Part shown: positions 1-64,000 of the stretch, piece after piece
How positions within the stretch are numbered: the stretch's first letter is position 1
Layout of the letters: each line of letters opens with the position of its first letter
Source: Verrucomicrobiaceae bacterium
Lineage (GTDB): Bacteria; Verrucomicrobiota; Verrucomicrobiia; Verrucomicrobiales; Verrucomicrobiaceae
Assembly (NCBI GenBank): GCA_016795365.1
Contig: JAEUHN010000026.1
Span: forward strand, 186,001 to 250,000
Length of the DNA: 64,000 nucleotides
Reading direction: 5' to 3'
Made by a program: the position numbers and the translations under genes
The notes under the pieces: model-generated
The model's input: only the letters and a program-made list of their open reading frames with translations
What the model was told of the DNA's origin: nothing
The model's database searches: none

Positions 1-2
1 GT

Positions 3-344
3 GAAACTCCTGGCAGCAACAAGGGCATGATCGGGACGGCTGCCGCTCCTTACCGTGCTTGGACATGGAACGAGGCGGCCGTGCCGCTGGGTGGCCCGAA
101 CTTCATTGAACTGCCCGATGGTCGTCTGGTGGCGGGCTCGCGTGGCTTTGGCAAGACTCCCGGGGCTCACATGATTCTCTCGGAACTCACAGCGAAAGGT
201 CTGAATCCGATCCTGGAACTGCCGAGTGGTGGCGATTGCAGCTATCCCGGACTCGCGTTTTTCGAAGGCCACCTCTACGTGAGCTATTACTCGTCGCACG
301 AAGGCAAGACGAGCATCTACATGGCCAAGGTGAAGATTGACTGA
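3..344 (+). CDS. Sialidase-like (BNR/propeller) protein, C-terminal fragment
   Basis: The reading frame is open from the left edge, so only the last ~113 residues are present and the true start lies outside the window. The visible part reads like the final blades of a sialidase-type beta-propeller: an LPDGRLVAGSRG strand and the ending YPGLAFFEGHLYVSYYSSHE, common in exo-alpha-sialidase-like secreted proteins of Verrucomicrobia and Planctomycetes. Catalytic residues would lie upstream and cannot be checked. Its TGA overlaps the ATG of the next gene (TGATG), which suggests translational coupling although the two products look unrelated in function. Confidence 0.65.
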   Translation, partial: ETPGSNKGMIGTAAAPYRAWTWNEAAVPLGGPNFIELPDGRLVAGSRGFGKTPGAHMILSELTAKGLNPILELPSGGDCSYPGLAFFEGHLYVSYYSSHEGKTSIYMAKVKID

Positions 345-751
345 TGAATCCTCCCGCCTCGCCCGACGATTTGCTGGCTCGCCGAATGGCGAAACTCGGC
401 ATCCGTGAGGAGGACTTGGTGGAGCAGTTCACGCGGGGAACGGGGCCTGGGGGACAGAAGATCAACAAGACCTCGTCCACGGTGCAGTTGCGCCACGGGC
501 CGTCAGGTGTGGAGATTCGTTGTCAGCGCGAGCGATCGCAGACTGCCAATCGATACTGGGCTCGAGTGGAACTTTGCGATCGCATTGAAGAGCTTCGAGC
601 AGCCGAACGCATGGCCGCGCAGCAGGAGCGGGAAAAGCAACGCCGTCAGACGAGGAAACGCCCTCGTGGATTAAAAGAGCGCATCCTCAAAACCAAGCAC
701 AAGCGATCGGAGACCAAGCAGAATCGAGGGCGGGTGAGCGGCCGCGAGTGA
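344..751 (+). CDS. RF-1-domain peptidyl-tRNA hydrolase (MTRFR/ArfB-like ribosome rescue factor)
   Basis: A 135-residue protein made of the catalytic RF-1 domain alone. The GPGGQ motif (GGQ at residues 36-38) followed by NKTSS is the signature of class I release factors, and the codon-recognition domains are absent. The C-terminus (from ~residue 95) is very basic, as in ArfB-type factors that place a tail in the empty mRNA channel. The stretch DLVEQF..GTGPGGQ..NKTSS, followed by PSGVEI, resembles mitochondrial MTRFR (C12orf65) more than E. coli ArfB. The likely role is releasing nascent chains from stalled ribosomes or free 50S subunits. The start overlaps the upstream stop by one base. Confidence 0.85.
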   Translation: MNPPASPDDLLARRMAKLGIREEDLVEQFTRGTGPGGQKINKTSSTVQLRHGPSGVEIRCQRERSQTANRYWARVELCDRIEELRAAERMAAQQEREKQRRQTRKRPRGLKERILKTKHKRSETKQNRGRVSGRE

Positions 752-764
752 GCCTCTTCCGGAC

Positions 765-1298
765 TTACCGTTTTGCCAGCACTGCTCGTGGCGGGATGTC
801 GTTAATAAGAGTGCCAGAGTCCACCTCGACAATGCTTCGGCGCCCTAGGAACTCGAGCAAGAGGCGGACACGATCCTGGCCTGAAACCACGGCATTGATG
901 ATGCCGCGGAATCCACGCATCGGTCCTTCGGTCAGCTCGACTTCGTCGCCCACTTGCAGCTCAGGCTTCACCTCGCGAACCTCCTGGTGGTCCATCTCTT
1001 CGCGGAGTTCGACGATGGTTTGGTCTGAGATCGTGACGAAGGTCCCGCCGAACTCGACAACGCGGATGACGTTCTGAGAGTGCTTCACCGCACGGAGAGA
1101 GTCAGTAATGTTGAAGCGCGCGAAAAAGTAACTTGGAAACAGCGCTTCCACGAACCACACCTTTCCCCGGGCGGTGCTGCGCTGGAACCGGATGCGAGGG
1201 CAGTAACACTCCACGTTGGGCAGAGTCTGCAGCAAACCGGCAGCGATGTGTTCGCATTTCGGTTTGGTGTGGATGCAATACCAAGCGTGATCAGACAT
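765..1298 (-). CDS. NusG-family transcription elongation factor (RfaH/LoaP-like paralogue)
   Basis: 177 residues. The N-terminal NGN domain (about 5-105) opens with WYCIHTKPKCE, the usual beginning of specialised NusG paralogues, and holds the LFPSYFFARF strand. A KOW domain follows (about 112-175) with VGDEVELTEGPMRGFRGII. NusG proteins bind the beta-prime clamp helices and modulate pausing and termination. Housekeeping nusG normally sits by secE and rplK, and neither is here, so a specialised RfaH/LoaP-type role is inferred. No long exopolysaccharide operon lies in the window to name as a target. It is read leftwards and follows the lipoprotein gene after a terminator. Confidence 0.85.
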   Translation of the reverse strand: MSDHAWYCIHTKPKCEHIAAGLLQTLPNVECYCPRIRFQRSTARGKVWFVEALFPSYFFARFNITDSLRAVKHSQNVIRVVEFGGTFVTISDQTIVELREEMDHQEVREVKPELQVGDEVELTEGPMRGFRGIINAVVSGQDRVRLLLEFLGRRSIVEVDSGTLINDIPPRAVLAKR

Positions 1299-1380
1299 GG
1301 CGCGCCGCAGTCATGGACGGGAATGATGATTGTGCAATCGACGATCAACTCCACAAGAGATCAGAACAGCGCCGATCCCC

Positions 1381-1419
1381 AAAAGAAAAACCCCGTCCGG
1401 GCGCACCGGAACGGGGTTT
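1381..1419 (-). terminator. Intrinsic terminator after the lipoprotein gene
   Basis: Read on the minus strand, AAACCCCGT pairs with ACGGGGTTT (1411-1419 with 1388-1396). The helix is extended by CCGG/CCGG (1406-1409 with 1397-1400) around a one-base bulge and a short loop. A T-rich run follows (minus-strand TTTTTCTTTT, 1390-1381). It lies 18 bases beyond the lipoprotein stop codon and before the NusG-like start, so the two genes are probably separate transcription units. Confidence 0.85.
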
Positions 1420-1436
1420 CGTAATGAGTGGAAGTT

Positions 1437-2315
1437 TTACTGCTTCTGGGTCTGTGGAGCCGCGCTGTTAGCTCCAGGAGGAACACGGAATAGCTTGCCT
1501 GTGTAAGGGCACTTCACTTCCATGCCGGTAGGAAGCCCGGTCACGTCCACAAGCTGATGCTTGGCGGCATAAGGACTGTTCACGAAGCCTGGGCGTCCAG
1601 GAATCGGAGACCCGAAGGGCAATTCGTTCGATGCCGCTGGCTTGGGGGCAGACGGTGGTGTCGAAGGTGCCGGAGTGGTGGGAGCTGGTGATGGTTTGAC
1701 CTGCGGAGCCGGAGGAGGCGTCGGTGCTGGTGCCGTGTTAGCTGCCACCTTGGTTGGCACCGAAGGAGGAGGCGTTGCCGGAGTTTGCGGCTTTGGCTGC
1801 TCGGGCTGAGGCGTGGGTAGGGTGGGCTGGGCTGGAGCCGGGGCAGGTGTTGTGGATGCGACGGCTTGTGTGCTCTGCGCTCCCTGAGGAACGAGGAATG
1901 GACGCCGTGTGTAAGGGCAGACGACTTTCGAACCTGCGGACATGCCTCTCACATCGACCAAGCGCGGAGGATTGGTGAATGGCGAGCGCACATAACCTTC
2001 CAAGCCTGGAACGGACTGAGCGGTTGGCAAGGACTGAGAAGCAAGCTGCGAAGGAGGAGGAACCGAGACCATCGACGGAGTCGTAGGCGCGACTGCTGGC
2101 ACGGTGGGCTTCGAGGGAGCGGGCTTTGAATTGGAGGCCAAAGCACCAGGATTCTCAGCGCCGTCTGCTTGGCCCTGCATCAGATAGGGAATCAAACCAT
2201 CCTGGCGGATTTGCCGCCAAGCTTGATCTGCGGGCATGCTGCAAGACGCGAGTCCAAGGATGGCCACTGCGCCCAAAGGAATGAATTTGCTGGTGGAGGT
2301 ATTGGGAGAAGGCAT
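1437..2315 (-). CDS. Proline-rich lipoprotein with duplicated CPYT repeat domain
   Basis: 292 residues. The N-terminus has a hydrophobic segment ending in LASC (Cys25), a plausible lipobox. The body is low-complexity Pro/Ala/Thr sequence flanking two copies of a ~43-residue unit at about 104-147 and 240-282. Each copy reads G(Y/F)V.SP, then LVDV.G, a turn, V.CPYT and F.VP.GA. The single Cys of each unit (Cys133, Cys269) lies in CPYT. The architecture suggests two small beta modules on flexible stalks in the periplasm or cell wall. I do not recognise the family and assign no function. Confidence 0.75.
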   Translation of the reverse strand: MPSPNTSTSKFIPLGAVAILGLASCSMPADQAWRQIRQDGLIPYLMQGQADGAENPGALASNSKPAPSKPTVPAVAPTTPSMVSVPPPSQLASQSLPTAQSVPGLEGYVRSPFTNPPRLVDVRGMSAGSKVVCPYTRRPFLVPQGAQSTQAVASTTPAPAPAQPTLPTPQPEQPKPQTPATPPPSVPTKVAANTAPAPTPPPAPQVKPSPAPTTPAPSTPPSAPKPAASNELPFGSPIPGRPGFVNSPYAAKHQLVDVTGLPTGMEVKCPYTGKLFRVPPGANSAAPQTQKQ

Positions 2316-2468
2316 AAGTGAGGAACGATCTTTTTGAATTTGGCGACTTAGAATAAGGGATTTTTTAAATAATGCAAGAACATCACCAGCAATGGACAGC
2401 TCAGATATAAGCTATATTTATGAATATTACACTTGAGATAGCTGGGATGGCAATCTCATTTTGAGGTC

Positions 2469-2909
2469 ATGCAGTGGAAAATCGTCACCGTGGGGAAACC
2501 CGCGCTTCGCTGGGCTCGCGATGGTCTTGATGACTATCTCCATCGAATGACTCGCACTCACTCCGTGGAGTGTATTCATATCAAAGATGGTCCTCCCGAT
2601 GCGATCAGCAAGAAGATGCTGGAACTGAGTGCTGACAGCCACCGGGTATTGCTCGATGAAAGGGGACGCCAATGGCGAAGCAAGGAAATGGCCCAGTGGA
2701 TCGGGCACCAGGAGCTTCATGGGTGCAAGCGCGTGACCATTCTTGTCGGTGGTTCAGCAGGGCATCCCGACGAACTGAAAGCGTTGGTCAAAGACTCGTG
2801 GTCACTCTCCACGATGACGCTTCAGCACGAGCTGGCGCTCGTTGTTCTCGTCGAGCAGATTTATCGTGCCTACTCCATTCTGCGGGGCGATCCATATCAC
2901 CGCGAATAG
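2469..2909 (+). CDS. rlmH: 23S rRNA (pseudouridine1915-N3)-methyltransferase RlmH
   Basis: 146 residues, close to the family length (E. coli 155). It is a SPOUT methyltransferase that methylates pseudouridine 1915 in helix 69 of 23S rRNA using SAM. Visible signatures are LLDERGRQWRS in the middle, the knot glycine motif ILVGGSAGHP (about residues 91-100), the LQHELALVVLVEQIYRAYSI helix and the family-typical ending GDPYHRE. The ATG start fits the family N-terminus. No operon partner is evident: the neighbours are a divergent lipoprotein gene and a kinase 128 bp downstream. Confidence 0.95.
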   Translation: MQWKIVTVGKPALRWARDGLDDYLHRMTRTHSVECIHIKDGPPDAISKKMLELSADSHRVLLDERGRQWRSKEMAQWIGHQELHGCKRVTILVGGSAGHPDELKALVKDSWSLSTMTLQHELALVVLVEQIYRAYSILRGDPYHRE

Positions 2910-2979
2910 CTGGAAACTCAGGCATGAAGAGCCCTATGTGCGTTTGCAGAAATAAAAAGATACTCAGTTGTGATTCGCC

Positions 2980-3007
2980 TTGTTGGGATGCCGTCCAGAT
3001 TTAATAT
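2980..3007 (+). promoter_or_regulatory. Candidate sigma70-type promoter of the PAS kinase gene
   Basis: TTGTTG (2980-2985) and TAATAT (3002-3007) are separated by 16 bp. They lie 30 bp before the ATG at 3038, in a locally AT-rich stretch. This is pattern matching only; spacing and position are acceptable for a housekeeping promoter. The leader shows no strong Shine-Dalgarno sequence. Confidence 0.4.
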
Positions 3008-3037
3008 TGAAATAACTTTTCCGCGATTTCCTCCCGC

Positions 3038-5890
3038 ATGTCTCAAGCGTCTGTTTTGCAAAGCGTCATCCAGCCCAAGCCGCCAGCGCAGCCACCGACT
3101 GTGCGGCCGCTGGTGAAGGGCGCTGCACTTTTGGACGACGAGGTGATTGGCAACGATCCCGAAGATTTGGACGCACTGCTCGGCGTTCTGGTGGAAAATG
3201 CACCGGTGGCCATGGCGATGTTTGATCGTCACATGCATTACCTGCTGGCGAACCGCCAATGGATCGTCGATTTCGGCCTTCAGGATGCGGTTCCGTTGGT
3301 CGGACGCAGTCAGTTTGAAGTGTTTCCTCACCTGCACTCCGGATGGCGCAGTGTTTATGACCGTGCGCTGCAGGGACATGTTGTGCGCAGTGAGCATGAT
3401 GTGACTCAGGGACCGGATGGTGAGACGATGATCTTCCGTTGGGAAGTCCGTCCCTGGCGTCGTCGTCGAGATGCGGATGTGGGCGGTGTCATGGTGACGT
3501 GCGAGAAGTTCACGCCCGTGGGATTGCCTACGGAGGCTAGTGTGGAGACGAATGCTCCAACGCTACCCATCGCGACGGCTGAGGCGAAGCCCGCTCCAAT
3601 GGTCGATTCGCTGCTCAAGTCGGACCTACCGATTTTGTTGATCGATCTGGACGGAGTGATTCAACACTCGAACGACGCCGCGACTCGATTGTCTCTCTCG
3701 CGTGGGATCCGCGCTGGGGTGAGCCATTTTTGGGAAGTTTTCGGAACGGAGCAAGATGCCCCTCGGCTGAAGCAGCAGACAATTGAAGCGGTCGCGCAGG
3801 TGCTGGGTTCCGATGGTGAAGTCGCAACGAGCCTGACCGTCTGCGACCCGCAGCGGCAGCCGGGCAAAGTTTTCACGTGGGCTCTGTCGCGGATGGATGG
3901 CGAAGAGCGTGAGCTGGGAGTGATGATGATCGGGGTGGCGTGTGATTTGCCCGAGCCGCCTCTTGAGCCAGCAGCACCTCCTGCGGCTAACCTGCATTCT
4001 AGCACTGTGGCTCTTGAGGCGGCCTTCCAGATGGAAAAGCGCCAGATGGAGGAGCAAATCGCAGCCGCCAATCAAGAGGTGCGTCTGCTCCAGAACATCG
4101 AGCAAGCCTACAAGCGTCGTGAACTGCGTCAGCGTGAGGTTCTCGATACGATGCCCTGCGGCCTGATTGTCCTGGATGAACGGGGCCGCCCCACCTTCCA
4201 GAATGCCCATGTGCGTGATCTTTTCGGACGCGAACTGAAAGCGGGAGATTCGGTCGAGGACTGGCTTCTGCTCGCGTGCGTGAATGACGCGCAGCGCGAA
4301 GAGGTGGCGACGATTTGGCGGGAAAGCGTCTGGCGTCGTCAGCTGACGAGAGTGGTTTCGCTGAGCACGGCGGACGGATTGCTGAAGGACTTCGAGTTTC
4401 GCCCGTCGCCGCTTCCCAGCCACGGGCTACTGGTAACGATTCACGACGTCACGGAAAGCTGCCGTCTTGAAGAGATGCTGCGCTCTACGGAGGCGAAGTT
4501 TCGCTCCCTGCTGCACGATGCGCCTGGGGCCATCTTGCTCACGGATCCGGCGGGGACTATTTTCGAAGCCAATGCGGCGGCTGAGAAGCTGTTGGGCAAA
4601 CCCAAGAGCGAGCTGCGCAGGACGAGTGTGGACGACTGGTTCGACCACGAGGGTGTCCAGACCCGGCGTGCCGAATTGCGTCACCTTGCCAACGGCGGGG
4701 CTCCGCGGGCGGTGGTGGAGGTTCAACTGAAAGACCGCGAGTCGAAATTATTGCTGCGCTTGGCTGGGATTTCTGATGCTGAGCATCGGCTGCATTCGGT
4801 GGTCCACTTTCTTGATGACGTGAAGTCGTCGCCCGTCACCGAAGTTTCGGAGATGAGCCCACCGTTGTCGGTCGTTCCTGAGTCACTGCCTCCGGTGGAA
4901 AGCGAAGCCGTTATGGTGTTGCGCGCCACGAGTCAGGGGCGAATCACGGAATGGAGTGCCACAGCCGAGGGATTGTTTGGCTGGTGCGCGGCGGATGCCT
5001 CGAAGAAGTCTCTCCATCAACTCTTCCGCCCATCGGATGCCACGGGCTTTTACTTTGATCTACGGCAGGTTCTCGACGCTGAGGATCATCCGGGGGTCGA
5101 GTGGACTTGCTTTGGCGCGGAAGGTCGGCGTGGCTCCCACCAGTTCCAGGTCCGCGAGCTTGCTCCCCATGGAGAGATCGAATTGCTTGTCGTCCAGCGA
5201 GCATCCGAAGCATCGCGAGAGACTGCCGTTGCTCCCTCTCAGGGACGTTGGCCCTTGGCTGACCTGGATCGTGAGCGACTCCTTCTCACGGAGACTCATC
5301 ATCGAATTCAGAACCACCTTCAGCTTATCAGCAGCCTGCTGAACCTCCAAAGTAACAGCCTTGACCAGGAGTCAGTCCGGCACGCGCTTCGGTCCAGTCA
5401 AAACCGTGTGCGTGCCATAGCGGCGCTCCACCAGCATCTCTACCAGATGGCTCTGCGGCAGGACGTTCCTTTCGATCAGTTTGTGGAGGGAGTGGTCGCC
5501 AGACTGAGAGATTGCTACCAGGTGCCCGAGAGCCAAGTGAAGGTCGCGACCGAGTTGGAGGCATTGAAGTTGCTCGAGGAGTGGGTGATGCCGGTCGCCC
5601 TCATCATCAACGAAGCCGTCTCCAACTGCTTCAAGCACGCGTTTGCTGACGGACGATCTGGAAATCTTCAGATTTGCCTCCGCCGCGAGGGAGAGAAAGT
5701 GCGGCTTCGCGTTCAGGACGACGGCGTGGGTTTGCCCGCTGGGTTTGAGTTCGAGCGCGATGATGGGTTAGGTTTTAAAGTCATTGGGGTTTTTGCGGGC
5801 CAGATGGGTGGTCAGTTCAGTGTGGAAAATATAGCCAGTTCGGGTGTTGCTTTTGATTTGCAATTTCCTATAACATGTGTTGATATTTAG
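3038..5890 (+). CDS. Multi-PAS sensor histidine kinase, HisKA_2 (HWE-like) type
   Basis: 950 residues with no transmembrane segment, so probably a cytosolic sensor. PAS-like domains can be placed at about 45-160, 195-305, 370-475, 485-600 and 625-735. A short coiled coil (~335-365) follows the second, and Pro/Glu-rich linkers lie between. The kinase core begins with ETHHRIQNHLQLISSLLNLQ (about 755), a HisKA_2 phospho-acceptor helix. The ATPase domain follows with N-box EAVSNCFKHAF (~858) and a GVGLP G-box. HisKA_2 kinases often signal to response regulators carrying PAS or output domains. The next gene, 23 bp downstream, starts with a receiver domain and is the obvious candidate partner. Confidence 0.85.
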   Translation: MSQASVLQSVIQPKPPAQPPTVRPLVKGAALLDDEVIGNDPEDLDALLGVLVENAPVAMAMFDRHMHYLLANRQWIVDFGLQDAVPLVGRSQFEVFPHLHSGWRSVYDRALQGHVVRSEHDVTQGPDGETMIFRWEVRPWRRRRDADVGGVMVTCEKFTPVGLPTEASVETNAPTLPIATAEAKPAPMVDSLLKSDLPILLIDLDGVIQHSNDAATRLSLSRGIRAGVSHFWEVFGTEQDAPRLKQQTIEAVAQVLGSDGEVATSLTVCDPQRQPGKVFTWALSRMDGEERELGVMMIGVACDLPEPPLEPAAPPAANLHSSTVALEAAFQMEKRQMEEQIAAANQEVRLLQNIEQAYKRRELRQREVLDTMPCGLIVLDERGRPTFQNAHVRDLFGRELKAGDSVEDWLLLACVNDAQREEVATIWRESVWRRQLTRVVSLSTADGLLKDFEFRPSPLPSHGLLVTIHDVTESCRLEEMLRSTEAKFRSLLHDAPGAILLTDPAGTIFEANAAAEKLLGKPKSELRRTSVDDWFDHEGVQTRRAELRHLANGGAPRAVVEVQLKDRESKLLLRLAGISDAEHRLHSVVHFLDDVKSSPVTEVSEMSPPLSVVPESLPPVESEAVMVLRATSQGRITEWSATAEGLFGWCAADASKKSLHQLFRPSDATGFYFDLRQVLDAEDHPGVEWTCFGAEGRRGSHQFQVRELAPHGEIELLVVQRASEASRETAVAPSQGRWPLADLDRERLLLTETHHRIQNHLQLISSLLNLQSNSLDQESVRHALRSSQNRVRAIAALHQHLYQMALRQDVPFDQFVEGVVARLRDCYQVPESQVKVATELEALKLLEEWVMPVALIINEAVSNCFKHAFADGRSGNLQICLRREGEKVRLRVQDDGVGLPAGFEFERDDGLGFKVIGVFAGQMGGQFSVENIASSGVAFDLQFPITCVDI

Positions 5891-5913
5891 AAACACTGTC
5901 CCCAACCCGCTGG

Positions 5914-8382
5914 ATGAACCCCATTGACCGACTCCGAATACTCATCGTCGAAAACGAAGGGCTGGTGGGCTGTGACATGGCTGCCACGCTGACCAATTTG
6001 GGGTATGAAGTCGTTGGATCGTGCCAGTCGGGTGAAGCTGCACTAGCGGCCGTGCAGGATCTCCATCCTGATCTGGTGCTGATGGATATTCATTTGTCTG
6101 GACGGATGGACGGGATTCAGACGGCTCGGTCTATTCAGGGCAACAGCGGCTGTGCTGTGGTTTACGTAACGGCTTGTGCGGACTTGGAGACGGTGGCCCG
6201 AGCGCGGGAAACACAACCCTATGGCTACCTTTTGAAGCCGTTCAGTGAAGATGAACTCCGGCTGACGGTGGAGGTCGCAGCCACCCGATATCTTGAGGAA
6301 AAGGAGCGTCGTCGTCGCGAGCAGAGCTACTTCGAGGCGTTTCAAAGTCTAGCCGATGGAGCCATCGCAGCTGATTTAGCTGGCTCGGTCATCTTCATGA
6401 ATCCAGCGGCAGCTCGGATTACCGGGTGGTCAGCGCCTGAGGTTGTTGGCAGGTCCCTGCACGAAGTTTTCAGAGTTTTCGAACCGGATGGAAATCCTGC
6501 TGACATCCAGGTGATGGATGAGTCTGGGCATAGTCCGCCACGCACCGTCTGGCTCACGACGAAGTCGGGCGAGCGCGTTGCGATCAACGACCGCACCACG
6601 GCTCTTCGCGATCAGCGCAACAGCCTTTCCGGACTCATCATTCTCTTCCGCCGCGTGGCACAGACGGTAGCGATCGAGACGCCCAGCCCCGTGGCGTTCG
6701 CGACCACCGTTGAGCCCCCCATGCCGCAGGCAACTCAGCCTTTGATTGCAGCGGAGCCGCAGGTGTCGCCGCCGCCGGTCGAGATGTATCCTCAGGCCAG
6801 CATCACGCCAGCCGAAGCCCTGGCGTCTGACTTGCCATCGGAGCCGGTGCATCAAACCGTCGCCAGCCCCGCTCCGCTGGTCGATGTGGTCGAGACCATT
6901 TCGGATCCCCTCATCGCCCTGGATGGCATGTGGCGCATCACTTACGCCAATGCGGCGGCTGCCAAGCTCTTCGACCGCGACAAGATCGCGATCATGGGCA
7001 CCAACCTCTGGGACCTCATGCCCGTCGTGATTCGCGATGCGCATTATGAGGCGCTCGCTCATGGCATGTTCCATCGCGACTCGGTCAGTCGCGACATTTA
7101 TCTGGAGGCGATGCAGATCTGGCTGGAGCTGCGGGCCTACCCGTTTGCTGACGGACTTCTGCTCTTGCTCAAGGACATCACGGCTCGCCATGAGGAGGCT
7201 GAGAAACGCAATCGCATGGACCGCCTGGAGTCTCTCGGGCTCCTGGCGCGCGGATTCGCCCACGATTTCAACAACCTGCTCACCGTCCTGCTCGGCAATC
7301 TGTCACTGGCTGAGATGCGTCTGCGCGGCAACACTGATCGCATCCCCGAACTCGCCACTGCCAAGCAAGCAACCTTGCAGGCGCAGAACTTGGTGCAGCA
7401 GCTGCTCACGTTCGCTCGCGGCGGTGCTCCGATTAAGCGTCACATCAAGGCGGGTGATCTGATCGAGCAGTTCTTCCAGAATCATTCGCGGGCCACGGGC
7501 ATTCACTACCGAATCGAGGTGCAGCAAGGCCTGCCCTCCATCGCGGTCGATACCAATCAAATCCGGCGACTGCTCTCCAACCTCGTCCGCAACTCCGAGC
7601 AAGCGATGCATGGCGGTGGCGAGTTGATCATTCGCTGTCTCGCACCCGATCCAGAGGAGCTGTATGGCAAGGACACCATGCCGGAATCATCCGATCAGCC
7701 TCAGGGTGTGATCATCGAGGTCAGGGATTCGGGTGAAGGCATCTCGGCGGACAACCTTCCGCACATTTTCGAACCCTACTTCAGCACTCGCAAGGCACAG
7801 AACGCCACGGGCCTGGGGCTCACGGTTTGTGAGTCGATCGCGAAGGCCCATGGCGGCTCGCTTTCGGTCCGCAGCGAGCAGGGTTTCGGCACCACCGTTC
7901 GATTCTACCTGCCCGTGGACAGCGATGAGGAGGCTGTGGATGAACTGGGCCTTTCGCGGAACTTCGAGTCCGCGCCATCCTCATCACCACGCATTCTCAT
8001 CCTGGAAGATGATCCTCTCGTCCGCAGCCTGATCACGCGCAATCTCACGACGCAAGGGTTTGAAGTCTGCGAGACGGCTGAGGGCACCGACACGATTCGT
8101 CGCTACCAGGAAAGCATGGATCAAGGGCGGAAGTTTGACCTTGTGGTGCTCGACCTCACCATTCCGAATGGCCTTGGCGGCGTTCGGACCATGGAGCGCC
8201 TGCGCCAGCTCGACCCCAATGTCCTTGCCATCGTTTCCTCCGGCTACAGCGATGACCCCGTGATGGCGAAGCCCTCCGCCTACGGCTTCTCGGCTGTTCT
8301 GCCCAAGCCGTATGAGCCTGCCGACTTGCTGCGCCTCGTGAAGAGCGTGCTCAATGCCCGCAGTCTGCGCGAGAAGGCCTAG
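5914..8382 (+). CDS. REC-PAS-PAS-HisKA-HATPase-REC hybrid histidine kinase
   Basis: 822 residues. An N-terminal receiver (1-130; LRILIVENEG, phospho-acceptor in LVLMDIH, LKPF near the end) is followed by a PAS domain (~142-250), a Pro-rich linker (~255-325) and a second PAS (~325-430). The HisKA helix reads GFAHDFNNLLTVLLGN. The HATPase domain (~540-665) carries DSGEGI and GLGLTVCESIAKAHGG. A C-terminal receiver follows (~695-815; RILILEDDPLV, LVVLDLT, LPKPY). Receivers at both ends suggest a phosphorelay input from the kinase 23 bp upstream and an internal output. No DNA-binding domain is present, so the final target is elsewhere. Confidence 0.87.
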   Translation: MNPIDRLRILIVENEGLVGCDMAATLTNLGYEVVGSCQSGEAALAAVQDLHPDLVLMDIHLSGRMDGIQTARSIQGNSGCAVVYVTACADLETVARARETQPYGYLLKPFSEDELRLTVEVAATRYLEEKERRRREQSYFEAFQSLADGAIAADLAGSVIFMNPAAARITGWSAPEVVGRSLHEVFRVFEPDGNPADIQVMDESGHSPPRTVWLTTKSGERVAINDRTTALRDQRNSLSGLIILFRRVAQTVAIETPSPVAFATTVEPPMPQATQPLIAAEPQVSPPPVEMYPQASITPAEALASDLPSEPVHQTVASPAPLVDVVETISDPLIALDGMWRITYANAAAAKLFDRDKIAIMGTNLWDLMPVVIRDAHYEALAHGMFHRDSVSRDIYLEAMQIWLELRAYPFADGLLLLLKDITARHEEAEKRNRMDRLESLGLLARGFAHDFNNLLTVLLGNLSLAEMRLRGNTDRIPELATAKQATLQAQNLVQQLLTFARGGAPIKRHIKAGDLIEQFFQNHSRATGIHYRIEVQQGLPSIAVDTNQIRRLLSNLVRNSEQAMHGGGELIIRCLAPDPEELYGKDTMPESSDQPQGVIIEVRDSGEGISADNLPHIFEPYFSTRKAQNATGLGLTVCESIAKAHGGSLSVRSEQGFGTTVRFYLPVDSDEEAVDELGLSRNFESAPSSSPRILILEDDPLVRSLITRNLTTQGFEVCETAEGTDTIRRYQESMDQGRKFDLVVLDLTIPNGLGGVRTMERLRQLDPNVLAIVSSGYSDDPVMAKPSAYGFSAVLPKPYEPADLLRLVKSVLNARSLREKA

Positions 8383-8411
8383 TGGCAGCGGTCCCTTTTG
8401 GAGAGTCTGTC

Positions 8412-8702
8412 ATGCCCGCCTTTCGTCCACCTGGCCAATGTCCCGCGTGTGGTGAGTGGGTGCCTCGCAAGGCTGCGGCCTGTGATTGCTGCGGAGCGTG
8501 CGAGCGATCTGGCTGGAAGGCGGAGTCCGACGTTTATGATGGACTCGATCTGCCGGATGACGACTTCGATTACGATGCCTTCATTGCCGAAGAATTCGGC
8601 GAAGGCAAAACCAAGCGCAACATGTCCAATGTCTGGTGGTGGGTGGCGCTGGTTCTCGCGGCAGCCTTTCTGTTCAGCTTTCTGCTCCCGCTCTTGCAAT
8701 AG
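8412..8702 (+). CDS. Small zinc-ribbon membrane protein, unknown function
   Basis: About 96 residues. Two CxxC pairs (CPAC and CDCC, with a further Cys just after) form a zinc-ribbon-like head. An acidic middle (DLPDDDFDYDAF) follows, then one C-terminal transmembrane helix (WWWVALVLAAAFLFSFLLPLL), so the ribbon probably faces the cytoplasm. A GTG at 8382 overlapping the upstream TAG would add ten residues. I prefer ATG 8412 because GGAG lies about 9 bases before it. It is probably cotranscribed with the hybrid kinase, but no function can be assigned. Confidence 0.6.
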   Translation: MPAFRPPGQCPACGEWVPRKAAACDCCGACERSGWKAESDVYDGLDLPDDDFDYDAFIAEEFGEGKTKRNMSNVWWWVALVLAAAFLFSFLLPLLQ

Positions 8703-8708
8703 CGAACG

Positions 8709-9707
8709 TCACTTGATGACCTTGCGCAGCACCATATTGCGATAGTCCACGTTCGTGTGGTCGCCTTGGAGGAAGATGGGACCAGGCTTGGACTCATCGC
8801 TCCACAGCGCGCCACCCGTGCAGCCGAGCACAGGCTGGTTGTCGATGATCGTCTTGTCATTCAAGACGACGGTCAAATGGCGATCGACGAGGGTGATGTT
8901 CATCGTCTGCCATTCACCGATTGGTTTCTCCGCGTTCACGCTGGGTGTGATGCGGCTGTAGAGTGCTCCCATGTGATGAGGATCCAAGGGCTTGCCGAAG
9001 CTTTCCATCACCTGCACCTCGTAGATGCCACGGAGGTAAACGCCGCTATTGCTGTTCTCCTGCGTGCGCACCTCCAGCTTGAGATTGAAGTCTTCGAACT
9101 CCGCGTCCGTGCGCAGATTGCCGAAGTGCTTTCCTTTCTCCTTGGTCACACGATTCTGCAATACGCCATCGACCACGCTCCAGCCGCTATCGGCTTCCTT
9201 CACCAAGCGCCAGCCAGTGAGGTCCTTACCGTTGAAGAGCATGATCGGGTCACCATACTTCAGGGCGCTCAAATTCGGAGTGGGTGGGATTGCCGGGATA
9301 CGATGGCCTTCGAACTCTGCCTGACCGAATTCCTTCCCGTCGCTGCGGGCCTTCACCGTTATGAGTTTGAGGTCATCGCCCGTAGCGGTGGCAGTAATGG
9401 TTTCGGTGATCTTCTCTTCGATCTCTTTTCCATCCTTGTCCTTTTTCTTCCCCTTGGAAAGACGGGTCACCACCAGCTTGTCACCTTCTACCTTGGTGCC
9501 TTGGGTCGGCACGACGCTGCCACCACCCCAGAGAATGCTGCTCGATAGTTGGCCGTCCTTTTCTTCGACTCCCAGCCAGCCAGCGCCGCCGCCTGGTATC
9601 GTGAGCGCCCAGCGTCCGATGAAAGGGTTCTCGGCTTGTGATGCAACTGTCGAGCAGGTGATCACAGCAGCGATGAGGGTGTGACGGAAGGAGAGCATGA
9701 AGGTCAT
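8709..9707 (-). CDS. Secreted DUF1080 (3-keto-disaccharide hydrolase family) protein
   Basis: 332 residues with a signal peptide (about 1-25, ending VASQA). The first half (~26-145) is a beta-rich domain. The C-terminal DUF1080 domain (~150-330) starts with LFNGKDLTGWRL and holds NSGVYLRGIYEVQVMES and the closing GPIFLQGDHTNVDYRNMVLR. It has the concanavalin-like fold of 3-keto-disaccharide hydrolases and related laminarinase-like proteins. The family is greatly expanded in Verrucomicrobia and Planctomycetes and acts on periplasmic sugars; the substrate here is unknown. It ends 6 bp from the convergent zinc-ribbon gene. Confidence 0.85.
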   Translation of the reverse strand: MTFMLSFRHTLIAAVITCSTVASQAENPFIGRWALTIPGGGAGWLGVEEKDGQLSSSILWGGGSVVPTQGTKVEGDKLVVTRLSKGKKKDKDGKEIEEKITETITATATGDDLKLITVKARSDGKEFGQAEFEGHRIPAIPPTPNLSALKYGDPIMLFNGKDLTGWRLVKEADSGWSVVDGVLQNRVTKEKGKHFGNLRTDAEFEDFNLKLEVRTQENSNSGVYLRGIYEVQVMESFGKPLDPHHMGALYSRITPSVNAEKPIGEWQTMNITLVDRHLTVVLNDKTIIDNQPVLGCTGGALWSDESKPGPIFLQGDHTNVDYRNMVLRKVIK

Positions 9708-9797
9708 AGCTTGTTTGTTGGAGATGCAGTTTGGTTGCCTAACGGTAGGATATCGCCAACTCCTTCAAAAGGCGTGGAGGTGGGCGGCAGGGGCGAA

Positions 9798-10310
9798 TCA
9801 GTTGCGAGGCATGGCCTCCGGCTCGCCACGGAGAAGCTGGCTGCCGTTGAACCGCTCATTGGGTTGGAACAACCATCCCGGACTTGGATTCAGCAACTGC
9901 CAGCGCGTCAGCTGAAACTCCGGCAGGAACAAGTCACTGTTCGGATCATAGACGCGTCGTCCGGTAAAGCTGCCCCAGATCCGATACTCCTGGTTGTGGT
10001 CAAAGCCATACACATTGCCCGTGCCTGCCGTCTGCTCAGGCAGACGGTCTGGCGTGCGTGCCGAGCGTTCGTTCATAATGACCAGCTTCGACTCCGCCCA
10101 TGGCTGGCGGGGCTTGCGCAGGTAGCCCCAGAAGTGCGTGCGATCGATACGGAACCGGCGCCCAATGTAGTAATCGCCGGGCGGTTCGGCGGCGATGCTG
10201 GCGTTTCGCGCGTCCACTTGGGCCTGCATCGCTGGCGTGAGGCCAGTCTGACACGACACGAGGGCCAGCACATGGGCGAGCAAGCAGAGGCGGATGAAAT
10301 GAGAAAGCAT
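9798..10310 (-). CDS. Hypothetical lipoprotein
   Basis: 170 residues from the preferred ATG at 10310; an in-frame start at 10346 would prepend 12 residues that spoil the signal peptide. The N-terminus is a hydrophobic helix ending ALVSC, a good lipobox. The mature part is rich in Tyr, Trp and Arg, with YYIGRRFRIDRTHFWGYLRKP early and FLPEFQLTRWQLLNPSPGW late, suggesting a small beta domain. No recognised family. It is transcribed away from the cytochrome/DUF1549 gene. Confidence 0.6.
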   Translation of the reverse strand: MLSHFIRLCLLAHVLALVSCQTGLTPAMQAQVDARNASIAAEPPGDYYIGRRFRIDRTHFWGYLRKPRQPWAESKLVIMNERSARTPDRLPEQTAGTGNVYGFDHNQEYRIWGSFTGRRVYDPNSDLFLPEFQLTRWQLLNPSPGWLFQPNERFNGSQLLRGEPEAMPRN

Positions 10311-10466
10311 GGTCGCCATTAATGTGAGGGGCACACTCAGGGTCAATCGAATGCATCAATGAAGTTTCACCTGACGGACGGTCCCGTTCCCTTGCTGCGG
10401 TCTGCCCGAAGGGAAAGATGCCATCGCTCGTCCCCGTAGCCTCGCAGCAAGACTGGTCCCCGTTTC

Positions 10467-13043
10467 ATGATGCCTTTCGTCAGATGCCTTCTTGCTGCCT
10501 TGATTTTGCCTTTGCTTGCGCGAGCCGGCGAAGGGGAGGTGTTCTTTGAGTCCAAGGTGTTGCCTATCCTTCAGAGCCGTTGCTACGAGTGCCACTCGCA
10601 AACGCACAAGATTAAAGGAGGGTTGGCCTTGGACTCGAAGAGCGGCTGGCAGTCGGGCGGCGACCACGGGGCTGCGATCATCCCTGGCGACCTCGACCAA
10701 AGCCACCTCATCAAAGCCATCCGCTATCTCGATCCGGAGATGGAGATGCCGCCCAAGGGCAAGCTTGCAGCCGACGAGATCGCCCTTCTCGAACGCTGGG
10801 TCGCGATGGGCGCTCCTGATTCACGTGTCGCTGGGCCGTCCAAGAAACCTCGTGTCATTGACCTCGCCGAGGGCCGCAAGTTCTGGTCCTACCAACCCGT
10901 CGGCAATTATGAGCCGCCATCGGTCAAAGACACGTCGTGGCCGCAAACGGATGTCGATCGCTTCATCCTCGCCAAGCAAGAAGCCGAAGGTCTTTCGCCC
11001 GCGCCCGAAGCCGATGCTTACACCTTGCTCCGTCGCATCTCGCTTGATCTTACCGGTCTGCCACCGACGCCGCAGATGATGGCGGAGTTGAGAAGTGGAG
11101 AGGTTAAGAAGTCGAGAGGCATCCAAGCGTCGCCATCATCTTCTCCACCTTTCCACCTCTCCACTTCTCACGCGACCGCAGCTGATCGCAGCTACGAAGT
11201 CGTGGTGGACCAACTCTTAGCGAGCCCCGCCTTCGGCGAACGCTGGGCGCGGCATTGGCTCGATCTCACCGGCTACGCGGATCAGATCGGCACCTCGAAT
11301 AACGTCTTCGCCGAGCACGCCTGGCGTTACCGCGACTACGTCATCAACGCCTTCAACAGCGACAAGCCCTTCGATCAATTCATCCGCGAGCAAGTCGCGG
11401 GTGATCTTCTCGCCAAGCAAGAGAGCGATCCTGCGAAGCAAGCCGAGATGATCACCGCGACGGGCTTCCTGGTGCTCGGCGATGTCGAGATCGTGGCCGT
11501 AGATAAGCTCAAGATGGAGCATGATTTGATCGACAACCAAATCAGCAAGATTGGCACCGCCTTCCTTGGCCAGACACTCGGCTGCGTGCGCTGCCACGAT
11601 CACAAGTTCGATCCCATCGGCCTCCAGGACTATTACGCCATCGCGGGCATGTTCCGCAGCACTGACTCCACCTACAAGACCGACAACGGCGTGTGGAGCA
11701 GTGTCAACAAAACTGAGCTACCCGAAACACCCGCTCAGCGACAGGAGCGCCAGCAGCGTCTCGATCTGAATCAGGCCAGCATCGATCGCTGGAAATCCGA
11801 ACGCGAGGACGCGACCAAACGTCTGGCCGATCTGGACAAGCAAATCGCCAGCGCCTCTGGCGAACCCAAGGCAGCACTGCAAAAGCAACGCGATGAACTC
11901 GACAAGCAGCACCGCACGCTCAGCAGCCAAATCGAGCACGCACGATTCTTCGCCCCGGTCGCCGCCAAAGCCTTCGCCGTGCGTGATGTCGCCAAGCCCG
12001 CCGACATGCACATCACCATTCGTGGTAACCCGTATGCGCTCGGCGATGAAGTTCGCCGCGGCACGCTGCGTGTGGCTTCTTGGGACAAGTTTCCGGTCAT
12101 CCCCGCCAACGAAAGTGGCCGCGTGCAACTCGCGAACTGGATCGCTGATCGCCGCAATCCTCTCACCGCTCGCGTCATCGTGAACCGCGTCTGGCAGAAG
12201 CTGTTCGGTGAAGGCATCGTGCGCAGCGTCGATTATTTCGGCACTCGTGGCGATCCACCCACGCACCCCGAGTTACTCGATTACCTCGCGACAAAGTTCA
12301 TGCGCGAAGGCTGGTCCGTGAAGCGCCTCGTTCGCGAACTCGTCCTGAGCCGCACGTATCGGCAAAGCAGCATGGAGCTAAGAGCCACGGGCGAAGAATC
12401 CAACCCACTGCTCGCAAGCCGCGAAGCGTCTGACTCTAAGCTCTTAGCCCTTCGCTCTTCGCTCCTCTCCGGTATGAATCGCCGGCGCCTTGATGCCGAG
12501 TCCCTCCGCGATTCCATGCTCGCGATCACAGACCATCTCACGACTTCAGGACGCGGCCCCGCCTTGCCACTCGAGTATCCCGAGAACGTCACCAGCATCA
12601 GTCCCAAGGCCGTCAATCCACCGGCGTTCAACCTCAAAAAGATGCGTCCGATCCAAGACTTTGAGCGCACCATCTACCTGCCTGTCATCCGCACCGCCGC
12701 GCAACCCGGTTCCGCGAAACTGCGCGATGTCTTCGACTTCGTGCAGCCCGCCTTGATCTCTGGCAAACGCGCCGAAACCGCCGTTCCCACGCAGGCGCTG
12801 TTCTTGCTCAACAGCGATCTAATCCGCACTCGCGCGACCGAACTTGCTGCTTTGATCACTCAGTCATCTCCTGACACCAAGTCGCGCCTCGAAGCCCTGT
12901 GGCTGCGCGTTCTCAATCGTCCCCTCACCAGCGCCGAGCGCACCGACAGCGAGACCTTCATCGCCTCCATGCCTGCCGACAAAGCCTGGATCGAACTCAG
13001 CCACGCGCTGCTCTCCTCCAACGAGTTCCTCCTGCGCCAGTGA
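10467..13043 (+). CDS. PSCyt1-DUF1549-DUF1553 protein (planctomycete-type cytochrome c)
   Basis: 858 residues with a signal peptide (1-20). PSCyt1 (about 25-115) has a haem c site at C39-x-x-C42-H43. The DUF1549/PSCyt2 domain (~165-400) contains FGERWARHWLDLTGYAD and a CVRCHDHKFDP motif with another CxxCH (~373). A coiled-coil insert (~420-490) precedes DUF1553/PSD1 (~555-830; RVIVNRVWQKLFGEGIV). These periplasmic proteins are coupled to DUF1501 partners and polysaccharide-degradation clusters; their chemistry is unproven. Two palindromic inserts interrupt the family pattern at ~208-235 and ~636-667. The stop overlaps the GTG start of the next paralogue (GTGA). Confidence 0.88.
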   Translation: MMPFVRCLLAALILPLLARAGEGEVFFESKVLPILQSRCYECHSQTHKIKGGLALDSKSGWQSGGDHGAAIIPGDLDQSHLIKAIRYLDPEMEMPPKGKLAADEIALLERWVAMGAPDSRVAGPSKKPRVIDLAEGRKFWSYQPVGNYEPPSVKDTSWPQTDVDRFILAKQEAEGLSPAPEADAYTLLRRISLDLTGLPPTPQMMAELRSGEVKKSRGIQASPSSSPPFHLSTSHATAADRSYEVVVDQLLASPAFGERWARHWLDLTGYADQIGTSNNVFAEHAWRYRDYVINAFNSDKPFDQFIREQVAGDLLAKQESDPAKQAEMITATGFLVLGDVEIVAVDKLKMEHDLIDNQISKIGTAFLGQTLGCVRCHDHKFDPIGLQDYYAIAGMFRSTDSTYKTDNGVWSSVNKTELPETPAQRQERQQRLDLNQASIDRWKSEREDATKRLADLDKQIASASGEPKAALQKQRDELDKQHRTLSSQIEHARFFAPVAAKAFAVRDVAKPADMHITIRGNPYALGDEVRRGTLRVASWDKFPVIPANESGRVQLANWIADRRNPLTARVIVNRVWQKLFGEGIVRSVDYFGTRGDPPTHPELLDYLATKFMREGWSVKRLVRELVLSRTYRQSSMELRATGEESNPLLASREASDSKLLALRSSLLSGMNRRRLDAESLRDSMLAITDHLTTSGRGPALPLEYPENVTSISPKAVNPPAFNLKKMRPIQDFERTIYLPVIRTAAQPGSAKLRDVFDFVQPALISGKRAETAVPTQALFLLNSDLIRTRATELAALITQSSPDTKSRLEALWLRVLNRPLTSAERTDSETFIASMPADKAWIELSHALLSSNEFLLRQ
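11089..11170. repeat. In-frame palindromic element inside the DUF1549 domain
   Basis: A perfect 16-bp inverted repeat (left arm 11089-11104 starting TGAGAAGTGG, right arm 11155-11170 ending CACTTCTCA) encloses a further purine-rich/pyrimidine-rich imperfect pair. It encodes about 27 low-complexity residues (GEVKKSRG..SSSPPFHLSTSH). Those residues separate the LTGLPPTPQMMAEL segment from the next helix, where the second paralogue goes straight from LTGLPPT through a short loop. It looks like an inserted hairpin element tolerated in frame. Confidence 0.7.
12374..12465. repeat. In-frame palindromic element before the DUF1553 RRRLDAE motif
   Basis: The left arm GGAGCTAAGAGC (12374-12385) pairs with GCTCTTCGCTCC (12454-12465) at 11 of 12 positions. 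GGGC.AAGA inner segments also match, and an exact GCTAAGAGC/GCTCTTAGC alternative exists (12377-12385/12440-12448). The encoded residues (ELRATGEESNP...SKLLALRSSLL) occupy the place where DUF1553 proteins usually run directly into the conserved RRRLDAE..RDSML helix. Confidence 0.6.
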
Positions 13044-15139
13044 AGCTGTTGTGTTCCATCGCGATCACCCTCGCAATGTGTTCCGTTGCCTCGGCAGCGG
13101 ACTACGAGAAGGACATCAAGCCTTTGCTCAAGGAGCGCTGCGTCGCCTGTCACGGCACCGTGAAGCAGAAGGGCGGCTTACGCCTCGACGCTGGCTCACT
13201 CATTCTAAAAGGCGGCAAGCACAGCGCCGTCACGCCCGGTCACAGTGACACGAGCGGGCTTCTCCAGCGTGTGCTCTCGACGGATCCTGACGAACAGATG
13301 CCGCCCGAAGGCGCAAGGCTCACCGCCTCGCAGATCGATGCCCTGCGCCAATGGATCGACAGCGGCGCGAAGGTGCCGAACAACGAACCTGTGCCCAAAT
13401 CGCCCGCGGAGCACTGGTCGTTTCAACCCGTGAAGCGGCCAGCCATCCCGAAGTCGGCGCACACGCATCCCATTGATGCCTTTGTATTTGGCCTGGCCGA
13501 TGCACCACCTGCAACCACGCCCCGCGCACTGCTGCGCCGCCTCCACCTCGACCTCACGGGCCTGCCACCCACCATCGCGGAGCAAGAGAGTGCTTTGCCG
13601 ATTGATACCATCATCGACAATCTCCTCACCCGCCCCGAATACGGCGAACGCTGGGCGCGCCACTGGCTGGATGTCGTGCGCTATGCCGACAGCAACGGCT
13701 ACGAACGCGATGCGGAGAAGCCCTTCGTGTGGCGTTACCGCGACTACGTCATCAACGCGCTCAACAACGACAAACCCTTCGACCGATTTGTCATCGAGCA
13801 GATCGCCGGAGATGAGTTGCCGGACAAATCGCTCGAATCGCACATCGCCACCGGCTTCCTGCGGCTCGGGCATTGGGATGACGAGCCTGCCGATCCGCCC
13901 ACGGATCGCTTCGACCAGCTTGATGACATCGTGAGCACCACCGGGCAGGCCTTTCTCGGCCTCACCATCGGCTGTGCGCGTTGTCACGACCACAAATTCG
14001 AGCCGTTGAGCCAGCGCGACTACTATAGCCTCGTCGCCGTGTTCAATCCGCTGGAACGTCCGCGCCAAGGCCGCACGGAGCTGACGGTGAAGATCGGCGA
14101 TACGGAGGTTTACACCTTGAAACAGGTCGCGGGCACGCTGCCGCTCACGCACGTGTTGCTGCGCGGATCGCCCTCGCGTTTGGGAGATCGTGTCGAGCCC
14201 GCATCCCCGGCCATTTTGTCCGAAACTGCCGCGACTCTCGCAAAGAAGAGCCGACTCGGCCTCGCGCAGTGGATCGCGAGCGAGAAAAACTCGCTTACCG
14301 CTCGCGTGATCGTGAATCGCGTGTGGCAACAGCACTTCGGCCAGGGCCTCGTGAGCACCGCGAATGACTTCGGCCTCATGGGCGCGGCTCCCTCGCATCC
14401 CGAGTTGCTCGACTGGCTGGCGCATTGGTTCGTGCATGACGCGAAGTGGTCATTGAAGAAGCTGCACCGGCTCATGCTGACCAGCCGTGCTTGGCAAAGT
14501 AGCAGCGTAGAGCAAAGGGCAAAGAGCGGAGAGTCCAATCCCGCGGTCGCGTCACCTGGGAGCAGTTCTGGCTCTTCGCCCTACGCTCTGGGCTCTCAGC
14601 TCTACCGCTACCGCCGTCTCGAAGTCGAAGCCATCCGCGACTCCATGCTCGCGGTCAGCGGCCAGCTCAATCCGAAGCGCTTCGGTCCCGCGATGAAACC
14701 TAGCATTCCCGCCGCCGCGCTCGAAGCCAACACCGACAAAGACAAGATCTGGAAGGCCTCCGACGAACGCGAAGCCTCGCGCCGGAGCATCTACACCTTC
14801 ATCAAGCGCGGCCTCGTCGTGCCCATGCTGGAGACGCTCGACCTCGCCGACACCGTCAGCAGTTGCCCGCAACGCCAAGTCACCACCGTCGCCCCGCAGG
14901 CCCTCACGCTCTTCAATGGTGACTTCGTGAACGAACAAGCCAGGCACTTCGCTGCCCGTCTGAAACGCGAGGCTGGCGATGATGCAACGAAACAGATCAC
15001 GCTTGCCTGTAGGCTTGCGCTGTGTCGGGAGCCATCGAGTGATGAACTGACGAAGATGCGCGCCTTTTTGCAGAACGAGCCGCTGGAGCAACTCTGCCGT
15101 GTGATTCTCAATTTGAACGAGTTTGTTTATCCTGAATGA
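13040..15139 (+). CDS. PSCyt1-DUF1549-DUF1553 protein, second paralogue
   Basis: 699 residues from GTG 13040, chosen because it overlaps the upstream TGA (GTGA) and gives a proper signal peptide ending VASA. Longer in-frame extensions would run deep into the previous gene. PSCyt1 has haem motif C34-x-x-C37-H38. The DUF1549 part holds YGERWARHWLDVVRYADSNG and CARCHDHKFEP. DUF1553 holds RVIVNRVWQQHFGQGLV and VTTVAPQALTLFN. It is shorter than the first copy because the central coiled coil is missing. A palindromic insert encodes ~490-522. The products probably act together in the periplasm with the DUF1501 protein that starts 4 bp downstream. Confidence 0.88.
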   Translation: MKLLCSIAITLAMCSVASAADYEKDIKPLLKERCVACHGTVKQKGGLRLDAGSLILKGGKHSAVTPGHSDTSGLLQRVLSTDPDEQMPPEGARLTASQIDALRQWIDSGAKVPNNEPVPKSPAEHWSFQPVKRPAIPKSAHTHPIDAFVFGLADAPPATTPRALLRRLHLDLTGLPPTIAEQESALPIDTIIDNLLTRPEYGERWARHWLDVVRYADSNGYERDAEKPFVWRYRDYVINALNNDKPFDRFVIEQIAGDELPDKSLESHIATGFLRLGHWDDEPADPPTDRFDQLDDIVSTTGQAFLGLTIGCARCHDHKFEPLSQRDYYSLVAVFNPLERPRQGRTELTVKIGDTEVYTLKQVAGTLPLTHVLLRGSPSRLGDRVEPASPAILSETAATLAKKSRLGLAQWIASEKNSLTARVIVNRVWQQHFGQGLVSTANDFGLMGAAPSHPELLDWLAHWFVHDAKWSLKKLHRLMLTSRAWQSSSVEQRAKSGESNPAVASPGSSSGSSPYALGSQLYRYRRLEVEAIRDSMLAVSGQLNPKRFGPAMKPSIPAAALEANTDKDKIWKASDEREASRRSIYTFIKRGLVVPMLETLDLADTVSSCPQRQVTTVAPQALTLFNGDFVNEQARHFAARLKREAGDDATKQITLACRLALCREPSSDELTKMRAFLQNEPLEQLCRVILNLNEFVYPE
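14507..14605. repeat. In-frame palindromic element, same site in the second paralogue
   Basis: Outer arms GTAGAGC (14507-14513) and GCTCTAC (14599-14605) are exact complements. A 20-bp inner pair (14508-14527 with 14571-14590; AGAGCAAAGGGC against GCCCTACGCTCT) matches at 16 of 20. The encoded residues (EQRAKSGESNP...SSPYALGSQLY) sit directly before YRRLEVEAIRDSML, the site equivalent to the insert in the upstream paralogue. Confidence 0.6.
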
Positions 15140-15143
15140 CCCG

Positions 15144-16535
15144 ATGAACTCTCTCCTCACACGGCGCGATTGCCTGCTGCGGGCCACCGGTGGCTTTGCG
15201 GGGCTGGCGTTGGCGGATTTGATGGCGGGGCCGTTGACGGAGAGGCGCGGGCACTTTCCGGCGAAGGCGAAGCATTGCGTGTTCTTGTTCATGAACGGCG
15301 GGCCGTCACAGGTGGACACGTTTGATCCGAAGCCGGCGCTGAAGAAGTTTCACGGCCAGCCCTACACGGGCGATGCGAAGGTGGGGTCGAACGGACGTGC
15401 GGTGGGGCATTTGATGCAGTCGCCGTTTGAGTTCACGCGGCATGGGCAAAGCGGCCTGCCGATCAGCAGCCTGTTTCCACGCGTGGCGATGCATGCGGAC
15501 GACTTGTGCGTGATCCGCTCGATGCATGCGGACACGGCGGCGCATGCGTCTGGCTGCCTGCAGATGAACACCGGCAGCATCTTCATCGGCAAGCCGAGCC
15601 TCGGCTCGTGGCTGAGCTACGGACTGGGATCGACGAATCAAAACCTGCCGGGCTATGTCGTGATGACGGACCCGCGCGGCGGACCGATCGGCAGCGCGTC
15701 GAACTGGTCGGCGGGCTACATGCCGGCGGCGTTTCAGGGCACGTTGTTCCGCAGCGGCGGCTCGCCCTTGCTCGATCTCGCCACGCCCACGGGCACGAGC
15801 GACCGCACGCAGCGGCGCAGCCTCGATTTGCTCAAAGCGATGAATGAAGAGCATTTCGCGCGTCATCCGGGGCAGTCGGAACTCCATGCGCGCATCGAGT
15901 CGTATGAGCTGGCGTATCGCATGCAGACGGAGGCGATGGATGTGGTCGATCTCGACCGCGAGTCCGCCGCCACACGCGAGATGTATGGTCTGAATCATCC
16001 GCTGACGGCCGACTTTGGCCGCAAGTGCCTCATCACGCGTCGCCTCATCGAGAAAGGCGTGCGCTACATCCAGCTCTACTCCGGCGGCGGGCACATCGAG
16101 GACACGTGGGACGGTCACAATGACTGCATCAAGAACCACACGCTGCACGCGGGCGAAACGGACCAGCCCATCGCGGCCTTGATCGCCGATCTGAAACGCA
16201 CAGGGCAGTGGGACGAGACGCTGCTCGTGTGGGGCGGTGAATTCGGCCGCACGCCGACGAGCGAGGGCGTGGGCAAGCCAGGCCGCGATCACGACTGGCA
16301 TGGCTTTTCGATGTGGATGGCCGGCGCAGGCGTGAAAGGCGGCCAGGCCATCGGCGCGACGGATGAACTCGGCTTCAAGGCGGTCGAGGATCGCGTGCAT
16401 GTGAGCGATCTGCACGCGACGATCCTGCATCTGATGGGCGTGGATCACACGCGGCTGAGTTTTCATCATCAGGGCCTCGATCAGCGGCTGACTGGCGTCG
16501 AGGAACGGCGTGTGGTGACGAAAGCACTGGCGTGA
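15144..16535 (+). CDS. DUF1501 family secreted protein (sulfatase-like fold), first copy
   Basis: 463 residues from ATG 15144, 4 bp after the previous stop; an earlier start at 15123 lies inside that gene. A twin-arginine-like leader (TRRDCLLRATGGFAGLALADL) suggests Tat export. Family motifs are FLFMNGGPSQVDTFDPK (~45), LCVIRSMHADTAAH, GSWLSYGLGSTNQNLPGYV, a GGHIEDTWDGHND stretch and GGEFGRTPTSEG. DUF1501 proteins resemble alkaline-phosphatase-superfamily enzymes and almost always sit next to DUF1549/DUF1553 genes, as here. The substrate is unknown. Confidence 0.87.
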   Translation: MNSLLTRRDCLLRATGGFAGLALADLMAGPLTERRGHFPAKAKHCVFLFMNGGPSQVDTFDPKPALKKFHGQPYTGDAKVGSNGRAVGHLMQSPFEFTRHGQSGLPISSLFPRVAMHADDLCVIRSMHADTAAHASGCLQMNTGSIFIGKPSLGSWLSYGLGSTNQNLPGYVVMTDPRGGPIGSASNWSAGYMPAAFQGTLFRSGGSPLLDLATPTGTSDRTQRRSLDLLKAMNEEHFARHPGQSELHARIESYELAYRMQTEAMDVVDLDRESAATREMYGLNHPLTADFGRKCLITRRLIEKGVRYIQLYSGGGHIEDTWDGHNDCIKNHTLHAGETDQPIAALIADLKRTGQWDETLLVWGGEFGRTPTSEGVGKPGRDHDWHGFSMWMAGAGVKGGQAIGATDELGFKAVEDRVHVSDLHATILHLMGVDHTRLSFHHQGLDQRLTGVEERRVVTKALA

Positions 16536-16600
16536 GGGATGGATGACTTCCGCATGAGATTCTGGCGGACGAGTGGCTGGGCCTCTGTCACACTGGACGC

Positions 16601-18046
16601 GTGAACCGATCGGACACCATCGCGCAGCTTCAAGATCAAACCTTTGACGTGCTGATCATCGGTGGCGGCATCGTCGGCTCGTGTGTCGCGCGAGATGCAG
16701 CGATGCGGGGTTTGAGAACCGCGTTGGTGGAACAGCGTGATTTTGCGTTTGGGACCAGCAGTCGATCCAGCCGACTGCTTCACGGTGGTATTCGCTACCT
16801 CGCGCAGGGACGCATCGGGCTCGTGCATGAGGCCAGTGTGGAGAAGACGATTCTGCACCGTATCGCTCCGCACCTGGCGGCACCGCTTCCCTTTGTGTTT
16901 CCGACTTTTCGGCAGAATCCGAAGTGGAAGCTCTGGCAGCTGATGTTCGGTGTGAAACTTTATGATCTTCTGTGTGGTGGTCGCAATCTGGGCAGCTCTA
17001 GTTGGATGGATGCGAGGGAAACCGTGGAATCGGTGCAGGGCTTGTCTGCGGATGGGTTGAAGGGAGCGGTGCGTTACTTTGATGGCCTCACCAATGATGC
17101 GCGATTGGTGCTCGATACCTTGCGCTCGGCTTCGGACCATGGAGCTGTGTTGTTGAACTACGCGAGGTTCACTTCTGGCAAGCGCGAGGAGATGTGGCGC
17201 TGCGAGATCGAGGCCGATACGAGGTTCACGATTCAAACCAGGACGGTGGTCAATGCCACGGGCCCATGGGCGGATGGGTTGCCACACAGCGCGGTGCAGC
17301 TTCGCCTAACCAAGGGAATCCACCTCGTAGTCGAGCGCAGTCGTTTGCCAGTGTCTGACGCGATCGTCATGACCGAAGGATCGCGCATTCTCTTCGCCAT
17401 TCCTTGGGGCGAGCGGACAATCCTTGGCACGACCGACACCGATTATGATGGGTCCTTGAGCGAGGTCTTCGCTGATCCGGATGATGTGAACTACGTGCTG
17501 CGCATCGCGAATGCGCACTTCCCATCGGCAAAGCTTTGCGTGGATGATGTCATCAGCGCTTGGGCGGGATTGAGGCCTTTGATCGCGGATCGAAAGGGTC
17601 GTCCGTCAGACATCTCGCGCTCGCATGAGATCAAAAGCCCTGAGCCGAACTGGTGGGATGTGGCTGGCGGCAAACTCACCACTTGCCGACTGATGGCCGA
17701 GCAGACAGTCGATCGTCTCATCGCCGCTACCGAGCTTCCGAGAAGCGCATGTAGCACGGCGGACGAGCCTTTGCTCTCGAGTGTGACCTTCAGTGGCATC
17801 ACGCCGCCCGAGATCACGCCTGAAGCTGTGAGGCACTTCTGCCAGCATGAGTGGGCGCGGCATCTGGATGATGTGATGATTCGTCGCACCAGCTGGCACT
17901 ACTATCACCGTGATGCGGCGGAGCTGGCGATTCAGGTCTCCACGTGGATGGCCGAGGTGCTTGGCTGGGATGCCGGCGTCACTGCGGAGGAACTGCGTCG
18001 CTATCAGGGTCTCCCGAGGGTGACGGGGGCGCAGACTCGCCGTTAA
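16601..18046 (+). CDS. glpD: FAD-dependent glycerol-3-phosphate dehydrogenase
   Basis: 481 residues from GTG 16601, slightly shorter than E. coli GlpD (501). It oxidises sn-glycerol-3-phosphate to dihydroxyacetone phosphate and passes electrons to quinone at the inner membrane. The Rossmann FAD motif VLIIGGGIVGSCVARDAAMRG (starts ~17), the LVEQRDFAFGTSSRSSRLLHGG segment, the TEGSRILFAIPWGERTILGTTDTDY motif and GGKLTTCRLMAEQTVD are all present. The C-terminal helical domain ends at the usual place. Its position between two DUF1501 genes is unusual, with 65-bp and 30-bp gaps, so it may share a transcript with them. Confidence 0.92.
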   Translation: MNRSDTIAQLQDQTFDVLIIGGGIVGSCVARDAAMRGLRTALVEQRDFAFGTSSRSSRLLHGGIRYLAQGRIGLVHEASVEKTILHRIAPHLAAPLPFVFPTFRQNPKWKLWQLMFGVKLYDLLCGGRNLGSSSWMDARETVESVQGLSADGLKGAVRYFDGLTNDARLVLDTLRSASDHGAVLLNYARFTSGKREEMWRCEIEADTRFTIQTRTVVNATGPWADGLPHSAVQLRLTKGIHLVVERSRLPVSDAIVMTEGSRILFAIPWGERTILGTTDTDYDGSLSEVFADPDDVNYVLRIANAHFPSAKLCVDDVISAWAGLRPLIADRKGRPSDISRSHEIKSPEPNWWDVAGGKLTTCRLMAEQTVDRLIAATELPRSACSTADEPLLSSVTFSGITPPEITPEAVRHFCQHEWARHLDDVMIRRTSWHYYHRDAAELAIQVSTWMAEVLGWDAGVTAEELRRYQGLPRVTGAQTRR

Positions 18047-18076
18047 GTTCCGGTCAGTGGTCGCGTAAGTAGTGCC

Positions 18077-19480
18077 ATGCCGAACGTCCGTCGCCTCTCT
18101 CGCCGCTCCTGGCTTCAGCGCACTGCCGCTGGGTTTGGTGCGCTGGCGTTGCATGACATCGTCCAGGCAGCGTCGAGTCCGCTCGTTGCGAGATCACCGC
18201 AGCTTCCGGCCAAGGCGAAGCGCGTCATCTTCTTGTTCATGTCAGGTGGACCGTCGCAGCCGGATCTGTTCGATCCGAAGGACTACATCGCGCGGATGCA
18301 TGGCAAGACGATCTCCGCCCCGATCAACACGAATGAGCTGCGCGTGGGCACGGACAAGTTCCTCGCGCTGGCCACGCAGGCGGCGGTGCGCCCTCGGGGA
18401 CAAAGCGGCATGATGATCTCTGACTTGTTGCCGCACACCGCGACGATTGCGGACGAGCTTTGCCTCCTGCGTGCAGTCCATTCGGACAACAACCAGCACC
18501 AGCCAGCGGCGCTGCAATTTCAAACTGGCGTCACTGCAGAAGCTCGTCCGTCTATGGGCTCGTGGATCAGCTACGGAATCGGCACCGAGAACCAAGATCT
18601 GCCGAGCTTCATCACGATCCACCCCGACAGCGACACTCGTCTCTACGGTTCGTCATTCCTGCCGGCAGCGCATCAAGGCACGAAGGTGGTCATGCCGCAG
18701 AGCGACAAAGATTCGCCCATCGACTACCTGCGTGATGTGTCGGGTGACGCGAAGACGCAACGTGCTCGACTTGATTTTACGCAGCGTATGAACCGCCGCC
18801 TGCTGGAGCAATCGCACAACGATGCGCACATGGAAGGCATGATCGAGAGCATGGAGATCGCGTTTCGCATGCAGACGGCGACGCCTGAACTCGTGGACCT
18901 CTCCAGCGAATCCGAAGCCACGAAGCAACTCTACGGTGTGGGCAACAAGGACTGCGACAAGAACGCCCGTGCCTGCCTGCTTGCGCGTCGTCTCAGCGAG
19001 GCGGGCGTGCGGTTCGTGCAGGTCACGATGGGAGGCTGGGATCATCACGGTGACATCCGCAATGCCCTGCCGAAGAGCTGCGCGGCCAGCGATCAGCCGT
19101 GCGCCGCTTTGATCAAAGACCTCAAGTCTCGCGGTCTGCTTGAGGACACGTTGGTTGTGTGGAGCGGCGAGTTCGGTCGCACACCGTGGAGCCAGGACCT
19201 CAGCGGCACCTCACCCATCGACAAGCATGGCCGCGAGCATCAGCCCGAAAGCTTCTGCACCTGGATGGCGGGCGGTGGTGTGAAGCGTGGCTTCACCTTT
19301 GGTGAAACGGATGATTTTGGATTCAGACCTGTCGCTGGCAAAGTTCACCTGCATGACCTGCATGCGACCATCCTGCATCAGCTGGGGCTCGATCACGAGC
19401 AACTCACGTGGCGGCACCTCGGTCGCGATTACCGTCTGACGGATGTCTATGGCAATGTGGTGAAGGAGATTCTGGCGTGA
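18077..19480 (+). CDS. DUF1501 family secreted protein, second copy
   Basis: 467 residues. The N-terminus has a twin-arginine signal (LSRRSWLQRTAAGFGALALHDI). Motifs match the copy at 15144: FLFMSGGPSQPDLFDPK, GSWISYGIGTENQDLPSFI, FRMQTATPELVDLSSES, FVQVTMGGWDHHG and WSGEFGRTPWSQ. The closing module (HLHDLHATILHQLGLDHE) is typical. It follows glpD by 30 bp and has no DUF1549 partner immediately adjacent, so it may work with the pair at 10467-15139. Confidence 0.87.
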   Translation: MPNVRRLSRRSWLQRTAAGFGALALHDIVQAASSPLVARSPQLPAKAKRVIFLFMSGGPSQPDLFDPKDYIARMHGKTISAPINTNELRVGTDKFLALATQAAVRPRGQSGMMISDLLPHTATIADELCLLRAVHSDNNQHQPAALQFQTGVTAEARPSMGSWISYGIGTENQDLPSFITIHPDSDTRLYGSSFLPAAHQGTKVVMPQSDKDSPIDYLRDVSGDAKTQRARLDFTQRMNRRLLEQSHNDAHMEGMIESMEIAFRMQTATPELVDLSSESEATKQLYGVGNKDCDKNARACLLARRLSEAGVRFVQVTMGGWDHHGDIRNALPKSCAASDQPCAALIKDLKSRGLLEDTLVVWSGEFGRTPWSQDLSGTSPIDKHGREHQPESFCTWMAGGGVKRGFTFGETDDFGFRPVAGKVHLHDLHATILHQLGLDHEQLTWRHLGRDYRLTDVYGNVVKEILA

Positions 19481-19516
19481 CGGCGCCCGACTGATCGAGG
19501 GATTCAAGTGCGCACC

Positions 19517-21658
19517 TCACTTTCTGTCGTTCTTGACGATGCTCGCCTGGATCAAGAAAAAGATGGCAGTCTTCGAATTGCCCCAGGTGGGCAGCTTTCT
19601 GAGGTCCACGTCGTTTCGGTTTTGGGCGGTCTTGCTGATCGGGTCGAGGGTGATTGCGGGTTCGTTCGCTGATCCTCCGAGAATGACATAGGAGCCGTCG
19701 GCGATGGTGACGTTGGTTCTTATCTTGCTGGTCGAGAAGACAGGCTGAGGAATGCGGTTCTCGGTCAGCGTCAGTTCCACGCGAGAGCCGACGTTGCTCT
19801 CGTCTCTTTCTTTGATCGGCGAGCCGTAGTTGATGAAGCCTTCGAAGGAGGTCAGCTCGGGTGCGAGTTGCAGATCAATGCTTCCATCCTGATCAACGAC
19901 CGCCTCGGTTTCCATGCGAAGTCCGACTGGACGCATCTCAAAGGCGGTGGGTGTGGCGGGCGTCACCGGTCCTGCTTTGCCTGTGATCTTATCTGGCTCT
20001 GGGACATTGGGGGGATCGAATTCCGTTGGATAAAGGAACTCGCGCACTACTTCAATGGAGGAACGTTCTCCGCTCTTCGCTGTCGTCGTCGGCGTGGCCA
20101 TGAGCTTGATGTCCTTGTCTTCGCGCAACTTGAGCAGCAGAGCCTTGCCTTGATCTTCCGTCAGCACGCCACGCATTTCGAGGCGTGGACTGGAGGACTC
20201 TTCGACGAAGTGTTTCAGATGCTCGGGCGTAACCGGCACCTCGAATGCAAACATGCTCATCCGCACCTGTTTGGTGGTAGGACCGCCACGATTGATCAGC
20301 GTGGTAATCTTGGTGTGGTTGGCGTCATCAGCCCACACTTTCATCGCGCGTTCATCCGCCATGACCAGGGCCTCGCCATTTGGATTGGGCTGAAACGCGA
20401 TGCCCTCGTCCAGGAGTCGGGTGCGAATGCGCATCGCGAGCTGCACGAGATCGGACGTTTTCGATGGAATTAAAGAGGCTTGAATTTTGGGAGCAAAGGG
20501 ATCGACGGGAGCAGGAGTAGGCGCTGGCGGAGCTGCGCCGATCAACCGGTGAAACTGGGTGTCCGACAAGAAGTAGATCCGTGAATCATCGGTGGCGACT
20601 CGGTGTCCGCTGGCAGTTGCTTTCGGTGCCTCTCGGCACGCGCTCAGGCTGGACAGCAGCGAGGCAAGCGTGGTGCATCCCAGGGCGCTCAACCAAAGAC
20701 CTCTGACCGACAGTGTGCTGCGATCATGCTTGGTATCCAGGATCGCTGTCAGCCGTGCTTTCAGTTCACGTGCAGCCATGGATGCCATGCCAATCGCGAG
20801 AGCGGGTGCGAGTGCCAACGCATGTCCTTCCTTGCGGAGGGCAGTGATGGCCTGGATCAATTCGTCGGCGTAGTCCGCAGGCGACTGTTCGGAGTGCCGG
20901 AGCACATGGTCGTCGCAGGCGGACTCTCGGAGTTGAGCCAGACGCCGCTGAACGATCCACACGAACGGATGAAACCAAAGGCAGCACGCCGCGAGCGAGC
21001 ACGCCAGATGGGCGAGCGCATCGCGACGTTCGATGTGAGCGAGTTCGTGCTCGATTACCAGGCGCAGGCGCTCGTCACTCCAGGCTGCAAACGATGGCGG
21101 CAGCACGATCACGGGACAGAACACGCCCCAGGTCATGGGCATGATGGTGGCGCTGCTGACCAGCACTTCCACCGATGGATGGTGATTGATCATGCTCTGG
21201 ACTCTTCCGTTACTCACGCTCGTGCTGCGGCGACGAATCAAGCGCAGACGAAGCATCGAAAAGCCCAGCTTCCACAGGTTTAATGCCATGCCGATGAGCC
21301 AGATGAGCATCATCGCATTTACACCGGCAGACGATGTCTGAATTGTCGCTGTGGCAACGGCTTGGGAAGTTGCTGGCTGAGGTGGTTCATCGGAACTCGC
21401 GAGCGTCACGCGTGTCTGCCAAGTGGAGGGTGCTGGTTGTGCAGAAGATGAGGTCCAGCTCCATTGGGGTGACCGAAGTGCTCCGACCATGAGCAGAGGC
21501 ACGCTGCAAAGAGCGAGCACCAGCAGCGTGTGACGTTTGGCAGCCGACAGCTTCCAGACGCTGAGTGAAATGAACCATGCGAATGCGAGAAGGATCGTTG
21601 CCTGAAGTGTGGCGTCGCCAAGCCAGGCAAGGTCTGAAGGCAGATGATGGGCGTTCAT
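19517..21658 (-). CDS. BlaR1-type M56 metallopeptidase with secretin-like C-terminal domain
   Basis: 713 residues. The N-terminal half is the BlaR1/MecR1 layout: transmembrane helices at about 14-34, 42-60 and 113-133, the zinc site HELAH (204-208) and RESACDDHVLRH, then a helix (~321-345) ending the membrane part. The exported C-terminal half is not a beta-lactam sensor. From ~455 it reads like a secretin core: FAFEVPVTPEHL, MATPTTTAKSGERSSIEVVREF, LAPELTSFEGFINYG, TNVTIADGSYVILGG and a closing FFLIQASIV. BlaR1-like proteases cleave the paired BlaI repressor on sensing. The start overlaps the blaI-like stop (ATGA), supporting that pairing. Confidence 0.85.
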   Translation of the reverse strand: MNAHHLPSDLAWLGDATLQATILLAFAWFISLSVWKLSAAKRHTLLVLALCSVPLLMVGALRSPQWSWTSSSAQPAPSTWQTRVTLASSDEPPQPATSQAVATATIQTSSAGVNAMMLIWLIGMALNLWKLGFSMLRLRLIRRRSTSVSNGRVQSMINHHPSVEVLVSSATIMPMTWGVFCPVIVLPPSFAAWSDERLRLVIEHELAHIERRDALAHLACSLAACCLWFHPFVWIVQRRLAQLRESACDDHVLRHSEQSPADYADELIQAITALRKEGHALALAPALAIGMASMAARELKARLTAILDTKHDRSTLSVRGLWLSALGCTTLASLLSSLSACREAPKATASGHRVATDDSRIYFLSDTQFHRLIGAAPPAPTPAPVDPFAPKIQASLIPSKTSDLVQLAMRIRTRLLDEGIAFQPNPNGEALVMADERAMKVWADDANHTKITTLINRGGPTTKQVRMSMFAFEVPVTPEHLKHFVEESSSPRLEMRGVLTEDQGKALLLKLREDKDIKLMATPTTTAKSGERSSIEVVREFLYPTEFDPPNVPEPDKITGKAGPVTPATPTAFEMRPVGLRMETEAVVDQDGSIDLQLAPELTSFEGFINYGSPIKERDESNVGSRVELTLTENRIPQPVFSTSKIRTNVTIADGSYVILGGSANEPAITLDPISKTAQNRNDVDLRKLPTWGNSKTAIFFLIQASIVKNDRK

Positions 21659-22059
21659 GACTTGGTCTTGCGTGGGGGTTGAGTGGCTTTGGCCTTGGCG
21701 ACGAAGTCGGCCAGATCGTCGAGTTCGGACTGGCTGATGCGCGCCTTGGGGTCGCTGAGGAAGGAGGCGAGCGCTTGAGTCACGGAGCCGTCGAAGAAGG
21801 TCTTGAGCACCCGGCCCAGTGCTGAGCGCCCCACGCTCTCGGGCTTGTGCGCGGGCTGATAGACGAACTCACGACCACGCTTGGTGTGCGTGAGGTGGCC
21901 CTTGTTCTCCAGGATGGTGACGAGGGAACGCAGCGCTGGTCGAGTTGGTGGATTAGCCATGCGCGCTTCGATGTCGGCGACGGTGGCTTCGCGTGCGGCA
22001 AACACGATGTCCATGATCTCTCGCTCGCGTCGGCTGAGGTGGGGCAGTGGATCCTTCAT
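21655..22059 (-). CDS. BlaI/MecI/CopY-family transcriptional repressor
   Basis: 134 residues. The winged helix begins LSRREREIMDIVFAAREATVADIEARM and continues with TRPALRSLVTILENKGHLTHTKRGREFVYQP, the classic BlaI recognition helix and wing. The C-terminus is the helical dimerisation part (VLKTFFDGSVTQALASFLSD). The M56 protein encoded next is its expected protease. Two matching palindromes lie immediately upstream of its start codon, so the operon is very probably self-repressed. No Shine-Dalgarno sequence is visible because the first palindrome starts two bases before the ATG. Confidence 0.92.
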   Translation of the reverse strand: MKDPLPHLSRREREIMDIVFAAREATVADIEARMANPPTRPALRSLVTILENKGHLTHTKRGREFVYQPAHKPESVGRSALGRVLKTFFDGSVTQALASFLSDPKARISQSELDDLADFVAKAKATQPPRKTKS

Positions 22060-22060
22060 T

Positions 22061-22082
22061 AAAAGCGGATTTTTCAGCTTTT
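22061..22082. promoter_or_regulatory. BlaI-type operator, site 1
   Basis: A 22-bp dyad: left arm AAAAGCGGA and right arm TCAGCTTTT, separated by four T, with 8 of 9 arm positions complementary. It abuts the start codon of the BlaI-like gene, so bound repressor would block initiation or early elongation. Site 2 repeats the same pattern 39 bp upstream. Confidence 0.75.
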
Positions 22083-22099
22083 AAGATCAGAGTCGAGAC

Positions 22100-22121
22100 A
22101 AAAGTTGAAAAATCAGCTTTT
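22100..22121. promoter_or_regulatory. BlaI-type operator, site 2
   Basis: A 22-bp dyad with left arm AAAAGTTGA and right arm TCAGCTTTT, separated by four A; 8 of 9 arm positions are complementary. With site 1 it defines the consensus AAAAGCTGA / TCAGCTTTT around a 4-bp spacer. The two sites are 39 bp apart start to start, and a promoter for the repressor-protease operon probably lies across them. Confidence 0.75.
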
Positions 22122-22159
22122 CGTAAGCCGATGCCGACGCGGGCGAATATTGCCAGGCC

Positions 22160-23398
22160 TTAGAGTTTCTCCGGCGTCTGAAGCAACTGCGCGACGCGTT
22201 GCAGCAAGCGGCCTGCGCCGCCGCCGTCAAGGATGCGGTGGTCGAAGCTGAGGGTCAGTTCGGCCATGGTGACAGGGATGAACTGATTCACCTCCTCGCT
22301 CCAGACGGGTTCCTTGCGGCCTGCGCCAAGGCCCATGACGAGGTTTTGCTCGGGCAGGGGAATGGGCGTGGCCCAGGCGATGCCGAAGGTGCCGAAGTTG
22401 GTTACCGTGGCGATGCCAGGCTTTGAGGCTTCGCGGGGCAGACGGCGATTGCGGGCGAGATCGACGAGTTCGTTGTAGGTGGTGACCATATCGCTGAGCT
22501 TGCGCTGATCGGCATCGCGGATGGTGGGGACCATGACTCCGTCTTCCACTTCGACTGCGAATCCGATATCGATCGCCATGGGATGCACGATGCGGTTGCC
22601 TACGAGTCGTCCGGCGACGGCGGTGTTTTCGGCGAGGGCAATGGCGAGGGCGCGGATGGCGTAGAGCGCGGGGCCGGGCTTGGGATTGGCTTTCTTGCGG
22701 TGCGCCAGCATGGCGTCCAGCATCACGGGGGTGCCGACGGTTGCGAGAGGACGGGTGCAACTGCGGCGCATGGCATCGGCCACGGCCATGCGCATCGGCG
22801 AGGCGGGCGTCATGCGATGCTGCTCCAGCGTGCGGAGGAATTGCTCGAAGTCCTCGACAGTGACTCGTCCACCAGCGCCTGTGCCTGCAACGCCAGCGAG
22901 GTCTGCGGCATTGAGACCCAGTTCGGTCATGCGCGCCCTCATGCGAGGTGAGATGTAGCTGGCTCCAGCAGCTCCCGCAGGCACGGGCAGGCCGCCAACG
23001 ACGGGCTCTACGGTGGGCTGCTTCTGGTAGATCGTTTCGTTCTCGTTTACCGCGAAGTGAACGACATCCTTCTTGGCGGCTGAGGCACGCTTGCCGGAAC
23101 TGGAGCGAGCGGGCTCGGGTGCAGGTGCTGTGACGCCGAGGGTGCGGGCATCTTCGTCGCTGACTTCGAGAGTGGCGAGGATGGCACCGACGGCATAGCT
23201 GGTGCCGACTTGAGCGTTGATGTTGCCGATGACTCCACTGGCAGGGGCGATCACACCCATGGTGGCCTTGTTGGTCTCCACTTCCATGAGGTCCTGGTCG
23301 GCCTGGACCTTGTCACCGGAATTGACCAGCAGCTTGACCACGGTGGCCTCAGCGATGGATTCGCCGAGCTGTGGCAGAAGGATGGGAATGGCGGGCAT
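22160..23398 (-). CDS. 2-oxoacid dehydrogenase E2 (dihydrolipoamide acyltransferase)
   Basis: 412 residues from ATG 23398. A TTG at 23440 overlapping the E1-beta stop would add 14 residues, but the family begins with MPAIPILLPQLGESI. A lipoyl domain (~3-78) has its lysine in VETNKATM. A peripheral-subunit-binding domain follows (~147-185; SPRMRARMTELGLNAADLAG), then the catalytic domain with the DHRILDG active-site motif near the C-terminus. It transfers acyl groups from lipoamide to CoA. Pyruvate or branched-chain specificity cannot be read from sequence alone. E1-beta and E1-alpha lie directly upstream; no E3 gene is in the window. Confidence 0.9.
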   Translation of the reverse strand: MPAIPILLPQLGESIAEATVVKLLVNSGDKVQADQDLMEVETNKATMGVIAPASGVIGNINAQVGTSYAVGAILATLEVSDEDARTLGVTAPAPEPARSSSGKRASAAKKDVVHFAVNENETIYQKQPTVEPVVGGLPVPAGAAGASYISPRMRARMTELGLNAADLAGVAGTGAGGRVTVEDFEQFLRTLEQHRMTPASPMRMAVADAMRRSCTRPLATVGTPVMLDAMLAHRKKANPKPGPALYAIRALAIALAENTAVAGRLVGNRIVHPMAIDIGFAVEVEDGVMVPTIRDADQRKLSDMVTTYNELVDLARNRRLPREASKPGIATVTNFGTFGIAWATPIPLPEQNLVMGLGAGRKEPVWSEEVNQFIPVTMAELTLSFDHRILDGGGAGRLLQRVAQLLQTPEKL

Positions 23399-23436
23399 CT
23401 TCGGAGGGATGAAGGATGAAGTCAGAAGGATGAAAC

Positions 23437-24402
23437 TCAATCACGCAGCAGGCGGCGCAGGGCATCGGTGATGCTGGCGACGGTGGGGCGATGGGCCTTC
23501 CAGAGGTTGGGGTGGTAGGGGATGGGCGTGTCCTTGGAGTTCAGGCGCTGCGGAGGTGCATCCAGCAGGTGGAAGGCCTCGGTAGCGACGCGGGCGAGGA
23601 CTTCGGCGGTGACGCCGCCCCAGGGGAAGGCTTCGCCCACGCAAAGCAAGCGCCCGGTGCGAGCGACGGAGGCTAGGATGGTATCGGTGTCGATCGGCTT
23701 CACTGAGCGTAGATCGACGACCTCCACCTGGTAGCCGTCGGCCTGCAACTCTTCGGCGGCGCGGATCGATTCGTGCAACATCGCGCTGTAGGTGACCACG
23801 GTGGCGTGGCGTCCGGGGCGTGCGATGCGGGCCTTGCCGATGGGCAGCTCACGATTGCCGAAGGACTCGGACTTGAGGTGGTAGTAGAGGAACTTGTGCT
23901 CGCAGAAGATGACCGGGTCCTGACACTCCACGGAATCGAGCAGCATCCAGTAAGCATCCTCCACCGTGGCAGGTGTGAGGATCACGAGGCCAGGATAGTG
24001 CGCATAAATGGCTTCCATGGACTGGCTGTGAAATGGGCCGCTGCCTGCGGTGCCGCCGGAGGGCAGACGGATCGTGATGGGGCACGGGGTGTTGGTGCGC
24101 CAGTAGAGGGTCGCGGCTTGATTGACGACTTGATTGAAGCCGACGGAACTGAAGTCGGCGAACTGCATCTCCAGGATTGGATGAGCACCTTCGATGGCGG
24201 CACCGATGGCCATGCCGACCATCGCGTCTTCGCTGATCGGGGCATCGAACACGCGGCCGGGGAACTCGTTTTGCAGGTTCTTCGTCGCCTTGAATGCGCC
24301 GCCGAATCCGCCGATGTCCTGCCCGTAGAGGAAGACGTTCGGGTTCTTGCGCAGCGCTTCGTATTGCGCTTCGCGGATGGCTTCGAGGTAGGTCAGACTC
24401 AT
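23437..24402 (-). CDS. 2-oxoacid dehydrogenase E1 component, beta subunit
   Basis: 321 residues from ATG 24402, selected because it overlaps the E1-alpha stop as ATGA; an upstream ATG at 24411 is less likely. Transketolase-like pyrimidine-binding part: MSLTYLEAIREAQYEALRKN, FLYGQDIGGFGGAF, FDAPISEDAMVGMAIGAA and ILEMQFADF. The C-terminal transketolase domain carries VVDLRSVKPIDTDTI. It forms the alpha2-beta2 TPP-dependent decarboxylase with the upstream gene product. A 38-bp spacer holding two TTCATCCTTC copies (minus strand) separates it from E2. Confidence 0.92.
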   Translation of the reverse strand: MSLTYLEAIREAQYEALRKNPNVFLYGQDIGGFGGAFKATKNLQNEFPGRVFDAPISEDAMVGMAIGAAIEGAHPILEMQFADFSSVGFNQVVNQAATLYWRTNTPCPITIRLPSGGTAGSGPFHSQSMEAIYAHYPGLVILTPATVEDAYWMLLDSVECQDPVIFCEHKFLYYHLKSESFGNRELPIGKARIARPGRHATVVTYSAMLHESIRAAEELQADGYQVEVVDLRSVKPIDTDTILASVARTGRLLCVGEAFPWGGVTAEVLARVATEAFHLLDAPPQRLNSKDTPIPYHPNLWKAHRPTVASITDALRRLLRD

Positions 24403-25442
24403 TCCAGCCACATGCCTTCGGCAAGCTCCGGTGTCGAGAGCGCGCGCCAGCTTTCTTTGAAGGGATCAGGCGCGGGCTCCTTCGTCACCTGGGCCATCGT
24501 TTTCTCAATCGCCGAGCGGCATTCCGCGCGCCAGCTTTCCACTTCAGCAGCCGTGCCCCAGCCTTCGGCGATCAGCCGTTGCTCGGCGACAACCATGCAA
24601 TCGCGTCCCACGGACGATTGCTTCATCGCATCGGGAATGTAGGAGGCGTCATCGTGCTCGCCATGGCCGGACAGGCGCAGCAGCGAGGCCACAATCATCT
24701 GCGGGCCGTGGCCCTCGCGAGCGCGGCGCACAGCGGTGCTGACGACGCGCAGGCATTCGACCAGATCGGTGCCGTCCACCGTGTAGCCATCAACGCCGTA
24801 GCCTTTGGCGCGATCAATGAGGTTCTCACAGGCAAACTGGCGGCTGTTCGCGGTGGAGTAGGAGAACTGGTTGTTCGTGATCGCCATGATCAGCGGAAGT
24901 TTTTCCACGGCGGCAAGGTTGAGCCCCTCGTGGAAAGCGCCTGTCGAGGTGCCGCCTTCGCCGATGGTGACGACGCCTACCGCATCACCCAGGCGGCCTT
25001 GCAGGCGTCGTGCGAATAGCATTCCAGCGACCACGCCGGTCATGCTGCCAATGTGCGAGATCATGGCTGGCAGGCCTTCCTTGGGGCGGCCGCGATGGAC
25101 ATTGCCGTCGCGTCCACGCATGGGGCCGAGCACGGATCCGAAGTAGGTGCGGAAGGCATCGAGCAAAGGCTCGCCCCAGGCGATGCGAGCGGCCTGGTCG
25201 CGAATAAAGGTGCCGAGGATGTCTTTGCCTTTGGTCAGCTGGCAGCCCAGGGCGGCGCTGTAGGCCTCCTGGCCTTTGCCCAGATACACACCGCCGACGA
25301 GGCGTCCTGCGCGGTAAAGGCTGGCGAGCTTGTCCTCTAGAATGCGGGACATCAGCATGGTGCGAAACGCCTTCACGTAATCATCGCGAAACTGCGCGGT
25401 GAAACCGGCGGCTAGTGATGGAGAAACGGTGGGAAGAGACAC
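24399..25442 (-). CDS. 2-oxoacid dehydrogenase E1 component, alpha subunit
   Basis: 347 residues. TPP-dependent E1-alpha fold: the FRTMLMSRILEDKLASLYRAGRL opening, GQEAYSAALG, then GRDGNVHRG and ISHIGSMTGVVAGMLFA. The TPP/magnesium motif reads TIGEGGTSTGAFHEGLNLAA and ends with MAITNNQFSYST. It decarboxylates a 2-oxoacid and loads the acyl group onto E2 lipoamide. It is the first gene of a three-gene leftward operon with E1-beta (ATGA overlap) and E2. The 165 bp upstream show no recognisable regulatory site. Confidence 0.92.
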   Translation of the reverse strand: MSLPTVSPSLAAGFTAQFRDDYVKAFRTMLMSRILEDKLASLYRAGRLVGGVYLGKGQEAYSAALGCQLTKGKDILGTFIRDQAARIAWGEPLLDAFRTYFGSVLGPMRGRDGNVHRGRPKEGLPAMISHIGSMTGVVAGMLFARRLQGRLGDAVGVVTIGEGGTSTGAFHEGLNLAAVEKLPLIMAITNNQFSYSTANSRQFACENLIDRAKGYGVDGYTVDGTDLVECLRVVSTAVRRAREGHGPQMIVASLLRLSGHGEHDDASYIPDAMKQSSVGRDCMVVAEQRLIAEGWGTAAEVESWRAECRSAIEKTMAQVTKEPAPDPFKESWRALSTPELAEGMWLE

Positions 25443-25607
25443 GGTGGTTGGAGGTGAGAAGGATTGATTCGACGACTAAAACGACGCAAGTCAGGCCATT
25501 CAAACGCTGGGGAGTTTGTCACGCTGCTGTCTTCATGTCCAGCATGAGTCTGTGACGCCCTTGCTATCATTTGTGCTTCGAGTGATCACGGCAACGCCAC
25601 GGACTGT

Positions 25608-26567
25608 TCACACGAGCGAGTGAGGCTCGAAGAGCACGCTGCGGCATTGGGTTTTGCCCGAGCTGTTCAGGCAGCGCCAGAACCACGTGGGAGCCAGCTG
25701 GGTGAGGGCATCCGTGACGCCATCGAGAATGCGGAACTGCCCGATGATCTCGGCCCCGTCCTGCACGTCCACGGAGCGGGCCGCGAGGGTGCCGGACAAG
25801 GTGGCTCCGCGCTGCAAAATGACGGGGCCCTCACAGATGAAATCGCCGGAGACGTGGCCGCGAACGATCATCTCCTTGGCCCGGACCTCATGGAGGAAGG
25901 TCACCTCGCAGTCGTGCATGATCTCCAGGCGCCCGCAGGCCACGGGATCAGGGACAAGGGTGGAAGTCTGAAACACCATCTCGCCGGGCACGGTGCGCAT
26001 CGCGCGCGTGGTTTGCTGCTCCATGCGTGAGAGCTTGCGCAGACACACGGGGCAGGTGGGCACCTTGCAAGAGCCCGCCGTGGTGACCGTGTAGAAAAAG
26101 TCAGCCTGCTCTGCGGGCAGGCGGGTCAGGATCTGGTGAAGCTGGGCGGCGTCGATGGCCTCGATGCCCACGTTGTGCGCTCGATTCTTGGCGGCTGCGG
26201 AAAAACCATCCGGCGCGACGAGCACGCCTCGCGTGGGCTCGCGGATGCGTTCCAACTCATTGATGAAGGCCTGCACCGTCTCCGGCGTGGCACCCCACTC
26301 GCGCCAGCCAACGAGCTTCACCAGGGCGCGGCGTTCGTGCAGGGACTTGGGCGCTTCCAGCATGGCGAACTGGACGGAACCGTCGAGCTGCACACGCGAA
26401 GGGCCGAGTTCGCAGCCCGCATTGGCAGCGATGGCACGCAGCAGTTCACCCAGGCGCAGCCAGTCCAGGCTGGCGATCAAGTCCGGGGACCATCCTTCGA
26501 CTCCACGCTCGGCATCGCCCCGGAGGGAAAAGCCAGTCAGAAGATCAGGGGTGAGGACGGAGGTCAT
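25608..26567 (-). CDS. Fusion of an Mrr-like (inactive) domain, zinc knuckle and bactofilin domain
   Basis: 319 residues. The first part (~27-160) resembles the Mrr-type restriction-endonuclease fold: D62-G-S then a core strand, and RGVLVAPDGFSAAAKNRAHNVGIEAIDAAQL, the family's final helix pattern. The expected (E/Q)xK catalytic pair is not there (the strand reads ALVKLVGW), so it is probably non-nucleolytic. Cys167, Cys172 and Cys175 (CPVC) suggest a zinc knuckle. The C-terminal part (~195-285; GRLEIMHDCEVTF, MIVRGHVSGDFICEGPVILQ, SVDVQDGAEIIGQF) has the short beta-helix repeats of bactofilins, which self-assemble into filaments. A scaffold role is inferred. Confidence 0.7.
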   Translation of the reverse strand: MTSVLTPDLLTGFSLRGDAERGVEGWSPDLIASLDWLRLGELLRAIAANAGCELGPSRVQLDGSVQFAMLEAPKSLHERRALVKLVGWREWGATPETVQAFINELERIREPTRGVLVAPDGFSAAAKNRAHNVGIEAIDAAQLHQILTRLPAEQADFFYTVTTAGSCKVPTCPVCLRKLSRMEQQTTRAMRTVPGEMVFQTSTLVPDPVACGRLEIMHDCEVTFLHEVRAKEMIVRGHVSGDFICEGPVILQRGATLSGTLAARSVDVQDGAEIIGQFRILDGVTDALTQLAPTWFWRCLNSSGKTQCRSVLFEPHSLV

Positions 26568-26819
26568 CGCAGTGCAGTCTCGACGAGCCGTTACTGTGGC
26601 TGCGAATTCGAAATGCGCACGACAAATGACGAGCGCCAGCCGCGAGGGCTCCGGCAGTCAAAGGCAGCCAAGGGGGCGTGATGGGTTCTCCTTTGACGCG
26701 AATGAAGATGAATCAGGCGAGACGGACTATTCGCGGTCATTCGCGAGCTATTCGGTTTGGATTCGTATTGGAAACCAGCACCACGTCTCACATTGCGCAG
26801 GCCCAAACCACCCGTCGCC
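26568..26819. other. Intergenic spacer with helically phased ATTCG repeats
   Basis: No gene is seen in these 252 bp. ATTCG occurs at 26729, 26739, 26750 and 26761, steps of 10, 11 and 11 bp, so all copies face the same side of the helix. The surrounding TTCGCG-rich text looks like a degenerate interspersed repeat remnant. It lies upstream of the bactofilin-like gene and beyond the end of the zinc-ribbon gene. Confidence 0.45.
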
Positions 26820-27185
26820 TCAGCGCTTCAGCGGATTGACGCCCGTCTTGCGAGGAGGAGGCAAGGTCGTCTTGCCCGTCAGGCCCATGTTCACAATCTG
26901 CGGCGGCATCACCCACGAGGAGCATTCGGGGCACTTCACGGAGATGGTCACGGATTGCTTGGGCGTGCCGAGCATGTGCAGGCAGGCGGGGCAGGAGAAG
27001 TGCAGGACGGCATCGCTCGCGATGGTGCTGTCGGCGGCCAGTTCCTCGGCAGCTTCTGCGCCGCGGGGACCGGGGGCACGAGGGCGCACCTCGATCTTCC
27101 GGGCCTCGTCGAATCGACCCATGGGAGGCGGGTTCTGCGGAGTGAAAGGGGAGGACTGATTAGGGAGCATGGCGCTCGATTCCAT
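26820..27185 (-). CDS. Zinc-ribbon protein, unknown function
   Basis: 121 residues from ATG 27185, which lies just past the stop of the RlmD-type gene; ATG 27167 (115 residues) is possible. Longer reading of the frame would run into that gene. A disordered Pro-rich N-terminus precedes a treble of motifs: FSCPACLHML and VKCPECSSWVMPP, a CxxC...CxxC ribbon at about 72-96. The tail ends LPPPRKTGVNPLKR. Such ribbons in Verrucomicrobia often sit in small adaptor proteins. It is probably cotranscribed with the methyltransferase gene. Confidence 0.6.
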   Translation of the reverse strand: MESSAMLPNQSSPFTPQNPPPMGRFDEARKIEVRPRAPGPRGAEAAEELAADSTIASDAVLHFSCPACLHMLGTPKQSVTISVKCPECSSWVMPPQIVNMGLTGKTTLPPPRKTGVNPLKR

Positions 27186-27187
27186 CA

Positions 27188-28417
27188 CTAGGCGGAGGCT
27201 TTCGCAAGCGTCATCACGCACTCGAGGTGCTTCGTCTGCGGGAAGAGATCGAAGGGGCGCACGCGCTTCAGTTCGTAGCCTGCTTCCTTGAACATGACGA
27301 GGTCGCGCATCTGGGTGGGAGGATTGCACGACACATAAACCACAGCCTTCGGGCCAAAAGTGAAGAGCTGCTGGAGGAACGCCTCCCCGCATCCTGCTCG
27401 CGGTGGATCAATGATCACCACGGTGTCATGCGCATCGTGTGTGATGCCTTCAAAGATGTGTTCCGCGCTGGCGGCGATGAACGAGCAATTCGTGAAGCCA
27501 TTGAGCGCCGCATTGTGCTTGGCCTTCACCACGGCAGTCTCGCTAACCTCCACGCCACTGACTTGCTGGAAGCGTGAGGCCGAGCACAAGGCGAAGAGGC
27601 CGGAGCCGCAATACGCGTCGATGAGATGGTTCGCTCCGCAGGCTGTCGCCTCGCTCACCACATGCTCCACGAAGGCAGGGAGGATGAAGGGATTGTTTTG
27701 GAAGAAGTCGCCCGCCTGGAACTCGAACTTCACGCCGCCCACGTCCTCGCGGGCGAGTTGATGTGGATGCGTGAGCACCTCGCCGCCCGCAGAGCGGAGG
27801 AGCAAGGTGGCGCCGTTCTTGAACTCACGCTGGCCGCTGAGCACCTCGGCGCGCACGGCGGACAGGCGTTCATTGAGGTCCGGCATAGCGATCGGGCACT
27901 GCGGCACATCCACCATCGCGTTGCGCGTGCCAGCGCGGAGGAAGCCGATCTCGCCGATGGCTCCGTTCTTGGGCTTGTGAAAATGAGGGGTGATCTTCGA
28001 GCGGTAGCCCAAGGTCTGGGGCGAGGGCACCACAGGCTCCACATCGAACTCGATCTTCGCCATGTGCTTGAGCAGTTCAGCCACCTGCTTCTGCTTCCAG
28101 GCCAGTTGCTCGTGATAGTCGAGGTGCTGATACTGACAGCCACCGCAGCGGCCGAACAGCGGGCACACCGCCGCAACACGATGAGGCGAGGGTTCCAGCA
28201 CTTCGACCAGATCAGCTTCGCTGTAATTCTTGTGATTGCGGAACACCCGAGCCCGCACCTTCTCGCCCGGCAGGGCAAAAGGCACGAAGACCACCCAGTC
28301 GTTCACGCGCGCCAGTCCGTTGCCTTCGTTCGTAAGGGTGTGAATCGAAAGCTCGAGTTCTTCGTGATAGGCGAAGGGATGCGGATTGAATTTGCGAGGC
28401 GGCGGCACAGCGGACAT
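27188..28417 (-). CDS. rlmD: 23S rRNA (uracil-C5)-methyltransferase, RlmD/TrmA family
   Basis: 409 residues from ATG 28417; an upstream start at 28525 would overlap the neighbouring gene and lacks family resemblance. A TRAM domain (~17-75; LTNEGNGLARVNDWVVFVPFALPGE) is followed by iron-sulfur cysteines in CPLFGRCGGCQYQH and a fourth in PQCPIAMP. The SAM-binding domain contains LIDAYCGSGLFAL, DPPRAGCGEAF and the catalytic cysteine in VYVSCNPPTQMRDL. RlmD methylates U1939 in E. coli. Bacteria with one such enzyme may modify other uridines, so the exact target is inferred. Confidence 0.88.
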   Translation of the reverse strand: MSAVPPPRKFNPHPFAYHEELELSIHTLTNEGNGLARVNDWVVFVPFALPGEKVRARVFRNHKNYSEADLVEVLEPSPHRVAAVCPLFGRCGGCQYQHLDYHEQLAWKQKQVAELLKHMAKIEFDVEPVVPSPQTLGYRSKITPHFHKPKNGAIGEIGFLRAGTRNAMVDVPQCPIAMPDLNERLSAVRAEVLSGQREFKNGATLLLRSAGGEVLTHPHQLAREDVGGVKFEFQAGDFFQNNPFILPAFVEHVVSEATACGANHLIDAYCGSGLFALCSASRFQQVSGVEVSETAVVKAKHNAALNGFTNCSFIAASAEHIFEGITHDAHDTVVIIDPPRAGCGEAFLQQLFTFGPKAVVYVSCNPPTQMRDLVMFKEAGYELKRVRPFDLFPQTKHLECVMTLAKASA

Positions 28418-28485
28418 GCCTTGTCTAAAGACGTGAACGCGCGCTATGTCACGGGCCGAGTTGATTTCGCGATTCGCGAGGTGCT

Positions 28486-29115
28486 TCAGTCCATGTCCAC
28501 CCAGCTGTCTTTTTGCAATGCCCACTCCTGGTAGTGACGAATCAAGGTGAGGCGGGCAATTGTCTGCCTCTCCATCGTTCCAGGCTCATCGAACATGCCC
28601 AGCAAGCCGATGTGCAAAGAGGTGAGAGCCTGGCATAGCTCGGGATGCTTGCGGGCGGTGCCGTGCAGCAGCTCCTGCATCCAGGCGCTGACCGGCAGCT
28701 GATGCCTGCCAGGGAAGGCGGCGTAGGCTCCGGCAATGGTGATGCTCATCCGCCGCAGCATCTCGATGGAGACCTCGGCCCGGCATTTGCAGTGGCGTGC
28801 GACCACACGGATCAATCGCTCCTTCATGGCGCTCGTGGCGGGGTCGTGATGCCACTTGTTGGCAAAGAATCCCAAAGGAAAGGCGAAGCCGAGCAGGCGA
28901 ATCGTCTGCTGAAACGTGATCGAGCGGACCTGTGGATGGTCTTTGAGAGCCGGGCATGTCTTGCTGACCGCCTCCTGGAAGTGCCAGTTGAAGAGTTCGG
29001 GCTTCATGGCTGTCATTCGCATCTGCATGGCAATGCTGTCTTTGAAAATGGGCGTCTTGGCCAGCCGCAGCGAATCCCGAAAGGATGCGACGGCGGAGGA
29101 GAGTTTGTGAAGCAT
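28486..29115 (-). CDS. Hypothetical protein
   Basis: 209 residues, all-helical in appearance, with no signal peptide or membrane segment. Recognisable stretches are FQQTIRLLGFAFPLGFFANKWHH, HCKCRAEVSIEMLRR and GLLGMFDEPGTMERQTIARLTLIRHY. I do not recognise a family. It is divergent from uvrB (164 bp between the starts) and read in the same direction as the rlmD-type gene, 68 bp upstream of that gene's start. Confidence 0.55.
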   Translation of the reverse strand: MLHKLSSAVASFRDSLRLAKTPIFKDSIAMQMRMTAMKPELFNWHFQEAVSKTCPALKDHPQVRSITFQQTIRLLGFAFPLGFFANKWHHDPATSAMKERLIRVVARHCKCRAEVSIEMLRRMSITIAGAYAAFPGRHQLPVSAWMQELLHGTARKHPELCQALTSLHIGLLGMFDEPGTMERQTIARLTLIRHYQEWALQKDSWVDMD

Positions 29116-29279
29116 GGCGCTGGCGAAAAGGGGGATTCTTCGAGAAAGCAGTGATGGTTACTGCCATGTAGAACCGCATTCTTATGCCGGTGTGACAGAT
29201 TATCTGAGGACGACGGTGAGAAAGTCGCCATCACGGTTCGTGCTTTGCAACTTTTCGGCACCAGCGCTACACACCCCAT

Positions 29280-31478
29280 GTGTCCCAGTTCAAACTCAAC
29301 TCCCACTATCAGCCGCAGGGCGACCAGGCACAGGCGATTGCCAAGCTGGTGAAGTCCATCCAGGCGGGCAACCGTCACCAGACGCTGCTGGGCGTGACGG
29401 GCTCGGGCAAAACTTTCACCATGGCCAATGTGATCGAGCAGACGGGCAAACCGACGCTGATCATGAGCCACAACAAAACGCTGGCCGCGCAGCTTTACTC
29501 GGAGTTCAAAAACTTCTTCCCCGACAACGCGGTCGAATACTTCGTCAGCTACTTCGACTACTACCAGCCCGAGGCCTACATCCCGCGCACGGACACCTAC
29601 ATTGAGAAAGATTCCAGCATCAATGACGAGATCGAGCGGCTCCGGCTCTCTTCCATGGGGGCGCTGCTCACGCGGAAAGATGTGATCGTGGTGGCCAGCG
29701 TGTCCTGCATCTATGGCTTGGGCTCGCCCGAGGACTACGAGGGCATGATGCTGCCCATGCATCAAGGTCAGCAGCTCTCGCGCGATGTTCTCCTCACGCG
29801 CATGATCGACATGCTCTACGAGCGCAACGACATCCAGCTCAAGCGCGGCGCCTTTCGGGCTCGCGGCGATGTGGTGGAGGTGGTTCCCGCCTACCTTGAT
29901 ACCGAGGGCATCCGCATCGAGTTCTTCGGCGATGAGATCGAGCGCATCAGCGTCATCGACGTCCTCACGGGCACCGTGACATCCAAACTCCCGAGCTACA
30001 CCTTGTTCCCAGCCAAGCAGTTCGTCACGCCTGCGGACAAGCTGAGGCGGGCGATCAAAGCGATCCGCGAGGAGATGACCGAACGCGTCGCGTGGTTCGA
30101 AAAGGAGGGCAAGTTGCTGGAGGCCCAGCGCCTGAAAATGCGCACCGAGTATGACATCGAGATGATGCAGGAGATGGGCTTTTGCCAGGGCATCGAGAAC
30201 TATTCGCGTCACCTGACGAATCGTGAGCCTGGTGCGACTCCAGGCACCTTGCTCGATTTCTTCCCCGAGGACTTCCTGCTCATCGTCGATGAAAGCCACG
30301 CGACGGTGCCTCAGATCGGCGGCATGTATGAAGGTGACCGCTCGCGCAAGACGGTGCTCGTGGAGCATGGCTTCCGTCTGCCAAGTGCTCTGGACAATCG
30401 CCCACTCAAGTTCCCCGAGTTCATGTCGCACATGAATCAAGCGCTCTACGTGAGCGCGACGCCCGCGAACTTCGAGATGGAGAACAGCGTGGTCGGAAAC
30501 ACGACTTACATTCCGCATAAGCGGGATCGCATTGGTGAAGAGGAAGGCAAGCCCGCAGCGCTGCCGGGCGCCGCCGTGCGAACCGCTCGCGTCTCTTCCA
30601 GTGCGGAGCCAGTGGAGAAGTTCGATGTTACCACTAAGGGTAAATCATTGATCGCCGAGCAGATCATTCGCCCCACGGGATTGCTCGATCCGGTGATCAC
30701 GATCAAGCCACTCAAAGGCCAGATCGACGAGACGATCGAACTCTGCCGTCAGCGCATCGAGAAAGGCGAGCGGGTGCTCGTTACCACGCTCACCAAGCGC
30801 ACCGCCGAGGACTTGGCTGACTACTTGCGTAATCTGAACCTGAAGGTGCGCTACCTCCACAGCGACATCGACGCCATCGAGCGTGTGGAGATTCTCAGGG
30901 GTTTGCGCGCGGGTGACTGCGACATCCTCATCGGCATCAATTTGCTGCGTGAAGGCCTCGATTTGCCCGAGGTGAGTCTGGTGTGTATCCTGGATGCCGA
31001 CAAGGAAGGCTTCTTGCGCAGTGAGACCTCCTTGATCCAGACGGCTGGTCGAGCGGCTCGTCACGTGAATGGTGAGGTGGTGCTCTTTGCGGATACGATG
31101 ACCGACAGCATCAGCGCCCTCATCGGCATCAGCCAGTATCGACGGGAGAAGCAGGTCGCTTACAATGAGAAGAATGGCATCACACCGAGGTCGGTGGTGC
31201 GTCCGGTGCAGGCGAGCTTGAGCATCCTCAAATCAAACGAAGGCAGTTCTGTGGTTCGTGAGGGCGGAGCCAGCGATGAAACGGTGCTCGATGTGATCCG
31301 TGAACTCGAAGGCGAAATGGCGGAGGCGGCATCACGACTCGAATACGAGCGCGCGGCGCTGCTGCGCGATCAGATTCGCGAGTTGAAGAAACGGGCGGGC
31401 ATTGAGGCGGGTGATGCTTCGAAGCAGCAGCCGGTGAACTACCGAGATGCGATCAAGAAGAAGCGTGGCAAGCGGTAG
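29280..31478 (+). CDS. uvrB: UvrABC excision nuclease subunit B
   Basis: 732 residues from GTG 29280, longer than E. coli UvrB (673). A helicase-fold damage-verification ATPase of nucleotide excision repair that loads with UvrA and recruits UvrC. Walker A GVTGSGKT at 38-45; the beta-hairpin region EYFVSYFDYYQPEAYIPRTDTY; DEATH-type FLLIVDESHATVPQ; motif VI QTAGRAARHVNGEV; and a C-terminal UVR helix pair (RLEYERAALLRDQIRELKK) that binds UvrC. An extra segment of about 50 residues (~410-455, KRDRIGEEEG...VEKFDVTTKGK) lies between the YVSATP motif and IIRPTGLLDP. No LexA-like box was recognised upstream. Confidence 0.97.
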   Translation: MSQFKLNSHYQPQGDQAQAIAKLVKSIQAGNRHQTLLGVTGSGKTFTMANVIEQTGKPTLIMSHNKTLAAQLYSEFKNFFPDNAVEYFVSYFDYYQPEAYIPRTDTYIEKDSSINDEIERLRLSSMGALLTRKDVIVVASVSCIYGLGSPEDYEGMMLPMHQGQQLSRDVLLTRMIDMLYERNDIQLKRGAFRARGDVVEVVPAYLDTEGIRIEFFGDEIERISVIDVLTGTVTSKLPSYTLFPAKQFVTPADKLRRAIKAIREEMTERVAWFEKEGKLLEAQRLKMRTEYDIEMMQEMGFCQGIENYSRHLTNREPGATPGTLLDFFPEDFLLIVDESHATVPQIGGMYEGDRSRKTVLVEHGFRLPSALDNRPLKFPEFMSHMNQALYVSATPANFEMENSVVGNTTYIPHKRDRIGEEEGKPAALPGAAVRTARVSSSAEPVEKFDVTTKGKSLIAEQIIRPTGLLDPVITIKPLKGQIDETIELCRQRIEKGERVLVTTLTKRTAEDLADYLRNLNLKVRYLHSDIDAIERVEILRGLRAGDCDILIGINLLREGLDLPEVSLVCILDADKEGFLRSETSLIQTAGRAARHVNGEVVLFADTMTDSISALIGISQYRREKQVAYNEKNGITPRSVVRPVQASLSILKSNEGSSVVREGGASDETVLDVIRELEGEMAEAASRLEYERAALLRDQIRELKKRAGIEAGDASKQQPVNYRDAIKKKRGKR

Positions 31479-31485
31479 GACACCC

Positions 31486-33732
31486 TCAATCTTCCTTCAC
31501 AAATAGAAGTCGCAGGCTGTTCAGACATACGACCACCGTGCTGCCCTCGTGGGCGAGCACGCCAAGCGTGAGAGGCACGATGCCGAAGAGAGCGGACACC
31601 GCCATGACAATGACGGCACCGAGGGAGATGGCGATGTTCTGCTTGATGATGGAACGCGCGGCGTGGCTGATCTTGCGGGCGCTGAGCAGCTTCTCGATCT
31701 TGTCCTGCATCAGCACCACGTCGCTCTGTTCGAGAGCTGCATCGCTGCCACGAGCACCCATGGCCACGCTCACGTAAGCGGCGGCGAGACTCGGGGCATC
31801 ATTCACACCATCGCCCACCATGGCCACCTTGTGCCCGCCCTTGGTGATTTCTTCAATCGCAAGGACCTTGTCCTCAGGATGCAAGCCCGCGCGCACTTCG
31901 GTGATGCCCAATTCCTTTGCCACCTCTGTGGCTGCGGCGCGACGATCACCCGTGAGCATCACGGTGCAAACACCGTCGGCTGCCAGGCGCTCCAGCACGG
32001 CCTTGCTGCCGGTGCGGATCTCATCTTTGAGCAGCACACGTCCGACCACATCGGCATGGAGCACCCACACCTCGCTGAAGCCCAAAGGTGCATCAGGCAC
32101 GTCGGCGAGGAACTTGGACAGCTCGCTCTTGGCCATCAGTTCGCGTCGGCCCACATAGCTCACGCCGCTGGCGGTGCGACCGCGCAAGCCCTGTCCGGCG
32201 ATGCTTTGGAACTCATGCAGCTCATGCGACTCGATGCCATGCTGCTTGCCGTAGGCGGTGATGGCGCGTGCGATGGGGTGGTTCGAGTTGGACTCGAGTG
32301 TCACGGCGATGCGCAGGGCTTCCATCTCACGACCCGGCGGGAAACTCTCCACCTTGGCCACCCTGAGTTCGCCTTCGGTGAGCGTGCCGGTCTTGTCCAT
32401 GGCCACGGTGTCCACTTCGGCCAGCTTCTCGATCGCCGCTCCGCCACGGAATAGAACGCCGCGTTTCGCACCCCAGGCGATGGCGGCGAGAATGGCTGAG
32501 GGAATGGAAAGCACGAGCGCGCAGGGGCTCATCACCACGAGCAGGGTCATCGCGCGGTAAAACGCCGAGCGTGTCGTTTCGGTGTTGGTGAATGGAGGCA
32601 GATGGAGCCCGAGCCACCAGACGAAGAACATGACGAACACGAGCACCAGCACGCCAACAGTGTAGCGAGTGCCGAAGTTGTCGGTAAAGCGCTGGCTGGG
32701 AGCACGCATGTGCTGGGCGTTCTCAATGAGGGTGATGATCTTTTGCAGGGCGCTTTGCTGGGCTGCACGATCCACCTTCACTTGCACGAGGCCCCAGAGG
32801 TTGAGTGTGCCGCCGAAGACTTGAGCACCTGCTTCCTTGGTGATCGGCACGGCTTCGCCTGTCAGCGTGGCTTCGTCAGCCGCCGTCTGGCCGGACACGA
32901 CCGTTCCATCGACGGGAAAGAGTTCATCCGGTCGCACCTGGATGAGATCGCCGATGGCCAGTTGCGCCACGGCTCGGACTTCGGTGGAACCATCGGGCAG
33001 CACAACGCGCGCTTGTTTGGGCGCGGCCTTCATCAGGGAATTGATCTCGCGATGCGTGCGATGCAGGACGAAGTGCTCAAGAGCGCCCGATGTCGAAAAG
33101 AGGAACAGCAGCAGCGCTCCTTCTTCCCACGCGCCGATGGAGACGGCTCCGGCCGCAACGGCGAGCATGAGGAAATGGATGTCCAGCGTGCCCTCGCGAA
33201 TCTTCTCCCAGGTATCGATCGCCGCATCCCATCCTCCGCTGATCAATGAGATGGCAAAGATCGAGTGCACCGCCCAATCGGGAGCGCCGAGCCATTTCGC
33301 GATGAATCCTGCGACGAGCGCCGCGCCGCAGATGCCGGCTTGGAGGGCCAGGATTTGCCATTCTTCGCGGCTCTGCTCCTCGATTTCATCGGGCTCTGGC
33401 CACTCAAAGTCACGCCAGTGCCATAGCTTGGGAGCCGTCGGGCAGCTCGGCTTTTCGATAAACACATCGTGCCCATCCTGCTTGAGGTGCAATGGGGCGG
33501 TGATGGTGAGAACTCCATCGTTGCAGTGGGCATCCAGGTCGCGGAGGATCTCGCTCAGCTTGGCCTGGAGTGCGATGAGATCGACCTGGCCCAAGGTGGC
33601 GACCGACACCTTTCGATCATCGGGGTTCACGCGAATGGCCTCCACTCCTGATTGAGTCATGAGGAAATCAGCAAGGCTCTCGGTCCAGAGAGCTGGAGTA
33701 TCGGCAGTTGATGGCATCAGCGCATTCAGCAT
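31486..33732 (-). CDS. P1B-4-type heavy-metal-exporting ATPase
   Basis: 748 residues from ATG 33732; a GTG at 33744 would add four. An N-terminal ferredoxin-like segment (~15-110) resembles a heavy-metal domain but has no CxxC pair. The core has the TGEAVP loop, the intramembrane metal motif SPC (MSPCALVLSIPS), phosphorylation site DKTGTLTEGE (~445), SNHPIARAI, and VAMVGDGVNDAPSLA. The last helix carries HEGST. SPC plus HEG(G/S)T is the P1B-4 signature, associated with Fe(II), Co(II) or Zn(II) export. The nearby mntH and mntR genes make iron, cobalt or manganese stress the likely context. It is convergent with uvrB (7-bp gap). Confidence 0.88.
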   Translation of the reverse strand: MLNALMPSTADTPALWTESLADFLMTQSGVEAIRVNPDDRKVSVATLGQVDLIALQAKLSEILRDLDAHCNDGVLTITAPLHLKQDGHDVFIEKPSCPTAPKLWHWRDFEWPEPDEIEEQSREEWQILALQAGICGAALVAGFIAKWLGAPDWAVHSIFAISLISGGWDAAIDTWEKIREGTLDIHFLMLAVAAGAVSIGAWEEGALLLFLFSTSGALEHFVLHRTHREINSLMKAAPKQARVVLPDGSTEVRAVAQLAIGDLIQVRPDELFPVDGTVVSGQTAADEATLTGEAVPITKEAGAQVFGGTLNLWGLVQVKVDRAAQQSALQKIITLIENAQHMRAPSQRFTDNFGTRYTVGVLVLVFVMFFVWWLGLHLPPFTNTETTRSAFYRAMTLLVVMSPCALVLSIPSAILAAIAWGAKRGVLFRGGAAIEKLAEVDTVAMDKTGTLTEGELRVAKVESFPPGREMEALRIAVTLESNSNHPIARAITAYGKQHGIESHELHEFQSIAGQGLRGRTASGVSYVGRRELMAKSELSKFLADVPDAPLGFSEVWVLHADVVGRVLLKDEIRTGSKAVLERLAADGVCTVMLTGDRRAAATEVAKELGITEVRAGLHPEDKVLAIEEITKGGHKVAMVGDGVNDAPSLAAAYVSVAMGARGSDAALEQSDVVLMQDKIEKLLSARKISHAARSIIKQNIAISLGAVIVMAVSALFGIVPLTLGVLAHEGSTVVVCLNSLRLLFVKED

Positions 33733-33860
33733 GACATCTCTCACGGCTGTCGCAAGTGCTCGCCCCGCTGAGGATTGGTCACACGAAACTCAAATCACGA
33801 GCCAAGAACCTGCCCTCGCGCACGTTGAACTCGATCACCTTCCTCCTTTCCCATCACCTC

Positions 33861-34703
33861 ATGCACCGGCTTCTTTGTCTCCTCGCCTGCCTTTCGATTC
33901 CTGCGTTCGCCCAGCCCGCCAAGTCGGCGAAAGCGCCTGCCATCAGGCCTGGGGAATGGAGTCCGATCGGTTTTCAGCAGTCGGTGCCACTTGGTAATCC
34001 TGAGCAGTTGAAGATGCGCATGCACTCCCTGGAGGACCCCAATGCTTTCGATGTCTCGAAGGAGCAGTTCATGATTTTGGTGCCGAAGTCCTACAAGAAG
34101 ACGGATCCGCACGGGCTGTTTGTCTGGGTGAGCCCCGGCGACAGCGTGGGGCTGCCGAAGGAATGGGAGAAGGTGCTGGCTGACAAGAAACTCATCGCCA
34201 TCGGCGCACGCAATTCGGGCAATAATCGCGATGTCTTCGACCGCATGAGACTTGCGCTCGATGCCAATGACAACCTCCGCAACCTCTTCACGGTGGATGA
34301 TCGTCGTGTGTATGTCAGTGGCTTCAGCGGGGGTGCTCGAGTGGCTTCGATGCTCGGTGTGACTTACGCCGACATGTTCACGGGTGCGCTTTGCTTCATG
34401 GGCGTCAACTTCTACACGCCGACCTTCGACAAGGAAAAGAAGGAAGTCTATCAGGCACGCTACATCCCAAACGACGAAATCCTGGCGATGGCCAAGCAAG
34501 ACTGCCGCTACGTGATGGTGACTGGTGAGAAGGACTTCAATCTGAACAACACCAAGGCCGTGTTTGATGCCTTCAAGGAGCAGCAGTTCAAGGCGGTCGA
34601 GATGTTCAACATCCCTGGCCAGGGTCATCAGGCACCTGCTGCCGAGTGGCTGAAGAAGGGCATCGAATTCCTCGACGAAGGCAAGGCGCCACTGCGGAAG
34701 TAG
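33861..34703 (+). CDS. Secreted alpha/beta-hydrolase-like (esterase) protein
   Basis: 280 residues from ATG 33861, chosen because it gives a clean signal peptide (MHRLLCLLACLSIPAFAQ); the frame extends upstream without a plausible leader. The mature domain resembles PHB-depolymerase/esterase-type hydrolases: FMILVPKSYKKTDPHGLFVWVSPGD, the nucleophile elbow GFSGGAR, and a histidine near the end in IPGQGHQAPAAEW. An acid in VTGEKDFN would complete a triad. The substrate is unknown. It lies between the P1B-4 ATPase (divergent) and mntH (convergent, 5-bp gap). Confidence 0.75.
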   Translation: MHRLLCLLACLSIPAFAQPAKSAKAPAIRPGEWSPIGFQQSVPLGNPEQLKMRMHSLEDPNAFDVSKEQFMILVPKSYKKTDPHGLFVWVSPGDSVGLPKEWEKVLADKKLIAIGARNSGNNRDVFDRMRLALDANDNLRNLFTVDDRRVYVSGFSGGARVASMLGVTYADMFTGALCFMGVNFYTPTFDKEKKEVYQARYIPNDEILAMAKQDCRYVMVTGEKDFNLNNTKAVFDAFKEQQFKAVEMFNIPGQGHQAPAAEWLKKGIEFLDEGKAPLRK

Positions 34704-34708
34704 TTTCG

Positions 34709-36034
34709 CTACGCGGTGAGGCCGAAGAAGTCGGCGAGGAACTTCACGTTTAGCACCACGATGATGCTGGCGGTGGTCCATGCCAGGAATTGGATCCATC
34801 GCGGACTGACGAACTCACCCATCTTCGCCTTGTTGCTGGTGAACATGACCAGCGGAATGACGGCAAAGGAGAGTTGCAGGCTGAGGACCACCTGGCTGAT
34901 CACCAGCAGCTTGGCTGTCCCGCTTTCCCCATAAATCGCGGTGACGATCAGGGCTGGCACGATGGCGATCGCGCGGGTGATCAGGCGGCGCAACCACGAC
35001 GGCAGCCGGATATTGAGGAAGCCCTCCATCACGATCTGACCAGCGAGCGTGCCCGTGAGCGTTGAGTTCTGCCCAGAGGCCAGCAGCGCCACGGCAAACA
35101 AAGTGCTCGCAACAGTCACACCAAGCATCGGGCTGAGCAGCTTGTAGGCATCCTGAATCTCCGCCACATCGTGCTTGCCCGCCGTGTGGAATGTGGCCGC
35201 CGCCACGATGAGGATGGCTGCATTGATGAACAAGGCGAACATCAGTGCCACGGTCGAGTCGATGGTGGCGAACTTGATCGCCTCACGCTTGCCTTGGGGT
35301 GAGCGGTCATACTGGCGCGTCTGCACGATGGATGAATGCAGGTAGAGATTGTGCGGCATCACCGTGGCACCCAGGATGCCGATGGCGACGAAGAGCATCT
35401 CCGGATTCTGAATGATCTCCGCCTTCGGCAGGAAGCCGCCCATGATGGCTGAGACAGACGGCCGTGAGAAGATGATCTCGGCAAGGAAGCAGCCACCAAT
35501 GATGAAGATCAGAGCGATGACGAAGGCCTCGATGTATCTGAAGCCGCGCTGCTGGAGCAGAAGGATGAGAAGCACATCGACCACGGTGATACACACGCCC
35601 CAGAAAAGCGGTATGCCGAACAGGAGATTCAGGGCAATCGCCGAGCCGATCACTTCGGCGAGGTCGCATGCACAGATCGCCACCTCACACAGCACCCAAA
35701 GCACGAAGCTAACCGGACGGGAGTAGTGATCACGACAGGCCTGGGCCAGATCGCGCCCCGTGGCAATGCCGAGCCGAGCACACAGGCTTTGCAGCAGAAT
35801 GGCCATGAGGTTCGAGACCAGGATGACGCTCAGCAACGTGTAACCAAACTGCGAACCGCCCGCGAGGTCCGTGGCCCAGTTGCCAGGGTCCATGTAGCCA
35901 ACCGCTACCAAGTAGCCGGGGCCTGAGAAGGCAAAGAGCTTGCGCCAGAAAGAGCCGGATTTCGGCACGGGCACCGAGCTGTGCGATTCGGGCAGGCTAG
36001 GCTGCTGCTCGGCAGTGAGGGAGACTTGATCCAT
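34709..36034 (-). CDS. mntH: Nramp-family Mn(II)/Fe(II) proton symporter
   Basis: 441 residues with about eleven transmembrane helices. Both Nramp metal-site motifs are present: DPGN (49-52, in [12 protein letters not shown]) on helix 1 and MPHNLYLHS on helix 6. The consensus transport stretch around [20 protein letters not shown] is also visible. It imports divalent metal across the inner membrane, driven by protons. It is divergent from mntR, and the two dyads between them indicate Mn-dependent repression. A cytosolic leader of about 35 residues precedes helix 1. Confidence 0.95.
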
Positions 36035-36046
36035 AAGTATGCGTCA

Positions 36047-36063
36047 GGCTAAAGGAGTTAGGC
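36047..36063. promoter_or_regulatory. MntR-type operator, box 1
   Basis: A dyad GGCTAA / TTAGGC around AGGAG; 5 of 6 arm positions pair. It lies 12 bp upstream of the mntH start codon. With box 2 it gives the consensus GGCTAA-N5-TTAGCC. The gene pair and the position make MntR the obvious ligand, but binding is inferred. Confidence 0.65.
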
Positions 36064-36065
36064 AA

Positions 36066-36082
36066 GGCTAATACTTTTAGCA
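36066..36082. promoter_or_regulatory. MntR-type operator, box 2
   Basis: A dyad GGCTAA / TTAGCA around TACTT, with GCTAA/TTAGC forming an exact inner palindrome (36067-36081). It starts 19 bp after box 1, so two dimers would bind nearly two helical turns apart. It overlaps a possible mntH promoter on the minus strand (TTGCTA at 36083-36078). Confidence 0.65.
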
Positions 36083-36144
36083 AGCAGAAATTTTCTTGCC
36101 CATTGTTGATGTGTTTGTTACCACAAGCGCCCGCCGCTTCACCC

Positions 36145-36597
36145 ATGCCTGCCGCCAAGAAAAAGAAGGCTGCCCGCGCTACCAGCGCCCAGTCACCCGC
36201 CATCGAGGACTACCTGGAACAGATTCACAATCTGATCGCCGGGAAAGGCTATGCCCGCGTGGTGGACATCGCGGAGAACCTCGGCATCGCGCAGGCAAGC
36301 GTGACCAACATGGTGCAGAAGCTCGCCTCTGAGGGCTACCTCGTTTATGAGCGCTATCGTGGCATCACATTAACCGATGAAGGGCGCAATGTGGGGGCCG
36401 CCATTGCCCGACGGCATGAGGTGCTGACGCGATTGCTCAGCGGCTTCGGCCTTGATCCCGAGTTGGTGCATCGAGATGTCGAAGGCATGGAGCACCACAT
36501 CAGCCGCCAGACCCTGGAGGTGCTGACGCTGCTGATGGAGGAACTCGAAGCCAATCCCGCTCTGGTGAAGAAACTAAAGCGCAAGCTTCAGCATTGA
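36145..36597 (+). CDS. mntR: Manganese-responsive DtxR-family repressor MntR
   Basis: 150 residues from ATG 36145; the frame extends to 36103, but that sequence lacks family resemblance. It aligns by eye with Bacillus MntR along its whole length: IEDYLEQIHNLI, GYARVVDIAENLGIAQASVTNMVQKL (helix-turn-helix), YLVYERYRGITLT (wing), RRHEVL and DVEGMEHH. The metal ligands seen in Bacillus MntR (Asp8, Glu11, His77, Glu99, Glu102, His103) all have counterparts. It should repress mntH, and perhaps itself, when Mn(II) is sufficient. Its 3' end overlaps the convergent FtsK-like gene by 24 bp. Confidence 0.95.
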   Translation: MPAAKKKKAARATSAQSPAIEDYLEQIHNLIAGKGYARVVDIAENLGIAQASVTNMVQKLASEGYLVYERYRGITLTDEGRNVGAAIARRHEVLTRLLSGFGLDPELVHRDVEGMEHHISRQTLEVLTLLMEELEANPALVKKLKRKLQH

Positions 36598-39500
36598 TTC
36601 CACTTCATCGAGCCACGTTCCATCGTGCTCGGCATATGGGCGGAAGGTCTCCAGCGTGCCCGCCTGCTCGTTGTGCAGCAAGGCGCGGTGCAGGCCCAGG
36701 TTCGATGCGCGAGGTGTGTCGATGAGGCTGGCGCTGTCATTGGCACTCATCTGGAACACCAGACGCATCTCAAACTCGCTCAGCAGCTTGCGGCTGAGGA
36801 AACGCGTGACGTTGTTGTAGGTGTCCGTGCTGACGACGAGGTGGATGCCCTGAGAGCTGCCTTCGGTGATCAAGCTACTCAACTGGCTGGCAGCACTTGG
36901 GCCGCTGTCACTGCTGCTGAAGCTGAAGTCCAGATCATCGTCCGCCTTGAGCTTCTTGAACTTGTGCAGCCCGTGGATGAACACGAACACCGCAGGAGCG
37001 CCGGGTTCGCCACCGCTGCGGTTCTTCAGTTCCTCATCAAGCTCGTTCATCACCTCGGAGAGTTGATGACCCTGCGCGACCTTTACGATTGGAGGCAGCA
37101 CCTTGAACAAGCGGTCCAGGAATCGCGCATCAGGCGTGCCTTCGGGTGTGTTGTGGAGGAACACAAACTTGGCTTTGCCGCGTGGATACTGGGCGATGAG
37201 CGAGACGAGTCCTATGGCAAGCAATGAAAGCGAGACCTCCTCGCGCTGGCCGACGACCAGCAGGTGGTTGCCGCTCTGCTTGTGGAAGACTGCCTCGGTG
37301 GGGCCTTTGATCGAGTTCGGAGCGCCCAGCCACATCCGGCCTGCCGCAGGAGCGTGTGATGCTGGCTTGGAAAGTGCGGCGGAGAGCAGGTAGTTCTCGC
37401 GCACATCGGCCGGTGCATTGCCTTCAAAGACGATGGGGCCAGCGTGCTTGTCATGCCGCTCGTCGGCGAGCTGGCGGACCTTGTGCAGCCATGCATCGCG
37501 TTCTTCGTCGTTGAGCCACGAAACCTGGAATGGGCTGTTGCCTTCGATGGCACCAGCACTGTCGTTGTAAATGCCTTCGCCGGGACGGGTGAGCAGCCGG
37601 GGAGCCGCGTTGTTCTCGTCCATGATGAGATAGGCATCGGCTTCGTTGCACTGAAGTGCCACACGAATCACCATCTGGCCCATGGTGGCACGGGCGAGGG
37701 TGAAGGCTCCACCGAGAGTCTGCGAGCCTAACAAGACGTGGATACCAAAGGCGCGGCCCTGTCTGACGATGCGATCGAACAACACAGACGCGGTCTGGGC
37801 GATGGTATCGTCTTCAACGAAGAACTCCTGGAACTCATCGATCAACAACAGGCTGCGAGGCATGGGCTCGGTGCCGCCTGCGCGTTTGTAGCCTGCAATG
37901 TCCTGGGCTCCCAGCTTGCGGAAGAGATCACCACGGCGCTTCAGTTCTTCGTCCACACGTTGCAGCACGCTGAGGGCAAACTCGCGATCGGACTCGATGG
38001 CCACCACCTTGGCGTGAGGCAAGCGGTTGGTGGCGTAGCACTTGAACTCGACCCCTTTCTTGAAGTCGATGAGGTAGAACTCGACCTGATCGGGGCTGTG
38101 ATACAGCGCGAGGTTGGTGATGATGATGTGGAAGAGGGTGGACTTACCGGAACCTGTCTTACCCGCGAAGAGGGCGTGCTGGCGTGTGCCCTTGCCGATG
38201 GCGAGGTATTGCAGCTTGGTAGCACCGGTGCGGCCGATCGGCACGCGCAGTTCCTGCGTGGTGTCCTCGGTCCAGAGTTCGCCATGAGGAGCGATTTGAT
38301 CGAACGGAAGCTCGACGCGATTTGAGTCGATGCTGGCCTTGCCGATCTTGTGCAGGAAGGGCACGGCGAGTTCATCCGACGGTGCGGCATCGAGACTGAG
38401 GATCGAGTCGGAAGGTGCCTGATCGAGCACGAAGTGTCCTTGTTCACGACGAATGCAGACGCTGCTCTTGCGCAGTTCATCGGGCACAAATCCATCCGGA
38501 TTGACGGCTCGTTTGTCCCAATGAATGAGCGTGAACACACCGCAGCGAGGGCCGCTGATGGCGATGCTCTGCAAGCGCCGGGCCGCGACGTCGCTGAAGC
38601 CATTCGGGAAGTCAGCGACGACGAGGAAGTGATACTTTTCGGCCGTGCTGCCGGCCTGCTCGTTGTATTGCGTGATGGTTTCATACTCATTGCGCAGATA
38701 CATCTGGATGACCTTCTCAATGTGGTCGTTCAGCTCCTGAAGGCGCTCTTCGATCTGATCGCGCTGAGTCCAGATGCGGCGGTTGATGAGCGTTTCCTCA
38801 TAATCGCCGAGGTGCATGACACCGGCGAAGTTCTGACCCAGACCAACAGGATCAAGGATGGTGAATGCCACCTTGCCGGGAGGCGTGGTGCAGAGCAGTC
38901 GCAGGATGATGTTGTTGATCGTGCTGCTCACGGGGCCACCGCTGGCTTCATTGGTCTCGATCAAAAGGGAGCCCAGTTGCGGATAGGCGAGGGTGACAGG
39001 CAGGACGACGTCTGCGGGGCCCGGCAAGGCGAGGGAGCGATGGCGGGGCAGAGTCTCGGCGGGTAGGTGCAAGGCGATGCTGCCAAAACGTGTCGCGGGC
39101 TGGAAGTGGGCTGCTGGGCTCCAGCTTTCGAGGAGGCTCTTCGTCCACTCGGGGAAGCTGGAAGCTGGCGACTTGGTGATCTCGGCGATGGCCTCGTAGA
39201 TCGGGAAGACATCGCGTTTCCATCGGGCTTCGATCTTGGCGAGTTCAGCGGTTTCGTAGGCGGCGATCTCGGCGATCTCGTCGTCGTGTGCTTTGACGAA
39301 TTCGTTGGTGGCGAGTTGGGCCTCGGTCTGACGCTGGCGGAGTTGTTCGTCGCGCTGTGATGAGACGAACCGTTGCTTCGAGAGCAGGAGTTGATCGTTC
39401 TTGTCGATCAGCACTGGCACGAGGTTGGTGAGCTTGTCCTTGGCCGAAGCTTCGAACTGCTTCTGCACATTATCGACGCCGCCCCACTGATTCTTGATCG

Positions 39501-40440
39501 CCTCCATCTCCGCCTCATGCTGATCGGTCAGGCGCCTGATCTCGGATTCATAGTTCTCGTGGAGTTCAGTGGCGGCTCGCGACTGCACGGCCCGGGCCGT
39601 GGTAATCGCTCTGGCAAGGCTGGTGGCGGTATCCTGGGCCTGAACGCGTCCCATAAAGTGGAAAGCGATGAGCATGATTAGAAGGCCGCCAGCCACGATG
39701 CCAGCGCGCTGGTATGCCGCCTCATTGGCACCAAAGCCAAAGGCCAGCATGGCACCGATCACGGCGATGATGAGAATCGCAAGCGTGGGAGGAACGGCTG
39801 CGAACAGTCGTGGCAGCATGAACCCGCGGAAGCTTTCGAGGTGCTCCTTTGCTTGGGCGAGATGGCCTTCTATCGAGGCGAGGTTCCTCTCATGCTCCGG
39901 TGAGGGCTGAGTTTCGTTGGGCTTGCGGAGGAGGTTCTGGAAGGATTGGTAGCCGCCAAAAAAGGTGCGGGCGGCGTGCTCCATCTTGCCGATGCGGGCT
40001 GCCAGTTCCTGAAGTGACTCAGTGCGTGCATTGAACTGTTCGGTGAGGCCGTTCGTGGTCTGGGTGAAGCTCCGCTTGAGCATCACCTGCTTGGCCTGGA
40101 CGCCGCCGAGGAACTTCTCACGACGCTCCTGCACCATGCGTCCGAGGTTGCGGGTGCCGCTGTTTTGGAATCGGATGAGCCTGGTGTGGCGTGCCTCGTG
40201 GGTGGCTTTGACCTGGGCTTCGAGCGCGTCGTAGTGCGTCTTGATCTCGAGTTCCTGGGCAGCGAGTTGTTCCTCGGTCTGACGCACGCCCTGCTGGTGG
40301 CGGCGGTCGGCGTGAAAGCGTTTGGTGCGCAGTTCCGCATTGAGCTGCTCCTCGGCCAGAGCGGCGTCGGCCACGTGCAGTTTGAGGTCGTTGAGCAGCG
40401 CGAGGGTGCGATGGGCGGATAAGTCGATGGGGCTATTCAC
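36574..40440 (-). CDS. Membrane FtsK/SpoIIIE-type ATPase with three ATPase-like modules (EccC/EssC-like)
   Basis: 1288 residues. An N-terminal coiled coil (1-205) leads to two transmembrane helices (~208-235, 244-264) and a second coiled coil (~265-410). Module 1 (~455-660) has the FtsK strand order but no P-loop. Module 2 (~700-1000) is canonical: Walker A GKTGSGKST (760-768), LIDFKKGVEF, Walker B LLLIDEF (864-870), and GSQTLGGAF. Module 3 (~1035-1288) keeps the fold, but Walker A reads GQREEVSLS and Walker B FVFIHG. FtsK's DNA-translocase layout and gamma domain are absent. EccC/EssC of type VII secretion likewise chain several FtsK modules after two membrane helices. It closes the WXG100 operon. 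Confidence 0.85.
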   Translation of the reverse strand: MNSPIDLSAHRTLALLNDLKLHVADAALAEEQLNAELRTKRFHADRRHQQGVRQTEEQLAAQELEIKTHYDALEAQVKATHEARHTRLIRFQNSGTRNLGRMVQERREKFLGGVQAKQVMLKRSFTQTTNGLTEQFNARTESLQELAARIGKMEHAARTFFGGYQSFQNLLRKPNETQPSPEHERNLASIEGHLAQAKEHLESFRGFMLPRLFAAVPPTLAILIIAVIGAMLAFGFGANEAAYQRAGIVAGGLLIMLIAFHFMGRVQAQDTATSLARAITTARAVQSRAATELHENYESEIRRLTDQHEAEMEAIKNQWGGVDNVQKQFEASAKDKLTNLVPVLIDKNDQLLLSKQRFVSSQRDEQLRQRQTEAQLATNEFVKAHDDEIAEIAAYETAELAKIEARWKRDVFPIYEAIAEITKSPASSFPEWTKSLLESWSPAAHFQPATRFGSIALHLPAETLPRHRSLALPGPADVVLPVTLAYPQLGSLLIETNEASGGPVSSTINNIILRLLCTTPPGKVAFTILDPVGLGQNFAGVMHLGDYEETLINRRIWTQRDQIEERLQELNDHIEKVIQMYLRNEYETITQYNEQAGSTAEKYHFLVVADFPNGFSDVAARRLQSIAISGPRCGVFTLIHWDKRAVNPDGFVPDELRKSSVCIRREQGHFVLDQAPSDSILSLDAAPSDELAVPFLHKIGKASIDSNRVELPFDQIAPHGELWTEDTTQELRVPIGRTGATKLQYLAIGKGTRQHALFAGKTGSGKSTLFHIIITNLALYHSPDQVEFYLIDFKKGVEFKCYATNRLPHAKVVAIESDREFALSVLQRVDEELKRRGDLFRKLGAQDIAGYKRAGGTEPMPRSLLLIDEFQEFFVEDDTIAQTASVLFDRIVRQGRAFGIHVLLGSQTLGGAFTLARATMGQMVIRVALQCNEADAYLIMDENNAAPRLLTRPGEGIYNDSAGAIEGNSPFQVSWLNDEERDAWLHKVRQLADERHDKHAGPIVFEGNAPADVRENYLLSAALSKPASHAPAAGRMWLGAPNSIKGPTEAVFHKQSGNHLLVVGQREEVSLSLLAIGLVSLIAQYPRGKAKFVFLHNTPEGTPDARFLDRLFKVLPPIVKVAQGHQLSEVMNELDEELKNRSGGEPGAPAVFVFIHGLHKFKKLKADDDLDFSFSSSDSGPSAASQLSSLITEGSSQGIHLVVSTDTYNNVTRFLSRKLLSEFEMRLVFQMSANDSASLIDTPRASNLGLHRALLHNEQAGTLETFRPYAEHDGTWLDEVESMLKLAL

Positions 40441-40645
40441 AGTCGTGTTTTACTTTCCTCAGCAAAAGGTCCATTTCCTCCATGATCTGTTTGGCGCGGG
40501 TGATCGAGTGGGGAAGTTTTTCCAGGTAGGTGCGTTCGAATTCGAGGGCTTTCTGATCGCGCCAGTAGTTGCGCGTGTGCTGCCAGTGTCGAGCGAGTTC
40601 GCGCACGGCTTCTTCGAGGTTGGTGGCTCCGACGCGGGCGCTCAT
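40433..40645 (-). CDS. Small WXG100-like helical hairpin protein
   Basis: 70 residues. Helix 1 (EEAVRELARHWQHTRNYW) runs into a W28-R-D turn, and helix 2 (ALEFERTYLEKLPHSITRAKQIMEEMDLLLRKV) follows with the F...Y..L spacing seen after the WXG bend. No signal peptide is present. Length and pattern fit an ESAT-6-like half-hairpin, although Gly of WXG is replaced. Its stop overlaps the ATPase start by 8 bp, and 20 bp separate it from the coiled-coil gene, so it is firmly part of the operon. A substrate or adaptor role is inferred. Confidence 0.65.
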   Translation of the reverse strand: MSARVGATNLEEAVRELARHWQHTRNYWRDQKALEFERTYLEKLPHSITRAKQIMEEMDLLLRKVKHDCE

Positions 40646-40665
40646 GCAAAAGACAATGGATGTAG

Positions 40666-41214
40666 TTAAGAACCCACATTCGGTGGTTCAGTCGCGGTAT
40701 CGGAAGTTTCTTCGGGCAGACGGTCGCCTCCGGTTTGAGGGCCGAGTCTTTCTGCATACGCATCGAGCGTGCGGATGATCTGCACCATGTGCTGGATCGC
40801 CTGGGGAATTTCGAAGTCGATGAACCCTGTGACACCTTCGAGCTTCTTGCTCAGGGGTTGAATGGTGGTCTCGAAGGTGCGGCTCCAGTGCTTCACAGCG
40901 CGGAGCTTCTCCTCTGCTTCTTCGAGGGAGGCCTTGGCCTTGCGGACGTTTTGCTGCTGGACCACAGGATTGTCGATGAACTCCGACATGCGAGCCGAGA
41001 GCAACTCCTGCTGTGCCTGCTCAAGCAGACGGAGCCGCCTTTTGACCTGGGCCTCCCAGTAGGGCATGCGGTCAGACTGAATCCAAAGCCGGGTGCGTCG
41101 CACTTCCTCGGAGGCCTGATCGATGGCTTTGCGCGCCTTGCCCTGGAAGAGGATGAGCTTCGCTCGGAAGGCGTCCAGTTCATCAATGGAACGGACTTTT
41201 GCTTCGTCGGCCAT
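40666..41214 (-). CDS. Coiled-coil protein of the WXG100/FtsK operon
   Basis: 182 residues, nearly all helical up to ~155: LDAFRAKLILFQGKARKAIDQASEEVRR, RRLRLLEQAQQELLSARMSEF, and VRKAKASLEEAEEKLRAVKHWSRTFE. The C-terminal ~25 residues are disordered (GGDRLPEETSDTATEPP). No signal peptide or membrane segment is present. It could be a long ESX-type helical substrate, a chaperone, or a tether to the coiled-coil arms of the ATPase. It lies 47 bp downstream of the WXG100 gene and 20 bp before the 70-residue protein gene. I do not recognise a named family. Confidence 0.65.
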   Translation of the reverse strand: MADEAKVRSIDELDAFRAKLILFQGKARKAIDQASEEVRRTRLWIQSDRMPYWEAQVKRRLRLLEQAQQELLSARMSEFIDNPVVQQQNVRKAKASLEEAEEKLRAVKHWSRTFETTIQPLSKKLEGVTGFIDFEIPQAIQHMVQIIRTLDAYAERLGPQTGGDRLPEETSDTATEPPNVGS

Positions 41215-41261
41215 AGGTCGGGATCAGAGAAAGGGAATGCTCGGCGTGGACCGTTCGGCGG

Positions 41262-41534
41262 TCAGCGCTGGGAGAGGTATTCTTCGATGCGCTGGGCCTT
41301 GCGGAGCAGGAAGGGAGTGTGTTTCTCGGAAACTTCGAGGAACTTCTTCATCGCTTTCATGGTGGTAATGAACTCCTCGGCAAACTTCTGGTGCTCATCG
41401 TCTTGCCACGTTGCGCCGAGGGCGGAAAACCTTGCCTGGAGCGCTCCGGCGCGAGTCTGGAGGTCGTCGTTGAAGCGCTTCAGCTCTTTCGCGAAGCGCC
41501 TCACCTCCTCGGGGTCCATCATTGCTTGTGCCAT
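41262..41534 (-). CDS. WXG100 (ESAT-6-like) family protein
   Basis: 90 residues, close to the ~100-residue family norm. Helix 1 (PEEVRRFAKELKRFNDDLQTRAGALQARFSAL) leads to a W43-Q-D turn at the expected WXG position. Helix 2 (HQKFAEEFITTMKAMKKFLEVSEKHTPFLLRKAQRIEEY) follows with the invariant F after the bend. WXG100 proteins form antiparallel hairpin dimers and are substrates or structural partners of type VII export ATPases. A C-terminal YxxxD/E signal is not present. It is the first gene of the leftward operon ending in the FtsK-like ATPase, which strongly supports the assignment. Confidence 0.82.
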   Translation of the reverse strand: MAQAMMDPEEVRRFAKELKRFNDDLQTRAGALQARFSALGATWQDDEHQKFAEEFITTMKAMKKFLEVSEKHTPFLLRKAQRIEEYLSQR

Positions 41535-41615
41535 AGGAGGGTGAGCCTAGCAGGTCGCTCCCAGGCTTCCAATGCCTGATTTCGAATCCGCAAATCTCGG
41601 CGGACACTTTCTTGT

Positions 41616-42806
41616 TCAGATGCGGAGGAAAATCTTCCGGCGATACATCCACAGCAAGATCAGCCAGAGGATGAGAAGAACCGCCGCACCGTGGAGCAGG
41701 GGAGCGAAAGCATCACCGAAGAGGTGGAACGGTGCCTTGCCGAGGTGCGTGGTGACGGCCTTGCCAAAGAAGTCCTCCGTCGTGTGCACGAGGACATACA
41801 TGGCGATCGAGTTCATCCCGATCACGATCAAGGGGAAGGCCCAGCGCTTGAAGCCCGCCACGTCGATGACGGAGTAAAACGCCGCCATGAAGAAGAAGCA
41901 CCAGCCGCCGCTAAAGAAGATCCAGGCTGGCGTCCAAATCTTTTTCACCGACGGGCATAGACCGGAGCTGTCCAGCACGATGCCGAGAAGCAGCGAGCAG
42001 GCTCCAGCGATCACCAGTTTTCTCAAAGGTTCGCGTGAGCTGGTGCGATCCCGCAGCCACTGACCGGCGATCAAGCCGAGGATCATGGTGCCGAGGGTGG
42101 GGATAAAGCTCAGCGTCGAATAACTGCCTGCGCTGCCCGTGAATTCCTTGGTGCGAGGGAACAGATTGAGGAACCAGCGATCGAAGGCCCAGGCCGGGTG
42201 CTGATTGTGGTTCCAATGCGCTGCAAAGCCCGTGTAGTCGTGTAACCAGCCTTTCGGCACATGGGCGGCTGCCGCTGACCAGTCAGCAGGGGGCGTGTAG
42301 AGCACGAAGAACAACCAGTAACCCACTGCGATCGCCGCAAGGGCGGCCCATCGAACGCGCGTGGTGGCGAGTCCAAGCGCGAAGAGAAAAGGATAGCCGA
42401 GACCGATCTGTGAGAGCGTGTCCTCAAAGGTCCAGTAGGTGATCTTGTCGCCGATGGAGCGAAGGAGAACCCCCAGCAACACCAGCATCAGCGCCCGCCA
42501 GAGCGCATGCACCCATTGCTGCGCACGGGTTTGGCCTCGGGAGGCGCGGCTGGCCATAGAAAACGGCATGGCCACACCCACCATGAAACTGAATGACGGC
42601 TGGATCATGTCATGCAGCGAGCAGCCTGACCAAGCCACATGCTCGCTGTGAAAGGCTAGTGTTTGCCAGAAAGTGCTGGTCGGGAAATGCTCTGCGACTC
42701 CAGGAATGCGGAGCATCTCGGCGGCCATGAGAAACATGACAAAACCGCGGTAGGCATCGAGCGAACCGAGGCGTTCGTTCGCTAGGGAGGGAGGCTGAGT
42801 TTCCAT
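41616..42806 (-). CDS. Multi-pass membrane acyltransferase, HGSNAT/DUF5009-like
   Basis: 396 residues from ATG 42806; an earlier ATG at 42833 adds nine. About ten transmembrane helices. The opening RLGSLDAYRGFVMFLMAAEML and the following SLHDMIQPSFSFMVGVAMPFS match heparan-alpha-glucosaminide N-acetyltransferase-like proteins. Later stretches (YSTLSFIPTLGTMILGLIAGQWLR, FPLIVIGMNSIAMYVLVHTTE) are also typical. These proteins move acetyl groups across the membrane onto extracytoplasmic sugars. It lies 81 bp downstream of the WXG100 gene in the chromosome but upstream in transcription; cotranscription is possible and not evident. Confidence 0.82.
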   Translation of the reverse strand: METQPPSLANERLGSLDAYRGFVMFLMAAEMLRIPGVAEHFPTSTFWQTLAFHSEHVAWSGCSLHDMIQPSFSFMVGVAMPFSMASRASRGQTRAQQWVHALWRALMLVLLGVLLRSIGDKITYWTFEDTLSQIGLGYPFLFALGLATTRVRWAALAAIAVGYWLFFVLYTPPADWSAAAAHVPKGWLHDYTGFAAHWNHNQHPAWAFDRWFLNLFPRTKEFTGSAGSYSTLSFIPTLGTMILGLIAGQWLRDRTSSREPLRKLVIAGACSLLLGIVLDSSGLCPSVKKIWTPAWIFFSGGWCFFFMAAFYSVIDVAGFKRWAFPLIVIGMNSIAMYVLVHTTEDFFGKAVTTHLGKAPFHLFGDAFAPLLHGAAVLLILWLILLWMYRRKIFLRI

Positions 42807-42939
42807 GGTGGCTGCATCGCAGCAGAAACCCAAGCGGGCGTCAATCCCCCAAGGCGGTTCGTCAAGGGCGGTGGTTAGCCCCGATCAAGGGCGCGGTGAA
42901 GAATTGACAGAGCCGGGACGTTGATCCCCACTCAAAGCC

Positions 42940-43368
42940 ATGTTCTGCTCCCGACTTCTCCCCTTCCTAGCCCTCGTCCTACTCAGCTCCTGCGGCACGG
43001 GGTTCCATCGCCAGTGGGAGCAGGCTCAAGTCCCCGCCAAGTCCATCGAAGGCCAGTGGGAGGGTTCTTGGACCAGTTCATACAATGGCCACTCCGGAAA
43101 ACTGCTCTGCCTCGTGGGACCTGAGAAGCCGGGGCACACTCGTGAGTTTCGTTACTTCGCCACCTGGGGAAAGATTTTCCGCGGCAGCTTCAATGCCGTT
43201 CATGACGTGACCGAAAAGGCTGGCGTGACCACCTTCAAGGCCCGGCACGACATCGGCAAACGCGGCACTTTCAATGCCGAGGGCACCATTACTCCGACGG
43301 AATTCCGCGCCACCTACAATGCGGCAGGCGATCACGGCGTCTTCGTCTTGAAGCGCCCCACTGACTAG
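42940..43368 (+). CDS. Hypothetical lipoprotein
   Basis: 142 residues with a signal peptide and lipobox (LALVLLSSC, Cys18). The mature domain starts IEGQWEGSWTSSYNGHSGKL and continues as a beta-rich barrel-like fold (FRYFATWGKIFRGSFNAVHDV, TFNAEGTITPTEFRATYNA, HGVFVLKRP). It resembles small lipocalin-like lipoproteins common in Verrucomicrobia. Function unknown. Its TAG and the convergent gene's stop share the same CTAG. Confidence 0.7.
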   Translation: MFCSRLLPFLALVLLSSCGTGFHRQWEQAQVPAKSIEGQWEGSWTSSYNGHSGKLLCLVGPEKPGHTREFRYFATWGKIFRGSFNAVHDVTEKAGVTTFKARHDIGKRGTFNAEGTITPTEFRATYNAAGDHGVFVLKRPTD

Positions 43369-43928
43369 GCGGCCCACTTCCAGCCATTCCACTCGGGGAT
43401 GTGCTTGGAGCTGGTGGGACGGAGTCTTCCCAGGGCTTGGAAGGCGCGGCACCAAGCCTGATTGGCCTTCCCGTTCATGTCTTTCCAGATCACGTCCGTC
43501 GGGTCGAAGAGGGACTCGTTTTCGCGCACCCACTTCTTGAGGTTGCGGAACTGGAACACCCGACCATCCGGCCCACGAAGGGTCCAGTCCTTAGCCGCGA
43601 TATGCACGTCCGTGGCCTGTAGCTTGGGGTTTTTGAGAGCGGAGGCGCGCCACTCGGCTTTGCGCTCGCGGTGGAGACGCATGAGGTTGTCGCGGACCAG
43701 CGGGGAGCGCTTCATGCCTTCGATGCGGCGACGCTCAAAAAGGGCCGGGTTCTGCTGGCGGAAACGGAGCAGGCGATTGATGCGGCGCTCAGGAGCAGGG
43801 TTGACAGGAATTTGATCCGCCACGGTCGGGACGACTGTCGGGGTGGCGGGGGTGTGGCGCTTGGCGAAGGCCAAGGCGGTAAGCATCGAGATGTCCAATC
43901 CTGGGAGGGGTGCGATCATGGCGGTCAT
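43365..43928 (-). CDS. Hypothetical protein, possible nucleic-acid-binding repeat
   Basis: 187 residues from ATG 43928; longer starts reach 43982. A basic, helical middle (RRINRLLRFRQQNPALFERRRIEGMKRSPLVR, HRERKAEWR) is followed by WTLRGPDGRVFQFRNLKKWVRE and a closing EWNGWKW. The layout of a DG-turn, a short F..RNL helix and a terminal W-x-GW recalls small DNA-binding repeats attached to homing endonucleases (NUMOD/IENR type), but no nuclease motif is present. This resemblance is tentative. It overlaps the convergent lipoprotein gene by 4 bp. Confidence 0.5.
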   Translation of the reverse strand: MTAMIAPLPGLDISMLTALAFAKRHTPATPTVVPTVADQIPVNPAPERRINRLLRFRQQNPALFERRRIEGMKRSPLVRDNLMRLHRERKAEWRASALKNPKLQATDVHIAAKDWTLRGPDGRVFQFRNLKKWVRENESLFDPTDVIWKDMNGKANQAWCRAFQALGRLRPTSSKHIPEWNGWKWAA

Positions 43929-43948
43929 AATGGTATTTCGATTAGCTA

Positions 43949-43962
43949 TGAGAATATTCTCA
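43949..43962. promoter_or_regulatory. 14-bp perfect palindrome upstream of the hypothetical gene
   Basis: TGAGAATATTCTCA is an exact palindrome 20 bp before the preferred start codon at 43928, in an AT-rich stretch. Its size and position fit an operator or a short stem. No cognate regulator can be named. Confidence 0.45.
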
Positions 43963-43982
43963 CATTCAAAACGCAGGCGCAA

Positions 43983-44260
43983 CAGAAATTATGAATATTT
44001 TCTCCACACCTCCCCGCGCCTCCTTTCAAACCTGCGAAAGTTATTACTTTTTGGACTCAATCACGATGATTCTGGGCTTGGCGAGACCGTATCGCGTCAG
44101 CAGAAAAAAGCCGTCCGAGTGCGAGACTTCGATTCCACTCGGCACCTTGATTCGGAATCATGTCGTTTTCGTGAACCGATGCCTGAGAGCGTGCGTAAAA
44201 CCCTTTTGAAAGCGTCTTTGGCGCACAACCCCACAACCCCCAACCCCACTCAAACTCCTT
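43983..44260. other. Intergenic spacer between divergent genes
   Basis: 278 bp. A 72-codon frame from 43991 looks non-coding (no family features, poor codon pattern). A possible leader hairpin CCGAGTG / CACTCGG (44114-44120 with 44135-44141) lies about 120 bp before the peptidase gene. Nothing else is recognised. Confidence 0.4.
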
Positions 44261-44935
44261 ATGATTTGGATCATCTTCATTGGCACCATGCTGCTCTCCG
44301 GCCTTGCCAGCCTGATGGTTCGCAGCGCTTACTCTCGTTACTCGCAGCTTGGCTCCAGCACGGGCATCTCAGGTGCCGAGGCCGCTGCTCGAATCCTCCG
44401 CCGCAGCGGGATCACCGATGTCATGATCGAGTCCCAGCCCGGCACGCTCAGCGATCACTACGATCCGACGAATCGGCGCCTCGTTTTGTCCGATGAGAAC
44501 TACCATGGCACCTCCGTGGCAGCCATCGGCGTCGCAGCCCATGAGGCAGGCCATGCGCTTCAGCATCAGGCAGCCTATGCTCCGCTGCAACTCCGCATGG
44601 CGGCCGTGGGTATCACGACGGCGGCAGGGTTCGTCATTCCCATCGTGGGTCTGGCGGGCAGCTTCATCCTGAGCCCGAAGATTGCCTTGCTGATCATGGC
44701 CGTCGGTATGGGCATCATCATGCTCTTCCAGTTGATCACCTTGCCCGTGGAGTTTGATGCCACGGCTCGTGCCAAGCGCCTCGTGGCCGAAATGGGTCTC
44801 GTGGCTCCTGGAGAGGAAACCGAAGGCATGAACAAGGTGCTGAACGCCGCCGCTCTCACCTACGTGGCCGCCTTCATCGGCGCGCTCGCCCAGTTCCTCT
44901 ACTACGCCGTCCAGGTTATGGGGCGGCGAGAGTAA
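44261..44935 (+). CDS. YugP-family membrane zinc metallopeptidase
   Basis: 224 residues. An N-terminal membrane helix (IWIIFIGTMLLSGLASLM) is followed by the zinc site HEAGH (94-98, in VAAHEAGHALQHQ). Two further helices follow (AAVGITTAAGFVIPIVGLAGSF and IALLIMAVGMGIIMLFQLI) and the PVEFDATARAKRLV motif typical of YugP/neutral zinc metallopeptidase 2. The family is membrane-bound with the active site probably facing the cytoplasm; substrates are unknown. Its 3' end overlaps the convergent dus gene by 20 bp. Confidence 0.9.
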   Translation: MIWIIFIGTMLLSGLASLMVRSAYSRYSQLGSSTGISGAEAAARILRRSGITDVMIESQPGTLSDHYDPTNRRLVLSDENYHGTSVAAIGVAAHEAGHALQHQAAYAPLQLRMAAVGITTAAGFVIPIVGLAGSFILSPKIALLIMAVGMGIIMLFQLITLPVEFDATARAKRLVAEMGLVAPGEETEGMNKVLNAAALTYVAAFIGALAQFLYYAVQVMGRRE

Positions 44936-45932
44936 GTTCCTCCGCTGGCTTCAACTCCATCGGCTGATCGTGGTCAAGGTAGGCCGCGCAGACCGCAAAA
45001 AAGTCCGCTCGGGTGGTCGTCCGCCTCAGCCGATGGAGAAACTCCTGAGCCGGAGGCACGCCCAGGCCGAGGAAGTTCATGTATTTCTTCAGTTTGTTCA
45101 CCTGGGCGATCTCGTGAACGGACGTGGTCACCGTCTCGAAGAGGTCGTGAATGTAGGCGAGCACGTCGCGGCCCTTGGGCAGCCGCACTTCCTCCCCGCG
45201 CTGGTGGGCACGAATCTGATCGAAGAGCCACGGATTGCGAATCGCGCCGCGGCCAATCATGAGCCCCCGGACTCCCGTTTGTTCTACCACTCGCGCAGCA
45301 TCTTCTGCGCTTGCGATGTCGCCATTCGCCATCACGGGGCACTTCATGGTCTGCGCCGCCTGGGCGATCAAATCGTAGCGCACGCCAGGCCGATACATCT
45401 GCAGCACCGTTCGCCCGTGAACCGTGAGCAGGTCGAGCGAGTGCTTGGCGAAGATGGGGAGCAGCTGATCAAAGACCCGCTCGCTGTCGAAGCCAATGCG
45501 CGTCTTCACGGTAAACTTGGTCGTCACGGCCTCGCGCAGCGCGCCCAGGATGCGGTCAATGCGTTCCGGCTCCCGCAGCAGGCCACCGCCGGCGCATTTC
45601 TTGTAAACGATGGGAGCGGGGCAGCCGAGATTGAGGTCAATGCCCGCCACCGGGTGCTGCATGAGTTCCTTGGCCGATCGCACGAGCGACGGGATGTCGT
45701 TGCCAATCATCTGCGCGATCGCCGGTTTTCCGGTTGGGTTTTCATCGATCGACCGCAGGATGTCGCGATACAAACAGGAGTCGGGATGCACCCGGAAGAA
45801 CTCCGTGAAATACAAGTCCGCCCCGCCGTAGCGCTTCATGAGCCCCCAGAATGCGAGGTCCGTCACGTCCTGCATCGGAGCGAGAGCGAGAATCGGAGTG
45901 GGTTGATCGAAGGGCATGGGCAGGGGGCGCAT
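44916..45932 (-). CDS. dus: tRNA-dihydrouridine synthase
   Basis: 338 residues from ATG 45932; an in-frame ATG at 45965 is possible. An FMN-dependent TIM barrel that reduces specific uridines of tRNA D-loops. Motifs: ILALAPMQDVTDLAF at the start, DLYFTEFF, AGIDLNLGCPAPIVYKKCAGGGLL with the catalytic Cys in NLGCPAP, VKTRIGF, LTVHGRT, VMANGDI and GLMIGRGAIRNPWLF. A C-terminal helical tRNA-binding domain is present. It cannot be assigned to DusA, DusB or DusC by eye. Confidence 0.93.
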   Translation of the reverse strand: MRPLPMPFDQPTPILALAPMQDVTDLAFWGLMKRYGGADLYFTEFFRVHPDSCLYRDILRSIDENPTGKPAIAQMIGNDIPSLVRSAKELMQHPVAGIDLNLGCPAPIVYKKCAGGGLLREPERIDRILGALREAVTTKFTVKTRIGFDSERVFDQLLPIFAKHSLDLLTVHGRTVLQMYRPGVRYDLIAQAAQTMKCPVMANGDIASAEDAARVVEQTGVRGLMIGRGAIRNPWLFDQIRAHQRGEEVRLPKGRDVLAYIHDLFETVTTSVHEIAQVNKLKKYMNFLGLGVPPAQEFLHRLRRTTTRADFFAVCAAYLDHDQPMELKPAEELTLAAP

Positions 45933-46060
45933 TCCATTGCCCATTTCAGTGAGCAAGCGAGTCAAAATCCACCGGTTCCAAATATGAGTCCGTCATGACA
46001 CTCCGAATGCTTGTCGCGAGCAGGGAGCGGAATTGACATGCACAAGGCGAAGCCTTTACC

Positions 46061-47266
46061 ATGCGAGCCATGCAAAGGTTCAGTCGATGCCACCTCATGG
46101 CCTCATCACTCGCGATGGCTTTGGTAGTGGCCCATGGTGAACCAGCTGTCGAAGCCACCTTGCGTTTGAGTGAGCCATTCAGGGAAGGGGTCAGTCTTCT
46201 TTGGAGCCCGACTGGTCAGGACGCATGGGATCACCTGAAAGCGTATCATGGAGTGAAGTCTCTTGAGCTGGAACCGCGATCTGAAACATCCGAGGAACTG
46301 GATGATTTCGTCTGGAATCCGAAGGGGACATTGCCTTCCGATTCATTTTGCATGGCTGGAGAGTTTACCAAGGAGTTCGGAAACGAGATTCGTGATGCAC
46401 TTGCCAAGATGATCGGGAAGCAAGCAGCTGCATTTATCGAAGAACCACCACCGCTTGGCAGCATTCCGGGCTCAATATTCATCCGCGAGAAGGCCGCTAT
46501 CATCGTGAGTGCACTTGTAGCGAGGCCGAAGTTTGCAGGATCATTCCAGCCACATCCCAGGCCGCGAATGTTCAGTCTTGGTCCTGCACGATCACACTCG
46601 ACTCTTGGCTTTGGTGTGGAAGGTCTGTGGGCTGGGAAAATGGGTGAAGGCATCAGGGTCCTTCAGGACGATATGAACGGGTCAATCGTGGTCGAAGTGC
46701 TGCTGTTTACCGGCAGCAATGACGATGCACAGCGAATGGTCCTCGCCATGGATTCGCAGATCACGTCGATGAAGACGGGCATCGAAGTCATTCGGAAAGC
46801 GAAGGCGAATGCCATAGCGCCATCCAGGACGGTTGAATCTCAGGGAGCCCGCTGGCAATACATCAGCACCCTCACATCTGTTGATCAGTTTTGGATGCCA
46901 GAAGTGCGAGCAGCCGTTCAATGCGAGTTCGGCGATTTGTCAGGCAAGACCTACCTTCACACTCGACGCGGTTTCGACGATCATCGATGGTGGACTCTTC
47001 GGTCGGTTCAACAGTTGCTTAGTCTGAAGCTGGATCATCGAGGGGCATTGGTGGAAGCCGTTTTCAAACTCCCAGCTGACTTCACTTCGATTGCGGGGGA
47101 ACCTCACGCACCAACACCCAAGGGCCAACAACCCATTGCACTTCCGGTTTATCCGAAGCGGCTGCTGTTTAATAGGCCGTTTCTCATGACTCTGTGGCGG
47201 GCGAAAGCAGACTGGCCATATCTGGCATTTTGGGTCGCCAGTGATGGTGTCATGCGAGCTGATTAG
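46061..47266 (+). CDS. Secreted hypothetical protein, possibly serpin-like
   Basis: 401 residues with a signal peptide (hydrophobic LMASSLAMALVVAHG). The body has mixed helices and strands without recognised motifs. Near the C-terminus, KRLLFNRPFLMTLWRAKADWPYLAFWVAS is reminiscent of the closing strands of serpins (PFLF.I....LFxG), and the length fits a serpin. A convincing reactive-centre loop or other hallmark residues could not be identified, so the assignment stays open. A second ATG at 46070 could also serve. It is followed by the PQQ-propeller gene. Confidence 0.55.
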   Translation: MRAMQRFSRCHLMASSLAMALVVAHGEPAVEATLRLSEPFREGVSLLWSPTGQDAWDHLKAYHGVKSLELEPRSETSEELDDFVWNPKGTLPSDSFCMAGEFTKEFGNEIRDALAKMIGKQAAAFIEEPPPLGSIPGSIFIREKAAIIVSALVARPKFAGSFQPHPRPRMFSLGPARSHSTLGFGVEGLWAGKMGEGIRVLQDDMNGSIVVEVLLFTGSNDDAQRMVLAMDSQITSMKTGIEVIRKAKANAIAPSRTVESQGARWQYISTLTSVDQFWMPEVRAAVQCEFGDLSGKTYLHTRRGFDDHRWWTLRSVQQLLSLKLDHRGALVEAVFKLPADFTSIAGEPHAPTPKGQQPIALPVYPKRLLFNRPFLMTLWRAKADWPYLAFWVASDGVMRAD

Positions 47267-47330
47267 TGTCCTATCAAGAGACGTGCCAATCCTCTGCAAT
47301 CCACGATCACTCACGCACGTTCATTTTCGC

Positions 47331-48569
47331 ATGAGAAATCTCCTCCTCTCCCTCGCCCTGGCCACCACCGCTCAAGCCGCCAACTGGCCCTCGTGGCGCG
47401 GACCTCACAACGATGGCACCTGTGATGAGAAAGGGTTGCCTGTGAAATGGTCCGCCAGCGAGAACATCGCCTGGAAGGTCGAGTTGCCGGATCGTGGCAA
47501 CTCCACGCCTGTCGTCTGGGGCGACAAGGTCTTCATCACTCAATGCACTGAGAAGCTCGGCCTGCGCGAACTGTGGTGCTTTGACAAAAAGACCGGCAAG
47601 AGCCTCTGGAAAGCGGGCACGATCTATCGCGAGAAAGAGCCCACGCACGGCACCAATCCTTACTGCTCGGCCTCGCCCGCGACCGATGGCGAACACGTGA
47701 TCGTCAGCTTCGCCAGCGCTGGAGTCTTCTGCTACGACATGAGTGGCAAAGAGTTGTGGAAGCGCGACCTTGGCCCCCAGCATCACATCTGGGGCAATGG
47801 CGCTTCGCCGGTCATCGTCGGTGACACCTGTTTCCTCAATCACGGACCCGGCGAGAAGGCCACGCTTTACGCGCTCGACAAAAAGACCGGCAAGACCCTC
47901 TGGCAGAACGCCGAGCCCATCCGGCCCGATTCGAAGGAAGGCAAGGCGGGCTTCTACGGCTCATGGAGCGATCCGCTGCCTCGTGTCATCGATGGCAAGG
48001 CCCAGCTTCTCATGTCCTGGCCCTATCGAGTGTGCAGCATCGACCCCACCAATGGCAAGGAGTTGTGGACCTGTGATGGCCTCAATCCGCTCGTCTATAC
48101 TTCGCCCTTGTTCGCCGACGGCGTCGTCGTGAGCATGGGTGGCTACAGTGGCAAGGCCTTGGCGGTGAAGGCCGGAGGTAGCGGCGATGTCACCAGCAGC
48201 CACCGACTCTGGCATCACCCGAAAAGTCCCCAGCGCATCGCCTCGGGAGCCATTCACGACGGCAAGATCTACATTCTCAACGATCCCGGCATCGCCCAGT
48301 GCATCGACCTCCAAACCGGAGCCGAAGTCTGGAACGAACGCCTCAAAGGCCCTGGTCCCACCGGACAAAACTGGTCATCGATCGTGGTCAGCGAAGGCAA
48401 GTGCTACGCCGTCAACCAAGGCGGAGACGCCTTCGTCTTCGCCGCCAGCCCCACCTTTGAACTTCTCGCCACCAACCCGATGGGCGAGAAAGTGATCGCC
48501 AGCATCGCCGTGTCCGACGGCCATCTCTTCATCCGCGGACACAAGCATCTGTTCTGCGTGGGGAAGTGA
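47331..48569 (+). CDS. Secreted PQQ-like beta-propeller protein
   Basis: 412 residues from ATG 47331, chosen for its signal peptide (MRNLLLSLALATTAQAA); the frame's earlier start at 47241 lies inside the previous gene. The mature part opens NWPSWRGPHNDGTCDEKGLPVKW, then six to eight blades with recurring LYALDKKTGKTLWQ and GSWSDPLPRV-type strands. The family occurs in Verrucomicrobia and Planctomycetes as periplasmic scaffolds or PQQ-independent propellers. No quinoprotein active-site set is evident, so enzymatic activity is unproven. It abuts convergent fabD with adjacent stop codons. Confidence 0.85.
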   Translation: MRNLLLSLALATTAQAANWPSWRGPHNDGTCDEKGLPVKWSASENIAWKVELPDRGNSTPVVWGDKVFITQCTEKLGLRELWCFDKKTGKSLWKAGTIYREKEPTHGTNPYCSASPATDGEHVIVSFASAGVFCYDMSGKELWKRDLGPQHHIWGNGASPVIVGDTCFLNHGPGEKATLYALDKKTGKTLWQNAEPIRPDSKEGKAGFYGSWSDPLPRVIDGKAQLLMSWPYRVCSIDPTNGKELWTCDGLNPLVYTSPLFADGVVVSMGGYSGKALAVKAGGSGDVTSSHRLWHHPKSPQRIASGAIHDGKIYILNDPGIAQCIDLQTGAEVWNERLKGPGPTGQNWSSIVVSEGKCYAVNQGGDAFVFAASPTFELLATNPMGEKVIASIAVSDGHLFIRGHKHLFCVGK

Positions 48570-49502
48570 TCAAGCACTCAACTCCGCCACGGCCGCATCG
48601 AGCGTCGCGACGTCTTTGATCGAGATCACTTTCACGGACTTGTCGATCTTGCCGACCAGACCGGCGAGCGTGGCATCGGGGCCGAGTTCGACGAACAAGG
48701 TGTGGCCTTGGGCCACGAGGTGCTGGACGGATTCCACCCAGCGCACGCTACCGGTGACTTGAGCGGTGAGGGTGGCGCGTATTTCGTCAGCGGACTTCAC
48801 GGGACGGGCTTCGAAATTGCAGACCACGGGCACCGAAGGTTCCGCGATGGCCGCGTTCGCGAGCACCGTGGCCAGCTTGTCCTGAGCGCTCTTCATGAGG
48901 CGGCTGTGGTAGGCACCAGCGACGGGGAGGGGAATGGCGCGCTTGATGCCTTTCTCCTTGGACTTCGCAGCGGCGGCCTCTATGCCTTCCACGCTGCCGC
49001 TGAGCACGATTTGGCCGGGGGCGTTGAGGTTGGCCACATCGACGTCGCATTCGGCGGCGAGTTCGCGAATGGCGGACTCCTCGCCTCCGAGCAGCGCTAG
49101 CATGGTGCCGCGTGTTTGTTCGCAGGCCTCTTCCATGAAGCTGCCGCGCTGGAAGACGAGGTTCAGACCGGTGGCGAAGTCAAACGTGCCGGCGGCGGAG
49201 TGGGCGGTGAACTCACCGAGCGAAAGGCCAGCGGCGGCGACGACTTCGAGTCCGGGCACTTTTTCCTTGAGGGCGGCGAGGCAGGCGAGCCCATGAGCAT
49301 ACAGCGCGGGCTGGCAGCGGCTGGTCTTGGTGAGTTCCTCCATCGGACCGTCGAACATCACGTTCGTCAGCGAAAATCCGAGCGCTGCATCGGCTTGATC
49401 GAAGAGTGCCTTGGCCACGGGGAACGCCTCCGCGAGGTCCTTGCCCATGCCTACCTTTTGTGCGCCTTGACCGCTAAACAACAGAACGACTTTCTTGCTC
49501 AT
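48570..49502 (-). CDS. fabD: Malonyl-CoA:ACP transacylase FabD
   Basis: 310 residues, the usual length (E. coli 309). It loads malonyl groups onto ACP for fatty-acid synthesis. Motifs: LFSGQGAQKVGMG at the N-terminus, the nucleophile in AGLSLGEFTA (Ser94), the Q/R region VFQRGSFMEEA, the second catalytic residue in GAYHSRLM (~200), and FVELGPDATLAGLVGKI. The elbow reads GLSLG rather than the more common GHSLG. Its ATG overlaps the glycerate-kinase stop (ATGA), so the two genes are coupled although their pathways differ. No other fab genes are near. Confidence 0.95.
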   Translation of the reverse strand: MSKKVVLLFSGQGAQKVGMGKDLAEAFPVAKALFDQADAALGFSLTNVMFDGPMEELTKTSRCQPALYAHGLACLAALKEKVPGLEVVAAAGLSLGEFTAHSAAGTFDFATGLNLVFQRGSFMEEACEQTRGTMLALLGGEESAIRELAAECDVDVANLNAPGQIVLSGSVEGIEAAAAKSKEKGIKRAIPLPVAGAYHSRLMKSAQDKLATVLANAAIAEPSVPVVCNFEARPVKSADEIRATLTAQVTGSVRWVESVQHLVAQGHTLFVELGPDATLAGLVGKIDKSVKVISIKDVATLDAAVAELSA

Positions 49503-50605
49503 AGAACGAGTTCTCTAAGCCGCGCGGCGTGGCGCACAACTGTTTCTTGAATCAACTCGGCACCCCGACGCATGGCTTCGGCCAGGGGCATCTCGGTGGG
49601 TTTCACGGCGTAGGCTTCGTCAAACTTCGCCCGCACGGCTGGCGAATCCTCGACGGCACCGGCGATGGCCACCACAGGCTTGCCATGTCGCCGCGCCATC
49701 TCGGCCACGCCAACGGGGCCTTTGCCATGGAGCGTCTGGGAGTCCACCTTGCCCTCGCCGGTGATAACGAGATCGCACGCGGCGATTTGCTGCTCCAGCT
49801 TGGTCACGTCGGCGACGAGGTCGAACCCGCTGACAAGCTTCGCTTTGCAGAAGCTCATCAATCCGAAACCCAGTCCGCCCGCCGCACCCGCACCGGGCTC
49901 GTCGCGATGATCGCAATCCAAGTCTCGAGCCACGAGATCGGCCACGCGACGCAGTCGTTCGTCAAACTCGTTGACATCCTTCACGCCTTTTTGTGGGCCA
50001 TACACATGCGAGGCACCTCGGGGTCCGAGCAGGGGATTGTCCACGTCGCAAGCCACCAGCACCTCAGGCATTCTTAGGGCGGAGGGGTCAATGGCCACCA
50101 CGCGCTCCAGCTCGGCCGGGAGGTGATCGACGGCCATGCCGCCGTCATCGAGAAACCGGAACCCCAGCACCTGGGCCATGCCCACTCCGGCTTCGTTGGT
50201 CGCACTGCCACCAATGCCAATGATGATCCGGGTCGCTCCGCGCCGGATGGCATCGAGCATCATCTCGCCCGTGCCTGCGGTGCTCGCGGTGCGGGGATCG
50301 AGCGGCAAGTCGCTGACCATGGCCAGTCCCGAGGCCACGCTCATCTCCATGATGGCGGTGCCATCGCCCGTCATGCCATAGTTTGCATCCACCAAGCGAC
50401 CCTGCGCATCGTGGACCAACACGGCGACTCGCTCGCCATGCAGCACGGCAATCAGGGTGTCAGTGGTGCCTTCGCCGCCATCAGCGATCGGGCACAGCGT
50501 GCACTCAGCCTCGGGCCAGGCACGATGCAAGGCTGCGGCCACAGCTTCGCCTGCCTGCACCGCCGTGAGGCTGCCTTTGTATTTGTCCATGGCGATCAAG
50601 ACTTT
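49499..50605 (-). CDS. Glycerate kinase, GlxK/GarK family
   Basis: 368 residues from ATG 50605, giving the family start MKVLIAMDKYKGSLTA; the frame's longer form (to 50671) has no support. It phosphorylates glycerate to 2-phosphoglycerate or 3-phosphoglycerate. Motifs: ADGGEGTTDTL, ASGLAMV, TAGTGEMMLDAIRRGA, the nucleotide loop IIIGIGGSATNEAGVGMAQ, GAAGGLGFGL and DLVITGEGKVDSQTLHGKGP. It couples to fabD through the ATGA overlap. The gene begins 87 bp from the tRNA-Ser gene, transcribed divergently. Confidence 0.92.
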   Translation of the reverse strand, partial: KVLIAMDKYKGSLTAVQAGEAVAAALHRAWPEAECTLCPIADGGEGTTDTLIAVLHGERVAVLVHDAQGRLVDANYGMTGDGTAIMEMSVASGLAMVSDLPLDPRTASTAGTGEMMLDAIRRGATRIIIGIGGSATNEAGVGMAQVLGFRFLDDGGMAVDHLPAELERVVAIDPSALRMPEVLVACDVDNPLLGPRGASHVYGPQKGVKDVNEFDERLRRVADLVARDLDCDHRDEPGAGAAGGLGFGLMSFCKAKLVSGFDLVADVTKLEQQIAACDLVITGEGKVDSQTLHGKGPVGVAEMARRHGKPVVAIAGAVEDSPAVRAKFDEAYAVKPTEMPLAEAMRRGAELIQETVVRHAARLRELVL

Positions 50606-50691
50606 CATCCCAACATGCTCAAGCCAGCGAAGTTCCCTTTGCAAGAAGCGCCGCCTTGAATCATGATCCACCCGTCAGCGACGCGATAACT

Positions 50692-50777
50692 GGAGAGGTG
50701 GTCGAGTGGTTTATGGCTCCGGTCTTGAAAACCGGCGTTCCCAAAAGGAACCGTGGGTTCGAATCCCACCCTCTCCG
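50692..50777 (+). tRNA. tRNA-Ser (anticodon UGA)
   Basis: An 86-nt cloverleaf with a long variable arm (CGTTCCCAAAAGGAACC), as in class II serine tRNAs. The acceptor GGAGAGG (50692-50698) pairs with CCTCTCC (50770-50776), with discriminator G at 50777. The anticodon loop CTTGAAA gives TGA at 50726-50728. The T-arm reads GTGGGTTCGAATCCCAC. The CCA end is not encoded. Confidence 0.96.
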
Positions 50778-50928
50778 CGCGAGCGAGCCGTAGCCTGCGG
50801 AGACGGGAGCAAGTGAGACTCCCTGGGAGCTGTGAATCGACCGACGCCGTTCGTGTTCCTTTTCGGTGGGCTGCGGCAAATGGCAGCCCTGAACGGGTGC
50901 GTCTCACAATTGAATCGCTAGCGAGGTT

Positions 50929-51083
50929 GTTCGGGATCGTCCGGGTGCGTTGAGGTTGATTCGAGGAACGCCGACATGGTTCCCGATCTTGGTGTGCGGG
51001 CTGGTGTCGGACGAAGGGGCAGGCCTGAGTGATTCGCTGGGAGCGAGGGCTCTACCTTGAGGCATCGAACCTCGATCCCGAAC
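50929..51083. ncRNA. Candidate structured RNA, class unknown
   Basis: An exact 11-bp closing helix (GTTCGGGATCG 50929-50939 with CGATCCCGAAC 51073-51083) stacks on a second helix. That helix is AGGTT 50953-50957 with AACCT 51068-51072, GAT with ATC, and TCGAGG 50961-50966 with CCTTGA 51055-51060, with small bulges. Internal hairpins include CGACA/TGTCG with CCCG/CGGG. An adjacent hairpin set lies at 50843-50903 (GACGC-CGTTC with GAACG/GCGTC, enclosing GGGCTGC/GCAGCCC). It does not match tmRNA, RNase P or SRP RNA signatures I know. The strand is undecided. Confidence 0.4.
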
Positions 51084-51116
51084 GGTAGTGGCGGCGGCTT
51101 TATTGATTATGAAAAC

Positions 51117-51147
51117 ATTATCAAAATGAGAATTCATTTGTGATAAT
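51117..51147. promoter_or_regulatory. Operator-like palindrome before the MbnP-MbnH gene
   Basis: ATTATCA (51117-51123) pairs with TGATAAT (51141-51147), and AAATGA (51124-51129) with TCATTT (51134-51139): 13 bp broken by one bulged base, around a 4-bp centre. It lies 42-72 bp upstream of the ATG at 51189 in AT-rich DNA, a normal place for a repressor or activator site. The regulator is unknown; a copper or iron regulator would fit the genes. Confidence 0.55.
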
Positions 51148-51188
51148 TTAGACGTTGATTAGAATTTTCAGACTTAATCCGGGTTTCC

Positions 51189-52931
51189 ATGCGCTTGATT
51201 TCTTTCCTCAAACCCGCCCTCGTCGCCTTCGCAGCGATGCTGGCTGGCGCTTGGGCAGGTGTTCCCGGAGGCACACTGAGGCTGGAGATGGTCGCCCCGG
51301 AGGCCGCGACCTCGGGGGCTCGAAACGACTTCGACGTCTCCAGGCTCGACTGGATCGCATCGCAGCTGGAGCTTCAGCGGGCGGACGGTTCCTGGCTTCC
51401 CACGAAGGATTGGTTTGCCTTCTTCAGCCCTCAGGCGGGTAGGAGCGTGGCGGAGGCGACCGGGGTGCCGACGGGTGATTATCAGGCGATCCGGTTTGTG
51501 GTGGGGCTGGACAAGGCGACCAACGCCCGGACACCAGACACCTTCGGCAGCGATCACTCTCTGCGCCCTGCGATCGACACCATGCACTGGGGTTGGATGG
51601 GGGGCTTCATCTTCTTGGCGGTGGAGGGACGCAGCGCGCACGGCGCGTTCTCCTACCATCTCGCCAACGACGGCAACACGACTTCGGTGACGTTGCCAGT
51701 TTCCTTCAAGGGCGGTGGGCCGGTAACGGTCTCGATCGCTCTGGATGGGAAGCGATTGCTGTCTGCCATCGACTTTGCCTCCGATCCTCATTCGTCGCAT
51801 TCGCGGGAGGGCGATTCTGTGGTGGCGAAGCTTCGCCAGGCCATACCTCAGGCGTTTCGCGTGATCGACGTGAGCAGCGAGTTGTTCCAGTCCATCTCAC
51901 CGCTCATGGCGAGCGCGGCTCCAGCTGGAACACACCCGGTGACGCTGCGTGTGCCGCAGCGTTTCCCCCAACTACGTCTCCCGGCCGACAACCCGCTGAC
52001 CGAGGAAGGCATTGCCTTGGGGGCTCGCTTGTTTGCGGACACTCGCCTTTCGGTCAACAACACCCAATCCTGCGCCTCCTGCCATGAACGGGGGCGTGCG
52101 TTCGCTGATCCACGGCAGTTCAGCGTGGGTGCCGAGGGGCAGGTCGGCAGGCGCAATGCCATGGCGCTCTTCAACCTCGCCTGGCACGAGGGGTTCTTCT
52201 GGGATGGCCGGGCAAAGACGCTTCGCGAGCAAGTGCTCATGCCTGTGCAGGACAAGCACGAGATGAACGAGACGCTTCCGCGTGTGGTGGCCAAGATCAA
52301 AGACGACCAAGGCTACCAGGTGGCGTTCAAGAGCGCCTTTGGGTCCGATGAAATCACGTCCGAGCGCATGGCCATGGCGCTGGAGCAGCATCTGCTGAGC
52401 ATCACGTCGCAAGACTCCAAGTTTGATCGTGCGGTGCGTAAGGTGGAGACACTCAGTGAGTCCGAGGCGCGGGGGTTGAAGCTGTTTGTTACCGAGTTCG
52501 ACCCTGCGCGTGGACTCCGTGGAGCAGACTGCTTCCACTGCCACGGAGGCATGCTGTTCACCAATCACGCCTTCCACAACAACGGACTCGCACTCGCTCG
52601 AGAAGACATCGGGCGAGAGGCTGTGACTGGCAATGGCGCAGACCATGGCAAGTTCAAGACGCCAAGCCTTCGGAACATTGCATTGACCGCTCCCTACATG
52701 CACGATGGACGGTTCAAGACGCTCGAAGAAGTAATCGAGCACTACGATCATGGCGTGGTCCGCAGCGCTACGCTGGATCCCAATCTCGCCAAGCATCCTA
52801 ACGATGGACTGCGACTCACGATCGGGGAGAAGGCTGACCTCATTGCCTTTCTGAAAACACTCACAGACACGGCGCTGGCCCAGCCTGCGACCACCCTTTC
52901 ACAGAACCTACCATCCAAGCCATCGAACTGA
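51189..52931 (+). CDS. MbnP-like domain fused to MbnH/MauG-like dihaem peroxidase domain
   Basis: 580 residues with a signal peptide (1-23). The first domain (~28-200) matches MbnP-like proteins: RLDWIASQLELQRADGSW, GDYQAIRFVVGLDKATNA, then M132-H-W-G-W136 and GFIFLAVEGRS, SYHLAND. MbnP binds copper after a Trp is converted to kynurenine by its partner MbnH. The second domain (~245-570) is a bacterial cytochrome c peroxidase/MauG relative with haem sites C295-x-x-C298-H299 and C448-x-x-C451-H452, plus FFWDGRAKTLREQ and APYMHDGRFKTLEEV. MbnP and MbnH are normally separate neighbouring genes; here they are one chain. The next gene follows after 2 bp, an operon. Confidence 0.82.
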   Translation: MRLISFLKPALVAFAAMLAGAWAGVPGGTLRLEMVAPEAATSGARNDFDVSRLDWIASQLELQRADGSWLPTKDWFAFFSPQAGRSVAEATGVPTGDYQAIRFVVGLDKATNARTPDTFGSDHSLRPAIDTMHWGWMGGFIFLAVEGRSAHGAFSYHLANDGNTTSVTLPVSFKGGGPVTVSIALDGKRLLSAIDFASDPHSSHSREGDSVVAKLRQAIPQAFRVIDVSSELFQSISPLMASAAPAGTHPVTLRVPQRFPQLRLPADNPLTEEGIALGARLFADTRLSVNNTQSCASCHERGRAFADPRQFSVGAEGQVGRRNAMALFNLAWHEGFFWDGRAKTLREQVLMPVQDKHEMNETLPRVVAKIKDDQGYQVAFKSAFGSDEITSERMAMALEQHLLSITSQDSKFDRAVRKVETLSESEARGLKLFVTEFDPARGLRGADCFHCHGGMLFTNHAFHNNGLALAREDIGREAVTGNGADHGKFKTPSLRNIALTAPYMHDGRFKTLEEVIEHYDHGVVRSATLDPNLAKHPNDGLRLTIGEKADLIAFLKTLTDTALAQPATTLSQNLPSKPSN

Positions 52932-52933
52932 CC

Positions 52934-55900
52934 ATGATACCACGAAACGCGTCGATCCTTGCGGCACTGATGCTGGCAGCTGCTTCCTCTCACAAAGTTC
53001 GCGCCGCGGACGGCCATGCCGCAGATGATGAACTTGCGCTGGCGGCTGCTCAGCTGACTGGGACTGCCAAACCGGTGCTCATTGGTGCTCCCTCCGCCGG
53101 GACGGTGCAGGCCAATCTGGCAGATCCGGCGGACTGCCTGAACAACGGCTCCTGGAGCGCCATCATCAACTGGACACCCCACATTCCCGTGTCGGCTGCG
53201 AACCTGCCCGACGGACGCATTTTGACCTTCGCCTCGAATCAGCGCACCAGCTTTCCCGCCGGGCCTGAATTCACCTATGCCGCCACCTGGAATCCAGCGA
53301 CGGGAACGTTCCAGGAGTTCAACAACACGTCTCACGATATGTTTTGTGGTGGCATCACGCTGATGACAGATGGCCGGGTGTTGGTGAATGGTGGGCGCAA
53401 TGAAGTTGCCTCCACAAGTGTGTTCGACTGGAGAACTAACTCGTGGACGCGCATTCAGAACATGAATGGCGGACGCTGGTATAACACGACTGTGTCGATG
53501 CCGAATGGCAATGTGTTCACGGCCACTGGAAGCGGCACTGGACTCAGCACCACGGAACGCTGGAGCAATGCGGGTTGGAGTGTGCTCACGGGCATCTCAT
53601 GGCCGGCAGTGATGGCGGGCGAGACCGGATACTTCACGCACTGGCATCCCTTTGTCAGCTTGGCTCCTGATGGTCGGCTCCTGCACTTCGGCCCCACGGA
53701 TACGATGCATTGGTTCAATGCCGCAGGCACGGGCAGCTTCGTGAGTTCCAATGCTGCTGTGCCTGGGGTGCACTATCCGAAGGAAGGCTGCTGGGTGATG
53801 TATGATGAGGGCAAGGTTCTTGTTGCTGGCGGTGGTGCTGACACGACGCCCAATCCAGGTGATAACTCGATCGGCACCAGCACCAAGCTCGCCTACACGG
53901 TCAACATGAGCACCAATCCGCCAGTGGTTTCAGGGACAGGGTCGATGAGTTACGCCCGGCAATTTGCCAATGCAGTGGTCCTTCCCAGCGGTGAGGTTTT
54001 GGTGATTGGCGGCAACAGTCCCGGTCAGAAGTTCAGTGACAACGGTTCCATCATGCCGTGTGAGATCTGGAATCCGAAGACGGGCACTTGGCGCACCGTG
54101 GCGAGCATCAGTGTGCCGAGGAACTACCACAGCGTGGCCCTGCTCCTGCCCGATGGGCGCGTGTGGTCCGCAGGTGGCGGGCTCGGTGGTGGCGATCACC
54201 AGGACGCGCAGCTCTACAGCCCGCCGTGCTTTTTCACGAACAGTGGCACACTGGCGACACGGCCGGTCTTGAACACAGCACCTGCCAAGGTGGGTCCAGG
54301 GACGACATTCACCGTCACAGGCACCAGCGGTCTTGTGAAGTTCTCGTTCATTCGAATGGCGGCATTGACCCACAGTGTGAACACGGATCAGCGCTACCTT
54401 TCGTTACCCTTCACCGAGACCAGTGCGGGAACCTATCAAGTCACGGCACACTCGAATCTCAATGTGATGAACCCTGGCTACTGGATGCTTTTCGGCATCA
54501 ATGCCACTGGTGCGTTCTCCGTGGCAAAGGTCATCCAAGTCGATGCCACCTCCGGTATTGCCGTCACACAACCTGGAGATCAAACCTCCACTGCAGGCGT
54601 GCCGGCATCGCTCCAGATCAATGCGACTGCGCCGACTGGCACAACGCTGACCTACAGCGCTATCGGGCTACCTACCGGTCTCACCATCAATGCTTCCAGC
54701 GGTCTGATTACGGGCACGCCCTCGACCAGCGGCACCTTCCCTTCGCGAGTGACAGCCACGGGAGGCGGACAATCGATTTCCCAGGACTTCACGTGGACGG
54801 TGCTCCTGGCCAACACTGGCACGGGCAAGATCCTGCGCGAGTGGTGGCTCAACATTGCCAATTCAGATCTCAATAGCCTCACCGCCAACGCAGCCTACCC
54901 CAATAGTCCAACTGGCAGCGATCAGCTCACTTCATTTGAAACTCCCACGGACTGGGCGGAAAACCTTGGTCAACGAGTTCGCGGCTACCTGTATCCTCCC
55001 ATCTCAGGCCAGTATCGCTTCTGGATCGCCAGCGATGATGAAGGACGCCTGATTCTCTCTTCGAACAATAACCCGGCCAATGGCTCCATCGTCGCTCGTG
55101 TGCCCACGTGGACCAACTCGCGGGAGTGGACGCGGTTTGCCGAACAAGCATCTGCGGTTATCACGCTTCAGGCCGGCCAGCCCTATTACATCGAGGCGCT
55201 CATGAAGGAAGGCGGTGGCGGAGACAACCTGGCGGTCGCCTGGCAGACTCCGGGTTCGGCAGGTCCTGCCGTGATTGCGGGTCAGTATCTCTCACCTTGG
55301 CAGAACAATCGCACGCCTGTGCTCACCAATTCTGGCAATCGCACGAACGTGGTCGGCAATGCCGTGAGCCTCAACGTGCAAGCTTCCGATGCTGACAATG
55401 ATGCTCTCACGTTTGGTGCTACCGGGCTTCCGACCAGTCTCACCATCAACAGCACCACGGGCGTCATCAGTGGCACTCCCAGTGTGGCGGGAGCCTTCAA
55501 TGTCACACTGAGCGTGACCGATGGCCGCAGCACTCCGGTGACGGCTTCCTTTATTTGGACGATTAATCCTCAGGTTCAGCTCAATCCAGTGCCGGCGAAT
55601 CCGCCCAGTGGCGCAGGCACCGCCTTGACTTACACGGGCTCCAGCACGGGCGGACTCAATGTGCTCTACAAGTGGAGTTGGGGTGATGGCACGGTCGATA
55701 CGGCATTCAACTCCAGCCCAAGCGCTTCTCACACCTTTGCTGCGCCGGGAAGGTATCAGATCACTCTCACGGCTACTGATGACACGGGACGCATCACCAC
55801 TTTTACTTTTTATCAGGCGATCAATGCTCCCCTCACGACGAGGCGTCCGACTGCGTCCAGCAGCATTATCTTCGAAGATCGAGCCACAGGCACCAATGAT

Positions 55901-58900
55901 CGTGTGTGGACTGTGAATCAGGACAACAACAGCGTCTCTGTCTTCGATGTGGTGACTCGCACACGTCTCGCCGAGATCAATGTGGGCACGGCTCCGCGCT
56001 CGCTGGCACAGGGACCCGACGGTCGTGTGTGGGTGACCAATATGGAGTCGGGCACGGTCTCCATCATCAGTGGCAGCACGCTTGCGGTCGTGCAGACGAT
56101 TGGCCTGGCGCGTGGTTCGCGGCCGTTTGGCATCGCCTTTGATCCCGATGGAACGGATGGCTGGATCGCGTGCGAAGGAACTGGTCAGCTTCTGCGCATG
56201 AATCCCACCACAGGTGTCCAGGTTGGTGCGCTCTTGATCGGTCTCGATGCCCGTCATGTCTCGGTGAGTGCGGACAGTTCAAGGGTGTTCGTGACGAGAT
56301 TCATCACTCCGCTGCTTCCCGGCGAGCAGACGGCCACCATCACCACGAACAGCACGGTGGGCGGTGAGGTCTTCAGTGTGCTCACGAGTAATCTGACGAT
56401 CGAGAAGACCATCCTTCAGCACAGCGATCGTGCTGACACCATTACGACGGGGCGTGGCATCCCGAACTACCTCGGCCCGGCCATCGTCTCGCCCGATGGT
56501 CTCACGGCCTGGGTTCCATCGAAGCAGGACAACATCAAGCGTGGCAGGCTTCGCGATGGCAATGAGTTGACGCACGATCAGACCATCCGCTCGATCGCCT
56601 CGCGCATCGCTTTGACCAATGGTGCTCCTGCCAGTGCTGACGATGTGACCAGCCGCGTCGATTTCGACAACGCAGGCATTGCCTCGAACGGAGCGTTTGA
56701 TCCCAAAGGAATCTACCTTTTCACTGCACTCGAGGGAAGTCGCGAAGTGGGTGTCGTCGATGTGTGGAACAAGAAGGAGATTAGCCGCTTCAGTTCGGGT
56801 CGTGCCCCGCAGGGCATTGCAGTGTCTCCAGATGGTCGCACGATCTACGTTCAGAACTTCATGGACCGAAACATCACCGTCCATGACGTGGGTGGCATCA
56901 TTGATGGCCAAGTGGCCGTGCCTGCGCTGGTCGCGACGCTGAACTGCATTACCACTGAGCGTTTGTCGCCCAATGTTTTGTTAGGCAAGAAGCACTTTTA
57001 TGATGCAGCCGATCCTCGCATTGCCTTCCAGCAATACATCTCTTGTGCTGCCTGCCACAATGATGGCGGACAAGATGGGCGTGTGTGGGACTTCACCGGC
57101 TTTGGTGAAGGCTTGCGCAATACCATCACGCTTCGAGGCCACGGTGGCACGGCTCATGGCCCGGTTCATTGGACGGGGAACTTCGATGAGATCCAGGACT
57201 TCGAGAATCAGATCCACAGCTTACCCAAAGGCACTGGACTGATCTCGGGAGCGGATCCCAATCCGCCGCTAGGAGCTCCAAATGCCGGTCGCAGCAACGA
57301 CCTGGATTCGCTTGCCCTTTACGTCTCATCTTTGACATCCAGCGATGCGAGTCCTTCTCGAAATAGCGACGGATCACTGACCGCATCGGCCGAAAGCGGT
57401 AAGCTGGTGTTTGCCAACTTCTCATGCGCAGGATGCCATGGAGGCAGTCGATTCACTGATAGCGCGGTCAACCTTCTACATGACATTGGCACCACCAAGC
57501 CATCGAGCGGCCAGCGTCTCGGAGCGGCGCTCACTGGCTTGGACACACCTTCTCTGCGTGGTCTTTGGAACACGGCACCATTCCTTCATGATGGCAGTGC
57601 AGCGACGATTGAGGCATCCATCGCAGCGCATCGCAATGTGCCAGTGCCTGCCGCTGGCAGTGCTTCCATGACAAACTTGGTCAACTACCTGATCTCGATT
57701 GATGAACTGGAGGCGGACCCATCGCCGACTCGCTTCCCCATCACGCTAAGCGCTCCTGCGACCGCGACGGGGGCGTTCACCATCGATGGAGGAACGACAC
57801 TGGCTTTTGCCGCGGGCTTGCTCGTGTCCGAGTTCGAGGTCACCAATGGCACCGCGAGCAACCTCGTCACCCTCCCGCAGAATGCAGCGTTCTCGGTGAC
57901 CATCACGCCCACAGCTCCGGGCGTGGTCACCGTCAGGCTGCCTGCGGGAGCCATGACCTTCTCGACCACGGCGACGAGTCTCGCGTCCAACACGACATCG
58001 ACAGCCTACAGTCTTCCCAACCGTGCTCCCGTAGTGACGACGCCCGCAAACCAAAGCACTGTTCGTGGAGCTACCACGTCCCTCCAGATCGCAGCGAGCG
58101 ATCCAGATGGCAATGCATTGACCTACTCGGCTACGGGATTGCCACTGGGTCTCAGCATCGGATCGAGCACAGGATTGATTTCGGGCACGTTGAGTCTGAC
58201 GGCGGCGAATTCCAACGATGTCTCCGTAACGGTGAGTGACGGCACGCTGAGCACCTTGGTGAATTTTGTCTGGACCACCACAGCTCCCAACCGCGCGCCC
58301 ACGGTGGTGAAACCCGTTGATCAAACCTCTGTGAGGGGGACGATAACCAGCTTGCAGATCAGTGCTAACGACGCCGATGGGAACGCGCTTCGCTACACGG
58401 CCACAGGATTGCCCCTGGGGCTGACGATCAATGAGAACACGGGTCTGATCAGCGGAACCGTCAGTCTCTCCGCTTCCGCGACGAACAATATCGAGGTGAT
58501 GGTCAGCGACGCGGCTTTGTCCGCGAGCACTTCGTTTGTCTGGAACACCACCGCGCCACCCCTGACGGCAGTGCTTGCGAGCGATGCATCGGTGATCACC
58601 ACGCAAAACTTTGTCGTCACGCTTACTCTGAGTGAAGCCGTGGCGAATGTGGCGAACAGCGAGCTTCCGACAACGAACTGCACCGTGCAGGGCATTACTG
58701 GCAGTGGAACTACTTGGACGGTCACCATGCGTGCAGGAAATGCAGGAGTGATGAGTGTCCGCTACGTCACGGCCTCCGTGAGCAGTAATGCACTCAGTCT
58801 GAGCTATGATCCTCCTGCGGCCTTTGCGGCCAAGGTTAACTTCCAGCCCCCAGCAGCTCCGGTTCCGAGTGGTTATGTGCCGGACATTGGCAACCTCTTC

Positions 58901-61069
58901 GGTGCGCGCAGTGGATTGAACTACGGCTGGTCCGTCGATCACATCTCCCAAGGCCGTGATCGCAATCAGGTCAGCGATCAGCGCCAAGATACGTTGATGC
59001 TCATGAAGCTGAACGCCATCTGGGAGATCGAAGTGCCGAACGGCAGCTACGATGTTACCCTCAGCGTGGGCGATGCCGGTGGATCGTCGTTGGTTTCGCT
59101 CTCGGTCGAGGGAAGCAGTGTGTGGAGCCGTCAGCGTTTTGCAGCCGGTGCGTTTTCGGTCAAGACGGTTCGTATTGCGGTCAGCGATGGTCGACTTACC
59201 ATGGCCAACAGCGCAGCCAGCAACAATCAGACCCGCCTCAACTACATCGACATCCGCACGGCCGGAGCGCCGATCGCAGCAGGAAAGACTCATGGCCTCA
59301 CGGCTGACTACTTTGCTGGTGTGAGCTTCGACACGCTGCGTTTCACCCGCGTGGATGCTTGTGTGGACAATCGCTGGCAATCGCTATCTCCCGATGCGCG
59401 TTTGTCGGCTGACCGGTTCTCCGTGCGCTGGCGTGGCTGTGTGGTGCCTCGCTACTCGCAACCCTATACCTTTATCACGACATCCGATGATGGCGTGCGT
59501 CTGTGGGTGAACGATCAGATGATCATCAACAATTGGAACGACCACGGCGAAACGCAGAACACCGGCAGCATTCAGCTCTCAGCCGGTGTGCCCGCGACGA
59601 TCAAGATGGAGTTCTACGAGAACGGTGGTGATGCTGTCGCCCGTCTCGAGTGGCAGAGCGGCAGTCAGACGCGTGAGATCATTCCGAATGAGCGACTGCT
59701 GATCAACGAGACCGAAAAGAATACAGCTCCGTATCCGCTCACCTTCGCCGAGTGGCAGAGCAGCGGGCGCGTGACCGGAAGCACGACCACCAGCGACAGT
59801 GATGGTGATGGGGCAAGCGACCTGTTCGAGTATGCCCTGGGGACGGCGGCAAGCACTGGCGTGCAGACGAGTGAAGCTCTGACTATCACGCTGGCGGCCA
59901 ATGGCGACACTGAGGTGAGCAGCTCGCGTCCACGCGGACTCACAGATGTGGAATGGGTGCTTGAAAGCAGCAATGATCTCAAGGATTGGACCACCGAGTC
60001 CATCATGCCTGTGATCACCGATCTGGGTGATGGAACGGAACGCTGCGTCTGGCTGAATCCTGTGCGTCGCATTGTCCGGCTTCGTGTCGTTCATTCGAGC
60101 GGAGCAGTGGCTCTCAGTAGTCCCGCCAGCATGCAGAAGTTGGCCTTGAACCCAGGCACCCAGACCGTCGGCGTTTCGGTGGTGCGAGCCCCGGTCTTCT
60201 CAGGCACTATCAGCAGCATCAATGGCTCTACGTTGCTTCTCAACGACGATGCAAGCCTAACAGCTGCGGTAGATGCCGATGCTCGATACTACCTTGAGAT
60301 TCGTGCCGGCAAGTATGCGGGGCAGCGCTTCGATGTGAAGTCAGTTGCTGACAGTTCTCTCGAAGTCGATCTGACCGCGCCATACAACACGCTGGCGGCG
60401 ATCCCCTCCGATCTGGTGGGCGCGAGCATTGTCGTTCGTCCGCATTTGATGCTGAGTTCCGCCTTCGATCCTGATCGCTTGCAGGCAGGACTTACACCGA
60501 CGGCTGCCGACCAGGTGCTCTTCTTCGAGAACGGCGGTTACGTCACCTACTGGCTCTTCAATGGTGGAGGCGATGAGTCGCTTCGCGGCTGGTTGCGGGT
60601 GGGCGATGGCGCGGACACTTCGCGCGCCAATCCCATTCTTGCCCCAGGCACGGGCGTGATGGTCAAGGTGCTCTCCGGAGCACGCACGTGGTCCATGGCG
60701 GGCCAGGTCAGGACGAACGTGTTCGTTCAGCGTCTCATGGCAGGGCACAACCTCATCGCCTCGCCTTGGCCGACAGACCAGAGCCCGCAATCGCTGGGCC
60801 TCACACAGCCAGGCTTGGCCGCGGGTTCGCGCAATCCGCAGACGTCCGATCAACTTCAGCGCTGGAACGGCGACATCTCTGGTGGGGTTCCGAGTTACAG
60901 CACGTTCTGGCTGCTCGATAACCAATTGTCGATGCGCTACTGGCTTGCGCTCGCTTCAGGATCACTCGCATCGGTGGACACCAGCATCTTGATGCCCGCT
61001 CACCGGAGCCTCTTCTACAAGGCTCAAGCTGGCACCGCCGCCCGCACCTGGACGTTGCCCCTGCCTTGA
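52934..61069 (+). CDS. Giant secreted copper-radical oxidase (AA5-like) with dihaem cytochrome module
   Basis: 2711 residues with a signal peptide (1-24). Kelch/galactose-oxidase domain (~56-537): all five copper-radical residues are present, Cys138 (HDMFCGG), Tyr183 (GRWYNTT), Tyr398-His399 (PRNYHSVALLLPDG) and His480 (LTHSVNTDQRYL), at galactose-oxidase spacing. Then He_PIG (~537-622), PA14 (~634-776), He_PIG (~791-878), PKD (~883-964) and a YVTN-type propeller (~973-1340). A dihaem cytochrome module follows with CxxCH at 1371-1375 and 1498-1502 and PFLHDGSAATIEASI. More Ig-like domains (~1600-1960), a malectin-like domain (~1965-2112), PA14 (~2119-2250), a SDGDGASD repeat and a C-terminal verrucomicrobial module complete it. 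Copper oxidation yielding peroxide next to a peroxidase-like module is inferred. Confidence 0.82.
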   Translation: MIPRNASILAALMLAAASSHKVRAADGHAADDELALAAAQLTGTAKPVLIGAPSAGTVQANLADPADCLNNGSWSAIINWTPHIPVSAANLPDGRILTFASNQRTSFPAGPEFTYAATWNPATGTFQEFNNTSHDMFCGGITLMTDGRVLVNGGRNEVASTSVFDWRTNSWTRIQNMNGGRWYNTTVSMPNGNVFTATGSGTGLSTTERWSNAGWSVLTGISWPAVMAGETGYFTHWHPFVSLAPDGRLLHFGPTDTMHWFNAAGTGSFVSSNAAVPGVHYPKEGCWVMYDEGKVLVAGGGADTTPNPGDNSIGTSTKLAYTVNMSTNPPVVSGTGSMSYARQFANAVVLPSGEVLVIGGNSPGQKFSDNGSIMPCEIWNPKTGTWRTVASISVPRNYHSVALLLPDGRVWSAGGGLGGGDHQDAQLYSPPCFFTNSGTLATRPVLNTAPAKVGPGTTFTVTGTSGLVKFSFIRMAALTHSVNTDQRYLSLPFTETSAGTYQVTAHSNLNVMNPGYWMLFGINATGAFSVAKVIQVDATSGIAVTQPGDQTSTAGVPASLQINATAPTGTTLTYSAIGLPTGLTINASSGLITGTPSTSGTFPSRVTATGGGQSISQDFTWTVLLANTGTGKILREWWLNIANSDLNSLTANAAYPNSPTGSDQLTSFETPTDWAENLGQRVRGYLYPPISGQYRFWIASDDEGRLILSSNNNPANGSIVARVPTWTNSREWTRFAEQASAVITLQAGQPYYIEALMKEGGGGDNLAVAWQTPGSAGPAVIAGQYLSPWQNNRTPVLTNSGNRTNVVGNAVSLNVQASDADNDALTFGATGLPTSLTINSTTGVISGTPSVAGAFNVTLSVTDGRSTPVTASFIWTINPQVQLNPVPANPPSGAGTALTYTGSSTGGLNVLYKWSWGDGTVDTAFNSSPSASHTFAAPGRYQITLTATDDTGRITTFTFYQAINAPLTTRRPTASSSIIFEDRATGTNDRVWTVNQDNNSVSVFDVVTRTRLAEINVGTAPRSLAQGPDGRVWVTNMESGTVSIISGSTLAVVQTIGLARGSRPFGIAFDPDGTDGWIACEGTGQLLRMNPTTGVQVGALLIGLDARHVSVSADSSRVFVTRFITPLLPGEQTATITTNSTVGGEVFSVLTSNLTIEKTILQHSDRADTITTGRGIPNYLGPAIVSPDGLTAWVPSKQDNIKRGRLRDGNELTHDQTIRSIASRIALTNGAPASADDVTSRVDFDNAGIASNGAFDPKGIYLFTALEGSREVGVVDVWNKKEISRFSSGRAPQGIAVSPDGRTIYVQNFMDRNITVHDVGGIIDGQVAVPALVATLNCITTERLSPNVLLGKKHFYDAADPRIAFQQYISCAACHNDGGQDGRVWDFTGFGEGLRNTITLRGHGGTAHGPVHWTGNFDEIQDFENQIHSLPKGTGLISGADPNPPLGAPNAGRSNDLDSLALYVSSLTSSDASPSRNSDGSLTASAESGKLVFANFSCAGCHGGSRFTDSAVNLLHDIGTTKPSSGQRLGAALTGLDTPSLRGLWNTAPFLHDGSAATIEASIAAHRNVPVPAAGSASMTNLVNYLISIDELEADPSPTRFPITLSAPATATGAFTIDGGTTLAFAAGLLVSEFEVTNGTASNLVTLPQNAAFSVTITPTAPGVVTVRLPAGAMTFSTTATSLASNTTSTAYSLPNRAPVVTTPANQSTVRGATTSLQIAASDPDGNALTYSATGLPLGLSIGSSTGLISGTLSLTAANSNDVSVTVSDGTLSTLVNFVWTTTAPNRAPTVVKPVDQTSVRGTITSLQISANDADGNALRYTATGLPLGLTINENTGLISGTVSLSASATNNIEVMVSDAALSASTSFVWNTTAPPLTAVLASDASVITTQNFVVTLTLSEAVANVANSELPTTNCTVQGITGSGTTWTVTMRAGNAGVMSVRYVTASVSSNALSLSYDPPAAFAAKVNFQPPAAPVPSGYVPDIGNLFGARSGLNYGWSVDHISQGRDRNQVSDQRQDTLMLMKLNAIWEIEVPNGSYDVTLSVGDAGGSSLVSLSVEGSSVWSRQRFAAGAFSVKTVRIAVSDGRLTMANSAASNNQTRLNYIDIRTAGAPIAAGKTHGLTADYFAGVSFDTLRFTRVDACVDNRWQSLSPDARLSADRFSVRWRGCVVPRYSQPYTFITTSDDGVRLWVNDQMIINNWNDHGETQNTGSIQLSAGVPATIKMEFYENGGDAVARLEWQSGSQTREIIPNERLLINETEKNTAPYPLTFAEWQSSGRVTGSTTTSDSDGDGASDLFEYALGTAASTGVQTSEALTITLAANGDTEVSSSRPRGLTDVEWVLESSNDLKDWTTESIMPVITDLGDGTERCVWLNPVRRIVRLRVVHSSGAVALSSPASMQKLALNPGTQTVGVSVVRAPVFSGTISSINGSTLLLNDDASLTAAVDADARYYLEIRAGKYAGQRFDVKSVADSSLEVDLTAPYNTLAAIPSDLVGASIVVRPHLMLSSAFDPDRLQAGLTPTAADQVLFFENGGYVTYWLFNGGGDESLRGWLRVGDGADTSRANPILAPGTGVMVKVLSGARTWSMAGQVRTNVFVQRLMAGHNLIASPWPTDQSPQSLGLTQPGLAAGSRNPQTSDQLQRWNGDISGGVPSYSTFWLLDNQLSMRYWLALASGSLASVDTSILMPAHRSLFYKAQAGTAARTWTLPLP

Positions 61070-61086
61070 TCGTGCAGCAGCATAGC

Positions 61087-63225
61087 TCAGCGCCTCAGTC
61101 GGTAAAAGGATCGGGGCGCGAGTTTCGTGGGCATGGAGAACACATTATCGCCGCCCGACCTAACAATGCCGGTGGTGACAACGGTCCAGATTTGCATGTC
61201 GTTGGACGATTCGAGGACGACCGCTGTGTCTGATGCATCCCAGCGAAGTTCCGCTGACGAGCTGGCTGTCGGCAATGTGTTAACCACATTGAGGTTTGGT
61301 GCCTGGGCGACGATGCCGGGATTGCTGCTGCTGCTGCCAGGGTCGGTGCCGAAGTTGTGCTCCTGCAAGTTAAGAAACCCGTCGCCATCGGTATCCCCGC
61401 CAGGATCAGTGATGCCAGTGAGCTGCTCCCAGGCATCGGACAGGCCGTTGCTGTTGGCATCGGTATTCGCGGCGACTTGTGGACTGCCGGGCGTGGCGGT
61501 GGTGTAGGTGGCGCTGCGGATCGGACCCTGGCCGGTGGTGGTGAAGATGTTGCCAAAGGAGAAGACGATATGCGTGGCGTAGGCGCGGACTGTGGTGTTG
61601 CTCGTGATCTCGATCCGAGCCGGAGGCGAGGGGACGTAGTTCCATTCCCCGCCATCGAGTTGATAATACACGATCGGTCCGATACCGCTTTGAGCTGGCT
61701 TTATTTGGATGGTCAGCGGTCCCTGGTAGCTGCCGGATGGGTGGGAGAAGATTACATCGGCGGCGGTTTGGTTCGCCACATTGGCGGCATCCAGCAAGGT
61801 GATAGAGGTGGCGGAATCAATCTGATTCGGCAGCGCGTGAGTGGTGGTGCCAGGGACCGCGAGCATGGCAGGCTGGGCATTGCCAAGACCAGCAGTGGTC
61901 CCGCCATCCAGGAGTGATGACAAGGTAATATTGCCAGCGGCATAGGCAGCATTGGTGGTCCAGTCGGGCACGCGCTTGCGAGCGACGGGCTTGGCATTCG
62001 GACTCACGAACGGCTCGCCGTTGAAGGCGATGATGTTGGAGTAGAGGGGCTTTGCCGGGGCGGTGGGGATGCTGCCGGTGGCGATACGAGTGTAGCTGTT
62101 CCCACTGCGATGGATGCGATCATAGGCGAGGCTGCCATTGCGATCGCCAATAAGGATGAAGTCGCCGCCAGGGAGCGGAATCACATCGTCGAGGTCCATG
62201 CCATCCAGATCCACAGGACCAACAAGCACGGGGGCGACGCGGCCATCGTAATCGTAGAGCGAGGCTCCACCAGCGGCATCCGCCCAAGCAATGACCAACC
62301 GCGAAGCGGTTTCCTCAATGATGCGCACGGACTTGATCGGGCGGCCCATGTTGTAGCTGCCCACGGAAACGACATGGAGCGTGCCGCTGTTGTTGGCATC
62401 CGTGAGTCGTGCGGCGCGCAGGAAGTTGTCCGTGGGCGACCAGGCGAGCGAGGTGGTGGAGCGGAAGCTGTTGACCGTGATGTCTTCCAGGTCCTGATCG
62501 AACTGCCCTGCTGTGAACTCGGCGTTCGCTGGCAACCCAGTCAAAGAGCCGCGCAAGGTGCCGGCATTGATGGTGAGCTGGAAGAACTGCAGTTGCGACC
62601 CGCCGACAGCATCCGTGATGCAGGCCATGGCGCCATTGTAAACTGGGTGCAGGTAGAGCGGGCGGGACTGGCGAGGATTGGCACCGACCTCATCGGAGGA
62701 CCACAGATCGGGAAAGAAGATTGTTGGTGGAAAGCCACCAGGATGGATGGCGATGAGCGTAGCAGCGGTGGGGCCAGCTTTCTTGAAGCCTGCGACGAAA
62801 GTGGAGGTCTGGCCAGGGCCGGTATCGAAGGCCGCAAGCGTGACGGGTTCAGGTGCAATAGGATCCACGGAGGCGGGCGGCTCGCTGCCATCCAGCGGAA
62901 CGTATTGCACGCGGTTGAATGAAGCATTCGTGACGGCCAGGGACCATGCGCCTGCATCAATGAAATGCGCGAGCGCCGCGGAATCTATGGAGCTGACGCC
63001 AAGGTTCGTGGCCTCGCTCCAGTCGAAGGCATTGCCCACACCTGGCGTGCCGGTGATGAAGGTGCCGGAGGAACGGTTAATGATAAGCAGATCATTGGTT
63101 CCAGGCGCACCGGAGAAGATGATGCGGTCGCGGCTGATATTCGCGGCTGGCGGAGCGTTGGCCGGGCGCTGCGCCTGAGCGAGCGCCGTGAAGAGCAGAA
63201 ACAGCAGGAGAAGGTGAAGCTTCAT
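61087..63225 (-). CDS. Large secreted protein with chitobiase-C-like and calcium-binding repeat domains
   Basis: 712 residues with a signal peptide (MKLHLLLLFLLFTALAQA). Residues ~30-440 form a beta-rich, probably propeller-like part (YLHPVYNGAMACITDAVGG, VIPLPGGDFILIGDRNGS). A CHB_HEX_C-like domain (~490-585; VIFSHPSGSYQGPLTIQI, ITSNTTVRAYA) follows, then thrombospondin-3-like calcium motifs (DANSNGLSDAW, DTDGDGFLNLQEHNFGTDP; ~595-640). A closing ~50-residue module ends FYRLRR. This is a typical verrucomicrobial surface-protein layout. No catalytic domain was recognised. The convergent giant gene ends 17 bp away. Confidence 0.7.
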   Translation of the reverse strand: MKLHLLLLFLLFTALAQAQRPANAPPAANISRDRIIFSGAPGTNDLLIINRSSGTFITGTPGVGNAFDWSEATNLGVSSIDSAALAHFIDAGAWSLAVTNASFNRVQYVPLDGSEPPASVDPIAPEPVTLAAFDTGPGQTSTFVAGFKKAGPTAATLIAIHPGGFPPTIFFPDLWSSDEVGANPRQSRPLYLHPVYNGAMACITDAVGGSQLQFFQLTINAGTLRGSLTGLPANAEFTAGQFDQDLEDITVNSFRSTTSLAWSPTDNFLRAARLTDANNSGTLHVVSVGSYNMGRPIKSVRIIEETASRLVIAWADAAGGASLYDYDGRVAPVLVGPVDLDGMDLDDVIPLPGGDFILIGDRNGSLAYDRIHRSGNSYTRIATGSIPTAPAKPLYSNIIAFNGEPFVSPNAKPVARKRVPDWTTNAAYAAGNITLSSLLDGGTTAGLGNAQPAMLAVPGTTTHALPNQIDSATSITLLDAANVANQTAADVIFSHPSGSYQGPLTIQIKPAQSGIGPIVYYQLDGGEWNYVPSPPARIEITSNTTVRAYATHIVFSFGNIFTTTGQGPIRSATYTTATPGSPQVAANTDANSNGLSDAWEQLTGITDPGGDTDGDGFLNLQEHNFGTDPGSSSSNPGIVAQAPNLNVVNTLPTASSSAELRWDASDTAVVLESSNDMQIWTVVTTGIVRSGGDNVFSMPTKLAPRSFYRLRR

Positions 63226-63246
63226 GAGGTGAAGGACGGCAGAGGG

Positions 63247-64000
63247 TTAAGGCGTCTCCGGGATAGTGATGGTGCCGCAGTCCCAGACGGCGGAGAGTTC
63301 ACCGCTGGCGTAGCTGGCGATGTAGTAGTGGTAGGTGGCACCTTCCTCCACGCTGTGCGTGTCCACGAGCGTGAGCCAGGCGACGGGGATGGAATTGACC
63401 ATGTAGCTCAGGAGCTTGATGAATGGATCGCGCAGCACGCAGCCGGGGGCGTTGATCTGGGTGGCCCCACCGGGCGGGGTGTTGTCCACCAGTTCCTGCT
63501 TCCAGGCGATGGCCTCGCGCAGTGGTGAAACTTGCACCAGTGCCCCAGGCGCGCCGCTGGGGAGAATCGTCTGGCGATACAGCACGCAGGGGAAGAGTCC
63601 CTCTGGAGTGTAGGCCACCGGATCAAGCGCGAGGCCGCTCGGTGGCACGAACTTCGCCGGGTAGATCGCGGCCATCACATCGGGCAGGATGGTATTGAGT
63701 TCACCGCGCGGCTTCGGGCTGAACGGCAGCAGACCAATGCGGATGCCCACGGGATACAGGTTCATCATGGTGTGCGTGGGCTCATCAAAGAGGCTGCTTT
63801 CTTCAGCCTCAAAGCCCAGCGTGTTGGTTACGTCCTTCATCAGGAATACATCCGCTCCGGCAAAGCCCAGGTCCTTCACGGGCGGCAGCGCACGTGTGGG
63901 CCAGGGAACGATGGGCTCGTTGGTGCCTACATCTATTTGTTCGCCCGGCGTTTTCCACTGCAGCGGCAACGCCTGGCTGGAGGGATACTTCGAGTCGCTC
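63247..64000 (-). CDS. Secreted or surface protein, C-terminal part (cut by window edge)
   Basis: The frame stays open to the right edge, so the start lies beyond 64000; about 250 residues are visible. The sequence has YPVGIRIGLLPFSPKPRGELNTI, GLFPCVLYRQTILPSGAPG and a fibronectin-III-like ending (VAWLTLVDTHSVEEGATYHYYIASYASGELSAVWDCG). The start of a TTG-initiated frame at 63969 is not the true beginning because open sequence continues upstream. It lies 21 bp upstream of the gene at 61087-63225 in the same direction, probably the same operon. Function unknown. Confidence 0.6.
   Translation of the reverse strand, partial: SDSKYPSSQALPLQWKTPGEQIDVGTNEPIVPWPTRALPPVKDLGFAGADVFLMKDVTNTLGFEAEESSLFDEPTHTMMNLYPVGIRIGLLPFSPKPRGELNTILPDVMAAIYPAKFVPPSGLALDPVAYTPEGLFPCVLYRQTILPSGAPGALVQVSPLREAIAWKQELVDNTPPGGATQINAPGCVLRDPFIKLLSYMVNSIPVAWLTLVDTHSVEEGATYHYYIASYASGELSAVWDCGTITIPETP

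Follow-up and report, generated by a model that had tools for sequence, protein, structure and literature searches.

Type VII secretion has been studied in Actinomycetota and Bacillota, where several extra membrane parts accompany the system. The question raised here is whether four genes of a Verrucomicrobiaceae bacterium, packed on the minus strand between positions 36574 and 41534 of the window (the whole 64,000-nucleotide stretch analysed), encode a related machine, as the original prediction had it when it proposed a reduced type VII-like secretion system in a two-membrane cell. The analysis below leads to the conclusion that the four-gene operon is genuine and conserved, and forms a type VII-like module of a non-canonical sort; its possible action is treated separately and more cautiously.

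A packed operon and its four proteins

The tight packing was borne out, with all four open reading frames on the minus strand and an 8-base overlap between those of the ATPase and H70 in the window. The genes and their downstream neighbours are as follows:

41262..41534, minus strand: WXG100 gene, the first of the operon (90 aa; W43-Q-D45 turn; conserved C-terminal YLxQR)
40666..41214, minus strand: CC182 gene (182 aa; helical-hairpin protein by AlphaFold2, with a disordered C-terminal tail)
40433..40645, minus strand: H70 gene (70 aa; W-R-D motif; putative WXG100-like hairpin)
36574..40440, minus strand: gene for an EccC/EssC-like FtsK ATPase (1288 aa; GTG start)
36103-36597, plus strand: MntR-type regulator, beyond the ATPase end and convergent with it
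34709-36034, minus strand: Nramp transporter, further past the MntR-type regulator

An unrelated membrane protein gene lies upstream of the WXG100 gene. Base composition is flat over the region and not island-like, for which reason an origin as a genomic island was dismissed. A phage origin was dismissed as well, since viral contigs yielded a single 15-residue WXG100 match and the phage matches to the ATPase were partial and distant.

The first gene does encode a clear WXG100 protein. It matches PF06013 over the cut-off (E=1.2e-10; 42 bits against 27.3), and W43 and D45 of its W-Q-D turn are invariant in 50 sequences, which places it within the WXG100 superfamily. Its nearest solved structures by sequence are HP0062 of Helicobacter pylori, followed by EsxB/EsxA, and a profile built from 50 homologues ranks them in the same way (HP0062 at 1.3e-10, then EsxB and EsxA). 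Conservation among these homologues is high, with a mean column identity of 79%, a length of 90 residues in most of them and a C-terminus in which Y86, L87 and Q89 are invariant and R90 is mostly conserved. The YxxxD/E export signal is found in the last 30 residues of none of the 50 sequences, and the longer HxxxD/ExxhxxxH pattern (Poulsen et al., PMC3935865) fits three of them. The window's genome encodes one WXG100 protein over the cut-off; sampled carriers likewise have a single one each, with the exception of genome G212, which has two and also a second system.

The second protein had been described as a coiled coil, and its AlphaFold2 model (pLDDT 89.7) agrees, consisting of two antiparallel helices of ~75 residues each (residues 2-76 and 84-156). 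Fold searches against the PDB returned generic coiled coils, chemoreceptors, BAR domains and YscO, none of them below E 0.001, and comparison of the CC182 profile with the H70 and WXG100 families gave nothing useful. Each carrier has one CC182 gene, always inside the operon.

For the third protein, predicted as a 70-aa hairpin with a W-R-D turn, the reading frame and the motif were both confirmed—W21, W28, D30 and F36 are invariant in the homologue alignment, and an Asp-Cys pair close to the C-terminus nearly so—and its sequence likeness to WXG100 proteins is suggestive and below threshold. The match to WXG100_2 reaches E=0.08, below threshold, with E below 0.1 in 3 of 54 members, and hhalign against the WXG100 family gives E=0.0023 but a probability of 12.7%, over the W-x-D turn. 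The WXG100, CC182 and H70 proteins have no membrane segment.

The fourth protein is a multi-module FtsK/SpoIIIE-type ATPase (PF01580, 1e-32) with a predicted membrane hairpin, in line with the original description. It divides into the following parts:

39826..40440, minus strand: N-terminal region, residues 1-205, a putative cytosolic coiled coil judged from composition and from its position before the membrane hairpin
39643..39825, minus strand: predicted membrane hairpin, residues 206-266, two segments by Kyte-Doolittle
38320..39168, minus strand: module 1, residues 425-707, lacking Walker A (AlphaFold2 model and motif scan)
37426..38319, minus strand: module 2, residues 708-1005, the sole module with Walker A
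38140..38163, minus strand: Walker A, GKTGSGKS, residues 760-767 (G760-S767 invariant in 41 aligned homologues)
36607..37425, minus strand: module 3, residues 1006-1278, lacking Walker A, at the position of EccC/EssC D3

In EccC and EssC, D3 is the signal-binding domain. The N-terminal region is poorly conserved; a hydrophobic segment at the hairpin position is present in 77 of 86 full-length homologues, and exactly one Walker A is found in 84 of the 86, in module 2 in those sequences that were inspected.

By sequence, the top PDB match of the ATPase is EccC (4nh0; 3.7e-34), and its matches to the NCBIfam families EccCa, EccCb and EssC all stay below the equivalog cut-offs (EccCa, 2.6e-36). 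Structure comparison points the same way. For an AlphaFold2 model of residues 425-1288 (pLDDT 85.4), the top Foldseek match among PDB chains is EccC of Thermomonospora curvata (E 2.5e-31), and the alignment with EccC 4nh0 covers model residues 5-849. VIA-align 2 aligned 717 EccC residues across the three modules with a Z of 23.0 and an rmsd of 13.8, the latter meaning that the relative placement of the modules differs between the model and EccC. Modules 2-3 score Z 23-24 against EccC and EssC with the same program, 480 residues of EccC D2-D3 (4n1a) being aligned at Z 23.8, and EssC D3 (6tv1) scores 17.7; module 2 alone reaches Z 25 with the FtsK motor fold and 23 with EccCb1-D2. On the strength of these fold matches to the model, together with the single Walker A in module 2, the protein is an ATPase of the EccC/EssC kind whose pattern of active modules has changed. 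Identity with the defence families of SspH, Mad8 and HerA was dismissed because the matches do not extend beyond the common FtsK module, and identity with the division protein FtsK because the genome has a separate one.

Conservation, descent and related loci

To see how far the arrangement extends, 80 loci from a genome scan with the ATPase (nearly all of them Verrucomicrobiota) were combined with 17 from whole genomes and with the window, giving 98 loci, 96 of them distinct. All four genes are present in 78 of the 96, the exceptions being mostly contig ends; among the 98, the WXG100 gene occurs in 82, CC182 in 84 and H70 in 86, and the missing cases are mostly contigs that end at the ATPase. 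Genes overlap or almost touch in most loci. Relatives with clearly diverged ATPases retain the identical gene set in the same order and on the same strand, which argues that the operon is not a product of chance. The small genes are thus conserved beside the ATPase across the Verrucomicrobiota surveyed, and neither of the outcomes on which the original prediction was to fall—no WXG100 or helical-hairpin match, or no such conservation—was encountered.

Beyond the four genes, no further neighbour family is conserved in the 96 loci, where the next commonest occurs in 10, and these loci show no conserved periplasmic or outer-membrane partner gene beside the operon. No toxin gene was seen attached to it in the loci compared.

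The four proteins differ in how far they have diverged, with mean pairwise identities of 70.5% for the WXG100 protein, 48% for the ATPase, 40% for H70 and 38% for CC182. Their distance matrices correlate nonetheless (Spearman 0.56-0.75; 0 of 300 permutations as high), which in part reflects shared ancestry. In a sample of 289 genomes of the phylum, those with the ATPase are also those with a close WXG100 gene, the most distant match (G051) excepted.

Distribution is patchy: of the 388 genomes sampled from the phylum, 20 have a close WXG100 gene, and a sister genus of the same family lacks it. The operon occurs in one copy per sampled genome, and a quick tree of the ATPase roughly follows taxonomy, with 14 changes of taxonomic label compared with a least possible 10 and a shuffled mean of 24.2. 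Single copies, patchy presence and the course of the tree together point to inheritance that was mainly vertical or within the phylum, accompanied by losses, rather than to a freely mobile element. Some loci have lost genes, one keeping the ATPase only (L096) and another lacking both WXG100 and CC182 (L106).

More distant loci place CC182 in context. On a Helicobacter plasmid, the order is WXG100, a coiled-coil DNase of HNH/colicin type, a SUKH immunity-type protein, a 77-aa protein and the ATPase. A Caballeronia plasmid carries vWA, WXG100, a 436-aa coiled-coil protein, 113-aa and 76-aa proteins, the ATPase, CARF, vWA, PP2C and kinase genes, a layout shared by the second system of the Verrucomicrobiota genome G212 (L037); in the ATPases of both, the test used for the 86 homologues found no membrane hairpin. 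On a Rhodococcus plasmid, genes for the ATPase, a 314-aa, a 73-aa and a WXG100-like 87-aa protein were found. The common order is WXG100, coiled-coil nuclease protein, two small proteins and FtsK, the slot after or near WXG100 being filled by a longer coiled-coil protein, in Helicobacter with a nuclease domain; a nuclease in this slot has been reported for CoCoNuT-type loci, which have the order of Caballeronia and L037 (PMC11090510). CC182 occupies the same slot and has no nuclease domain. It probably corresponds to the helical targeting portion of nuclease toxins associated with WXG100, minus the toxin domain. The positional argument for this homology is good, and the sequence support comes from the Rhodococcus protein, to whose N-terminus CC182 aligns end to end in hhalign (probability 50%, E=1.6e-4; one sequence); the N-termini of the Caballeronia/L037, Helicobacter and Deinococcus coiled-coil proteins gave no support.

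Secretion and other possible roles

YukD (PF08817, EccD-like), EssB/YukC (PF10140) and LXG domains were all absent from nine operon-bearing genomes in searches that did ring in their controls (B. subtilis for the first two). The claim that the further type VII parts are missing thus stands for the EccD-like protein and EssB; the EccB search gave no match, but its control genomes gave none either, leaving this part of the claim with no positive control. Since YukD, EssB and the YxxxD/E signal are absent, the operon is not a canonical type VII secretion system. The predicted type VII-like core in a diderm, comprising a WXG100 protein and an EccC/EssC-type multi-module ATPase, held up; the step from this core to secretion was not supported, as the WXG100 sequences lack the signal and neither an effector nor an outer-membrane partner was found.

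The arguments for a secretion-related role are the homology of the WXG100 protein and the ATPase, EccC as best match over the whole cytosolic part, the conserved membrane hairpin, the fixed order and strand of the genes, their correlated distances, the co-occurrence of ATPase and WXG100, the separate FtsK and the gene order of the related loci. Against it count the lack of a YxxxD/E signal, effector, toxin, YukD, EssB and outer-membrane or periplasmic partner, the resemblance of the CC182 fold to generic coiled coils, the weak N-terminal similarity of CC182 to all but the Rhodococcus protein and the ties of the closest published relatives to nucleic-acid conflict systems. On balance, we give an even chance to the operon being a free-standing, membrane-anchored representative of the WXG100/EssC-like ATPase family, related to the type VII core, that pumps the WXG100 protein alongside CC182 or bound to it.

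In such a machine, the ATPase would form a hexamer at the inner membrane, to which the WXG100 protein, probably a homodimer, would bind by its helices and the fixed C-terminal YLxQR; the binding site may be module 3, as it is in EccC. Module 2, the one active module, would then pump the WXG100 protein through or across the inner membrane, alongside CC182 or bound to it, and H70 may serve as a second hairpin adaptor or partner. Put differently, the hexamer, with one active module in each subunit, might pump or remodel a complex of the WXG100 dimer, CC182 and H70. That cargo crosses the inner membrane is, by homology with EccC/EssC, our best guess, with the scales about level. A bolder version, offered tentatively and with some doubt, holds that this toxin-free, mostly vertically inherited, membrane-anchored four-gene machine would be a minimal protein translocase of a two-membrane cell, in which the near-invariant WXG100 protein would be a working part and not an effector.

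The main rival reading, if an unlikely one, is that nothing is exported and that the operon encodes an intracellular machine for sensing stress or invaders or for handling DNA, with the WXG100, CC182 and H70 proteins as regulatory subunits of a membrane-tethered pump. The closest published relatives do lie in CoCoNuT III-A/TerY-P loci with nucleases, kinases and CARF (PMC11090510, PMC4978471; L137, L037), the active module scores highest with FtsK motors, and the small proteins have neither a membrane segment nor a known export signal. Yet the Verrucomicrobiota operons carry no conserved kinase, phosphatase, CARF or nuclease gene, their ATPase is predicted to be membrane-anchored whereas the CoCoNuT forms are not, and the best three-module match in Foldseek is EccC/EssC rather than FtsK.

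The WXG100 protein is the most conserved of the four, unlike a diversifying effector, the operon is toxin-free and, in nearly all sampled carriers, single-copy, the ATPase tree roughly follows taxonomy, and the composition is not island-like. These features would suit a housekeeping machine of the envelope or cell surface specific to Verrucomicrobiota, with the hairpins as structural parts that stay with the ATPase instead of being its cargo, a reading made improbable by the patchy distribution, which implies that the operon is not essential to the lineage. Finally, the position of CC182 in the nuclease slot and the gene losses in a few loci could recall a decaying toxin-delivery system whose toxins were lost, an idea that deserves very little credence and is largely refuted, as remnants would drift and here the reading frames of all four genes stay open and are shared by dozens of lineages in conserved form, Walker A and the WXG100 turn being invariant.

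The interest of the operon thus lies mainly in its smallness, its toxin-free form and its testability. Should these four genes prove to transport protein across a membrane, they would offer a smaller core for study, show an ATPase and a WXG100 protein working in the absence of EccD and EssB (and probably of EccB and EccE), and put to the test an idea of 2012, namely that solo WXG loci function as secretion systems in diderms.

Comparison with known systems

With the type VII systems of the ESX/T7SSa (EccC) and T7SSb (EssC) kinds, the operon shares a WXG100 gene beside the ATPase gene and a membrane-bound, EccC/EssC-type ATPase with two membrane segments and three FtsK modules, albeit one below the NCBIfam equivalog cut-offs. 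It differs in lacking EccD/YukD, EssB/YukC, a YxxxD/E substrate tail and LXG/WXG-domain effectors, and in having Walker A in module 2 only.

Closer parallels were found in the literature, so the novelty originally claimed was overstated. Solo WXG proteins accompanied by a YueA-like ATPase of three HerA/FtsK domains, of which only the middle one is active, were recorded by Zhang et al. 2012 (PMC3482391) as 'mobile versions of T7SS' in verrucomicrobia, planctomycetes, cyanobacteria, proteobacteria and bacteroidetes. The present operon, from a phylum named there, has the same pairing of WXG100 with a three-module, middle-active ATPase. That entry is a table footnote without gene content, whereas here four genes are fixed, CC182 and H70 among them, the ATPase has a membrane hairpin and there is no sign of mobility.

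An EssC-like ATPase/WXG100 extension has been described for CoCoNuT III-A and TerY-P loci, where secretion is only proposed (PMC11090510); for stand-alone versions, that paper refers to Anantharaman et al. 2012. Shared features are three modules of which only D2 is active, a coiled coil at the N-terminus (putative in the present ATPase), a WXG100 protein accompanied by another small one that lacks the canonical motif, a coiled-coil protein and a similar gene order. Unlike the operon, these systems have ATPases without membrane segments and a restriction-type nuclease on the coiled-coil protein, and their surroundings include genes for kinases, phosphatases, vWA and CARF proteins; in the 96 loci no nuclease or TerY-P gene is conserved beside the operon.

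In H. pylori, HP0062/HP0066 has been named a WXG100 secretion system, with WXG and FtsK as the minimal type VII set (PMC4978471). There, too, a WXG100-like dimer is clustered with an FtsK/SpoIIIE protein in a diderm (PMC4978471, PMC3397514), although that cluster includes an HNH-superfamily nuclease and neither a CC182 nor an H70 family is reported for it.

No description of the toxin-free four-gene operon was found in the literature covered, which lay largely outside subscription journals, and this version appears to be undescribed. What is new against the systems above is a toxin-free form that is membrane-anchored, fixed at four genes and equipped with a highly conserved WXG100 protein, together with the correspondence between its gene order and that of loci in which the slot of CC182 holds a nuclease.

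Partial operons and the H70 terminus

The small operon protein H70 (70 aa) has a near-invariant Asp-Cys-Glu at its C-terminal end (window:40433-40441). Two of the compared loci retain the ATPase, in a frame that is still open: at L096:7284-11042 the adjoining WXG100, CC182 (the 182-aa helical-hairpin protein) and H70 are missing, and at L106:5354-9155 no WXG100 or CC182 adjoins it.

Contig labels and gene calls

One operon lies on a contig titled Bacteroidetes (L053), yet is placed within Verrucomicrobiota, and the title is probably a binning or naming error. At L036:6554-15298 (genome G196), a 461-aa frame ends in a WXG100 hairpin, which may be a separate gene merged into the frame by ORF caller read-through. 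Downstream of this frame lie an FtsK ATPase gene and one for a kinase-like protein.

A 1423-aa FtsK-type ATPase is encoded at L141:1759-9636 on MT836827.1, which is labelled bacteriophage. Located 3′ of it, a W-N-D hairpin is joined in one protein to a region resembling HExxH-type metallopeptidases. A recombinase-like gene is close by, and this contig is possibly a mobile element instead of a phage. A contig classified as viral (L143:5050-10883) encodes an FtsK ATPase and, after it, several small proteins with W-x-D turns as well as a coiled-coil protein of 276 aa.

Alternative WXG100/FtsK layouts

Other gene arrangements were found at three loci.

Gene content of the three loci
L139, 4746-9148 (Helicobacter sp. 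plasmid): WXG100, HNH/colicin-type nuclease, SUKH protein, 77-aa protein, FtsK
L038, 8734-12802 (genome G051): two 97-aa WXG100-like proteins, 316-aa membrane protein, 836-aa FtsK ATPase
L037, 4666-15345 (genome G212), in gene order: vWA, WXG100, 442-aa coiled-coil protein, two small proteins, FtsK, CARF-like, vWA, PP2C-like, kinase-like

The plasmid locus looks like a toxin-immunity pair within a WXG100/FtsK operon of a diderm. L038 represents a third form of the system; its genome and that of the window belong to one taxonomic order. L037 is a second system in a Verrucomicrobiota genome that also carries the operon, and its layout is like that of the published CoCoNuT III-A/TerY-P extensions.
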